This document shows positions 1-40,443 of a stretch of 40,443 nucleotides of DNA, piece after piece (within the stretch, counting starts at the first letter, position 1; each line of letters starts with the position of its first letter). The stretch is from the NCBI RefSeq assembly GCF_900103505.1, contig NZ_FNIA01000026.1, forward strand, positions 1-40,443, given 5' to 3'. Below the pieces are notes generated by a model. The model ran no database searches. It saw only the letters and a list, made by a program, of their open reading frames with translations, and was not told the origin of the DNA. This DNA is from Haloarchaeobius iranensis. GTDB taxonomy: Archaea; Halobacteriota; Halobacteria; Halobacteriales; Natrialbaceae. Both the position numbers and the translations under genes were made by a program.

Positions 1-299
1 TTGAACCGACACGGACGAACGTGCTCGCGCACGCGTTCTTCTCGGAGTTACGCGAGAAACACGACGTCGATGACGCCGTGTTTCTCGTCGACGGTGCGAC
101 GCCGCTGAAAGACGCTTGCAACCGTCACGGGCTCGATTTCCGCTACGAGAAACACGGAAATCGCAACAGCGTCGAACGTGTCTTTCGAGAGGTAAAACGC
201 AGAACTAACGCTTTCTCGAACTGTTTCAGTCACGCCGAAGCTGAAACTGCTGACGAGTGGCTCAAATCATTCGCCTTCGCATGGAATCAGCTAATCTGA
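1..299 (+). CDS. IS6-family transposase, 3' end only (cut by window edge)
   Basis: The reading frame is open from base 3, so the gene begins before the window. About 98 residues are visible. The stretch VFLVDGA followed by LKDACNRHGLDFRYEKHGNR, then SVERVFREVKRRT, matches the C-terminal half of haloarchaeal IS6-type DDE transposases; I take the D of VDGA and the E of VERVF as the second and third catalytic acids. The protein ends in FAFAWNQLI, the usual end for this group. Whether the element is intact cannot be judged because the first aspartate and the left terminal repeat lie outside. It ends 46 bases before the 3' end of the opposing wHTH-like gene. Confidence 0.85.
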   Translation, partial: EPTRTNVLAHAFFSELREKHDVDDAVFLVDGATPLKDACNRHGLDFRYEKHGNRNSVERVFREVKRRTNAFSNCFSHAEAETADEWLKSFAFAWNQLI

Positions 300-345
300 A
301 CGCGACCGAACTGGACGCGAACGTGCCCTCGGACCCGCCGTCGAC

Positions 346-843
346 TCAGCTGTCGGCGGCGGACACGTAGCCGTCGTCGACGCGGTCGGCCAGCCCGAGG
401 CGGACCAGCCAGTCGAGTTCGTGCCCGACCGTCTCGGTCCAGACGTCGGTCCAGGTGGTCGGGTTCTTGTGGCGCTCCCACTCCGGGATGGCGTCGCGCA
501 CGCGCTCGAAGGTCGCTTCGGCGCTGAGCGGTTCGTCCGTGTCGCGGAGCGCATCGAGGACCGCGTCGACGCCGAAGACGCCGTCGCGGAACGCCTCACG
601 GAGGAACTCGGGGTCGGGGTCGCGCCGGACGCGGCTGTAGCCGGACGGCCCGCGCTCGACGAGGCCCAGCCCGCGGAGGAACGTGAGCCAGGTGGCGGCC
701 TCGTCGCGGGAGACCAGGTCGGTGCGTTCGAGGATGCGGGCACAGCAGTCGTCCTGGCTGTCGGGGACCAGCGGGACCGCACGCTGTGCGTCCGCGACGA
801 ACGCGAGGTCGTCGGGCGCGGCCGGGACGTGTTTGACCTTCAC
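346..843 (-). CDS. Uncharacterised protein with two winged-helix-like halves
   Basis: A 165-residue protein that I cannot assign to a named family. It overlaps the end of mch by four bases, so the two are almost surely co-transcribed and co-translated. Residues about 35-75 (ARILERTDLVSRDEAATWL, then LRGLGLVERG) and about 95-160 (DAVLDALRDTDEPLSAEATF, then ELDWLVRLGLADRVDDGYVS) each look like a helix-helix followed by a short beta wing, the pattern of a winged-helix domain. A DNA-binding or scaffold role is inference only. The coupling to mch suggests a link to C1 metabolism. No signal peptide or membrane segment is visible. Confidence 0.75.
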   Translation of the reverse strand: MKVKHVPAAPDDLAFVADAQRAVPLVPDSQDDCCARILERTDLVSRDEAATWLTFLRGLGLVERGPSGYSRVRRDPDPEFLREAFRDGVFGVDAVLDALRDTDEPLSAEATFERVRDAIPEWERHKNPTTWTDVWTETVGHELDWLVRLGLADRVDDGYVSAADS

Positions 844-1772
844 AGTCCGAACGATTCCGCCAGTACCGCCTCGTCCGTCTCGCCGTACACCGCGGTCGAG
901 CCACCGACCACGTCGACGGTGACCTGCGCCGGCGCGAACACGCTCTCGTCGACCTCGTAGAAGTCCCAGCCGGCGTCGTCGAACACCTGCTCGAACGGCT
1001 CGCCGTACTCCTCACGCGCGGAGGACGGGATCTCGTCGAAGCGGTCGAACTCCTCGCGGACGGTGAGGTGGACCTGCCCGCCGTAGGCCAGCGCGTCGTT
1101 CGTCCGGGCCATGGCGGCCTCCTCCGAGCCGGCGATGGGAGCGACGGGTGCGGTGCCGGACGCCGAGACCACGTCCCGCGGGTCGTAGCCGAGCTCGGAG
1201 AGGCGGAACACCGCGAGCTCCGCGGCCCGGGCCGCGATGCTGACGCTGCCGGCGAGGCTGGCGGTTCGGAACCCCACGAGGAAGACGGAGGAGGGGTTCG
1301 TCTCGGTCATGTCGGCGACGTGCTCGGCGACGGCCTCGCCCGGGAGCGCGTCGGACTCGACGGTCAACACCGTCAGGTCGAAGGCGTCGTGGTAGCCGAT
1401 CTTCCGGAACACGTCCTCGGTACCGACGAGTGCTCGGGCCGGGCCGCTACCCAGGCCCTCGAAGTCCTCGACGCCGACCTCCCAGCCGGCCTTCTGGGAG
1501 CACAGCAGCGCGAGGTCCGGGTGGTCGGTGGCGAGGTCGACGTACCGCAGCGGCGCGCCGGCGACCTCGTCCATGCGTGTCTGGACGGTCGCCATCCCCG
1601 CCGTCTGTATCTCGGTGAGCAGCGTGCCGGCCTCGATACCGCCGTCGAAGTCGACGCCGAAGTCGAGCACCGTCGCCTCGTTCTCCAGTTCGTACGCGCC
1701 GACGTCGAGTACCTCCGCGAAGTCGATGGCCTCGTCCACGAGCTCGATGGCCATCCGGTTGAGACTCTCCAT
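840..1772 (-). CDS. mch: Methenyltetrahydromethanopterin cyclohydrolase
   Basis: A 310-residue cytosolic enzyme that interconverts 5,10-methenyl- and 5-formyl-tetrahydromethanopterin in one-carbon metabolism. The start (MESLNRMAIELVDEAIDFAE), the region LALLCSQKAGWEV, and the C-terminal GTAPVAPIAGSEEAAMARTN with DALAYGGQVHLTV are characteristic of Mch, and the length fits. Haloarchaea are not methanogens but carry mch; the role there is presumably C1-pterin metabolism rather than methane formation (established for the family, not shown here). The gene lies 33 bases after the thiamine-binding protein gene and overlaps the wHTH-like gene by four bases. Confidence 0.92.
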   Translation of the reverse strand: MESLNRMAIELVDEAIDFAEVLDVGAYELENEATVLDFGVDFDGGIEAGTLLTEIQTAGMATVQTRMDEVAGAPLRYVDLATDHPDLALLCSQKAGWEVGVEDFEGLGSGPARALVGTEDVFRKIGYHDAFDLTVLTVESDALPGEAVAEHVADMTETNPSSVFLVGFRTASLAGSVSIAARAAELAVFRLSELGYDPRDVVSASGTAPVAPIAGSEEAAMARTNDALAYGGQVHLTVREEFDRFDEIPSSAREEYGEPFEQVFDDAGWDFYEVDESVFAPAQVTVDVVGGSTAVYGETDEAVLAESFGL

Positions 1773-1805
1773 GCTCGGCCGTTGTGCGCCTCCGCGTAAA
1801 TGGTT

Positions 1806-2120
1806 TCAGTTCTCGCCGGAGCGCGCCTCGCGGCCGAGATGTTCCTCGACGGCGTCGACCTTCGCGTCGGCCGTCGTCTCGACCGCGCGCTTGTCGTCGA
1901 TCTTGAGGAACGTCGAGACGCGGTCGCCGTCGACCGCCTCGTGGGCCGCCTGGGCGGCGGCGAAGACGGTCGCGGCGTCGTCGGCCTCGATGGTCGTCCC
2001 CATTGGCGTCGTCTCGTAGGAGACGTCGAACTCGTCGAGCGCCGCGACGGCCTCCGCCACCGCCGCGGCCATGCTCCCCTCGACGACGGGCGCGACCGAG
2101 AGGAAGGCGACGGTCGTCAT
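1806..2120 (-). CDS. MTH1187/thiamine-binding (DUF77) family protein
   Basis: A 104-residue protein of the MTH1187/YkoF-like family (Pfam Thiamine_BP). These small ferredoxin-fold proteins form tetramers, and some members bind thiamine. The family signature is visible: an N-terminal FLSVAPV, then SYETTPMGTTIEAD in the middle, and a charged C-terminal helix around KIDDKRAVETTADAKVDAV. Its start overlaps the end of the universal stress gene by four bases, so it is the second gene of that operon. The true ligand in haloarchaea is not established. Confidence 0.85.
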   Translation of the reverse strand: MTTVAFLSVAPVVEGSMAAAVAEAVAALDEFDVSYETTPMGTTIEADDAATVFAAAQAAHEAVDGDRVSTFLKIDDKRAVETTADAKVDAVEEHLGREARSGEN

Positions 2121-2569
2121 TCCTCGTCGGTGAGGTGGACGGTGACCATACCGTCGAAGTTCAGCAGGATGCGCTGGGTGAGGTCACCGAACAGCGCCTT
2201 CCCGCTGGGCGAACGCCGTCGGCCCGCGATGAACAGGTGGTCGCACTCGTGGTCGTCGGCGATATCGAGGATCGTCTCCTCCTCGTGGCCCACCGCGGCG
2301 ATGACGTCGTAGTCCACGTCGACGTCCGAGAGGGCGCGGCGACCGACCTCCGCGGCGAGCCGCTTCGCCTCGGTCTCGGCCTCGTCGAGCGAGTAGCCAC
2401 CCGTCTTGCTCTCCAGTCGCGATGACATCCGCTCGTCGTACTCCTCGTCGGGCATCACGTGGAGCAGACGTAGCTCCGCCCCCGTTCCGGCTGCAACCTC
2501 GCCTGCTTCGTGTACGAGTTCGCGAGTCGTCGCCGATCTGTTCCGGATGACTACGAGTATTCGTTCCAT
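2117..2569 (-). CDS. Universal stress protein (UspA family)
   Basis: A single UspA domain of 150 residues. It begins with the beta strand MERILVVIRN and later has AELRLLHVMPDEEY, DHLFIAGRRRSPSGKALFGD and MVTVHLTDEE. The glycine/serine-rich stretch near residues 117-130 occupies the position of the nucleotide-binding loop, so ATP binding is plausible. It is the first gene of the operon leading to mch. A TATA element lies about 26 bases before the ATG, so the transcript is probably leaderless. A 12-base imperfect palindrome sits between the TATA box and the start. Confidence 0.88.
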   Translation of the reverse strand: MERILVVIRNRSATTRELVHEAGEVAAGTGAELRLLHVMPDEEYDERMSSRLESKTGGYSLDEAETEAKRLAAEVGRRALSDVDVDYDVIAAVGHEEETILDIADDHECDHLFIAGRRRSPSGKALFGDLTQRILLNFDGMVTVHLTDEE

Positions 2570-2574
2570 GACTG

Positions 2575-2586
2575 ACCTGTTCAGGT
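2575..2586. promoter_or_regulatory. Palindrome at the universal stress gene transcription start
   Basis: ACCTGTTCAGGT is an inverted repeat with 5-bp arms and a two-base centre. It lies between the TATA box (2591-2598) and the start codon (2569), where a bound repressor would block transcription initiation. That it is an operator is inference. Confidence 0.35.
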
Positions 2587-2590
2587 GGAG

Positions 2591-2598
2591 TTTAAAAA
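2591..2598 (-). promoter_or_regulatory. TATA box of the usp-mch operon
   Basis: TTTTTAAA on the minus strand, centred about 26 bases from the ATG at 2569. This spacing predicts a leaderless transcript. Confidence 0.55.
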
Positions 2599-2629
2599 TG
2601 ATTGTCGGTGTCAGTCGACCACACCCACG

Positions 2630-2884
2630 TCAGTGGTACGCACGCTCCTCGTCGGATTCGAGGAGTCGGCGGAGGAGCCACTCCGCGCCCAGGCCGACGA
2701 GCATCACGGCGGACGCGACGAGGAGGTAGTAGACGACCAGCTCGACGACCACGGCGGCGGGGAGGATGACCAGCCCCAGCAGGAACGTCAGCGTCGCCAG
2801 CGCCGTCAGCGGGAGCACCAGCCAGTGCATGAGCACCGAGCGCTGTGCGAAGTCCCAGGCCGACGACAGTCCGGCTCGTGTCAT
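2630..2884 (-). CDS. Small two-helix membrane protein
   Basis: An 84-residue protein of unknown function starting MTRAGLSSAW. It has two hydrophobic segments, about residues 21-46 (HWLVLPLTALATLTFLLG onward) and 48-68, with a charged C-terminus ending EERAYH. An ATG 60 bases further upstream is in frame but would overlap the preceding gene and bypass the promoter. The start at 2884 is preferred because a TATA box lies about 25 bases before it. The gene ends 60 bases before the universal stress gene on the same strand. Confidence 0.7.
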   Translation of the reverse strand: MTRAGLSSAWDFAQRSVLMHWLVLPLTALATLTFLLGLVILPAAVVVELVVYYLLVASAVMLVGLGAEWLLRRLLESDEERAYH

Positions 2885-2905
2885 AATTAATATTACATTT
2901 CTAGT

Positions 2906-2913
2906 GATAAAAG
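2906..2913 (-). promoter_or_regulatory. TATA box of the small membrane protein gene
   Basis: CTTTTATC on the minus strand inside an AT-rich stretch (2884-2920), about 25 bases before the ATG at 2884. It decides the start codon and implies a leaderless mRNA. Confidence 0.55.
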
Positions 2914-2921
2914 ACTTGCCC

Positions 2922-3461
2922 TCAGAGCCGTCGCTCGACTGCACGGTACGTCGCCGCGAACGTCGTCGGGCCGCGGATGACCTCGCCCGCCAGCTGGAAC
3001 GCGTTCAGCGTCACGTCCGTCTCAGCGCCGTCGAGGACGACCGCCCAGGTGCCGCCCTCCGGCTTCGTCCACTCGCCGTCGTGTGCCGACAGCAGCGTCT
3101 CGCCGAAGTAGCTCCCCAGTGCCAGCACCGTCGCCGTGTCGGCGTCGCTCGTCGCCGCGAGGTCGTCCGCGGCGGCGAGGGAGTCCAGCGAGCCGTCGAG
3201 GTCGGGATGTGCACCCGAAAGCGTCGCCGCCTGCTCGGCGAACGCCGCCGTCGGGTCCGGCGCCGGCTCGTCGTCGGTATCGGTGGCCTGCTGCCCGGGG
3301 GCCCCGGTGGTCGTTGCTCCCGTCTCGGTCGTCGCCCGTGACCCCGTCTCCTGCGGCCCCGCACTGGTCCTGTCCGGCCCCGCGTCGCTCGTGGCTTTCC
3401 CGTCCAGTGTTCCCGTTCCGCCACGGTCGAACAGGCCCGAGAGTCGCTCGATGAAACCCAT
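2922..3461 (-). CDS. Hypothetical acidic protein with disordered Thr/Gly-rich N-terminal half
   Basis: A 179-residue protein starting MGFIERLSGLFDRGG. The first short helix is followed by about 65 residues of low-complexity Thr, Gly, Ala and Asp, probably disordered. The folded C-terminal part contains VLALGSYFGETLLSAHDGEW, then GGTWAVVLDGAE and LNAFQLAGEVIRG. The layout GxYxGE...W...W resembles DUF3806-like domains, but I am not certain. The frame extends upstream for 124 more codons, into the tRNA-repeat area; the ATG at 3461 is chosen because a TATA-like element lies about 28 bases before it. Confidence 0.72.
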   Translation of the reverse strand: MGFIERLSGLFDRGGTGTLDGKATSDAGPDRTSAGPQETGSRATTETGATTTGAPGQQATDTDDEPAPDPTAAFAEQAATLSGAHPDLDGSLDSLAAADDLAATSDADTATVLALGSYFGETLLSAHDGEWTKPEGGTWAVVLDGAETDVTLNAFQLAGEVIRGPTTFAATYRAVERRL

Positions 3462-3485
3462 CACTTTGATTCGACGGTTCGAGAG

Positions 3486-3493
3486 GTAAAAAC
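3486..3493 (-). promoter_or_regulatory. TATA-like element of the hypothetical gene at 2922-3461
   Basis: GTTTTTAC on the minus strand, about 28 bases before the ATG at 3461, consistent with a leaderless transcript. Confidence 0.45.
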
Positions 3494-3718
3494 TTGGGCC
3501 GCAGAGTGAATGTGGAACCGGCTGGTAGCGGCGCAGTATCGCGATTCGTTGGGTATCTGTGATGTCCGGGGACGTGTGGCTCCCGGTGCCGAACCGACCA
3601 TGCAGCCGGGTTCTTCGGCCCCGGCAGTCTCGGTGTTGGGGCCCCCTTCGGGTGGAGTCACCTTCGGCCGGTGCCTGCATCGGCACGCGGTGCTCGTCGG
3701 GTGCGGCGGCGAGAGAAC

Positions 3719-3999
3719 TGCGCTGGACGGGAGTCGGGTCACGGTCGCGCCACCCCGTTTCGCTCCCCGACTCGAATCCCACGGCGATTTCAGCGCGACC
3801 AGACTCGTCGCTTCGCTCCTCGTCGTCGGTCACACAGAAATGCGCTGGCCGGGATTTGAACCCTGCCAGACGCGCTCGCTCACTTCGTTCGCTGTGCGCG
3901 ACTGGCAGGGTTCAAATCAGGGCGATTTTGGCATTTTGGCCGACTCGCTGCGCTCGTTGCCGTGAAATTACAAAAATGCGCTGGCTGGGATTTGAACCC
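3719..3999. repeat. Tandem array of tRNA-Gly 3'-end copies with internal palindromes
   Basis: The last 23 bases of the tRNA-Gly gene (3977-3999 on this strand) recur at 3841-3863 with a single mismatch. A more decayed copy starts at 3719 (TGCGCTGGACGGGA). The spacings are 122 and 136 bases. Each decayed copy is followed by a palindrome facing back to it. The best one pairs 3853-3869 with 3902-3918 perfectly over 17 bp (GATTTGAACCCTGCCAG), plus five more pairs after an A/A mismatch. The second unit also repeats a GGCGATTT block at 3783-3790 and 3921-3928. No copy but the last contains a full tRNA. Reading frames through this area are translated tRNA sequence, not genes. It looks like scars of repeated integration or duplication at a tRNA target. 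Confidence 0.7.
3971..3976 (-). terminator. T-run after tRNA-Gly
   Basis: TTTTTG directly follows the discriminator base of the tRNA on the minus strand. Confidence 0.5.
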
Positions 4000-4047
4000 A
4001 GGTTGTGACCATGGCAAGGTCACGTGATACCACTACACTACCAGCGC
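3977..4047 (-). tRNA. tRNA-Gly (anticodon GCC)
   Basis: A full cloverleaf of 71 bases folds on the minus strand. The acceptor stem is GCGCTGG/CCAGCGC with discriminator A, the anticodon stem is TGACC/GGTCA around loop TTGCCAT, and the T arm is CTGGG-TTCAAAT-CCCAG. The anticodon is GCC, reading GGC/GGU glycine codons. CCA is not encoded; the gene is followed by a run of five T, a usual archaeal terminator. Confidence 0.96.
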
Positions 4048-4075
4048 CCGTTCGCATTCTCAACAACTGCGGGAA

Positions 4076-4085
4076 TAAATAAAAG
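4076..4085 (-). promoter_or_regulatory. TATA box of tRNA-Gly
   Basis: CTTTTATTTA on the minus strand, 29-38 bases before the mature 5' end of the tRNA, is a good archaeal box A element. Confidence 0.6.
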
Positions 4086-4140
4086 GCTTCCGAATCGGTC
4101 GCCCTACGGCAGATAGAAACACACGACGGAGCCGGGACGT

Positions 4141-4149
4141 TTTATATTA
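4141..4149 (+). promoter_or_regulatory. Upstream promoter before the ribosomal protein gene train
   Basis: TTTATATTA is the strongest TATA element in the gap. Its centre is about 25 bases before the ATG at 4169, so a transcript would start at or next to that ATG. The sequence GTATGGTAAAGTCCATAC (4167-4184) at the expected start site is a 6-bp inverted repeat with a six-base loop, either an RNA hairpin at the 5' end or a protein site. Confidence 0.6.
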
Positions 4150-4168
4150 CTCTACCGCCTGCACGCGT

Positions 4169-4291
4169 ATGGTAAAGTCCATACTGTCGGCGGCCGGGCG
4201 TCGTGTCAACGCGAAACACCCATCTTCGGGCGTGTGGAGCCGTCACAACCGAGAAAACAATCCGGCACCCTTTTATCCGATACCGGAATAA
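4169..4291 (+). CDS. Possible 40-residue leaderless leader ORF
   Basis: ATG at 4169 opens a 40-codon frame (MVKSILSAAGRRVNAKHPSS, then GVWSRHNREN to PFYPIPE) that ends in TAA 41 bases before the methyltransferase start. It sits exactly where a TATA-driven leaderless message from 4141 would begin. The peptide is basic with no family I recognise. It could be a leader peptide, a small gene or chance; the position is the only support. Confidence 0.3.
   Translation: MVKSILSAAGRRVNAKHPSSGVWSRHNRENNPAPFYPIPE
4270..4278 (+). promoter_or_regulatory. Proximal TATA box of the methyltransferase/rpl3 gene train
   Basis: CTTTTATCC lies about 59 bases before the ATG at 4333, giving a predicted start near 4300 and a leader of about 33 bases. 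It may work with, or instead of, the element at 4141. Confidence 0.45.
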
Positions 4292-4332
4292 CATCGGCAC
4301 AGTCTAGTGACGAGGCGTCGAAGCGTCACGGC

Positions 4333-5187
4333 ATGACAGTCAGCGTACTCGTGCCGTCGTCCCTCGTCCGGGAAGCCGAGGACAAACGCGAGGCTACTCG
4401 CAAACTCGGTTACGTCGCCCGCGCGGCGACGGTGTTCCGGACAGATCGCCTCGTCGTCTTCGACGACGAAGACGGCGAACGCAGATGGGGCGGCGGGTTC
4501 GTAAGCACGGTACTCGCCTACGCGGCAACGCCCCCGTACCTCCGAAAGGAAGCGTGGGGGCAGCGAGGCGAACTGGAGTACGCGGGCGTCCTGCCGCCGC
4601 TCCGCGCCACGTCACAGACCGGCTCCGAATCGAACGGTTCGGGGTCGTTAAGACAGGGAATCGTGACCGAGGTCGGACCTGACAGGCGCGTACGGGTCAA
4701 TTGCGGCTTGCAACACCCGATCTCCCTCGTGACGCCCCCAGAAATGGGCGCACTCACGGAGGGGGAGCGCGTGACCGTCAGGGTCTCTTCGCGACGTCCG
4801 GTCCGTGCGAGACTGGTCGACGACCCCCTCCCGGGGCTGTCAGTCGAACGCATGGACCTGCAGGCGGCGCTCGGCCGTGAGGACGCCGGGTTCCGTATCG
4901 CGACCTCGCGCCACGGTGAATCGCTCACCGTGGGGCGACTCGCGAGCCTGGCCGGACGTGTCGAGGCCGATGGGGCGACCATCGCCTTCGGCGCGCCCGA
5001 GAGAGGGCTGCCTGCGATACTCGGATTCCCCGAGGCCGATGTACCGGCCGGCGGGGACGAGGACGCCACCGAACCCATCGGCGGGTTCGACCTTTGGCTC
5101 AACTCGATTCCGAACCAGGGCAGTGAGGTCGTTCGCACCGAAGAAGCGGTGTTCGCGACGCTCGGACTGCTCACGCTCACAGAGTGA
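4333..5187 (+). CDS. SPOUT-superfamily RNA methyltransferase (COG2106 type)
   Basis: A 284-residue protein of the archaeal/eukaryal SPOUT methyltransferase family related to human SPOUT1/CENP-32, often found just before rpl3 in haloarchaea. Hallmarks are the start MTVSVLVPSSLVREAEDKRE, LAYAATPPYLRKE, the GVLPPLR loop, a central beta-rich OB-like insert (residues about 110-160), and the C-terminal knot motif LNSIPNQGSEVVRTEEA. It should use S-adenosylmethionine to methylate RNA, probably rRNA; the exact target is not known from sequence. The frame extends 33 codons upstream, but MTVSVLVPSS is the family's usual N-terminus. It ends four bases before rpl3, so it is the first gene of the ribosomal train. 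Confidence 0.85.
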   Translation: MTVSVLVPSSLVREAEDKREATRKLGYVARAATVFRTDRLVVFDDEDGERRWGGGFVSTVLAYAATPPYLRKEAWGQRGELEYAGVLPPLRATSQTGSESNGSGSLRQGIVTEVGPDRRVRVNCGLQHPISLVTPPEMGALTEGERVTVRVSSRRPVRARLVDDPLPGLSVERMDLQAALGREDAGFRIATSRHGESLTVGRLASLAGRVEADGATIAFGAPERGLPAILGFPEADVPAGGDEDATEPIGGFDLWLNSIPNQGSEVVRTEEAVFATLGLLTLTE

Positions 5188-5191
5188 TACG

Positions 5192-6211
5192 ATGCCACAA
5201 CCAAGCAGACCACGCAAAGGTTCGCTCGGGTTCGGCCCGCGGAAGCGCGCCTCTTCGGAGGTTCCGCGCTTCTCGAGCTGGCCGGACGACGACGGACAGC
5301 CGACGCTGCAGGGATTCGCCGGCTACAAGGCCGGTATGACACACGTGGTGATGATCAACGACGAGTCCAACTCCCCCCGCGAAGGGATGGAGGAGACCGT
5401 CCCAGTCACCATCGTGGAGACACCGCCCATGCGGGCGGTTGCCCTGCGAGCGTACGAGGACACGCCGTACGGAAAGCGTCCGCTCACGGAGGTCTGGACC
5501 GACGAGTTCCACGACGAACTCGACCGCGTCCTGGACCTGCCGGAGGACGCAGACGACAACACCGACGAGCTCCACGAGGCGCTCGAAGCCGGTGACGTCG
5601 ACGAGGTCCGGGCCATCACGCACACGGTCCCCTCCGACGTCTCCGGTGTGCCGAAGAAGAAGCCCGACGTGATGGAGACCCGCATCGGCGGGAGCTCCAT
5701 CCAGGAACGGGTCGACTTCGGCCTCGAACTCGTCGAGGACGGCGGCGTCCACGAGATGAACGACACCTTCCGCGCCGGTGAGTACACCGACGTCTCCGGC
5801 GTCACGAAGGGCAAGGGCACCCAGGGCCCCGTCAAGCGCTGGGGCGTCCAGAAACGAAAGGGCAAACACGCCCGCCAGGGATGGCGCCGACGCATCGGTA
5901 ACCTCGGCCCGTGGAACCCGAGCCGCGTTCGCTCGACGGTTCCCCAGCAGGGTCAGACCGGGTACCACCAGCGCACGGAGCTGAACAAGCGCCTCATCGA
6001 CATCGGCGACGCGGAGGATGTCGACGACGTGAACGTCGACGGCGGCTTCGTCAACTACGGCGAGGTCAGCGGTCCGTTCACGCTCGTGAAGGGTTCGCTC
6101 CCGGGTCCGGACCAGCGTCTGCTGCGCTTCCGCCCGGCCATCCGACCGAACGACCAGCCGCGCCTCGACCCCGAGGTGCGGTTCGTCTCCACAGCATCGA
6201 ACCAGGGATAA
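5192..6211 (+). CDS. rpl3: Ribosomal protein uL3
   Basis: A 339-residue archaeal uL3 starting MPQPSRPRKGSLGFGPRKRA. The conserved GYKAGMTHV is near residue 45. The long loop toward the peptidyl-transferase centre, TKGKGTQGPVKRWG followed by QKRKGKHARQGWRRRIGNLG, lies around residues 205-245. The middle section is acidic, as expected in a halophile. The ATG at 5192 follows the methyltransferase stop by four bases, and the stop lies three bases before rpl4. Confidence 0.98.
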   Translation: MPQPSRPRKGSLGFGPRKRASSEVPRFSSWPDDDGQPTLQGFAGYKAGMTHVVMINDESNSPREGMEETVPVTIVETPPMRAVALRAYEDTPYGKRPLTEVWTDEFHDELDRVLDLPEDADDNTDELHEALEAGDVDEVRAITHTVPSDVSGVPKKKPDVMETRIGGSSIQERVDFGLELVEDGGVHEMNDTFRAGEYTDVSGVTKGKGTQGPVKRWGVQKRKGKHARQGWRRRIGNLGPWNPSRVRSTVPQQGQTGYHQRTELNKRLIDIGDAEDVDDVNVDGGFVNYGEVSGPFTLVKGSLPGPDQRLLRFRPAIRPNDQPRLDPEVRFVSTASNQG

Positions 6212-6214
6212 ACC

Positions 6215-6967
6215 ATGCAGGCAACCATCTACGACCTGGACGGCGAGGAGACAGGCACGCTCGACCTGCCGGAGGTCTTCGAGAGCCGGTACCGACCGGA
6301 CCTCATCCGACGTGCCGTCAGCGCCGCCCAGGCCAACCGGAAGCAGGAGTACGGTGCCGACGAGTACGCCGGCATGCGTACCTCCGCTGAATCGTTCGGC
6401 TCCGGCCGCGGCATGGCACACGTGCCGCGGTCGAACGGCCAGGGTGCCCGCGTTCCCCAGGCGGTCGGGGGTCGCAAGGCACACCCGCCGAAGGCCGAGA
6501 AGAAGCAGGGCGAGGACGTCAACACCAAGGAGCGCAAGCAGGCGTTCCGCAGTGCGCTGGCCGCGACCGTCGACGCAGAGCGCGTCGCCGAGCGCGGACA
6601 CGCGTTCGACGATGACCTCGCGCTGCCCGTCGTCGTCGCCGACGACTTCGAGGACCTGCTGAAGACTCAGGAGGTCGTCAGCTTCCTCGAGGGCATCGGC
6701 GCCCACGACGACGTCGAGCGCGCCGACGAGGGGCGCTCCATCCGTGCTGGCCGTGGGAAGACCCGTGGCCGCAAGTACAAGCAGCCGAAGTCGCTGCTCT
6801 TCGTCACCTCCAGCGAGGCCGGCCCGTCGAAGGCCGCACGTAACCTCGCCGGTGTCGACGTGGCGACCGCGTCGAACGTCAACGTCGAGGACCTCGCGCC
6901 CGGCGCGCACCCGGGCCGACTGACCGTGTTCACCGAGTCCGCCGTCGCAGAGGTGGCCGACCGATGA
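6215..6967 (+). CDS. rpl4: Ribosomal protein uL4
   Basis: A 250-residue uL4 with the archaeal start MQATIYDLDGEETGTLDLPE. The extended loop that reaches into the exit tunnel, GSGRGMAHVPRSNGQGARVP then QAVGGRKAHPPKAEK, is at residues about 67-105. The C-terminal Rossmann-like part ends LTVFTESAVAEVADR. The last four bases overlap the start of rpl23 (ATGA). Confidence 0.98.
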   Translation: MQATIYDLDGEETGTLDLPEVFESRYRPDLIRRAVSAAQANRKQEYGADEYAGMRTSAESFGSGRGMAHVPRSNGQGARVPQAVGGRKAHPPKAEKKQGEDVNTKERKQAFRSALAATVDAERVAERGHAFDDDLALPVVVADDFEDLLKTQEVVSFLEGIGAHDDVERADEGRSIRAGRGKTRGRKYKQPKSLLFVTSSEAGPSKAARNLAGVDVATASNVNVEDLAPGAHPGRLTVFTESAVAEVADR

Positions 6968-7218
6968 GCTCGATCATCAAGTTCCCCCTCGTGACGGAGA
7001 AGGCGATGAACGACATGGACTTCGAGAACAAGCTCCAGTTCGTCGTCACGATGGACGCGACCAAGCCGCAGATCCGCGACGCCGTCGAGTCGCAGTTCGA
7101 TGTCGGCGTCGAGAAGGTCAACACGCAGAACACGATGAACGGCAACAAGAAGGCAGTCGTCCGCCTCTCCGAGGATGACGACGCCCAGGAAGTCGCCTCG
7201 CGAATCGGGGTGTTCTGA
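6964..7218 (+). CDS. rpl23: Ribosomal protein uL23
   Basis: An 84-residue uL23, at the exit-tunnel rim where SRP docks. The archaeal form is recognised by FPLVTEKAMNDMDFENKLQF, then DAVESQFDVGVEKVNTQNT and AVVRLSEDDDAQEVASRIGVF. It overlaps rpl4 by four bases and is followed after three bases by rpl2. Confidence 0.98.
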   Translation: MSSIIKFPLVTEKAMNDMDFENKLQFVVTMDATKPQIRDAVESQFDVGVEKVNTQNTMNGNKKAVVRLSEDDDAQEVASRIGVF

Positions 7219-7221
7219 CAC

Positions 7222-7944
7222 ATGGGACGCAGAATCCAGGGTCAGCGCCGTGGCCGCGGTGGGCCGACGTTCCGTGCCCCCAGCCACCGATACAAGGCTG
7301 ACCTCAAGCACAAGCAGACGGAGGACTCGGACGTCGTCAGCGGCACCATCGTCGACATCGAGCACGACCCCGCCCGGTCCGCACCGGTCGTGGCGGTCGA
7401 GTTCGAGGACGGCGACCGACGCCTCGTGCTCGCGCCCGAGGGCGTCACCGTCGGCGACGAACTGCAGGTCGGTGTCTCCGCCGAGATCGCACCCGGCAAC
7501 ACGCTCCCGCTCGCCGAGATCCCCGAGGGGGTCCCGGTGTGCAACATCGAGCGCCAGCCCGGTGACGGCGGCAAGTTCGCCCGTGCGTCGGGCACCAGCG
7601 CCGACCTCGTCACCCACGACCGGAAAGCGACGGTCGTCCAGCTGCCCAGCGGCGAGATGAAGCGCCTCGACCCGCAGTGCCGCGCCACCATCGGCGTGGT
7701 CGCTGGCGGTGGGCGCACGGAGAAGCCGTTCGTGAAGGCAGGCAACAAGTACCACAAGATGAAAGCGCGCGGCACCAAGTGGCCGAACGTCCGCGGCGTG
7801 GCGATGAACGCCGTCGACCACCCGTTCGGTGGCGGTGGCCGCCAGCATCCCGGCCGACCGAAGTCCGTCTCGCGGGACGCACCGCCGGGACGGAAGGTCG
7901 GTGACATCGCCTCCCGGAAGACCGGTCGAGGTGGCAAAGAATGA
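7222..7944 (+). CDS. rpl2: Ribosomal protein uL2
   Basis: A 240-residue uL2, a core 23S rRNA-binding protein near the peptidyl-transferase centre. It starts [20 protein letters not shown]. The diagnostic C-terminal loop [18 protein letters not shown] is near residues 193-210 and includes the conserved His of VDHP. The last four bases overlap rps19. Confidence 0.98.
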
Positions 7945-8366
7945 GTTCCGAGTACCGAACCGGCCGTGAGGGTGAGGAGTTCACCTACCGCGGTCACACG
8001 CTCGACGAGTTGCAGGAGATGAGCATCGACGAAGTCGCGGAACTGCTCCCCGCTCGCCAGCGGCGAAGTATCGAGCGCGGCCTCTCCGTGGAGAAGGAGA
8101 AACTCCTCGAGAAGGCTCGCGACAAGACCGAGGAGGAGACGGCCAACGACCCGATCCGGACGCACCTGCGCGACGTGCCGGTGCTCCCGGAGTTCGTCGG
8201 CCTGACGTTCGCCGTCTACACCGGCCAGGCGTTCGAGCGCGTCAAGGTAGAACCCGAGATGATTGGGCACTACCTCGGCGAGTTCCAGCTCACACGCTCG
8301 TCCGTCACGCACGGACAGGCCGGCATCGGCGCGACCCGCTCCTCGAAGTTCGTGCCACTGAAGTGA
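7941..8366 (+). CDS. rps19: Ribosomal protein uS19
   Basis: A 141-residue uS19 with the archaeal N-terminal extension ([20 protein letters not shown]). The core is [20 protein letters not shown], then [20 protein letters not shown] and a C-terminal [12 protein letters not shown] that touches the decoding-site tRNA. It binds in the head of the small subunit. Ten bases separate it from rpl22. Confidence 0.98.
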
Positions 8367-8376
8367 GGTGAACAGA

Positions 8377-8838
8377 ATGGGAATCAACTACAGCGTCGAC
8401 GCGGACCCGGACACGACGGCCAAGGCCATGCTCCGGGAGCGTCACATGAGCCACAAGCACAGCAAGGCCGTCGCTCGCGCCATCAAAGGCAAGACCGTCG
8501 GCGAGGCCCGAGAGTATCTCGAGGCCGTCGTCGAGGGCGAGCGTTCGGTCCCGTTCAAGCAGCACAACAGCGGCGTCGGTCACCGCAGCGACATCGACGG
8601 CTGGGACGCGGGTCGCTACCCGGAGAAGGTCTCCAAGGCCTTCATCGACCTGCTCGGTAACGTCGTGAACAACGCGGACCAGCAGGGCTTCGACGGCGAG
8701 ACGATGGAGATCGTCCACGTCGCCGCCCACAAGGTCGGCGAGTCGCCCGGCCGAAAGCCCCGCGCGATGGGGCGTGCCTCGGCGTGGAACACGCCGCAGG
8801 TCGACGTCGAACTCATCGTCGAGGAGGTCGAGAACTAA
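8377..8838 (+). CDS. rpl22: Ribosomal protein uL22
   Basis: A 153-residue uL22 of the exit tunnel, starting [20 protein letters not shown]. The conserved parts are [18 protein letters not shown] and the tunnel hairpin [20 protein letters not shown] near residues 118-137. A GTG nine bases upstream is in frame, but the sequence GAGGTGA before the ATG looks like a Shine-Dalgarno site, so ATG at 8377 is used. Its stop overlaps the rps3 ATG by one base (TAATG). Confidence 0.97.
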
Positions 8839-9758
8839 TGGCAGACGAACACCAGTTCATCGAAGACGGACTGCAGAAGTCCCAGATTGACGAGTTCTTC
8901 GCCGAAGAGCTCGGTCGCGCGGGCTACGGCGGCATGGAGGTCGCCAAGACCCCGATGGGCACACAGATCGTGCTCAAGGCCGAGAAGCCCGGAATGGTCA
9001 TCGGCAAGGGCGGCGAGAACATCCGGAAGGTCACCACCACGCTCGAGGAGCGCTTCGACCTGGACGACCCGCAGATCGACGTGCAGGAGGTCGACGAACC
9101 CGACCTCAACGCACGCATCGTCGCGGACCGTCTCGCGAACGCCCTCGAACGCGGCTGGTACTTCCGCAAGGCAGGCCACACCACCCTCGAGCGCATCATG
9201 GACGCCGGCGCACTCGGTGCCGAGATCGTCCTCTCGGGGAAGGTCACTGGCGCTCGCTCGCGCGTCGAGAAGTTCAACGACGGCTACATCAAGCACAACG
9301 GCGAGCCCGCCGAGACCATCGTCGACGAGGGTCAGGGCGTCGCCGTGATGAAGCTCGGTACCATCGGCGTGACGGTGAAGATCATCCCGCCGGAGGCCGA
9401 GCTGCCGGACGACTTCGAGATCTACGACGACGCGGACGTCGAGGAGCTCGCACCGGAGGCCGTCGAGGCCAACGAGTCCGTCGAGGAGCTGCTCGAGGAG
9501 CCCGAGGAGGGCGAGCTCGAGGAGCTGCAGGCCGAGGCCGCCGAGGCCGAGGCGGAGGACGAGGACAGCGAGGTCGAGGAGGAAGTCGTCGAGGAGGTCG
9601 TCGAAGAGACGCCCGACGAGTTCGACGACGAGGAGGTCGAGGTTCCCAGCGACGACGACGTCGCCGAGGAGCTCGACGAGCTCGACGAGGCTGTCGAGGA
9701 AGAGGCCGCCGCGATGGTCGAGGAGATGGACGCCGCGGACGACGAGGAGGAGGAGTAA
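8838..9758 (+). CDS. rps3: Ribosomal protein uS3 with long acidic tail
   Basis: A 306-residue uS3. The N-terminal KH domain has the GxxG loop [12 protein letters not shown] at residues 54-65, and the C-terminal domain covers about residues 85-200 ([40 protein letters not shown]). From about residue 200 the protein becomes a tail of roughly 100 residues made almost only of Glu, Asp, Ala and Val. Acidic extensions are known in haloarchaeal uS3; this one is long. The ATG at 8838 fits the one-base overlap with rpl22; a GTG 54 bases upstream is unlikely. Confidence 0.97.
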
Positions 9759-9761
9759 CCG

Positions 9762-9977
9762 ATGGCGATCCTTCGACCCAGCGAGATCCGCGACCTCACC
9801 GCGCGTGAGCGCGAGGAAGAGCTCGACGAACTCGAGACGGAACTGCTGAACGCGAAGGCCGTGCAGGCCGCCGGTGGCGCCCCGGAGAACCCGGGCCGCA
9901 TCGGCGAGCTCCGCAAGACCATCGCGCGCATCAAGACGATTCAGCAGGAAGAAGGCGACTTCGAGGACGACGAATAA
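9762..9977 (+). CDS. rpl29: Ribosomal protein uL29
   Basis: A 71-residue, two-helix uL29, which sits at the tunnel exit next to uL23. It starts [20 protein letters not shown] and contains [20 protein letters not shown]. Its stop codon shares a base with the start of the next gene (TAATG). No SUI1/eIF1 gene is inserted here. Confidence 0.97.
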
Positions 9978-10354
9978 TGGCGCTGACACCCGAGACACTC
10001 CCCAGGCACGAACTCAACGGCCACTGGGTGACCGTGGTCGACGCGACGAACCCCGACCTCGTCGGGATAGCCGGGCGTGTCGTCGTCGAGACGACGAACA
10101 CGCTCCACGTCGACCCGGCACCGGCCGGTTCGGCCGAGGGAGACACTCGGGTGCGCCAGGTGCCCAAACGCGGTACGACGTTCGAGTTTCGGCTCACAGA
10201 TGAAACCGCCGACCCCGCGAAGGGGTCGGGGACCGCTTCCGAACCGGACCACCCTACCGGCGAGGACGCGGCCCACGTTACGGTGGATGGAGCCAGACTG
10301 CTCTCACGACCCGCACTGCGCACCGAAACGACAGGTGATTCGAAATGGCGATAG
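9977..10354 (+). CDS. rnp1: RNase P protein component 1 (Rpp29/Pop4 homologue)
   Basis: A 125-residue archaeal Rpp29, one protein subunit of the RNase P ribonucleoprotein that removes tRNA 5' leaders. The Sm-like core is visible: [36 protein letters not shown] and [15 protein letters not shown]. Residues about 75-100 form a Pro/Glu/Asp-rich linker that makes this version longer than the usual ~95 residues. Its place between rpl29 and rps17 is the conserved archaeal location. It overlaps rps17 by ten bases. Confidence 0.93.
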
Positions 10355-10695
10355 GACTTGACGTAACCAAACCTCCGGAACCTGAAGACCCGGAGACATA
10401 CGACTACGAGAAGTGTCCGTTCTACGGTGACCTCTCCGTTCGAGGGCAGACCCTCGAAGGCGAGGTCGTCTCGACGGACATGGAGAAGACCGTGGTCGTC
10501 GAGCGGGAGTACGACGTTCACGTACCGAAATACGACCGGTACATGAAGCGTCGGTCGCGCGTTCCGGCACACGTGCCGGGCGTGCTCGAGCCCGAAGTCG
10601 GCGATACGGTCCGAATAGCAGAGTGCCGACCACTGTCGAAGACGAAATCGCACGTGGTCGTCGAGATAACCGATTCCGAAGGAGGTGACGCCTGA
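10345..10695 (+). CDS. rps17: Ribosomal protein uS17
   Basis: A 116-residue archaeal uS17, an OB-fold protein of the small subunit body. It starts [20 protein letters not shown] and has the archaeal [40 protein letters not shown] and a [15 protein letters not shown] end. It begins inside the last ten bases of rnp1 and ends overlapping rpl14 by one base. Confidence 0.97.
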
Positions 10696-11093
10696 TGGAG
10701 GCTCTGAAGGCCGACGTCACGCAGGGCCTCGAGAAGGGGTCGCTGATTCACTGTTCCGACAACAGCGGTGCCCGGCAGCTGAAGATCATCTCGGTCTCCG
10801 GCTACCACGGCACCAAGAATCGGCACCCCAAAGCTGGCATCGGCGACAAGGTGACCGTCTCGGTGACCAAGGGGACGCCCGAAGAGCGTCGCCAGGTCAA
10901 GGAGGCAGTCATCATCCGCCAGCGCAAGCCCATCCGCCGTCCCGACGGCACGCGCGTGAAGTTCGAGGACAACGCGGCCGTCCTCGTCAACGAGAACGAG
11001 GAACCGCAGGGCTCGGAGATCAAGGGCCCCATCGCGCGTGAGGTCGCAGAGCGCTTCGGAAGCGTCGCATCCACGGCTACGATGATAGTATGA
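10695..11093 (+). CDS. rpl14: Ribosomal protein uL14
   Basis: A 132-residue uL14, which lies at the subunit interface. Recognised by [40 protein letters not shown] and [18 protein letters not shown]. It overlaps rpl24 by four bases. Confidence 0.98.
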
Positions 11094-11446
11094 CACGACA
11101 ACCACGCAAACAGCGCAACCAGACCGAGCACGCGCCCCTGCACCAGAAGGGCAAGCAGCTCAACGCGACGCTGTCGGCGGACCTCCGCGAGGAGTACGAC
11201 AAGCGTCGTGCCCGCATCAACGCGGGCGACACGGTCGAGGTCATGCGCGGCGACTTCGCGGGCGAAGAGGGCGAGGTCCTCAACGTCGACGTGAAGGCCG
11301 GCACGATCTCGGTGGAGGAGGTCACGCTCGAGACCGCCGACGGCGAGGAAGTGCCGCGGCGGCTGGAGCCGTCGAACGTCCGTCTCACGGAGCTGGACCT
11401 CGAGGACGAGGTGCGGGAAGCACGTCTGGAAGGTGATGACGAATGA
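11090..11446 (+). CDS. rpl24: Ribosomal protein uL24
   Basis: A 118-residue archaeal uL24 with a basic N-terminus ([20 protein letters not shown]). The KOW motif is at residues 44-70 ([20 protein letters not shown]). It helps start large-subunit assembly. It overlaps rps4e by four bases. Confidence 0.97.
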
Positions 11447-12144
11447 CCAAGCACCAGAAGCGACTCTCCGTTCCGAACTCCTGGCCGGTCGAGCGAAAGA
11501 CGAACACGTTCACGGTGAAGGCCGACTCCGGCCCGCACGGCGAGGCCGGCGTTCCGCTGGTCATCCTCCTGCGGGACGTGCTCGGCTACGTCGACTCGAA
11601 GAAGGAGGCCCGCTACGCGCTCAACCAGGACACCGTCCTGGTCAACGGCGTCGCGGTCTCCGACGAACAGCGCCCCATCGGCATGTTCGACATCGTCGCG
11701 TTCACCGAGCGTGACGAGTACTACCGCGTCTTCCCCGACGAGGGTGGTCGGCTCTCGCTGACCCCCATCGACGAGGCCGACGCGGGCTCGAAGCTGGGCA
11801 AGATCGTCGGCAAGCGCCAGGTCACTGGCGGCGAGACGCAGCTCACGCTGCACGACGGTCAGACCCTCCAGCTCGAGGACGCAGCCGACTACGGCGGGAA
11901 CGACTCGCTCGTCGTCTCCAACGAGGGGACCGAGATCGTCGCGCACTTCCCGTACGAGGAGGGCGCGCTCGTCACGGCCGTCGCCGGCAGCCACGCCGGC
12001 GAGGTCGGCGAGATCGAGGACATCGACGTCACGCCTGGGTCGGGCTCGAACACGGTCACCGTCACGCAGGACGACGGCCAGTTCGAGACCATCGAGGAGT
12101 ACGTCGTCGTCATCGACGAGAACTTCGTCGGAGGTGACGACTGA
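11443..12144 (+). CDS. rps4e: Ribosomal protein eS4
   Basis: A 233-residue eS4, found only in archaea and eukaryotes. It starts [20 protein letters not shown]. An S4-type RNA-binding domain covers about residues 42-88 ([20 protein letters not shown]), the central domain follows, and a KOW motif lies near residue 170 ([18 protein letters not shown]). It overlaps rpl5 by one base. Confidence 0.98.
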
Positions 12145-12662
12145 TGTCGGAAGCCGAGTTCCACGAGATGCGTGAGCCCACCATCGAGAAGGTCGTCGTC
12201 CACATGGGCGTCGGCGAGGGTGGCCGCGAGCTCGCGAACGCGGAGGACATCATCGAGGCGGTCACGGGTCAGGAGTCCGTCCGGACCAAGGCCAAGTCGA
12301 CGATGCCGGACTTCGGCATCCGTCAGGGCGACCCCATCGGCACGAAGGTCACACTTCGCGGCGAGGACGCCCACGAGTTCCTCGAGACAGCACTGGCGCT
12401 CGCCGACGTCGCCGAGAGCCAGTTCGACGAGACCGGCAACTTCAGCTTCGGCATCGAGGAGCACACGGACTTCCCGTCCCAGGAGTACGACCCGAACGTC
12501 GGGATCTTCGGGCTGGACGTCACGGTCAACCTCGTCCGGCCGGGCTACCGCGTCACCAAGCGCGACAAGCGGTCCCAGCAGATCCCGTCGAAACACCGCC
12601 TCGACGCGGAGGACGCAGTGACCTTCGTCGAGGCCAACTTCGACGTCGAGGTGACACGATGA
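12144..12662 (+). CDS. rpl5: Ribosomal protein uL5
   Basis: A 172-residue uL5, the 5S rRNA-binding protein of the central protuberance. Conserved parts are [40 protein letters not shown] and [20 protein letters not shown]. It overlaps rps14 by four bases. Confidence 0.98.
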
Positions 12663-12835
12663 GCGAAAGCGAAGAACGAGACACCGGCGAGCACGCCGCA
12701 AAGCGAACCGGTCAGATGGAGGAGTGCCAGCGCTGTGGCCGCAAGCAGGGCCTCGTAGGCAAGTACGATATCTGGCTGTGTCGGCAGTGCTTCCGAGAGA
12801 TTGCCCGCGACATGGGCTTCAACAAGTACCGATAA
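12659..12835 (+). CDS. rps14: Ribosomal protein uS14, zinc-binding form
   Basis: A short gene of 58 codons. Cys23, Cys26, Cys41 and Cys44 form the zinc site (CQRCGRK, then [20 protein letters not shown]), so this is the zinc-plus form typical of archaea. The N-terminal 15 residues are acidic. It overlaps rpl5 by four bases and ends two bases before rps8. Confidence 0.97.
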
Positions 12836-12837
12836 CA

Positions 12838-13230
12838 ATGACAGGTAACGACCCATTCAGCAACGCGCTCTCCGGCATCGACAACGCCGAGGGCGTCGGG
12901 CATCTCACGCACACGGTATCGCCCGCCTCGAACGAGATCGGGAGCGTGCTCGAGGTCTTCTACGACCGCGGGTACATCGACGGCTTCGAGTTCGTCGACG
13001 ACGGCAAGTCCGGTCACTTCGAGGTCGAACTGAAAGGTGCGATAAACGAATGCGGCCCCGTCAAACCGCGCTACTCCGTCGCGTCCGACGAGTTCGAGAC
13101 GTGGGAGAAGCGGTTCCTGCCGGCACGCGACTACGGTGCGCTCATCGTGACGACCAGCCAGGGCGTCATGAGCCACTACGAGGCGCGCGAGCAGGGAGTC
13201 GGTGGCCAGGTTATCGCATACGTGTACTAA
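12838..13230 (+). CDS. rps8: Ribosomal protein uS8
   Basis: A 130-residue uS8 binding 16S rRNA helix 21. It starts [20 protein letters not shown] and ends [20 protein letters not shown] then GGQVIAYVY. The frame is open further upstream through rps14, but the ATG two bases after the rps14 stop matches the family start. Confidence 0.97.
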
Positions 13231-13234
13231 GACA

Positions 13235-13768
13235 ATGCGAGTAGAACTGGACATTCCGGACGACGTAACAGCCGAGATGGACCATCTCGACCTCACGGTC
13301 GAGGGTCCGAACGGGTCGGTCACACGCCGACTCTGGTTCCCCGACATCACCGTGAGCGTCGAGGGCGACCAGGTCGTCGTCGAGTCCGACGCATCCGACG
13401 CGAAGACGAACGCAACCGTCGGCACCTTCGAGAGTCACATCACCAACATGTTCCACGGTGTGACCGACGGATGGGAGTACGAGATGGAGGTCTTCTACTC
13501 CCACTTCCCGATGAAGGTGCAGGCCGACGGCGGCGAAGTCGTCATCGAGAACTTCCTCGGCGAGAAGGCACCGCGACGAACGAACATCCACGGCGACACC
13601 GACGTGCAGGTCGACGGCGAGGAGCTGACCCTCTCCGGCCCTGACAAGGAAGCCGTCGGACAGACCGCCGCCGACATCGAGCAGTTGACCCGCGTCAGCG
13701 GGAAGGACACTCGCGTGTTCCAGGACGGCGTCTACATCACGAAGAAACCCGCCAAGGGAGGTGCCTAA
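13235..13768 (+). CDS. rpl6: Ribosomal protein uL6
   Basis: A 177-residue uL6 near the sarcin-ricin loop. It has two related domains; visible markers are MRVELDIPDDVTAEMDHLDL, SHITNMFHGVTDGWEYEMEV and the C-terminal TRVSGKDTRVFQDGVYITKK. The ATG at 13235 is four bases after the rps8 stop. It is followed after three bases by rpl32e. Confidence 0.97.
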   Translation: MRVELDIPDDVTAEMDHLDLTVEGPNGSVTRRLWFPDITVSVEGDQVVVESDASDAKTNATVGTFESHITNMFHGVTDGWEYEMEVFYSHFPMKVQADGGEVVIENFLGEKAPRRTNIHGDTDVQVDGEELTLSGPDKEAVGQTAADIEQLTRVSGKDTRVFQDGVYITKKPAKGGA

Positions 13769-13771
13769 CGC

Positions 13772-14473
13772 ATGGCAGACGACCCACAGGAACTCGAAGA
13801 CATCAGCGGTGTCGGCGAGTCCAAGGCCGAGGCGCTCCGCGCCGCCGGCTACGAGACCGTCGAGGACGTGAAGGCCGCGTCGCAGTCCGATCTCTCGGAC
13901 GTCGAGGGCATCGGCAACGCGCTCGCCGCCCGTATCAAGGCCGACGTCGGTGACCTCGAAGTCAGCGAGGACACCGAGGCCGAGATCGAGGGCGACGAGG
14001 AGGACGAGGCCGAGGAGGACGTGGAGACCGAACTCCAGCCCCGCGGCCTCGCCGACAAGACGCCCGAGCTCTCCGACGAGCACCAGCGGCTGCTCGACCA
14101 GCGACGGACGGTCGGCAAGCCCGCCTTCAGGCGGCAGGACTACCACAAGAAGAAGCGCACGCCAGAGGCGTGGCGGCGCCCCACCGGCGGCCTCTCGAAG
14201 CAGCGACGCGGTGTCAAGGGCAAGGGCCCGAAGGTCGAGGCCGGCTTCCGGACCCCGAAGGCGGTGCGCGGCAAGCACCCCTCGGGCTTCGAGGAGGTCT
14301 ACGTGCACAACGTGGACGACCTCGAGGGTGTCGACGGCGACACGGAAGCGGTCCGCATCGCCTCCAAGGTCGGCGCTCGCAAGCGCGAGCGCATCGAGGA
14401 GCGTGCGGAGGAGAACGGCATTCGCGTGCTGAACCCGACCTACGTCGAAGTCGAGGTGGATTCGGATGACTGA
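13772..14473 (+). CDS. rpl32e: Ribosomal protein eL32 with N-terminal helix-hairpin-helix extension
   Basis: A 233-residue eL32, about 100 residues longer than most archaeal versions. Residues about 1-65 carry two helix-hairpin-helix motifs, [19 protein letters not shown] and [20 protein letters not shown]. An acidic linker follows to about residue 90. The eL32 core starts near [20 protein letters not shown] and continues [20 protein letters not shown]. The extension is known from haloarchaeal eL32. It overlaps rpl19e by eight bases. Confidence 0.97.
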
Positions 14474-14915
14474 TCTGTCCGCCCAGAAGCGACTGGCCGC
14501 AGACGTCCTCGACGTCGGGCAGAACCGCGTCTGGTTCGACCCGGACGCGCAGTCCGACATCTCGGAGGCGATCACCCGAGAGGACATCCGCGAGCTGGTC
14601 GACGACGGAACGATTCGCGCGGAGGAGAAGCGCGGCAACTCCAAGGGTCGCTCCCGCGAGCGGAAGGCCAAGCGCGCCTACGGCCACCAGAAGGGCCCGG
14701 GCAAGCGCCGCGGCAAGAAGGGGGGGCGGTCCGACCCGAAGAAGGACTGGCAGAACCGCATCAGAGCGCAGCGAAAGAAGCTCCACGAACTCCGTGCTGA
14801 GGGCGAGATCGACCGCACCCAGTACCGCGAGCTCTACAACAAGGCCCGCGGTGGCGAGTTCCGGAGCGTCCAGTACCTGCTGAACTACATCGAAAACAAC
14901 TACGGTGACCAATAA
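14466..14915 (+). CDS. rpl19e: Ribosomal protein eL19
   Basis: A 149-residue eL19 with the start [20 protein letters not shown], the basic stretch [20 protein letters not shown] and a helical C-terminus ending [10 protein letters not shown]. It forms an intersubunit contact in archaeal ribosomes. One-base overlap with rpl18. Confidence 0.97.
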
Positions 14916-15466
14916 TGGCGACAGGACCACGATATAAGGTTCCGATGCGTCGTCGCCGCGAGGTCCGGACGGACTACCATCAGAGGTTGCGCCTGCTGAA
15001 ATCCGGCAAGCCACGGCTCGTCGCTCGAAAGAGCAACAAGCACGCCACGGCGCAGCTGATAGTCCCCGGTACCCAGGGCGACGAGACACTCGCGAGTGCG
15101 ACCTCGGAGGACCTGGCGGACTTCGGCTGGGAGGCGCCCACGGGCAACCTGCCCGCGGCGTACCTGACCGGACTCCTCGCAGGCAAGCGCGCACTCGACG
15201 CAGGCGTCGAGGAAGCGGTACTCGACATCGGCCTCAACACGGCGACACCCGGTTCGAAGGTGTTCGCGGTGCAGGAGGGCGCTATCGACGCCGGCCTCGA
15301 CATCCCGCACAACGACGACGTACTGGCCGAGTGGCCACGGAACCGCGGCGAGCACATCGCCGAGTACGCTGAGCAACTCGACGAGCCGCTCTACAGCGGT
15401 GACTTCGACGCAACAGACCTTCCCGAGCACTTCGACGAAGTGCGCGAGACCCTGATGGAGCGATAA
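14915..15466 (+). CDS. rpl18: Ribosomal protein uL18
   Basis: A 183-residue uL18, binding 5S rRNA with uL5. It starts [20 protein letters not shown] and has [20 protein letters not shown] and [20 protein letters not shown]. The archaeal C-terminal extension is present (residues about 130-183). One base separates it from rps5. Confidence 0.97.
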
Positions 15467-15467
15467 C

Positions 15468-16112
15468 ATGAGCGGCAACAACTACAACGACGGCTGGGAA
15501 CCCGTCACACGGCTCGGTAAGAAGGTACAGGAGGGCGAGATCGACACGATGGAAGCCGCCCTCAACTCCGGGCTCCCGCTGAAGGAGCCGGAGGTAACTG
15601 ACCAGCTCCTGCCGGGGCTGGAGGACGAGGTGCTGGACATCAACATGGTCCAGCGGATGACCGACTCCGGTCGGCGGGTGAAGTTCCGCTGTGTCGTCGC
15701 CATCGGCAACCGCGACGGCTACGTCGGCTACGCCGAGGGGCGTGACGACCAGGTCGGGGCCGCCATCCAGAAGGCGATCGGCATCGCCAAGCTGAACATC
15801 ATCGACGTGCCCCGTGGCTCGGGCTCCTGGGAGGACCGGAGCACGAAGCCGCACTCGCTGACCCACCGCACGTCGGGCAAGGCCGGCTCGGTCGAGGTCG
15901 AACTCATCCCCGCCCCGCTCGGGCTGGGGCTCGCGGCGTCCGACACCGTCCGCAAGGTGCTGGAGCTCGCGGGCATCGAGGACGCCTGGACCAAGAGCTA
16001 CGGCAACACGCGCACCACGGTCAACTTCGCGAAGGCGACGTTCAACGCGCTGGAGAACGCCTCGCAGTCCCGTCGCGCGCGCCTCCAGTCCGCAGAGGAG
16101 GTGGCCGAGTGA
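15468..16112 (+). CDS. rps5: Ribosomal protein uS5
   Basis: A 214-residue uS5 of the small subunit, involved in decoding fidelity. The double-stranded-RNA-binding N-domain is visible ([20 protein letters not shown]), followed by [20 protein letters not shown] and the C-terminal [20 protein letters not shown]. Its TGA shares a base with the next ATG. Confidence 0.97.
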
Positions 16113-16576
16113 TGCAGGCCGTCATCCAGGTTCGCGGCGAGGTCGACATGTCCGGCGACATCCAGGATACGCTGGAGATGCTCAACCTGCACCGCGTGAA
16201 TCACGCCACGCTGGTCCCGGAGACGGAGAGCTACCGTGGCATGCTCACGAAGGTCAACGACTACGTCGCGATGGGCGAGCCCAGCCAGGAGAGCCTGGCG
16301 ACCGTGCTCGCAACGCGTGGCGAGGTCGAGGCCACCGGCGAGGCACTCACGGACGAGTGGGTCGCCGAGGAGACGGAGTACGGCAGCATCGACGAGCTCG
16401 CCGAGGCGCTGCTGGCCGAGGAGACGACCCTCAAAGCCGAGGGTGTCTCGCCGGTCCTGCGCCTGCACCCCCCGCGGAAGGGCCACGACGGCATCAAGCA
16501 CCCGACGAAGGAGGGTGGCGAGCTCGGCAAGCACACGACCGAGGAGGTCGACAAGCTCCTCGAGGCAATGCGATAA
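16112..16576 (+). CDS. rpl30: Ribosomal protein uL30
   Basis: A 154-residue archaeal uL30, starting [20 protein letters not shown]. It has the L30 core LNLHRVNHATLVPETESYRG and the archaeal C-terminal LRLHPPRKGHDGIKHPTKEG. A GTG three bases earlier is possible, but the TGATG junction favours ATG at 16112. It is two bases before rpl15. Confidence 0.97.
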   Translation: MQAVIQVRGEVDMSGDIQDTLEMLNLHRVNHATLVPETESYRGMLTKVNDYVAMGEPSQESLATVLATRGEVEATGEALTDEWVAEETEYGSIDELAEALLAEETTLKAEGVSPVLRLHPPRKGHDGIKHPTKEGGELGKHTTEEVDKLLEAMR

Positions 16577-16578
16577 CA

Positions 16579-17064
16579 ATGACGAGCAAGAAACGACGCC
16601 AGCGCGGCTCTCGCACGCACGGCGGCGGCACCCACAAGAACCGGCGTGGGGCCGGCCACCGTGGCGGCCGCGGCCGTGCTGGCCGCGACAAGCACGAGTT
16701 CCACAACTACGAACCGCTCGGCAAGCACGGCTTCAAGCGCCCGCAGGACGTCCAGGACGACGTCGTCGAGATCAACGTCCAGAAGCTCGACGAGGACGCG
16801 GTCCTCTACGCGGCAGAGGACCTCGCCGAGCAGGACGGGGACACGTACGTCATCGACGCCCGCGACGTGGTCGACGATGGCTACGACGCCGACGTGGTGA
16901 AGGTGCTGGGCGGCGGCCAGGTCCGCAACGAGCTGGCCGTCACCGCCGACGCCTTCAGCGCGAGCGCCCGCGGCCTCATCGAGGAGGCCGGTGGCGAGGC
17001 CGTCCTCTCCGAGCGCGCAGAGAGCGCCGAGGAGGACGACGCCGACGACGCGGCCGAGGAGTAA
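16579..17064 (+). CDS. rpl15: Ribosomal protein uL15
   Basis: A 161-residue uL15, a large-subunit assembly protein. The basic, glycine-rich N-terminus (MTSKKRRQRGSRTHGGGTHK, then RGGRGRAGRDKHEFHNYEPL) is typical, as is VVKVLGGGQVRNELAVTADA. It ends with an acidic tail. A 228-base gap with a pyrimidine-rich stretch (about 17080-17090) follows. Confidence 0.97.
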   Translation: MTSKKRRQRGSRTHGGGTHKNRRGAGHRGGRGRAGRDKHEFHNYEPLGKHGFKRPQDVQDDVVEINVQKLDEDAVLYAAEDLAEQDGDTYVIDARDVVDDGYDADVVKVLGGGQVRNELAVTADAFSASARGLIEEAGGEAVLSERAESAEEDDADDAAEE

Positions 17065-17258
17065 CCCGTCGACGCCGTCCGACGCTTTCTTTCGCGTACT
17101 CGAACGACGAGTGGCATCGCTGTCGGTGGACTGCCCGCCGTCGTTCGGTGCCGGTCCCGGAGCGCAGTTCGGTCCAACCGGCGGCTTCGCGAATCACGAG
17201 TTCTCGCGGCCGCTAGCGCCAGGTGAAATCCTGTCACGCCGACGCCTGCAAAGCGAAG

Positions 17259-17265
17259 TACATAC
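17259..17265 (+). promoter_or_regulatory. Possible TATA element of secY
   Basis: TACATAC lies about 31 bases before the secY ATG. The 228-base gap after rpl15 makes a separate promoter plausible. The rest of 17065-17292 shows no gene I can support. Confidence 0.35.
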
Positions 17266-17292
17266 AAGCATCCACCCGGTTTGTCCCGGTAT

Positions 17293-18780
17293 ATGGGTTG
17301 GAAAGAAGCCGCCGAACCGGTCCTTACCAGGATGCCATCGGTCCAACGACCGGATGGTCACGTCCCGTTCAAGCGGAAGCTGGGCTGGACCGGCGGCATA
17401 CTGGTGCTGTACTTCTTCCTCACGACGATCACTGTCTACGGAACACAGCCTGTGGGAACCGGCGGAGGCGACGCGTTCGGACAGTTCCGGTCGATTCTGG
17501 CCGGTGCGAACCGTTCGATACTGCACCTCGGCATCGGGCCGATAGTCACCGCGAGCATCGTCCTGCAGCTGCTCGGCGGCGCGAACCTCCTCGGGCTCGA
17601 CACGGACGACCCCCGTGACCAGATCCTCTACCAGGGCCTCCAGAAGGTGCTGGTGCTGGTGATGACGGTACTCACCGCCGTCCCCATGGTGTTCCTCTCG
17701 TCGGGTATCCTCCCGATCGCACCTGGTGCCCAGGAGACCCTGGCTGGCTTCGTCGGCGTCGGTAACGGCTCGATGGCCACCCGGTGGCTCATCTTCGCCC
17801 AGATATTCATCGGCGGCGTCCTCATCCTGTTCATGGACGAGATCGTGAGCAAGTGGGGCGTCGGCTCCGGTATCGGGCTGTTCATCATCGCGGGTGTGAG
17901 CCAGCGACTCGTCACCGGTTTCATCGCCGTGTTCCGCGACTGGTTCGGCATCGTGACCGGCAGCACGGGCGTCAACGTGTTCACGCAGGCCGGGTTCCAG
18001 GACCTGCTGTTCAACCAGGGCCACATCATCGCCCTGATTACCACGCTCCTCATCTTCGCCATCGTCGTCTACGCGGAGAGCGTGCGCGTGGAGATACCCC
18101 TGAGCCACGCACGGGTCAAGGGCGCGCGGGGTCGCTTCCCGGTGAAGCTCATCTACGCGAGCGTCCTGCCGATGATCCTCGTCCGCGCGCTGCAGGCGAA
18201 CATCCAGTTCCTCGGCCGTGGGCTCAGCAGCCTCGGGAGCGCTCCCGCCTGGCTCGTCGAGTACAACGGCAGCGGGCAGGCCATTGGTGGCCTGTTCTAC
18301 TATCTTGCTCCAGTCCAGCGTCCCAGTGACTGGATCTGGTGGGGCGACCAGACAGGGACAGCAGCTACTGTCGCCGCACAAGAGGGCGTCATCCACGTCA
18401 TCCTCCGTGTCGGGGTCGACCTCACCTTCATGATCGCCGGCGGTGCCATCTTCGCCATCTTCTGGGTGGAGACGACCGACATGGGCCCGAAGTCGACCGC
18501 GAAACAGATCCAGAACTCCGGGATGCAGATCCCCGGCTTCCGCCAGAACGTCGGCGTCATCGAGAAGGTCATGGAGCGCTACATCCCGCAGGTGACCGTC
18601 ATCGGTGGCGCGCTCGTCGGCCTGCTCGCCGTCATGGCGAACATGCTCGGTACCGTCGGGAGCGTCACCGGCACGGGCCTGCTGCTCACGGTCTCCATCA
18701 CGTACAAGCTGTACGAGGAGATCGCCGAGGAGCAGCTCATGGAGATGCACCCGATGATGCGCCAGATGTTCGGCAACTAG
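17293..18780 (+). CDS. secY: Preprotein translocase subunit SecY
   Basis: A 495-residue, ten-helix channel subunit of the archaeal Sec translocon, which forms the protein-conducting pore with SecE and Sec-beta. It starts MGWKEAAEPVLTRMPSVQRP. The first helix (GWTGGILVLYFFLTTITVYG) is followed by the plug region (DAFGQFRSILAGANRSILHL). Further markers are VGSGIGLFIIAGVSQRLVTG, the large cytoplasmic loop with VKGARGRFPVKLIYASVLPM, and the C-terminal EIAEEQLMEMHPMMRQMFGN. A TTG four codons upstream is in frame, but ATG is preferred. It converges with the exonuclease gene; the 59-base gap holds no clear terminator. Confidence 0.97.
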   Translation: MGWKEAAEPVLTRMPSVQRPDGHVPFKRKLGWTGGILVLYFFLTTITVYGTQPVGTGGGDAFGQFRSILAGANRSILHLGIGPIVTASIVLQLLGGANLLGLDTDDPRDQILYQGLQKVLVLVMTVLTAVPMVFLSSGILPIAPGAQETLAGFVGVGNGSMATRWLIFAQIFIGGVLILFMDEIVSKWGVGSGIGLFIIAGVSQRLVTGFIAVFRDWFGIVTGSTGVNVFTQAGFQDLLFNQGHIIALITTLLIFAIVVYAESVRVEIPLSHARVKGARGRFPVKLIYASVLPMILVRALQANIQFLGRGLSSLGSAPAWLVEYNGSGQAIGGLFYYLAPVQRPSDWIWWGDQTGTAATVAAQEGVIHVILRVGVDLTFMIAGGAIFAIFWVETTDMGPKSTAKQIQNSGMQIPGFRQNVGVIEKVMERYIPQVTVIGGALVGLLAVMANMLGTVGSVTGTGLLLTVSITYKLYEEIAEEQLMEMHPMMRQMFGN

Positions 18781-18839
18781 GCGGCTCCGTCACTTCGATT
18801 CGTCATCTCTCGTGTTGACCGCTCTCGTCCAGCGCCAGC

Positions 18840-19556
18840 TCAGTCGCCGAACGAGCGCGCGAGCCGGAACAGCGGCTCGATGTCGGCTCGCGTGTAGTCC
18901 GTCAACAGGCGTTCGAGTTCCGCGAACTCGCGGGTGTCCGTGCGTCCCTCGACGAGCTGGGCGACGTACGCTTCGCCCAGCACCGCCCCGATGTGGACGT
19001 CCGTCACCGTCGCGCCGTCAATGGCCGGGTGGTTCCCGACCGGCCCGATATCGTAGTCGGCGTAGTGGGTGGGCGCGACGTGGATCCCCTCCCAACGGCA
19101 GACGTCCTCGAGGGCGACCGTGGTGCGCCAGGACTCGAGGCGGTCGGCGTAGGCGTCGACCGCGAGCGGGTTCAGGTCGACGTGGCGGTCGAACAGCGCG
19201 TCGATTCGGCCGGTCGCCTCGGGCCACGTCCCGTGTTCGACGGCCCGCTGGGCCCAGCCGCCGAGGTGTATGGCGTCGAACCGGTTACCGTTGTGGGTGA
19301 GCACCCCGTCGGCCTCGCGCCCCCGGCACCAGTCGTCGACCCGCCTGAGGAGGTCCGCGGTGGCCTCGACGTTCCAGCCGCCGTCGCGAAAGAGGACGGC
19401 CGTCTCCACGGGCGCGTCTGGCGCGGGCTGGTGTCCGAGCCCGACCGCGACGAGCTCGAAGTACTCCGTCTCCCTGAAGTCCGAGCCCTCCGGCGACCGG
19501 TTCGGGCTCGCGGTCTCGATATCGACGGCGAGGAGACTGTCGGGGATGGTGCGCAT
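18840..19556 (-). CDS. DnaQ/PolB-exonuclease-like 3'-5' exonuclease homologue
   Basis: A 238-residue protein with the RNase H-like exonuclease layout. Motif I is LLAVDIETAS (Asp12, Glu14), motif II is VLTHNGNRFDAIHLGGW (the Asp near residue 93), and a C-terminal GRTDTREFAELERLLTDYTR then ADIEPLFRL carries the region where motif III is expected. It resembles the stand-alone exonuclease domains related to B-family DNA polymerases. Nucleic-acid trimming is inferred; the substrate is unknown. It is transcribed toward secY and probably has its own promoter. Confidence 0.72.
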   Translation of the reverse strand: MRTIPDSLLAVDIETASPNRSPEGSDFRETEYFELVAVGLGHQPAPDAPVETAVLFRDGGWNVEATADLLRRVDDWCRGREADGVLTHNGNRFDAIHLGGWAQRAVEHGTWPEATGRIDALFDRHVDLNPLAVDAYADRLESWRTTVALEDVCRWEGIHVAPTHYADYDIGPVGNHPAIDGATVTDVHIGAVLGEAYVAQLVEGRTDTREFAELERLLTDYTRADIEPLFRLARSFGD

Positions 19557-19580
19557 CGCTGTCTTCGTTTGCCGGCCGTC

Positions 19581-19588
19581 GATATGAA
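19581..19588 (-). promoter_or_regulatory. TATA-like element of the exonuclease gene
   Basis: TTCATATC on the minus strand, about 28 bases before the ATG at 19556, consistent with a leaderless transcript. Confidence 0.4.
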
Positions 19589-19692
19589 CGTGTGGTCGGG
19601 GGCGAGTCCAGCGAGTCGTCGCTCGGGACAGGAGACGGCCACGATGCCCGAGGAGGCTTCGAGCATGACGTTCGTGATCTGCAGCCGTTGTC

Positions 19693-20559
19693 TCAGCCGT
19701 CGGCAGCCGGCGCTCCCACGTCCTGCTCGCTCGTCACGTCGGCGAGGAACTCCCGCACCGTCTCGGTGAACACGTCCGGCCGGTCCAGCATCACGCCGTG
19801 GCTGGCACCCACAATCTCCTCGACGCGCACGTCGGTCGGGGCTCGCTCCAACTGCTTTGCTTTGCTCGCGATGGCGCCACCGGTACGTTCGCCGTAGGCG
19901 TACAGGACGGGAACGTGGAAGTCGGTCGGGCTCGTCCCAACGTACGCCAGCGCAGCGTCCATACACGTTTCCTGGGCCTCCGAGGAGAACGCTTCCCCGG
20001 CGTCCTCGGCGTATTCGCTCGTGGTCATTCCGAGCTCCGGTACCTCCTTCTCGGGGCCTTCCTCCATCCCGCCGACTCGCTTGGCGAGGAACTCTAGCAC
20101 CCGTTCGACCCGGGCTTCGCCGACGACGTCCGCCGCGCGGTCGAACACCGGCTGGAGTCGGAACATGACCCGCTCGACGGTCGTTTCGCCGACGGCAGTC
20201 CGCGCGTCGGCGAACACGATGCCACTGACCGCGTCCGGGTACTGAATGGCGTACTCGGCAGCGATGAGCCCACCGTACGAGTGCGCACAGAGCACCGGCT
20301 GCTCTATACCGAGCTCGTCGACGAGCGCGTGGAGGTCACCGGCGAGCTGTGAAATCGAGCGCACGGACGCACCAGACCCGGTGGTCTCTCCGTGCCCACG
20401 GTAGTCGTAAGCCACTACCTGGTACTCGTCCTCGAGAGCCGTGAGTTGCGGTCGCCACGAGCGGTGATCCCAGCCAAGCCCGTGGATGAACACCACGGGT
20501 GGACCCTCGCCGTGGTGCTCGTAGTACGTCTCGACCTCTCCCGTTTCAACATATGGCAC
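19693..20559 (-). CDS. Alpha/beta-hydrolase fold protein
   Basis: A 288-residue hydrolase of the haloperoxidase/esterase type. Visible are the oxyanion motif VVFIHGLGWDHRSW, the strand VVAYDYRGHGETTG, the nucleophile elbow LCAHSYGGLIAAEYA, a likely acid in YAYGERTGGA, and the catalytic His in GASHGVMLDRPDVF. The substrate cannot be told. GTG at 20559 gives the usual N-terminus PYVETGEVETYYEHHG; a GTG at 20586 adds nine residues but lies upstream of the predicted transcription start. Confidence 0.85.
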   Translation of the reverse strand: MPYVETGEVETYYEHHGEGPPVVFIHGLGWDHRSWRPQLTALEDEYQVVAYDYRGHGETTGSGASVRSISQLAGDLHALVDELGIEQPVLCAHSYGGLIAAEYAIQYPDAVSGIVFADARTAVGETTVERVMFRLQPVFDRAADVVGEARVERVLEFLAKRVGGMEEGPEKEVPELGMTTSEYAEDAGEAFSSEAQETCMDAALAYVGTSPTDFHVPVLYAYGERTGGAIASKAKQLERAPTDVRVEEIVGASHGVMLDRPDVFTETVREFLADVTSEQDVGAPAADG

Positions 20560-20567
20560 AACAGTGT

Positions 20568-20586
20568 GTGAGCGAATCCCGCTCAC
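20568..20586. promoter_or_regulatory. Perfect 7-bp inverted repeat at the hydrolase start
   Basis: GTGAGCGAATCCCGCTCAC has perfect 7-bp arms and a five-base centre. It overlaps the predicted transcription start and lies nine bases before the chosen GTG. Either a repressor site or a 5' hairpin. Confidence 0.4.
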
Positions 20587-20601
20587 TTTAGTGTTGTCTT
20601 A

Positions 20602-20609
20602 CTATACAT
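20602..20609 (-). promoter_or_regulatory. TATA-like element of the hydrolase gene
   Basis: ATGTATAG on the minus strand within an AT-richer gap predicts transcription starting near 20580. Confidence 0.4.
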
Positions 20610-20658
20610 TCTGTTTCAGATATTACACCGGTGGTGTTTATGATTCGGGATACTCCCG

Positions 20659-21171
20659 TCACGCCGACCGGATGCGAACACCGTACTCGGTCCAGACGGC
20701 AACCGCGAGTGCGACCCCGACGAGTAGGAACTCCAGCCAGAGCCACGCCGTCAGATTCAGGTTGGCGAAGTGCGCGCTGAACGACGAGTCCAGTTCGTAC
20801 GGCGGGGGAGCCAGGAGTGGCCAGGCCAGAAACGTCAGGTACTCGAACTCCAGCCCGACCAGCGACTGTACCGAATCGGCAAAGAGGTGACTCGCGTAGC
20901 CGATGCCGAACCCGATAGTGTACGTCCGCCGGTCGCTTCGTCCGGTGGCCCACCACGCGACCCCGAAAACGACGGCGAGTGCGAAAACCGAATGGGCGAG
21001 GCTACGGCCCGAGGGGAGGACTGCGACGGTCCATGCGAGTGGTTTGTCGACGAGGTCGGGGAACTGCGTCCCGAAGAGAAGTGCGACGAAGGCGGGTCCG
21101 TGTCCGTCGTCGACGGGCATGCTCGCTCGGCCGAGCAGGTATCCGAGAGCTGCATGTCCCCATGGCCACAT
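20659..21171 (-). CDS. YdjM-type membrane metal-dependent hydrolase family protein
   Basis: A 170-residue integral membrane protein of the YdjM/LexA-binding membrane hydrolase family (Pfam PF04307). Conserved polar motifs sit beside membrane helices: WPWGHAALGYLLGR at the N-terminus, GTQFPDLVDKPLAW, PSGRSLAHSVFALA and GYASHLFADSVQSL. The His and Asp residues of these motifs are the proposed metal ligands of the family. The C-terminal helix ends in RIRSA. Its true substrate is unknown. It is divergent from the zinc-ribbon gene at 21263. Confidence 0.82.
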   Translation of the reverse strand: MWPWGHAALGYLLGRASMPVDDGHGPAFVALLFGTQFPDLVDKPLAWTVAVLPSGRSLAHSVFALAVVFGVAWWATGRSDRRTYTIGFGIGYASHLFADSVQSLVGLEFEYLTFLAWPLLAPPPYELDSSFSAHFANLNLTAWLWLEFLLVGVALAVAVWTEYGVRIRSA

Positions 21172-21225
21172 GGTGTATCCTTGGCTCTGGCCTGCAATTA
21201 GGGGTGTCGACTCGAGGCGACCGGA

Positions 21226-21233
21226 ATTTTACC
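21226..21233 (+). promoter_or_regulatory. TATA-like element of the zinc-ribbon gene at 21263
   Basis: ATTTTACC lies about 33 bases before the ATG at 21263, giving a leader of under ten bases. The whole 21200-21262 stretch is AT-rich. Confidence 0.4.
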
Positions 21234-21262
21234 CTTGCCTGATATAGCATGTAATAAATATA

Positions 21263-21409
21263 ATGGCCGATGACCCGTTGTACAATTCGGGGACGAGTAT
21301 GGAAGAAACAGCATACTGTGAGGCATGTGAAGGTGAGCGAAAGGTAGTCAAGACGGTGGGGTGGCAGGCAGACGTCTGTGCAGACTGTGGGAACGAGATA
21401 GAGGGCTGA
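21263..21409 (+). CDS. Small zinc-ribbon protein (48 residues)
   Basis: The frame encodes MADDPLYNSGTSMEETAYCE, then ACEGERKVVKTVGWQADVCA and DCGNEIEG. Two CxxC pairs (CEAC and CADC) 19 residues apart form a classic zinc ribbon. Such mini-proteins are common in haloarchaea; the role is unknown, perhaps nucleic-acid or protein binding. An AT-rich promoter precedes it. It is separated by 48 bases from the membrane-protein operon downstream. Confidence 0.72.
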   Translation: MADDPLYNSGTSMEETAYCEACEGERKVVKTVGWQADVCADCGNEIEG

Positions 21410-21457
21410 AACGGGCAGACGACAGGCTCTTGTCGGTTCCGTATAGAGCCTACGCTA

Positions 21458-21733
21458 ATGACGACGGCGCGCCGACAGCGGTTCGTCTCCGCCACCATGG
21501 GCTGGTTCCTCGGGAGTGCACTGGTGCTTGCACTCCTCGACTCGTTGGAGTACGAGCTGTTCTTCGTGACGGCGCTCATCGGCTTTCTCGTGGTCGTCGA
21601 GCTGACGGCGCCGCTGAACCTCACGCCAGCGTGGCGTGCCCGCCTGAAGTGGCTCATCGGGCTCGGACTGCTGGTCTTCGCGTACGTCGTGGTGCGTCGC
21701 ATTCTGGCCATTCTGCCGCCCGGGGTGCTATGA
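21458..21733 (+). CDS. Small three-helix membrane protein
   Basis: A 91-residue membrane protein with hydrophobic segments at about residues 12-28, 34-52 and 63-88, and a basic N-terminus (MTTARRQRF). I recognise no family. The DUF4350 gene begins at the base after its TGA, so it is the first gene of that operon. It could be a membrane partner of the permease or MoxR system; that is inference from location. Confidence 0.72.
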   Translation: MTTARRQRFVSATMGWFLGSALVLALLDSLEYELFFVTALIGFLVVVELTAPLNLTPAWRARLKWLIGLGLLVFAYVVVRRILAILPPGVL

Positions 21734-22786
21734 ATGCGGATCGAACTCCCACAGTACGTCCTGCTGTTTATCGTTGGCCTGTTCGTCGTGAGCCTGCTCT
21801 GGGCCGGGAGTACGTCCACGGCGGCCTTCGGCGGGTACAACCCGGCATGGGACGGCTCGCGCGATGCGCGCGTGCTCGCCGACGAAGGCGCGGAGGTGAC
21901 GGTCCTGCAGGAGACGAGCGGTTACGACTCGCTCCCGGGGGAGAACACGACGGCGGTCGTGCTGTCGCCTTCGGAGTCCTACGACGCGAGCTCGCGTGCA
22001 CGATTTCGGTCGTTCGTCGAGCGAGGTGGGACCCTCGTCGTTGCGGGCGACTTCGACGGGGGGACGAACGAACTGCTCGCTGCGGTCGGTGCCGAAAGCC
22101 GGGTCGACGGACGCGTTCTCCGAGACGAACGGTTCCACGGTGCGTCCCCGGCGCTTCCCGTCGCGACGAACATCTCGGAGAGTCAGTACACTGAGTCGGT
22201 CGGCCGCGTCGCGCTCAACTACCCCTCGGTCGTCGACCCCGGGCCGAACGCGACGACAATCGTCGCGAGCTCGAACTACAGCTATCTCGATACGAACGGG
22301 AACGACGCGCTGGACGACAGCGAACAGCTGGCGTCATATCCGGTCGTGACGACCGAATCAGTCGGTGCGGGGACGGTGATAGCCGTCTCTGATCCGAGTC
22401 TGTTCATCAATACGATGCTCGAGAAGGGGGACAACAGAGCGTTCGCGACGAACCTCTTCGCAGGCGAGACGGTCGCCTTCGATTACTCGCACTCCGCGGG
22501 GCTGCCGCCGTTGACAGCGCTCGTCCTCGACCTTCGCAGCTCGGCATTTGCACAGTTCGCGCTGGGGGCGCTCGTGGTTGCTCTCGGAGCCTTGGCGATA
22601 CGCGAAGATGGCGTGCTCGCAGCGCTGGGCCAGCGTCTCGGGCGCTCCGGCGCGGACTCGACACTGACCCAGCGAGAGGTGCTGACGTTCCTCCGCGACC
22701 GGCATCCCGAGTGGGAAGAGGCGCGCGTCGAGCGTCTCGCACAAAGTATTAACCTCCCCTCCCGAAACGAGGGAGATGAACAATGA
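21734..22786 (+). CDS. DUF4350 family membrane protein
   Basis: A 350-residue protein with an N-terminal membrane anchor (residues 8-25, YVLLFIVGLFVVSLLW), an extracytoplasmic domain and a second helix near residues 268-292. The ectodomain has a glutamine-amidotransferase-like core, as expected for DUF4350: TTAVVLSPSESYDASSRARF, then FVERGGTLVVAGDFDGGTNE, and VGAGTVIAVSDPSLFINTML. The sequons (ENTT, TNIS, PNATT, SNYS) suggest glycosylation. The cytoplasmic tail is acidic. It overlaps the MoxR gene by four bases, a standard association for this family. Confidence 0.85.
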   Translation: MRIELPQYVLLFIVGLFVVSLLWAGSTSTAAFGGYNPAWDGSRDARVLADEGAEVTVLQETSGYDSLPGENTTAVVLSPSESYDASSRARFRSFVERGGTLVVAGDFDGGTNELLAAVGAESRVDGRVLRDERFHGASPALPVATNISESQYTESVGRVALNYPSVVDPGPNATTIVASSNYSYLDTNGNDALDDSEQLASYPVVTTESVGAGTVIAVSDPSLFINTMLEKGDNRAFATNLFAGETVAFDYSHSAGLPPLTALVLDLRSSAFAQFALGALVVALGALAIREDGVLAALGQRLGRSGADSTLTQREVLTFLRDRHPEWEEARVERLAQSINLPSRNEGDEQ

Positions 22787-23757
22787 ACCCGGCCGAGGCG
22801 TACGAGGCTCTCCGTGATGAGATCGGGACCGTTCTGGTCGGTAACGACGACCTCATCGAACACTTTGCTGTCGCGCTCCTCACGCGAGGCCACGTGCTCC
22901 TCGAGGGCGTTCCTGGCGTCGCGAAGACGACAGCGGGCCACGCGTTCGCACGAGCTGTCGGCCTGGACTACAACCGCATCCAGATGACGCCAGACGTCCT
23001 GCCGGCTGACGTCACGGGCACGCACATCTATCGCGAGGGCACCGGCTCGTTCGAACTCCAGCGCGGTCCCGTGTTCTCGAACGTCCTCCTCGTCGACGAG
23101 ATCAACCGTGCGACCCCCAAGACGCAGTCCGCACTCCTCGAGGCGATGCAGGAGGAACGCGTCACCATCGAGGGTGAGACGCTCCCGCTGCCGACGCCCT
23201 TCATGACCATCGCGACGCAGAACCCCATCGAGATGGAGGGTACGTTCGAACTCCCGGAAGCGCAACGGGACCGCTTCCAGTTCAAGCTCGTCGTCGAGAC
23301 GCCGAGCCGGGAGGACGAGCGACGAATCATCGACCGGTTCGACGGCGAGTCGACGCTCGACGCGGAGAGCATCGAGCCGGTCCTCTCACCGTCTACGATC
23401 GGCGACCTCAGAGAGCAGGTCGAAGCCGTTCACGTGTCCGACCCGGTGAAGGAGTACATCATCGATGTGGTCCGCGCGGTTCGGGAGGACGAGAACGTCG
23501 ACGTGGGCGCGTCGCCGCGTGCGGCGCTTGCACTCCTGCACGCCGGAAAAGCCCGAGCAGCCATTCACGGGCGGGAGTACGTCATCCCGGACGACGTCAA
23601 GGCGCTTGCGCTCCTGACGCTCCGGCATCGGGTCGTGTTGAACACGGAGGCCGACCTCGGTGGCGTGACATCCAAGTCGGTGATCGAGGCGACGCTCGAG
23701 TCGGTCGCACCGCCCGACGTCGCCGACGCCAGCGTCGCGCAACCGGCGGGGGAGTGA
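22783..23757 (+). CDS. MoxR-family AAA+ ATPase
   Basis: A 324-residue cytosolic ATPase, a chaperone-like member of the helix-2-insert AAA+ group. Walker A is GVPGVAKTT (residues 42-50), Walker B is VLLVDE (101-106), sensor 1 is in TIATQNP (142-148), the arginine-containing segment is LPEAQRDRF, and sensor 2 is ASPRA (243-247). MoxR proteins usually act with a DUF58/VWA partner in maturation of membrane or surface complexes; a DUF58 gene lies at 34689. The start overlaps the DUF4350 gene, and the permease gene follows after 15 bases. Confidence 0.93.
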   Translation: MNPAEAYEALRDEIGTVLVGNDDLIEHFAVALLTRGHVLLEGVPGVAKTTAGHAFARAVGLDYNRIQMTPDVLPADVTGTHIYREGTGSFELQRGPVFSNVLLVDEINRATPKTQSALLEAMQEERVTIEGETLPLPTPFMTIATQNPIEMEGTFELPEAQRDRFQFKLVVETPSREDERRIIDRFDGESTLDAESIEPVLSPSTIGDLREQVEAVHVSDPVKEYIIDVVRAVREDENVDVGASPRAALALLHAGKARAAIHGREYVIPDDVKALALLTLRHRVVLNTEADLGGVTSKSVIEATLESVAPPDVADASVAQPAGE

Positions 23758-23772
23758 CCGAACTCCGCTCCG

Positions 23773-26676
23773 ATGTCGTATCGTCGCTCTCTACTGCTGC
23801 GCTGGACACGACGTGACCACCTGACGGTCCTCACGGTCGCGGTCTCGATTGCGTTCTTTACGAGCACCGTACTCCTCGTGATGGCGATCTCGGCACAGAC
23901 GACGGCAATTGCGGCCGAGTTCGACTCCCCGGGAGCCGTCGAGCGCGTCGACGGGGGAGCGGACACGGAGGATGGTGTGTACCTGCCAGCGGGACGCATC
24001 GGAGATGATGGTGAGGCAGCGACCGTCGTCGGCGTGACCCCCGCTGATGCCGCTCGTGTCCGCTCCACGACCGGCGTTCAGTTGCCGGGCCCACCGGAGA
24101 CTGGATTGTCACGCGGGAGCATCGACGCGGCGACGGAAATCGAGATAGCGGGGAGCAGTCCCACCGCGACGATTCCCGTCTCGGTTCGTGCGAATCAACG
24201 GACACTCGTCCCGCCGGACTGGTACGTCGGCAACGAGTCGGCCGTTCGCACGTTCGGGGGGACTGGTGGCTACGTCCTCTATAGCGGTGACGGGTCCGGA
24301 CGGACGTCGGCGACACCCCTTCGCGGTGCGCTGCCGTTCTTCATCACGGCGACGGCCGGACTCCGCCAGCTGTTGCTCGCGACGGCCGTCGGTGTGGGCG
24401 TCTTGACCGGTGGCATCGTCTACAGCGTCACACGGATGACGGTCCGTGACAGGGTACAGGCGATTCGCGTGATACGGGCGACGGGTGGGACGAAACGGCG
24501 CGTCGTCGGCGACTTCATGGCCAGGTCGGCACTGCTCGTCGGCGTCGGCATCGCGCTGGGCTACGCAGTCGGGCTCATCGGGTCGAACGCTGCCGTCAAT
24601 ATCGCCATCTATGCAGGGCTTCCGACCTCGCTGACCGTGAGTGCGACCGGCGTTGCGGCGTCGATACTCCTCGGTGGCTATGCGATCGTCTTCGCGATTG
24701 CGGTCGTCGCGGGTGGACTCGCAACGCGGCCCGTCCTCCGGGCCGAACCCGCCCATATCGGAGGAGATGACCACGCGGGTGGTCGCGGTGGCCGCCTCGC
24801 ACCGACGCTGCTCGACTGGCGCGTCGTCTGGCCCGCGGCGAGCGCGCTGACGGTGTTTGTGGCCGCTGTACTGCTGCTCGCCGCCGCTGGTGGTGCGCTC
24901 GGGCCGCTCGTATCTGGCTCGGGACAGACCGTCTCCGAGCCAACTGCCGTCCACCCTGTCGCGAGCTCGGTCCCGGCGTCGTACGCCGGCGTCTTCGAGT
25001 CCGCTGGTGTCCAGGCGAGTCCGGAGATCCTCGCGTTCAGCGTCCTCGATGACCGTGCTGTCCTCGTGAGGGGAGCAGAGTACGATCGGTTCGCGCCGGT
25101 CAGCGATGCGACGATGGTCGAAGGACAGGAGCCGACGGGTCGGGACGAGGCTGTCGTCGGGGCTGACCTCGCCGCGTCACTCGGAATCGACGTGGGTGAT
25201 ACGGTGACCGTCGGCGGGAGCACCACACCCGCGTTCACGACGGTGAAGATTGTGGGCAGGTACGAGGCGAGCGGCTACCACGACGACCAACTGCTCGTCT
25301 CGCTCCCCACTGCACGCCACCTCACGAACAAGCAACCGGGAGACGTGCACTTCGTCCGGCTCGACGAAGCAATCGGGGGCGAGGACAGCACTCGTGTCGT
25401 CGATGTCACGTCACCGTCGCGAGTTGCCGTAGGGGGTCCCGTAGCGGTCAACGTGACGGTGCTGAACCCGACCAGCACCGAGCAGACGGTGACGGTGCCT
25501 GCTCGGCTCGGCTCCACAGAGACGACGCTCTCGGCAACTGTTGGCCCGTCGAGTGAGGCGACCCTGACCTGGCGACCACAGGCTCAGCGCACTGGGGAGA
25601 CCCAACTCCGAGCCGGGGACGAGAGCCGGACAGTCACGGTACTCCCACAGGACGCCGTCACGGTTAGTGGGCTCCCTGAACGAGTCCCCCCGAACGCAAC
25701 CCTGCAGGTCCACGTCCAGACCCTTGAGGGAGGGCCGGCGAACGCGACTCTCACGGTCGACGAGCGGTCGACGCGAACCGGAGCGGATGGCGTGGCGTTG
25801 CTCTCGTTCTCCCGGGAGGGAACGCGGACACTCACCGTACAGCGAGGCTCGTACGAATCACAGGTCGACGTCGTCGTGAGCGAGAACGCGACGCGAGCGC
25901 TCACGTATCGCTGGGAGTCGTCGTCCTCGATCACGCCACTGACACAGGCGAGACCGACACTCGTGGTCGATAATCCGTGGAACCGGACCGTCACCGAGAC
26001 CGTGACAAGCAGTGGCCCAGGCGAGGTCCGCTCTGTTTCGGTAGCGCTCGCTCCCGGTGCCAGTCGTCGGATCGGGCTCGATTTCGGCCGGCTCTCCCCC
26101 GGGCAGTACGAACTCGCTGCGGAGGCTCATGGTGAACTGGTCGCGACACAGTCGCTCACGGTCCGAGGCGACCGGCGTTTGGCGTCCGCGATCGCTGCTC
26201 GCTCTGGAAGCGCGAGCGGCGGGACCGGCATCGGGACCGCGATCGCCACCGTCTTCGGCAACGTGCAGGTCATCTTCGCCGTGGTGCTCGGGTTCGCCGC
26301 CGCGATGTCCATCGCTGGAACGAGTGCGGCCTTCGCGTACGACGTGGATAGAAATGCCTACGCGATCGGCCTCTACCGGACGGTCGGGGCCACGCGAGCA
26401 CAGGTACTCCGGATACTAGTTGCTGACGCGCTTCGTATCGGTATCGGTGCGACAGGGCTCGCGATGATCTTCGGGTCGGTCAGCGTCCTCGGCGTTCACG
26501 AGACTGGGATTCTCAGGCTGTTCGGTGTGAGCATCGCGCCGCAGTTCACCCTGCAGTGGGTTGGCCTGACGCTCGGTGCCTGTCTCGTGCTGACTGTCGT
26601 TGGGACGGTCTTGGCGGCTGTTCCGGCGCTTCGTGCCGAGCCACGGACGCTCCTCGACCGAGGTGATGGGTCGTGA
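23773..26676 (+). CDS. FtsX-type permease with MacB-like and Ig-like ectodomains
   Basis: A 967-residue membrane protein. A first helix (about 18-42) leads to a small ectodomain. The first FtsX domain follows (about 195-325, with RVIRATGGTKRRVVGDFMAR), a helix at 350-380, and a MacB-like periplasmic-core-type domain (385-535, with AVVGADLAASLGIDVGDTVT). Residues 545-800 contain two or three beta-rich, Ig/CARDB-like repeats with several sequons (NVTV, NATL, NATR, NRTV). The second FtsX domain (825-955) has GLYRTVGATRAQVLRILVAD. Normal partners are LolD/MacB-like ABC ATPases, yet none is adjacent. It overlaps the next gene by four bases. Confidence 0.85.
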   Translation: MSYRRSLLLRWTRRDHLTVLTVAVSIAFFTSTVLLVMAISAQTTAIAAEFDSPGAVERVDGGADTEDGVYLPAGRIGDDGEAATVVGVTPADAARVRSTTGVQLPGPPETGLSRGSIDAATEIEIAGSSPTATIPVSVRANQRTLVPPDWYVGNESAVRTFGGTGGYVLYSGDGSGRTSATPLRGALPFFITATAGLRQLLLATAVGVGVLTGGIVYSVTRMTVRDRVQAIRVIRATGGTKRRVVGDFMARSALLVGVGIALGYAVGLIGSNAAVNIAIYAGLPTSLTVSATGVAASILLGGYAIVFAIAVVAGGLATRPVLRAEPAHIGGDDHAGGRGGRLAPTLLDWRVVWPAASALTVFVAAVLLLAAAGGALGPLVSGSGQTVSEPTAVHPVASSVPASYAGVFESAGVQASPEILAFSVLDDRAVLVRGAEYDRFAPVSDATMVEGQEPTGRDEAVVGADLAASLGIDVGDTVTVGGSTTPAFTTVKIVGRYEASGYHDDQLLVSLPTARHLTNKQPGDVHFVRLDEAIGGEDSTRVVDVTSPSRVAVGGPVAVNVTVLNPTSTEQTVTVPARLGSTETTLSATVGPSSEATLTWRPQAQRTGETQLRAGDESRTVTVLPQDAVTVSGLPERVPPNATLQVHVQTLEGGPANATLTVDERSTRTGADGVALLSFSREGTRTLTVQRGSYESQVDVVVSENATRALTYRWESSSSITPLTQARPTLVVDNPWNRTVTETVTSSGPGEVRSVSVALAPGASRRIGLDFGRLSPGQYELAAEAHGELVATQSLTVRGDRRLASAIAARSGSASGGTGIGTAIATVFGNVQVIFAVVLGFAAAMSIAGTSAAFAYDVDRNAYAIGLYRTVGATRAQVLRILVADALRIGIGATGLAMIFGSVSVLGVHETGILRLFGVSIAPQFTLQWVGLTLGACLVLTVVGTVLAAVPALRAEPRTLLDRGDGS

Positions 26677-28319
26677 ACCGTCGGCAGGTAGTGCTCTGTC
26701 TGGTCGCTGCATTGCTGGTCGGTCTCGCCCTTCGAACCTGGCCGCTGTGGCACTCACCCCTCCCGTTCAACCCTGACGGGATCGTCTACGCTCGACTCGT
26801 GAACGGGACTGTCGCGAGCGGCCAGTTCCCACTCGCGGAGATGGCAACCGACGAACTCGCTTTCACCGCGCTCCTGACGACGGTCTCACACGTGACTGGA
26901 ATGGAATCACTGTCTCACTCCCAGGGAGTTCTCGCCATCATCGGGACCGTCCCCGTGCTGTTCCTGGCTACTGTCACGGCCCGCGTGAGCAGGCAGGCTG
27001 GGATTGGCGCCACGGGAACGCGATACGCGGCCTGTCTCGCGGCGTGGACCCTCGCTATCGAGGGGCTCTACCTGCACCGGTCGATGCCGGTCGACGAGCA
27101 GACTGTCGGTCTGTTGCTGGTTCCGCTCGGACTCGTTTCGGTCGTCTACACGGCCGAGCGAGACAGACGGTGGTGGTGGGTTTCGGCTGTGACTCTCGGG
27201 GTGCTTCCGGCCGTTCACAACCTCGATGCGTTCGTCATGGCGCTCGCACTTTCGCTTCTCATCGGCATCGCGCTCAGACGCGATCGGCTCGGTTCCCCGA
27301 AGCTGTACCTTTCAATCAGCGCTTGTTACTGGCTGTGGTTCGTCGGGTACACACTTCTTGCCGATACACTGACCGCGGCGTCCGTGATCCAGCAGTCCCG
27401 CATCAGTGCCGTTCCCGACCTCGTCCTGGCATGGTTACTCCTGATTGCAGTCACGTTCGCCTGGTACGTCGGCCAGCGGGCCCACCTCAAACGGACACTG
27501 CTCGCCCTCGTACTCACCGGCTGGTTCGTCATCTTGGCGCTGAACGCGGTCACGCCTATCTTTCCCGGGCTTCCACAGACCAATCCCACCGTCCTCTACG
27601 GTATCGCTCCACTGGTCGTGCTCGTCGGGCTCTTCGCGGTCGGTGTCCCGCGGACGCTCGATGGTGACACAGGGACGACGCTGGTCGCGCTCGTTGGAGC
27701 AGTCACGGTCGTCGTCGGCATATCACTGACCGCGGCGCTCACTGCGGAGTACCTCAACACGCTCTATCGCGTGCAGACGTTCGCACACTTCCCCGTCGTC
27801 GCCATCGCCAGCACAGGAGCTGCACTGGCCGTTGGCCGCCAGGCAGGCGCTATCTCGGCCGGGACCAGTTCACGGTCGGTCGCCGGTGCACTTGCCTGTC
27901 TGGTCCTCGCTGCGAGCGTGGCGAGCGTCCCGGTCGCGTACGGCGGCCTCGACGTGCTCTCGTACAAGGGTGTGACGACACCAGCCGAGCTTCGGAGCTC
28001 GGGATTCGTGGTTGACCGCGTCGATGACTCGTGGACGGGTGACGACCATTTGGTACGAATCACCCCTTACCACGGCTCGGCAGACGGGCGTGTAGAGCCG
28101 ACCTACGCCTATCTCACCGGGAGTCCGCCCCCCGGCTGTCCGATGCTCGTTCAACGATCTTGGACGACTGTGGGTGGGCAACTGTATCCACGTGACCCAG
28201 CAGCTGTTTCGGAGACACGGTTCGTCCAGTTGCGAGTTGAGCGCAACCTCGTCTATGCATCTGGTGTCGATGACAGAGTTTTCCTTTCGGTTCCCCGAGG
28301 CCGTAGCAGCGGCTGTTAG
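26673..28319 (+). CDS. Polytopic membrane protein, GT-C glycosyltransferase-like
   Basis: A 548-residue protein with about 10-12 hydrophobic helices in the first 420 residues and an extracytoplasmic C-terminal domain of about 120 residues. The architecture recalls GT-C (lipid-linked sugar) transferases. An Asp lies in the first outer loop (PLPFNPDGIVYARLVNGTV), and a second acidic motif is LHRSMPVDEQTVGLLLVPLG. I cannot place it in a named family, and no catalytic activity is proven. It is the last gene of the DUF4350-MoxR-FtsX operon and converges on a GT2 gene for polyprenyl-phosphate sugars, which fits a glycan role. Confidence 0.7.
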   Translation: MNRRQVVLCLVAALLVGLALRTWPLWHSPLPFNPDGIVYARLVNGTVASGQFPLAEMATDELAFTALLTTVSHVTGMESLSHSQGVLAIIGTVPVLFLATVTARVSRQAGIGATGTRYAACLAAWTLAIEGLYLHRSMPVDEQTVGLLLVPLGLVSVVYTAERDRRWWWVSAVTLGVLPAVHNLDAFVMALALSLLIGIALRRDRLGSPKLYLSISACYWLWFVGYTLLADTLTAASVIQQSRISAVPDLVLAWLLLIAVTFAWYVGQRAHLKRTLLALVLTGWFVILALNAVTPIFPGLPQTNPTVLYGIAPLVVLVGLFAVGVPRTLDGDTGTTLVALVGAVTVVVGISLTAALTAEYLNTLYRVQTFAHFPVVAIASTGAALAVGRQAGAISAGTSSRSVAGALACLVLAASVASVPVAYGGLDVLSYKGVTTPAELRSSGFVVDRVDDSWTGDDHLVRITPYHGSADGRVEPTYAYLTGSPPPGCPMLVQRSWTTVGGQLYPRDPAAVSETRFVQLRVERNLVYASGVDDRVFLSVPRGRSSGC

Positions 28320-28384
28320 GAGCATCCGAATCCGTGACGAACGCGAGTCAAACCGGCCAGCGGTCGTGACGTGATTCGGACCGG

Positions 28385-29608
28385 TCAGCTCCGGTCCGCG
28401 AGCGTGCTCATGAAGAACGAGCCGAACAGTGTCTGCAGTCCGAGGACGATGAGCGTGAACGCGGCAACGTCGGCCAGCAGAGACGGTAGGGTGCCGTAGC
28501 CAGCGGTCACCCACTGGAAGACCGTGTAACCGGCGTAGCCGACACCGACGGTGAACATTCCCAACCCGAGGCCGGCACCACGCTCGAGACTGATGCCGTC
28601 GCGTAACCGTTGCGAGACGGGGTCACGTGGCTCCTGGATCGGGTTCGCGGCGATCGACGAGAACACCCCGAAACTCCCGATCTGATACCCGACGATCGTC
28701 AGGAGGCTCCCGGCGATCATCGTCCGGATTCCGAAGTTCGCCTGCCCGATAGTGACGCCGCTTCCGGCGAGGCCCATCAGGAAGAGTCCGACGAGCCCCA
28801 TCAGCAGACCGGGAACGGAGAACAGATAGCCGGGGGCGTTGACCAGCATGAAGCGGACGTGCCGCCAGCCGTCACGGAAGCTCTCGAGTTTTTCTTCTCC
28901 CTGGCGCTCGTGGTAGACGATCGGTTGCTCGCCGATTGTGAGATCTCGAGCACCTGCTTCCATGATCATCTCGCTGGCGAACTCCATCCCGTCGGTCTCG
29001 AGCCCCATCTCTTCGTAGGCCTCACGGGTGAACACTCGAAAGCCGGAGTGGGCGTCCGAGACACCGGCACTGTAGAACACGTTCAGGAACTTCGTGAGAA
29101 GTGGATTTCCGATGTACTGATGCAGAGTGGGCATCGCACCGTCCCTGATTTCGCCCTCCAGACGGCTGCCCATCATCATGTCGACGTCGCCGTTCTTGAC
29201 CGGTTCAAGCAGGCGCGGTATCTGCTCGAAGTCGTACGTGGTGTCGGCATCGCCCATGACGATGTATTCGCCACGCGTCCGTTCGAACGCGTAGCGATAG
29301 GCGTAGCCGTAGCCCTCACCGTCGGGTTCGACGACGATTGCACCGTGCTCACGCGCGAGTTCGGGCGTTCTGTCTGTGGAATCGTCGCTCACGAGGATTT
29401 CGCCGGCAAGACCGACCTCGGTGAGCCCGGTCTTGATGCGTTCGATGCACTCGACGATACCCTCCTCTTCGTTCATCGTCGGCATCACGACGCTGATTAC
29501 CGGCTCCTGTTCGCTTTCTGCACCAAGCAGCAGCTCGTACTCCTCCCCCTGTTCAATCTCTATGTCAGAATCGTTTTGTTTACTGTCGAATTCAGCTTTT
29601 GTAGACAT
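28385..29608 (-). CDS. GT2 family glycosyltransferase, dolichyl-phosphate-sugar synthase-like
   Basis: A 407-residue enzyme. Residues 1-35 are an acidic lead. The GT-A domain runs from about 36: VISVVMPTMNEEEGIVECIE, the EILVSDDSTDRTPE strand (SDD at 74-76), and the metal-binding DAD of VMGDADTTYDF (120-122). Four C-terminal membrane helices follow (about 254-282, 293-318, 342-366, 374-402). This is the layout of Dpm1/GtrB-like enzymes that move a sugar from a nucleotide to a polyprenyl phosphate at the inner membrane face. In haloarchaea such lipid-linked sugars feed protein N-glycosylation (Agl pathway). The donor sugar is unknown. A zinc-ribbon gene ends 13 bases upstream. Confidence 0.88.
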   Translation of the reverse strand: MSTKAEFDSKQNDSDIEIEQGEEYELLLGAESEQEPVISVVMPTMNEEEGIVECIERIKTGLTEVGLAGEILVSDDSTDRTPELAREHGAIVVEPDGEGYGYAYRYAFERTRGEYIVMGDADTTYDFEQIPRLLEPVKNGDVDMMMGSRLEGEIRDGAMPTLHQYIGNPLLTKFLNVFYSAGVSDAHSGFRVFTREAYEEMGLETDGMEFASEMIMEAGARDLTIGEQPIVYHERQGEEKLESFRDGWRHVRFMLVNAPGYLFSVPGLLMGLVGLFLMGLAGSGVTIGQANFGIRTMIAGSLLTIVGYQIGSFGVFSSIAANPIQEPRDPVSQRLRDGISLERGAGLGLGMFTVGVGYAGYTVFQWVTAGYGTLPSLLADVAAFTLIVLGLQTLFGSFFMSTLADRS

Positions 29609-29621
29609 TTATCGACCTCGT

Positions 29622-29762
29622 TCACTCTTTCCGGGATGTAATCGGTGATTGACCACAGTTCACACAGACGTATTGTTCGCTTACTGTCTGCACGACCGGC
29701 GCATTGCACGAGATACATTTCAGACGTGATTCACGGACTTGACGCGGATACCGGCTCCCCAT
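29622..29762 (-). CDS. Small zinc-ribbon protein (46 residues) upstream of the GT2 gene
   Basis: The frame encodes MGSRYPRQVRESRLKCISCN, then APVVQTVSEQYVCVNCGQSP and ITSRKE. Two CxxC pairs (CISC and CVNC) 17 residues apart make a zinc ribbon. The N-terminus is basic. It has its own TATA box and lies 13 bases before the glycosyltransferase start on the same strand, so the two are probably one transcript. The function is unknown. Confidence 0.7.
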   Translation of the reverse strand: MGSRYPRQVRESRLKCISCNAPVVQTVSEQYVCVNCGQSPITSRKE

Positions 29763-30033
29763 TACAAGTACCCATACTCCAATCCTACTAATATGTTGTT
29801 GCTATCGATTTATCACCGAAATTGAGCCATTAATATACAAGGTCAGACGGTTGGTCTGTTAGTGTATTATCGTCCGCCGTGGTGATGTCCATACGACCCA
29901 GAGGACTGACATTACGCATATAACCTACCGTTACCTCATTATACCTATCAAATTGTGTATTATATTATGTGCATTGAATACTCCTGCCCCGGAACTGGCG
30001 GTCGGAATAAAGTACCCGACAACGACAGCGGTG
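29763..30033. other. AT-rich intergenic region without a gene
   Basis: About 270 bases between the zinc-ribbon start and the lipoprotein stop. Base composition is far richer in A+T than the neighbours, and stops occur in all frames. A small inverted repeat, CAGACGGTTGGTCTG, lies at 29844-29858. Apart from the zinc-ribbon promoter I see no defined element. Confidence 0.6.
29787..29794 (-). promoter_or_regulatory. TATA box of the zinc-ribbon/GT2 unit
   Basis: CATATTAG on the minus strand, about 28 bases before the ATG at 29762. Confidence 0.5.
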
Positions 30034-30489
30034 TTAGAGGAGATTAGTATCCGCTATCAGACTCTCCGTCAATGCTTGAATCGAGGCCAGCAGTGTAACC
30101 AGTTCTGAGTCACTCCCGCTGTTCTGAACCCCCGCGAAGATGAAGTTCCGCCGTCTGACCGCGTGGCTGAAGTTGAAGAAGGAGCCACGGTCTGTGATTT
30201 GTGACGCGAGTTGTTCGGTCTCGTCTTCGGATTGAAAGCGATATACCGCAACTGCATAGCCGGCATCTCCGTCCGGTGTGTACGTACCAGCAATCCCCGC
30301 TTCGGCACCGACACCGGCGCCGACCTCGCGAGTGTTGGTCCGTTCCCAGTTCTCCGGTGGTTCAGGAAGTAACTCTGCCGGCGACGCATCCGCGTCTGGT
30401 GGAGACGGCTTCCCGCTCTCGCCTGTACAACCTGCAAGGCCGGTAAGGATCGCGATGCCCCCCGTGGAAACGAACGTGCGACGGTTCAC
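30034..30489 (-). CDS. Tat-type lipoprotein, function unknown
   Basis: A 151-residue exported protein. The N-terminus MNRRTFVSTGGIAILTGLAG followed by Cys has a twin arginine and a lipobox (LAGC), so it should cross by the Tat route and be lipid-anchored at Cys21. An acidic Pro/Asp/Glu linker follows. The mature part has AVAVYRFQSEDETEQLASQI and a C-terminal helix. No family is recognised. The GTG start at 30489 is supported by a TATA box about 25 bases upstream (leaderless). Confidence 0.78.
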   Translation of the reverse strand: MNRRTFVSTGGIAILTGLAGCTGESGKPSPPDADASPAELLPEPPENWERTNTREVGAGVGAEAGIAGTYTPDGDAGYAVAVYRFQSEDETEQLASQITDRGSFFNFSHAVRRRNFIFAGVQNSGSDSELVTLLASIQALTESLIADTNLL

Positions 30490-30510
30490 AAAGGTTGATA
30501 GATTAACAGT

Positions 30511-30518
30511 TATAAAAA
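30511..30518 (-). promoter_or_regulatory. TATA box of the lipoprotein gene
   Basis: TTTTTATA on the minus strand, about 25 bases before the GTG at 30489. Confidence 0.55.
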
Positions 30519-30603
30519 AGCAAGGGAACCATCATCTCCTTCTTCAGTCCATCGAATGTATCCGCCGGTACGTGATGGGGCGGAGCCGATCGGCGGCAAC
30601 TCA

Positions 30604-30611
30604 TAAGTATA
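30604..30611 (+). promoter_or_regulatory. TATA box of the membrane protein gene at 30634
   Basis: TAAGTATA lies about 26 bases before the ATG at 30634, consistent with a leaderless transcript. Confidence 0.45.
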
Positions 30612-30633
30612 TTGATCAAGAAATAGCCACGCA

Positions 30634-31131
30634 ATGGCCTGGCTGCATCCAATCACGATAATCGGTATCCTCGCAGGTGTACTCGCCGCTTTGACGATGG
30701 GGAGCCTCTACACCAGTCGGTTTCCGTCCGAAGAGCTTCCGTCGGCGACCTTTCTGGCCAGGTTATTCGGTGGTGAGGCGGACCAGTACGAAGCCGGGGG
30801 TGTCGTGTTGTTCGTGGCGTACGGAGGCCTGGTCGGCGGGCTGTATCCGTGGCTGTTCCATGGCTTGCTCGGACTGTCGGGCAAGTGGATTGCCAGCTTG
30901 CCCTACACCATGCTGACCGCATTGGCGTTCGGCATCGTTCTGACCGGTCCGTGGACGGTACTCCGGGTGGTCGGCCTCGTCGACCCCCCGTACCGTCCGG
31001 TCGATGGGTTCGACGACGAACAGGCGGACAGATACATCACGATGGCTGGCCTACACCTGGTGTACGGACTGATTCTCGGGTTCCTCGTCGGGCTCTCCCG
31101 CCCGTTCTGGTATCCGATTATAGGGCTGTGA
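30634..31131 (+). CDS. Four-helix membrane protein, function unknown
   Basis: A 165-residue protein with hydrophobic segments at about residues 5-25, 55-78, 88-112 and 138-165. An acidic loop, VDPPYRPVDGFDDEQADRY, precedes the last helix. No family is recognised. It converges with the DUF1616 gene; the 98-base gap contains no clear terminator. Confidence 0.7.
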   Translation: MAWLHPITIIGILAGVLAALTMGSLYTSRFPSEELPSATFLARLFGGEADQYEAGGVVLFVAYGGLVGGLYPWLFHGLLGLSGKWIASLPYTMLTALAFGIVLTGPWTVLRVVGLVDPPYRPVDGFDDEQADRYITMAGLHLVYGLILGFLVGLSRPFWYPIIGL

Positions 31132-31229
31132 CGAGTGTCGTAGGGCACCGTGGGAGACTCGTCTCCGAAAGGGAGAACCAGTCAGCAGGGGCTTCGGCCG
31201 TGACGGACATTGCTCCCAGCCCCCGAGTC

Positions 31230-32345
31230 TCAAACGGGCACTTGCGGCCTTCCGTCCTGTCCGCCGGTGTCCGCGGGTGAAGGAATCGAGACCGACTCGT
31301 TAGTAGCCGAGACGTTGACCCAGAGATGGAGCTCGCGGTAGGCGTTGTCCACAGTCGGATTTGCTGGAGGTGACCCTCGATACAGGAGGAAAACGACCCG
31401 CAGGTTCTCCCCGGTGAACGTGGGCTGAATCGGGACGTTCCGCGTCGCGTTCTCACCCCGAGGGACAGTCGTCGTGTATCGCTCGAGTTCGGTCTCTTCG
31501 AGCACTGAGATGTTGGTTCTGTTGTCGACGAGCTCGACCCGTTGGAGCGACGTCACCACGGTGTACTCCGTCTGTTCACCTTCGTGATTCCCGATGCCGA
31601 CGACGACCGGGCGCTGTTCGCCGACGGTGTAGTTCGTCGGGTAGTCGTCGGCGACGAGGTCGCCGCTCTCGTTCTCGGTGAGAACGTAGAACTCGGAGAA
31701 CTGCTCGCCCTCTTTCGGCACGGCGACCGCGTAGCCCACACTGGCGGTCGCGAGGAGGATAGACGCGACGAGGAGGACGTTCAGTACGGCGTCACCACGG
31801 CTATCTGGTTCGAGGAACTCGTCGCGACCGGCCGCGTACCACTCACGATACGGCACCTCGAAGCGGTCTTCCGTCGGCAGTTGCTGTCGACGCTGGGCAG
31901 CGACGGCGATGCAGACGAGCGTGAACGCGTCCAGGCTGACGACGATCGGGACGAGCCGGATTCCGAAGGGCGTGAAGTTCAGCACGAGCCCGATGAGCGG
32001 AACGAGTGCGATGCTGAGGCCGAACGAGAGTGCGACGCGTTCGATGCCGTCGATGCCGCTACGGGACGTTTCGGGGTCGTCGACATCGTACTCCTCGGTA
32101 CTGTCATCCTCGGCGGTTGCCGGCGACGACCCGTCCTCCGGGAACAGTGCAGTGATGAACGCGTAGCCCGGAACGAACAGGACGAACGGGAGTCCGAGCA
32201 CCACCCTGAGTGGCGTCTCGTTGACCACTGGGAGAAACACTGCGAGGGTAGTGAGGACGACCAGGACAGCGGTCGCTGCGAGGTCGGCAGGGAGCGTCCG
32301 TACTGGTCGCGGGATTGCCAGCCACCAGTCGGGTACGTCCCCCAT
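31230..32345 (-). CDS. DUF1616 family membrane protein
   Basis: A 371-residue protein. The N-terminal membrane part has four helices (residues about 22-70 and 102-150) with LRVVLGLPFVLFVPGYAFIT, the DUF1616 signature of a Pro/Gly-rich second helix, and IERVALSFGLSIALVPLIGL. A further helix near 190-208 leads to an extracytoplasmic beta domain rich in sequons (NESG, NYTV, NRTN, NATR, NVSA, NESV). DUF1616 proteins often sit beside polysaccharide or surface-protein genes in archaea. It has its own promoter despite lying 67 bases after the DUF4129-like gene on the same strand. Confidence 0.86.
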   Translation of the reverse strand: MGDVPDWWLAIPRPVRTLPADLAATAVLVVLTTLAVFLPVVNETPLRVVLGLPFVLFVPGYAFITALFPEDGSSPATAEDDSTEEYDVDDPETSRSGIDGIERVALSFGLSIALVPLIGLVLNFTPFGIRLVPIVVSLDAFTLVCIAVAAQRRQQLPTEDRFEVPYREWYAAGRDEFLEPDSRGDAVLNVLLVASILLATASVGYAVAVPKEGEQFSEFYVLTENESGDLVADDYPTNYTVGEQRPVVVGIGNHEGEQTEYTVVTSLQRVELVDNRTNISVLEETELERYTTTVPRGENATRNVPIQPTFTGENLRVVFLLYRGSPPANPTVDNAYRELHLWVNVSATNESVSIPSPADTGGQDGRPQVPV

Positions 32346-32366
32346 TGGAGGATGCTATCTCTGTCC

Positions 32367-32376
32367 GATAATTAAG
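32367..32376 (-). promoter_or_regulatory. TATA box of the DUF1616 gene
   Basis: CTTAATTATC on the minus strand, about 27 bases before the ATG at 32345. Confidence 0.45.
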
Positions 32377-32412
32377 TGGTTCGGTTGTTGCACCGGCCGA
32401 GACGGTGGGCAC

Positions 32413-34554
32413 TCAGTCGTCGCCTGGGTCGGAGGCTGGCCCGCTCTGGATAGTCTTCGCGACACGGACCGCCGCCTTGTAGGCGGTCGCCGCACTGGAT
32501 TCGTCGACCGGTTCCTCGGCGAAGGCCGCGTGCTCGTACACCTCGACGACCTGCTGGAGGTCGTCCGCGACAGACGGGAACTCGTCGACCACCGCGCGGT
32601 AGAACTCCCAGTGGGTCGCGTTCTCGGAGAGGTCTCCCAGCGTGGACACGACGTCACGCAGCGTGCCATACGACGCGCGGACGAGCGAGGCGGCGCTCTG
32701 GTCCCTGGCAGACTCGATGCGGTCCGCGACCGAAGGAATCTCGCCGTCGTCGGACGACCCCGTTGCGGTCTCGGTCGGTGTTGCATCCCCCGTTGCGGTG
32801 CTCCCCCGCCGACGGTTGCGGAGGACGACGACGCCAGCCCCAAGCAGCAGGACAGCGCCACCCAGGAGCGGGACGAGGGTACCGAGCGGCACGCCGAAGA
32901 GACCTGTGGCTGGGCCCGAACTGCCCCCGTCGCCACCCGAACCCGAGCCACCGGCCTCCGCACCGGAGCCGTCGCCCCCCGTCGCGAGGTCAGCCCGGGT
33001 CCGCGCCGAGCTGTTGGCCAGGTTGGTGCCCCGGCCGTCAAACAAGACCTGGACTGCGACGCCGTCCGTGACTGCCGGCCGGTCGATGGTCGTCGCGAAG
33101 TCGCCGGCCGCACTCGTCCGGGCCGTCGTCACGAACTCGCCGCCGACGTAGACCCGGACCTGTTGGTCGGGGAGCGACACGCCGCCGGCCGTCGTGAGCT
33201 GCCCCGAGACGCTGAGCGCGTCGTCCGACCCCGACGCCTCGACACGTAGGTCCGTCGGCGTCTCCGTGACGGAGAGCGTCGTTGTGGTTGCGTTCCGTTC
33301 GATGGCCTGGTCGGGCTGTCCGGCACGAACCACGACATCGACCTCGCCGGTCGGGACCGATGCCGGGAGTGCCGCCGTCGTCACGAACGACCCGTCCGGT
33401 GCGGTGCGCGTCGACGCCAGTCGTCGGCCGTCGACCAGCAGATCGACCGGACCCCCACCGACGGGCGTGCCGTTCACCGAGACCTGGCCTGCGACGCGGA
33501 CCTCGTCCCCGAACCCGGCTTCTTGGCTCCGGTCGGAGAGCGTCACCGTGGGGCTCTCCGCCAGCACCGTCACGTCGACCGACGCGTTCGAGCCCAGGTA
33601 CAGCGACGTGGACTCCGGGACGTAGGTCACGTTCAGCCGCGTGTCGCCGACCGGAACGGTCACTGGCCGGTAGGGCAGCGAGACTGAGCCGTTCGGCCCG
33701 ACTGCGACGGTTCGACTCGTCCCCGCGACGGTGAACTGCACTTCAGACGGGAGTGTTTCGTTCCCCGCGACCCGGAGCTCGCCGCGCAGTTCGACCGGTC
33801 GCGTGAACGACGTCCTCGTCCGGTTCGGTCGGACGACGAGTGTCGTCCGGACGAGTTCTGCCCCTCTGATTTCAGCGGCTTGCGACGTGGTGTTCCCGGT
33901 CACACCGTCGAACCGTTGGATGGTCCCCGAGAAGTCCTGTCCGGTCTGGTTGCCAAGCCGCCGGTAGTTGTCAGTGAGATTTCGGTTCTGCCCGCGCAAC
34001 CTCTCGGCGAGGGTGTCCAGCTCTCGCGCCAACTCGCGGGCTCGCGCTTCGTTGCCGTTCGCCTTCGCCGTCTGGTACTCCTCGTAGGTCTCCTCGTAGG
34101 CTTCCGCGGTCTCGGCGAACGCACGCTGTGTCTCCCGGGTCTCGGTCAGCGTGTCGGCCGTCTCGTCGTCGACCTGCGCGTCCGTCTCGCCAGCCACGTC
34201 GACGTACTGGGCGAGCAACCCATCGTACTCGTCGCCGACGAGTGAGCGCCCGCGTTCGTACTGTCCCTGACTGATCTGGACGCTGCTGTCCCGCAATGAT
34301 GCGGCCATCCGACCCGACAGCCAGCTCTTTATGGCGCCGAGATCGCCATCTTCGCCGACCGTATCCGGATCTCGGTGCTGGACCGTCGTGTTGTTCCCGG
34401 TGTCGTCATCCGGGCCCTCCTGCAGCGGTGTCAGCGGAGTGGACGAAGCTGCCGCGGTCGCGTCGGAGATCGGCCCATCGGCTCCCACCACACCCACCAC
34501 CGGCACCGCGAGGAGGAGCACACAGAGCGCGAGTGCCCGGGCAGGAGCTGTCAT
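32413..34554 (-). CDS. Large surface protein with Ig-like repeats and DUF4129-like cytoplasmic tail
   Basis: A 713-residue protein. It starts with a signal peptide (MTAPARALALCVLLLAVPVV). An Ala/Thr/Glu-rich coiled-coil section follows (about residues 100-190, around ETAEAYEETYEEYQTAKANG). Next come several beta-sandwich, Ig-like repeats (about 230-510) with many sequons (NRTR, GNET, NVTY, SNAS, NATT). A Gly/Ser linker leads to one membrane helix (LVPLLGGAVLLLGAGVVVL) and a cytoplasmic helical domain ending in VYEHAAFAEEPVDESSAATA, resembling DUF4129. The frame has in-frame ATGs further upstream, but the signal peptide favours 34554. It is divergent from the DUF58 gene, a common partner. Confidence 0.78.
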   Translation of the reverse strand: MTAPARALALCVLLLAVPVVGVVGADGPISDATAAASSTPLTPLQEGPDDDTGNNTTVQHRDPDTVGEDGDLGAIKSWLSGRMAASLRDSSVQISQGQYERGRSLVGDEYDGLLAQYVDVAGETDAQVDDETADTLTETRETQRAFAETAEAYEETYEEYQTAKANGNEARARELARELDTLAERLRGQNRNLTDNYRRLGNQTGQDFSGTIQRFDGVTGNTTSQAAEIRGAELVRTTLVVRPNRTRTSFTRPVELRGELRVAGNETLPSEVQFTVAGTSRTVAVGPNGSVSLPYRPVTVPVGDTRLNVTYVPESTSLYLGSNASVDVTVLAESPTVTLSDRSQEAGFGDEVRVAGQVSVNGTPVGGGPVDLLVDGRRLASTRTAPDGSFVTTAALPASVPTGEVDVVVRAGQPDQAIERNATTTTLSVTETPTDLRVEASGSDDALSVSGQLTTAGGVSLPDQQVRVYVGGEFVTTARTSAAGDFATTIDRPAVTDGVAVQVLFDGRGTNLANSSARTRADLATGGDGSGAEAGGSGSGGDGGSSGPATGLFGVPLGTLVPLLGGAVLLLGAGVVVLRNRRRGSTATGDATPTETATGSSDDGEIPSVADRIESARDQSAASLVRASYGTLRDVVSTLGDLSENATHWEFYRAVVDEFPSVADDLQQVVEVYEHAAFAEEPVDESSAATAYKAAVRVAKTIQSGPASDPGDD

Positions 34555-34688
34555 GCTTGTCTGAGGGTGGGTACGTCCCCGGTAAACGTCTTTCGGCATC
34601 GACAGGTTCGGTGGAACGCTATCGCATCCTCCGATGCGCTCACACGTGAAAGCCAAAGGGTTGAATGTGGTCCACTGGGTCGGGTGAG

Positions 34689-36107
34689 ATGATGCAGCCG
34701 ACTCGGCGGTGTCTCGCAGTCCTCGGGGTCGGGAGTACCCTCGCCGCGCTGGCGGTGCTTCTGCAGTCGACGCTCTACCTCTACGGCGCGCTCGGCGTCG
34801 GAGCGTGGGTCGTCGCCGAAGCGGTCTCGTTCGCCCGGACCGTCAGGACCGTGGTCCGTGAGACCGAGACGACACAGACGCTCTCCGAGCCGACGACGAG
34901 CGTCGAGCGGCCGCTGGAGTCCCGAGTGACGATCGCCGATGGCGGCGTTATCCACGGTGTGACCGGCGTCGAACTGTCCCCGCCACTGGTCGCCACACAC
35001 GTTGAGGGAGCCGAGCGCATCGACGTTACCCAGCCCAGCGCCACGTACAGCGTCGCCGGCGTCTACGAGTTCGACGTCGCCGGGACGTTCGAGTTCGGGC
35101 CCGCGACCGTCTCCCTCGCGAGCGCCCAGGGGCTGTTCACCGAGCGCGCGCCGGTCGGAAACGCCGTGTCCTGTACCGTGGACCCGAGCACGCCGACCGA
35201 CATCGCGGTCGGGCAGGGAGGAAACCGTATCAGCCTCGGCGTGGGCGAACACGACGCGGAGATCGGTGGCAGCGGATTCACGCTCGGCGAGCCCCGGCAG
35301 TACGTGACCGGGGACCCGCAGGGACTCATCGACTGGAAGACGACCGCCCGGCAGGGAGAGCCCTACGTCCGTGAGTACGAGGCAGCAGGCGAGCTCGAGA
35401 CGCTGCTCTTCGTCGACCACCGGCACAGCACGGCCGTGGGTCCGGAGGGACGGCGCGCGGGCGACTATCTCAGGTCCGTCGCCCGCTGGCTCGTCGACTA
35501 CGCTCGGGACCGTGACGACCCGCTCGGGTTCTCGGCGATCGGAGAGGAGGGCCCGACGGTGTACAGTCCGCCCAGCTCCGGGACCGCACAGTACCGCCGT
35601 ATCGCCACCCAGATTTACGACCTCTCGCCCACCGATGCGGGTGAACGCTCGACGCAACGACCGTTCACCGAACTCGACGCCAGCAGCCTCGACGGAGACG
35701 ATGTGTTCGACCGCGTCCTCTCGTCGTTCGCCGAGCAACGACCCGGCTACGTCGAGCAGGTCACCGAGGACCCCTTGTTCGACACCGTCCGGTCCACTGT
35801 CGCGCGGACGCGCGGCGATCCGTGGGTTGTCCTGGTGACGACGGACGCGAACCAGGCGGAACTGACCGAGACCGTCCGCGCCAGTCGCAAGCGGGCGGCA
35901 CACGTCACCGTCTTCGTCGCGCCGCAGGTCCTGTTCGAGGAGGGAGCACTCGCCGATCTCGAGGCAGCCTACGAGCAGTACACGGCGTTCGAGGAGTTCC
36001 GCCGTCGCCTCGTCAGCGAGCACGTCGACGTCTTCGAGGTCGCGCCAGGTGAGCGACTCGACGCCGTCCTCGCCAGTTCCGGGACGGGCAGGGAGGTGCG
36101 CCGATGA
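34689..36107 (+). CDS. DUF58 family protein (MoxR partner)
   Basis: A 472-residue protein. Two N-terminal membrane helices (about residues 5-42) are followed by a beta domain and then the DUF58 signature YVTGDPQGLIDWKTTARQGE with PYVREYEAAGELETLLFVDH, about residues 200-250. The C-terminal part has a VWA-like fold with LVTTDANQAELTETVRASRK. DUF58 proteins act with MoxR ATPases; the MoxR gene here is 11 kb away at 22783. Two ATGs in a row (34689, 34692) follow a GGTGAG site. It overlaps the next gene by four bases. Confidence 0.88.
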   Translation: MMQPTRRCLAVLGVGSTLAALAVLLQSTLYLYGALGVGAWVVAEAVSFARTVRTVVRETETTQTLSEPTTSVERPLESRVTIADGGVIHGVTGVELSPPLVATHVEGAERIDVTQPSATYSVAGVYEFDVAGTFEFGPATVSLASAQGLFTERAPVGNAVSCTVDPSTPTDIAVGQGGNRISLGVGEHDAEIGGSGFTLGEPRQYVTGDPQGLIDWKTTARQGEPYVREYEAAGELETLLFVDHRHSTAVGPEGRRAGDYLRSVARWLVDYARDRDDPLGFSAIGEEGPTVYSPPSSGTAQYRRIATQIYDLSPTDAGERSTQRPFTELDASSLDGDDVFDRVLSSFAEQRPGYVEQVTEDPLFDTVRSTVARTRGDPWVVLVTTDANQAELTETVRASRKRAAHVTVFVAPQVLFEEGALADLEAAYEQYTAFEEFRRRLVSEHVDVFEVAPGERLDAVLASSGTGREVRR

Positions 36108-36544
36108 ACACGCCACCACTGGTCCCGACAGTCGCACTCGGTGTGGCCAGCCTCGGGTTCGCACTCGCTGGCCCTACGGGGCTGCTCGTCGGACTCGGCG
36201 TGCTCGCGCTGTCTCTCGTGCTTCCCTGGCCGCTCCCGTTCGCGCTGGGACAGGTCGGCGCTGCCGTCGTGTTCACCGAGCCATCACTTGCAACGCCGTT
36301 CCTCGTCGTCCAGGGCGGCCTCTGGTTCGCACTCCTGCTCTCGCAAGCTGTCACCACGGAACGCACGGGGACGCACGGGCTCGTCGTCGCTGCGGCAGTC
36401 ACGGGTGGGTTGCTCGCCGGAATCCACTACCTGGCCGCAGGCTCGCTCCTGGGTGCCACTGGTGTCGTCGCCGTCGTGATTGCAGCAGTTCTTTATGGGG
36501 TTCACCGATACGAACGAGTAACCGCAGGGCTGGTCACGCGATGA
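36104..36544 (+). CDS. Polytopic membrane protein, function unknown
   Basis: A 146-residue, very hydrophobic protein with four or five helices (residues about 8-46, 50-82, 92-112 and 115-132). No family is recognised. It overlaps both neighbours by four bases, so it belongs to the DUF58 operon. Confidence 0.72.
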   Translation: MNTPPLVPTVALGVASLGFALAGPTGLLVGLGVLALSLVLPWPLPFALGQVGAAVVFTEPSLATPFLVVQGGLWFALLLSQAVTTERTGTHGLVVAAAVTGGLLAGIHYLAAGSLLGATGVVAVVIAAVLYGVHRYERVTAGLVTR

Positions 36545-37356
36545 GTGAATCACAGGCGGTGGAGACGCCATCAGGGGACGAAGACGCGGCCCGCGAGGCG
36601 GAGCTGTCGCTACTCCGCACCGAGAACGAGCGCCTCCGACGGGAACTCGAACGGAGCACGCGGACGACGTACCGTCGCACCGCGCTCGCGCTTCTCGTCG
36701 TCGGGCTGGCGAGTGCGCTCGCTGGCCTTGTGCTCCCCGCTGCACGGACCGTGCTCGTCGTCGTCGGGTCGATCGGCGTCTTCAGCGGCATCCTCACCTG
36801 GTACCTCACCCCTGAACGCGTGCTCTCCGCCTCGGTGGTGGCATCGGCGTACGATGCCCACGCCGAGACGCTCACCGCCCTCCAGTCCGAACTCGGGCTT
36901 CGAGCGGCCCACGTCTACCTTCCCGACGAGGAACGCGTCGGTGGTGCAGCCCTCTTTCTCCCCCGTCACGCCGACTACGATGTCCCCGAGGCAACCGACC
37001 GACTGTTCGTGACGACGGGGACTGAAACCGCACGTGGCGTCGTCATCCAGCCGACGGCTGCCATCCTCGCTCGGTCGCTCGACCAGTCACTCGGTGGCGA
37101 CCTTGGTCCCGGGCGGCTCCCCACCGTCCTCTCCGACGCCATCGTCGAGCAGTTCGAGCTCGTGACCGACGCGACGGCGGAACGCGAAGGTGACACGCTC
37201 ACCATCGAGGTCGATGGCCTCGCCATCGACGGTCTCGAGCGCCCCGACCACCCGGTCGTTTCCCTGTGTGCGGTGGCCACCACACAGGCAGTCGATGGGG
37301 CGGTGCAGGTCGAGAGCGTGAGCGAGTCGGACGGTCGAGTGACGATTACGTGGTGA
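36541..37356 (+). CDS. Membrane-anchored protein with coiled-coil lead, function unknown
   Basis: A 271-residue protein starting MSESQAVETPSGDEDAAREA. Residues about 18-42 form a short coiled coil (LSLLRTENERLRRELERS). Two membrane helices follow (about 47-84). The remaining 185 residues are soluble, with AAHVYLPDEERVGGAALFLP and GDLGPGRLPTVLSDAIVEQF. It is a haloarchaeal-looking protein I cannot name. The ATG fits the ATGA overlap with the gene before; it closes the DUF58 operon. Confidence 0.75.
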   Translation: MSESQAVETPSGDEDAAREAELSLLRTENERLRRELERSTRTTYRRTALALLVVGLASALAGLVLPAARTVLVVVGSIGVFSGILTWYLTPERVLSASVVASAYDAHAETLTALQSELGLRAAHVYLPDEERVGGAALFLPRHADYDVPEATDRLFVTTGTETARGVVIQPTAAILARSLDQSLGGDLGPGRLPTVLSDAIVEQFELVTDATAEREGDTLTIEVDGLAIDGLERPDHPVVSLCAVATTQAVDGAVQVESVSESDGRVTITW

Positions 37357-38526
37357 CGGTCGGGAGTCCGAATGTGGTCCCGGCCGTCGAGCAGCCCGTT
37401 CCGTGTCCTGAACCGCCAGCATAGTAGTGTATTTCCAGCCCAGTACGATGGTCACGAGTTCACTCCACACGTCACGGTTCTCGTCTGCCAAATCGGAGTG
37501 ATTCAATCGGCCGTAAGCTGGGACAACCGTGAGAGGCTGGAATATTCCAATCCGATCCGCTGGGGTCCCGTGAGTTCTTTCCAGCGACACAGTCGAACTC
37601 CAGCGGCTGATTGGCAGACTCGCAGTGTTGCTGTGCGGAATCGGCTGTACACTTTCGCTCTGAGGTTCGTCCTCGCCACTTGCGTGGCCCTTGCAGAGAG
37701 ATTTGTCTGAATCCATCTCCACAATTGGGCTGAAGCGGTTTGCGGACCGCAGCGTGCTCTAACGATTCGCTAAACTCCTAGAGTTTGTTCCACAATCGGC
37801 CTGAACATCCGCAAGTAGCGCTGTACTGTCGTTTGTGAACTTGTTGTGGAGGGTTTATCGAGCGCGGTGTCGATGTGCGAGGGAGTTCCCAATTTCGTCG
37901 AAACCGGGTGACAGGGAGCGCAATGGATGGATTCTATGGTTGGTTGACGGGCGTGAACTGTCGTAGCGAGTGGGCTATTCGAGATGTCCGAGTTTCCACA
38001 ACCGGTCGCTGTCTTGCGGTTTTGTCTGAGACGCGAGTTCGGGGGGAGGACTACAGGCTTCATACGAGCGTTCGATGCTGCTGTTTCGATGGTTTTCGGC
38101 CGTCTCATGGTTCATTAGCTGCTATCTGGGGTCCAAGGAATCGCCCTCTGATTGGGGTTCCTCCGGTTCCACACTCACCGTCATCACAGCGAGAGCGTGC
38201 TTCTTGCGGGTGTTGAGGCCGATTGTGGAATGATGCAGACCGAACTAGCGAGGCTATCGGAGGTTGTCAGTGCGTTTCACGGCACTACTCCGATCGTGGA
38301 AGATCAGTCGCCGTGGCGGACACGTTGTTACTGGCTGCTCGATGGGTGACCACACAGCTGGGTAGCGAGAGAGAGTCGCGAGCGTGCCAGCAGTGATGGG
38401 CACCGTTGCGAGCGGTGGTGGAGCATGTGTTCTGTCTGGGCGACCAGCGTTCGTCACCAGGGCAGTAGTGTGAGGGGTGCGCAATCATGTGGTCGGGGGT
38501 GGTCGCACCAGCGCCGCGTCAGTGAT
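37357..38526. other. Gene-poor region at a probable mobile-element border
   Basis: About 1.17 kb with no reading frame that looks coding. Frames of about 110 codons exist on both strands, but their composition is not acidic, Cys, Arg and Ser are scattered, and none has a promoter or ribosome site I can support. Base composition is lower in GC than the neighbours. It holds a 443-bp segment bounded by inverted repeats (separate entry). No tRNA or IS gene is visible. Confidence 0.65.
37788..38230. mobile_element. MITE-like segment with inverted repeats of about 33 bp
   Basis: The left end, 37788-37806, reads TTCCACAATCGGCCTGAAC. The right end, 38212-38230, is its reverse complement with one mismatch. 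Similarity continues inward to 37820 and 38198 (CCGCAAGTAGC against CCGCAAGAAGC). The interior has no intact transposase. A third, partial copy (TCCACAATTGGGCTGAA, 37718-37734) lies 70 bases to the left in direct orientation. I see no clear target duplication, so it could also be decayed coding sequence repeats rather than a true MITE. Confidence 0.45.
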
Positions 38527-40443
38527 TCACCGGGACGGCTCTTCGAGCAGGGTATCGCGCACGTACGTGAGGGGGTAGATGGCAGTGAGTCCGGGGGTGT
38601 CGATACTGAACTGCCGTGGGGGCGTCGACGAGCTGTAGGACTTCTCGACGCGGGGCTCACCCTCGGGCGGGTCGTTCAGGACGGAGAGGAGTTCGTGGCA
38701 CGCACGTCGGACGGGAACGACCCAGATGGCTTCATCGACGCCGGACTCAGCCATCTTGTCGTAGTCCTCTGGGACAGCACGCTGCACATCGTGATTCAGG
38801 TGTTCGGCTTCTGCAGCGACGAGGATCTCACCGTCTTCGTCGACGCCAGCCAGGTCGAGGCGTCGGCCTTCGTCGATATCGTGGTACGGGATGATCTCGA
38901 CGACGGGTGACTCGGGGTCCGCGGCGAACGCTTGTTCGAGGTACTGTCGAGTCGTTTCGATCATGAGGACGTGCAGACTCGACTCCTCGAGGTCGCCCGC
39001 ACCGTGACCGTAGTCGACGCCCTGTCGGTAGCTCTCGCCGATTACGGTCCGTCCCTCGGGCGAGACGGTGAACAATCGGTGTGGGTGGTCCCCATCGTGC
39101 CGGACCAGGTCGGTGTCGATGAGATCCTGCACGTCGCCACTGTCGATACCAACGTACTCCTGCAACCGGATCATCGAGTCATAGAGGAGGTCGTATTCCA
39201 GGGTATCGTACCGCAACTGCTGGGCGTTGTACACCGCCTGCATGAAAAACAGCTGCTCCGTGGACCACTCCGAGACGGCGCGCTCCTCCGGCGTGAGCTT
39301 CAGGTTGAGGTTGCAGACCGGGATGTCGTCCCTGTCGACCTTGTCGAGCGACGAACAGCACGAGATAGCGCGCTCCATCCCCGTGATATCAGGGTCGTAG
39401 CGGTTCTGGCACTCTGTGCAGCGGAGCGCGTGGATCGACTCCTCGTAGTCGACGGTCGACGGCATGCGCTGTGTGTACGGGAGTGCGGAGTCGACGCGCA
39501 CGCTCTCGTCGACGGACGCCGTGTCTTCAGCGTCGTCTGTGGACTCTTCAGTGTCGGCCGTCCGGACACTCGGCGAGCCCAGGACGAGCCCCGCGGTCTC
39601 CAGCGTCCGCTCGTGGACGTCGAGCTTCGCGTCCTGGAACGCCCACTCCTCGGACCGGCTCGGCGTGGGGTCGTGGGCAGGGTGCCCCGCGGGCGGCGCG
39701 ACAGACTCGACGGTGAACGGTCGCGGTTCCGGCTGCCCGTACGCCGCAGGGAGCTTCACGAGCCACTGGCCGCGCTGGAGCGCCCGAAGTCGGTTTCCGA
39801 CGTCTCTCGCGTCCATGTCGTCCGTGGCCAACCGGGCGGCCAGTTCCCGATCTCGCGGGACGTTGCCCGCGACCACTGTGGAGACGTTGTTCAGGAGCTC
39901 GTCGTAGATCCGTCTGTCCGCTTTGAGCTGGGCGGGGAACTGCATCGCGAGCGTGACCGCACAGCCGAAACTCCGTGCCTGCGCGAGCAGCTCCTGCAGG
40001 AGGTCTGAGTCGGCGACGCTCGCGGCCTCCTCGATGTAGAGGTTCGCCAGGGGTGGGTCGCCGTCGCTCCTGTTCAGTCGACGCCTGAGCGCCGTCCAGA
40101 GGTTCGAGAGGACGAGCAGCGTGAGCACGCGCTGGGCGGCCGGACGCAGCGATCCAGTATCGAGGATGACGACGACGTTCTCGTCGAGGTAGTCGACGAG
40201 GTCGAAGTGCGGGTCGCCCTCTTCGGGAACGTGGTCGAATATCGCGGCGAGTCGCTGGTCGATGGGGATCTTCTCGATGCGGTTCGCGACCCCCTGCATG
40301 ATCTCGTCGAACGACCGGGCGCTGTTCGCCGTCACGCCGGCGAGCATCTTCTCCAAATCCGGGTCGGAGACTGCGGGCGCCGTCTGTCGCTCGTGAAGCT
40401 GCCGGAGCGCAGCATGGAGGTCCCGGTGGGAGAACGCATCGTC
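38527..40443 (-). CDS. Conjugation-type (VirB4/TraG-like) ATPase with nuclease-like C-terminus, 5' end beyond window
   Basis: The frame stays open to the right edge, so at least 638 residues are present and the N-terminal part with Walker A is missing. Counting from the Met at 40356, residues 57-70 (ENVVVILDTGSLRP) and the Walker-B-like LANLYIEEAASVADSDLLQE (103-122) resemble the ATPase half of transfer-complex proteins, as do ARSFGCAVTLAMQFPAQLKA and LLNNVSTVVAGNV. An acidic linker follows (about 255-290). A Cys cluster (C313, C316, C333, C334, C348) may bind zinc. Residues 360-440 look helical/winged-helix. The C-terminus has RRLDLAGVDEDGEILVAAEA (498-517), a PD-(D/E)XK-like pattern, then DYDKMAESGVDEAIWVVPVR. 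Such genes occur in haloarchaeal plasmids and integrated elements. Confidence 0.75.
   Translation of the reverse strand, partial: DDAFSHRDLHAALRQLHERQTAPAVSDPDLEKMLAGVTANSARSFDEIMQGVANRIEKIPIDQRLAAIFDHVPEEGDPHFDLVDYLDENVVVILDTGSLRPAAQRVLTLLVLSNLWTALRRRLNRSDGDPPLANLYIEEAASVADSDLLQELLAQARSFGCAVTLAMQFPAQLKADRRIYDELLNNVSTVVAGNVPRDRELAARLATDDMDARDVGNRLRALQRGQWLVKLPAAYGQPEPRPFTVESVAPPAGHPAHDPTPSRSEEWAFQDAKLDVHERTLETAGLVLGSPSVRTADTEESTDDAEDTASVDESVRVDSALPYTQRMPSTVDYEESIHALRCTECQNRYDPDITGMERAISCCSSLDKVDRDDIPVCNLNLKLTPEERAVSEWSTEQLFFMQAVYNAQQLRYDTLEYDLLYDSMIRLQEYVGIDSGDVQDLIDTDLVRHDGDHPHRLFTVSPEGRTVIGESYRQGVDYGHGAGDLEESSLHVLMIETTRQYLEQAFAADPESPVVEIIPYHDIDEGRRLDLAGVDEDGEILVAAEAEHLNHDVQRAVPEDYDKMAESGVDEAIWVVPVRRACHELLSVLNDPPEGEPRVEKSYSSSTPPRQFSIDTPGLTAIYPLTYVRDTLLEEPSR

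Follow-up and report, generated by a model that had tools for sequence, protein, structure and literature searches.

A ladder of short hairpin modules behind tRNA-Gly(gcc) of Haloarchaeobius iranensis and its probable place in a family of mobile modules of Halobacteria

The edge of the T-loop is the classical crossover site of recombinases that target tRNA genes, and casposons use the tRNA 3' end as target. Elements with tyrosine recombinases of the archaeal SSV, pT26-2 and SNJ2 types are inserted in the 3' part of a tRNA gene, with duplication of the tRNA end and conservation of an intact tRNA, a crossover at the loop edge being plausible. In casposons and CRISPR adaptation (Cas1), a stretch of the target is duplicated by each insertion and the ladder grows mainly beside the target. 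The CTXphi attP(+) and integron attC sites are made up of two close inverted core sites within an imperfect stem that has a conserved irregularity and a variable tip, and tandem arrays are formed at a fixed site. For archaeal integrases, crossover in the T-loop is known and cleavage at the loop edges has been discussed (PMC8371274), and the haloarchaeal MITEs, PATEs and SMRs of Haloquadratum are short, palindrome-bearing, non-coding elements presumably moved in trans (PMC3119063).

The window, that is, the whole stretch of 40,443 nucleotides of Haloarchaeobius iranensis that was analysed (contig NZ_FNIA01000026.1), contains behind a tRNA-Gly(gcc) gene a ladder that resembles each of these systems in part. 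The ladder probably consists of two units from a family of short hairpin modules of Halobacteria, about 100-140 bp long and mobile but non-autonomous, which would insert at the tRNA T-loop and duplicate the bases T54 to N73, so that the tRNA survives. The direct repeat of the tRNA 3' end that flanks the insert in integrative elements is present here as a copy of T54-N73 at the far end of each unit. However, in contrast to elements of the SSV, pT26-2 and SNJ2 types, the modules have 100-140 bp, without integrase or other genes, one core family is found at many tRNAs, and a second, inverted T-loop forms a hairpin. The likeness to CTXphi and integrons concerns only the architecture: no IntI or Xer is shown, the target of the modules is the tRNA T-arm, and neither IntI beside an attI site nor cassettes with attC boxes were found among the flanking genes examined and in the gene-less units. 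Unlike casposons and CRISPR arrays, the modules have no cas1 seen nearby and no short fixed spacer, and the arms of their hairpin copy the target; terminal inverted repeats are absent from the unit ends, the duplicated stretch being the tRNA end, of about 20 bp. MITEs, PATEs and SMRs are scattered, and are transposon-related or lack target duplication (PMC3119063), whereas the modules are located almost only behind tRNAs and carry tRNA copies, and the terminal inverted repeats of a known transposon with a short target duplication were not found in the units.

Parts of the ladder behind tRNA-Gly(gcc)

The features of the ladder are the following, with the evidence for each one in brackets.

3977 to 4047, minus strand: tRNA-Gly(gcc), target gene of the ladder (ARAGORN; Rfam RF00005, 66.7 bits).
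3977 to 3996, minus strand: T54-N73 of tRNA-Gly (X), the segment reproduced in the units (alignment; profile of identity over 90 loci).
3841 to 3976, minus strand: unit 1, 136 bp, with a new trailer, a spacer, a type B hairpin and a T54-N73 copy (repeats; type B relatives at other tRNAs).
3902 to 3918, minus strand: 5' arm of the hairpin in unit 1, containing the inverted T-loop, T' (inverted repeat; folding).
3870 to 3901, minus strand: apical part of the unit 1 hairpin, with AGCGAACGAAGTGAGCG, a palindrome common in haloarchaea, at 3877-3893 (folding).
3853 to 3869, minus strand: 3' arm of the unit 1 hairpin, the side of the T-loop copy (inverted repeat).
3841 to 3860, minus strand: unit 1 copy of T54-N73, 19/20 (alignment).
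3719 to 3840, minus strand: unit 2, older, 122 bp, with a trailer hairpin, a type A hairpin and a diverged T54-N73 copy (repeats; model match).
3719 to 3789, minus strand: type A hairpin of unit 2, core CGGGGAGCG...CGCGACCG (held-out match, model R1, 57.9 bits).
3719 to 3738, minus strand: unit 2 copy of T54-N73, 14/20, with the acceptor end CCAGCGCA intact (alignment).

A preliminary description of this DNA had reported tRNA-end copies with spacings of 122 and 136 bases, and these were recovered as one direct-repeat family at 3712, 3834 and 3970. It had given the near copy (3841-3863) as 22 of 23 bases of the tRNA 3' end, which is correct; over the 20 bases T54-N73 the identity is 19/20. The best match to T54-N73 in 3000 random Markov-1 sequences of equal composition, 600 nt each, was 15/20, so that chance is far from explaining the near copy, and the far copy (14/20) would be marginal when taken alone. 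The more diverged copy that had been proposed at 3719 is nevertheless certain, because its hairpin reaches 57.9 bits (E 8e-13, the E-values of the model being rough) in a search with a covariance model built without unit 2. The mismatch-free pairing of 17 bp between 3853-3869 and 3902-3918 was found to be exact as described, with a longer version of 28 nt at 89%; of the second inverted pair, GAGTCGGG is placed at 3731-3738 as indicated, but CCCGACTC is at 3766-3773, one base away from the position given. Folding, which had been recommended, yielded z = -6.4 for the DNA of 3835-3930 (minus strand) and z = -5.1 for the RNA of the entire ladder. In a comparison with Rfam, the tRNA alone passed the gathering score, the hairpin matches being far under threshold.

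No tyrosine recombinase adjoins the units in the window, and units of 100-140 bp hold no gene. The flanking genes examined encode a putative RNA methyltransferase (PF02598) and proteins without Pfam match. Also noted in the window were a methenyltetrahydromethanopterin cyclohydrolase gene near the tRNA (840-1772, PF02289) and an unassigned 92-aa reading frame at 21-299 that resembles a transposase end, without Pfam support.

Occurrence and anatomy of the modules

The search of other tRNA flanks in the same genome, also recommended in the preliminary description, returned matches of the ladder query, by which a feature local to tRNA-Gly was ruled out. From the 44 tRNA matches fetched, 43 tRNAs were analysed for downstream copies within 400 nt, a copy being defined as a match of 19 or more bases to the terminal 24 of the tRNA itself. 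Such a copy of the own 3' end was present behind 15 of the 43 tRNAs, mostly starting 73-112 nt past the gene (one at 195), and weaker copies were found at four further tRNAs; over half of the tRNAs carry no unit. Upstream of the same 43 tRNAs no copy attained 19/24, the best match being 16. Behind several tRNAs without ladder (Ala, Val, Arg and Tyr flanks) lie short reading frames of one kind (MSAESQFGIS..ELR..TTSREFRCDEC), which seem to be the leading gene in a family of large integrative elements.

The distribution of the modules was analysed with a covariance model trained on 16 of these hairpins, in genomes compared at one per species. Matches were found in 130 of 145 Halobacteria genomes and in 54 of 59 genera, with 15-24 matches per genome in each of six congeneric genomes, and 57 of the 59 loci fetched by the model have a same-strand tRNA just upstream. 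In a phylum-wide sample, 27 of 33 members of Halobacteria gave matches and the genomes outside this class gave none. The hosts include Natrinema, Natronorubrum, Natronococcus, Halorientalis, Haladaptatus, Halorhabdus, Halorussus, Halogranum and Halolamina. Pattern scans of viral collections and a phage search revealed no unit, and no free or circular form was seen; a plasmid search with a consensus query gave nothing, and with unit 1 as query it returned two haloarchaeal plasmids, with both matches at tRNAs. No earlier description of the modules was found in the open-licence literature. The ladder is thus one case of a class-wide pattern, and the tRNA-end-derived repeat family that had been named as an option turns out, from the own-genome and class-wide searches, to be far larger than was guessed.

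On the tRNA strand, the order of a unit after the tRNA is a new trailer, often with a hairpin of its own (HP1), the inverted T-loop (T'), the core hairpin and a copy that runs from T54 exactly to N73. T' comprises the inverted T-loop and about 3 bases of the T-stem. Cores of family A have the form CAGGGAG..(inner hairpin)..CGACCG and those of family B the form CCTGCCAG..CTGGC, and the unit lengths are tightly grouped at about 80-140 bp. In a profile of 90 loci from the own and related genomes, largely chosen with the model, so that the stem figures are somewhat circular and the own-genome counts are not, identity to the tRNA is 0.9-1.0 across T54-N73 and about 0.5 at the first trailer base; at the left boundary it is 0.98 at G53 and 0.77 at G52, then background. 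The identity of T' spans 10 bases (the T-loop plus three) and stops there, and inverted copies often reach into the trailer. A third kind of hairpin (type C), with arms made of the acceptor and the 3' T-stem without the T-loop, was observed at five loci, in units of 60-85 bp. An origin by reverse transcription of a tRNA fragment was discarded, as the copies have no CCA after N73.

The arms of each hairpin match the tRNA that precedes it. Permutation gave an agreement of T' with the own tRNA of 0.93 at variable T-arm positions (shuffled mean 0.65, maximum 0.72), and an agreement of the acceptor copy with the own tRNA of 0.96 against 0.50 when shuffled. In 90 model matches from other genomes, 95% of the stem cells are paired (86.7% in shuffles) and two-sided changes number 118 (35 in shuffles), a count that leans towards the model, with which these matches were found; slid registers of the stem are all at or under about 50% paired, and compensatory change also occurs in the inner stem. 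This covariation shows that folding probably matters or that the arm is copied. Selection for the hairpins, suggested in the preliminary description, agrees with the covariation of the stem, which template correction between the arms could however produce too.

Exchange between tRNAs and turnover among congeners

At the threshold used, the type B hairpin of unit 1 was not matched in any of the three closest congeners (G002, G003 and G004). Other genera of this family have relatives with 85-93% identity, which stand behind tRNAs for Asp, Arg(cct), Ser(cga), Val(cac) and Ile, and a further relative is located behind Lys(ttt) in the own genome; in each of these cases the arms fit the tRNA that precedes them. 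Weaker relatives were found behind Ala, Gly and Ser(gga). Taken together, 19 of the family's 29 genera have type B hairpins, and the tRNAs concerned are those for Gly, Lys, Asp, Arg, Ser, Val, Ile and Ala. These comparisons show that core families are common to different tRNAs and genera.

In a plasmid of Haloarcula halophila, a type B hairpin of 69 nt interrupts a tRNA-Cys exactly at 53|54, without duplication, and the flanks, when joined, give a normal tRNA-Cys; this locates the insertion point by evidence independent of the duplication. Haloarchaeal megaplasmids of several families contain arrays of 14-22 tRNA genes, for example NZ_CP119561.1 237657-242714 (Haloarcula halophila), and in three of four megaplasmid records the annotation shows a TROVE-domain (Ro60-like) gene directly behind the tRNA array, the fourth record being nearly unannotated.

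Behind this tRNA-Gly, the trailers differ between congeners whose neighbouring proteins are about 95-97% identical, which excludes the case, foreseen in the preliminary description, of the same array kept in all relatives. The tRNA-Ser(gga) site is empty in G002 and G003 and has a unit, followed by the same flank, in G004, and a systematic congener comparison revealed about ten tRNA loci at which the trailer of one species recurs in another exactly after the end of the copy. Whole units are thereby shown to have been gained or lost with exact junctions; an empty site would arise equally by gain or by loss through recombination between direct copies. Array segmentation placed the differences mostly on the tRNA-proximal side. 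The order is not strictly newest-first, as a short unit at tRNA-Arg(tct) is proximal in G004 and distal in G003. HP1 and core are mosaic between congeners at Lys(ctt) and Gly(gcc), which could mean that less than a full unit moves. Exact tandem arrays were found behind tRNA-Lys in G043 (four 111-bp units) and in Halorientalis regularis (three units, 108-bp spacing). The copies, called decayed in the preliminary description, cannot be regarded simply as remnants in decay: most are 95-100% identical to the tRNA, and some arrays are exact tandem copies. The 3' end of tRNA-Lys(ttt) varies among four congeners (AATTCCCATCC versus AAGTCCCTCCC) and the downstream copies vary in step, which suggests replacement of the tRNA together with its array, or conversion.

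Proposed mechanism, alternative explanations and significance

Insertion would take place at the 53|54 bond, at the edge of the 7-nt T-loop, with T54-N73 either duplicated or carried in, so that the tRNA would be restored and the older trailer pushed downstream. Movement between tRNAs with different acceptor ends speaks for duplication of the target, as in insertion of the Cas1 type, over integration of a circle, because a circle bearing the acceptor end of another tRNA would damage the new host. The hairpin is probably the recombination site, in a folded single-strand form: by analogy, the T-loop and its stem are arranged as in a tyrosine-recombinase core, and the presence of a second T-loop in inverted orientation points to a site that acts as a folded single strand, as CTXphi attP and attC do. 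Either a requirement for folding or template correction by the adjacent copy may preserve the match of T'. The enzyme would act in trans, and candidates are a tyrosine recombinase that uses the folded hairpin, in the manner of integron attC or CTXphi attP, and an enzyme of the casposase/Cas1 type with staggered insertion.

The hairpins could instead be host RNA structures of the primary transcript, with a role in tRNA 3' processing, in termination or as a decoy for tRNA-binding enzymes, kept by selection in arrays grown by slippage. Their position on the same strand at a short fixed distance behind the tRNA at nearly all loci, the strong covariation of the hairpin as folded strand and the presence of modules in most Halobacteria would agree with this function, which is yet considered unlikely: the acceptor strand is copied to N73 although the hairpin does not need it, the majority of tRNAs in the same genome lack a unit, the units behind orthologous tRNAs of congeners are unrelated or missing, and a type B relative disrupts tRNA-Cys.

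An origin as remnants of conventional large integrative elements, by repeated integrase insertion at the tRNA and subsequent internal deletion that leaves both ends, is quite unlikely. Large elements do use such tRNAs, the T-loop crossover is known for archaeal integrases (PMC8371274) and some ends bear inverted acceptor arms (type C). One element of about 14.4 kb occupies tRNA-Val(cac) of the own genome (C62:31300-47500); its right end carries a tyrosine recombinase (weak PF00589) but has no family A or B hairpin before its own tRNA copy; the right-hand copy is followed by an intact hairpin ladder and then by a stretch that resembles the left end of the element. Moreover, the unit lengths are tight (80-140 bp) and no large element ending in an A or B hairpin was seen, so the site fits but the uniform cores do not. 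Ladders as remnants of local large elements were rejected, as the tRNA-Val(cac) and tRNA-Arg(ccg) elements sit upstream of intact ladders. Repeated integration, as put forward in the preliminary description, is therefore retained as gain and loss of modules of about 100-140 bp, and not as a succession of large elements, those found being upstream of the ladders, which they push away. A purely local origin without any mobility, in which snap-back replication or template switching at the palindromic T-arm produces the units and unequal crossing over multiplies them in tandem, would account for the direct-inverted-direct layout, the exact tandem arrays and the extension of inverted copies into the trailer. 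Nevertheless, the loop cores are common to different tRNAs and genera and do not derive from the tRNA flank, and no local source is present for the hairpin at 53|54 of tRNA-Cys; this origin is very improbable, and snap-back as the sole cause was rejected because cores are shared across loci.

Beyond the interpretation of the ladder as two units of mobile hairpin modules, it is possible, and proposed here only tentatively, that these ORF-less modules constitute a new class of mobile DNA that enters any tRNA gene at 53|54, duplicates the 3' end of this gene, by which the host is spared, and copies the local T-loop into its own arm, one core family colonising many tRNAs and building integron-like or CRISPR-like ladders across Halobacteria. 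If the interpretation as mobile modules is right, a large share of the tRNA genes of many haloarchaeal genomes (at least a third here) would precede a mobile structure of fast turnover that standard annotation does not name, and the copies of tRNA ends can confuse the annotation of att sites, tRNAs and genomic islands. The modules would also be a natural system for the safe invasion of essential genes, for the retargeting of recombination sites between tRNAs and for the crowding of tRNA attachment hot spots, and would provide a testable link between folded-DNA recombination, as in integrons and CTXphi, and archaeal tRNA integration.
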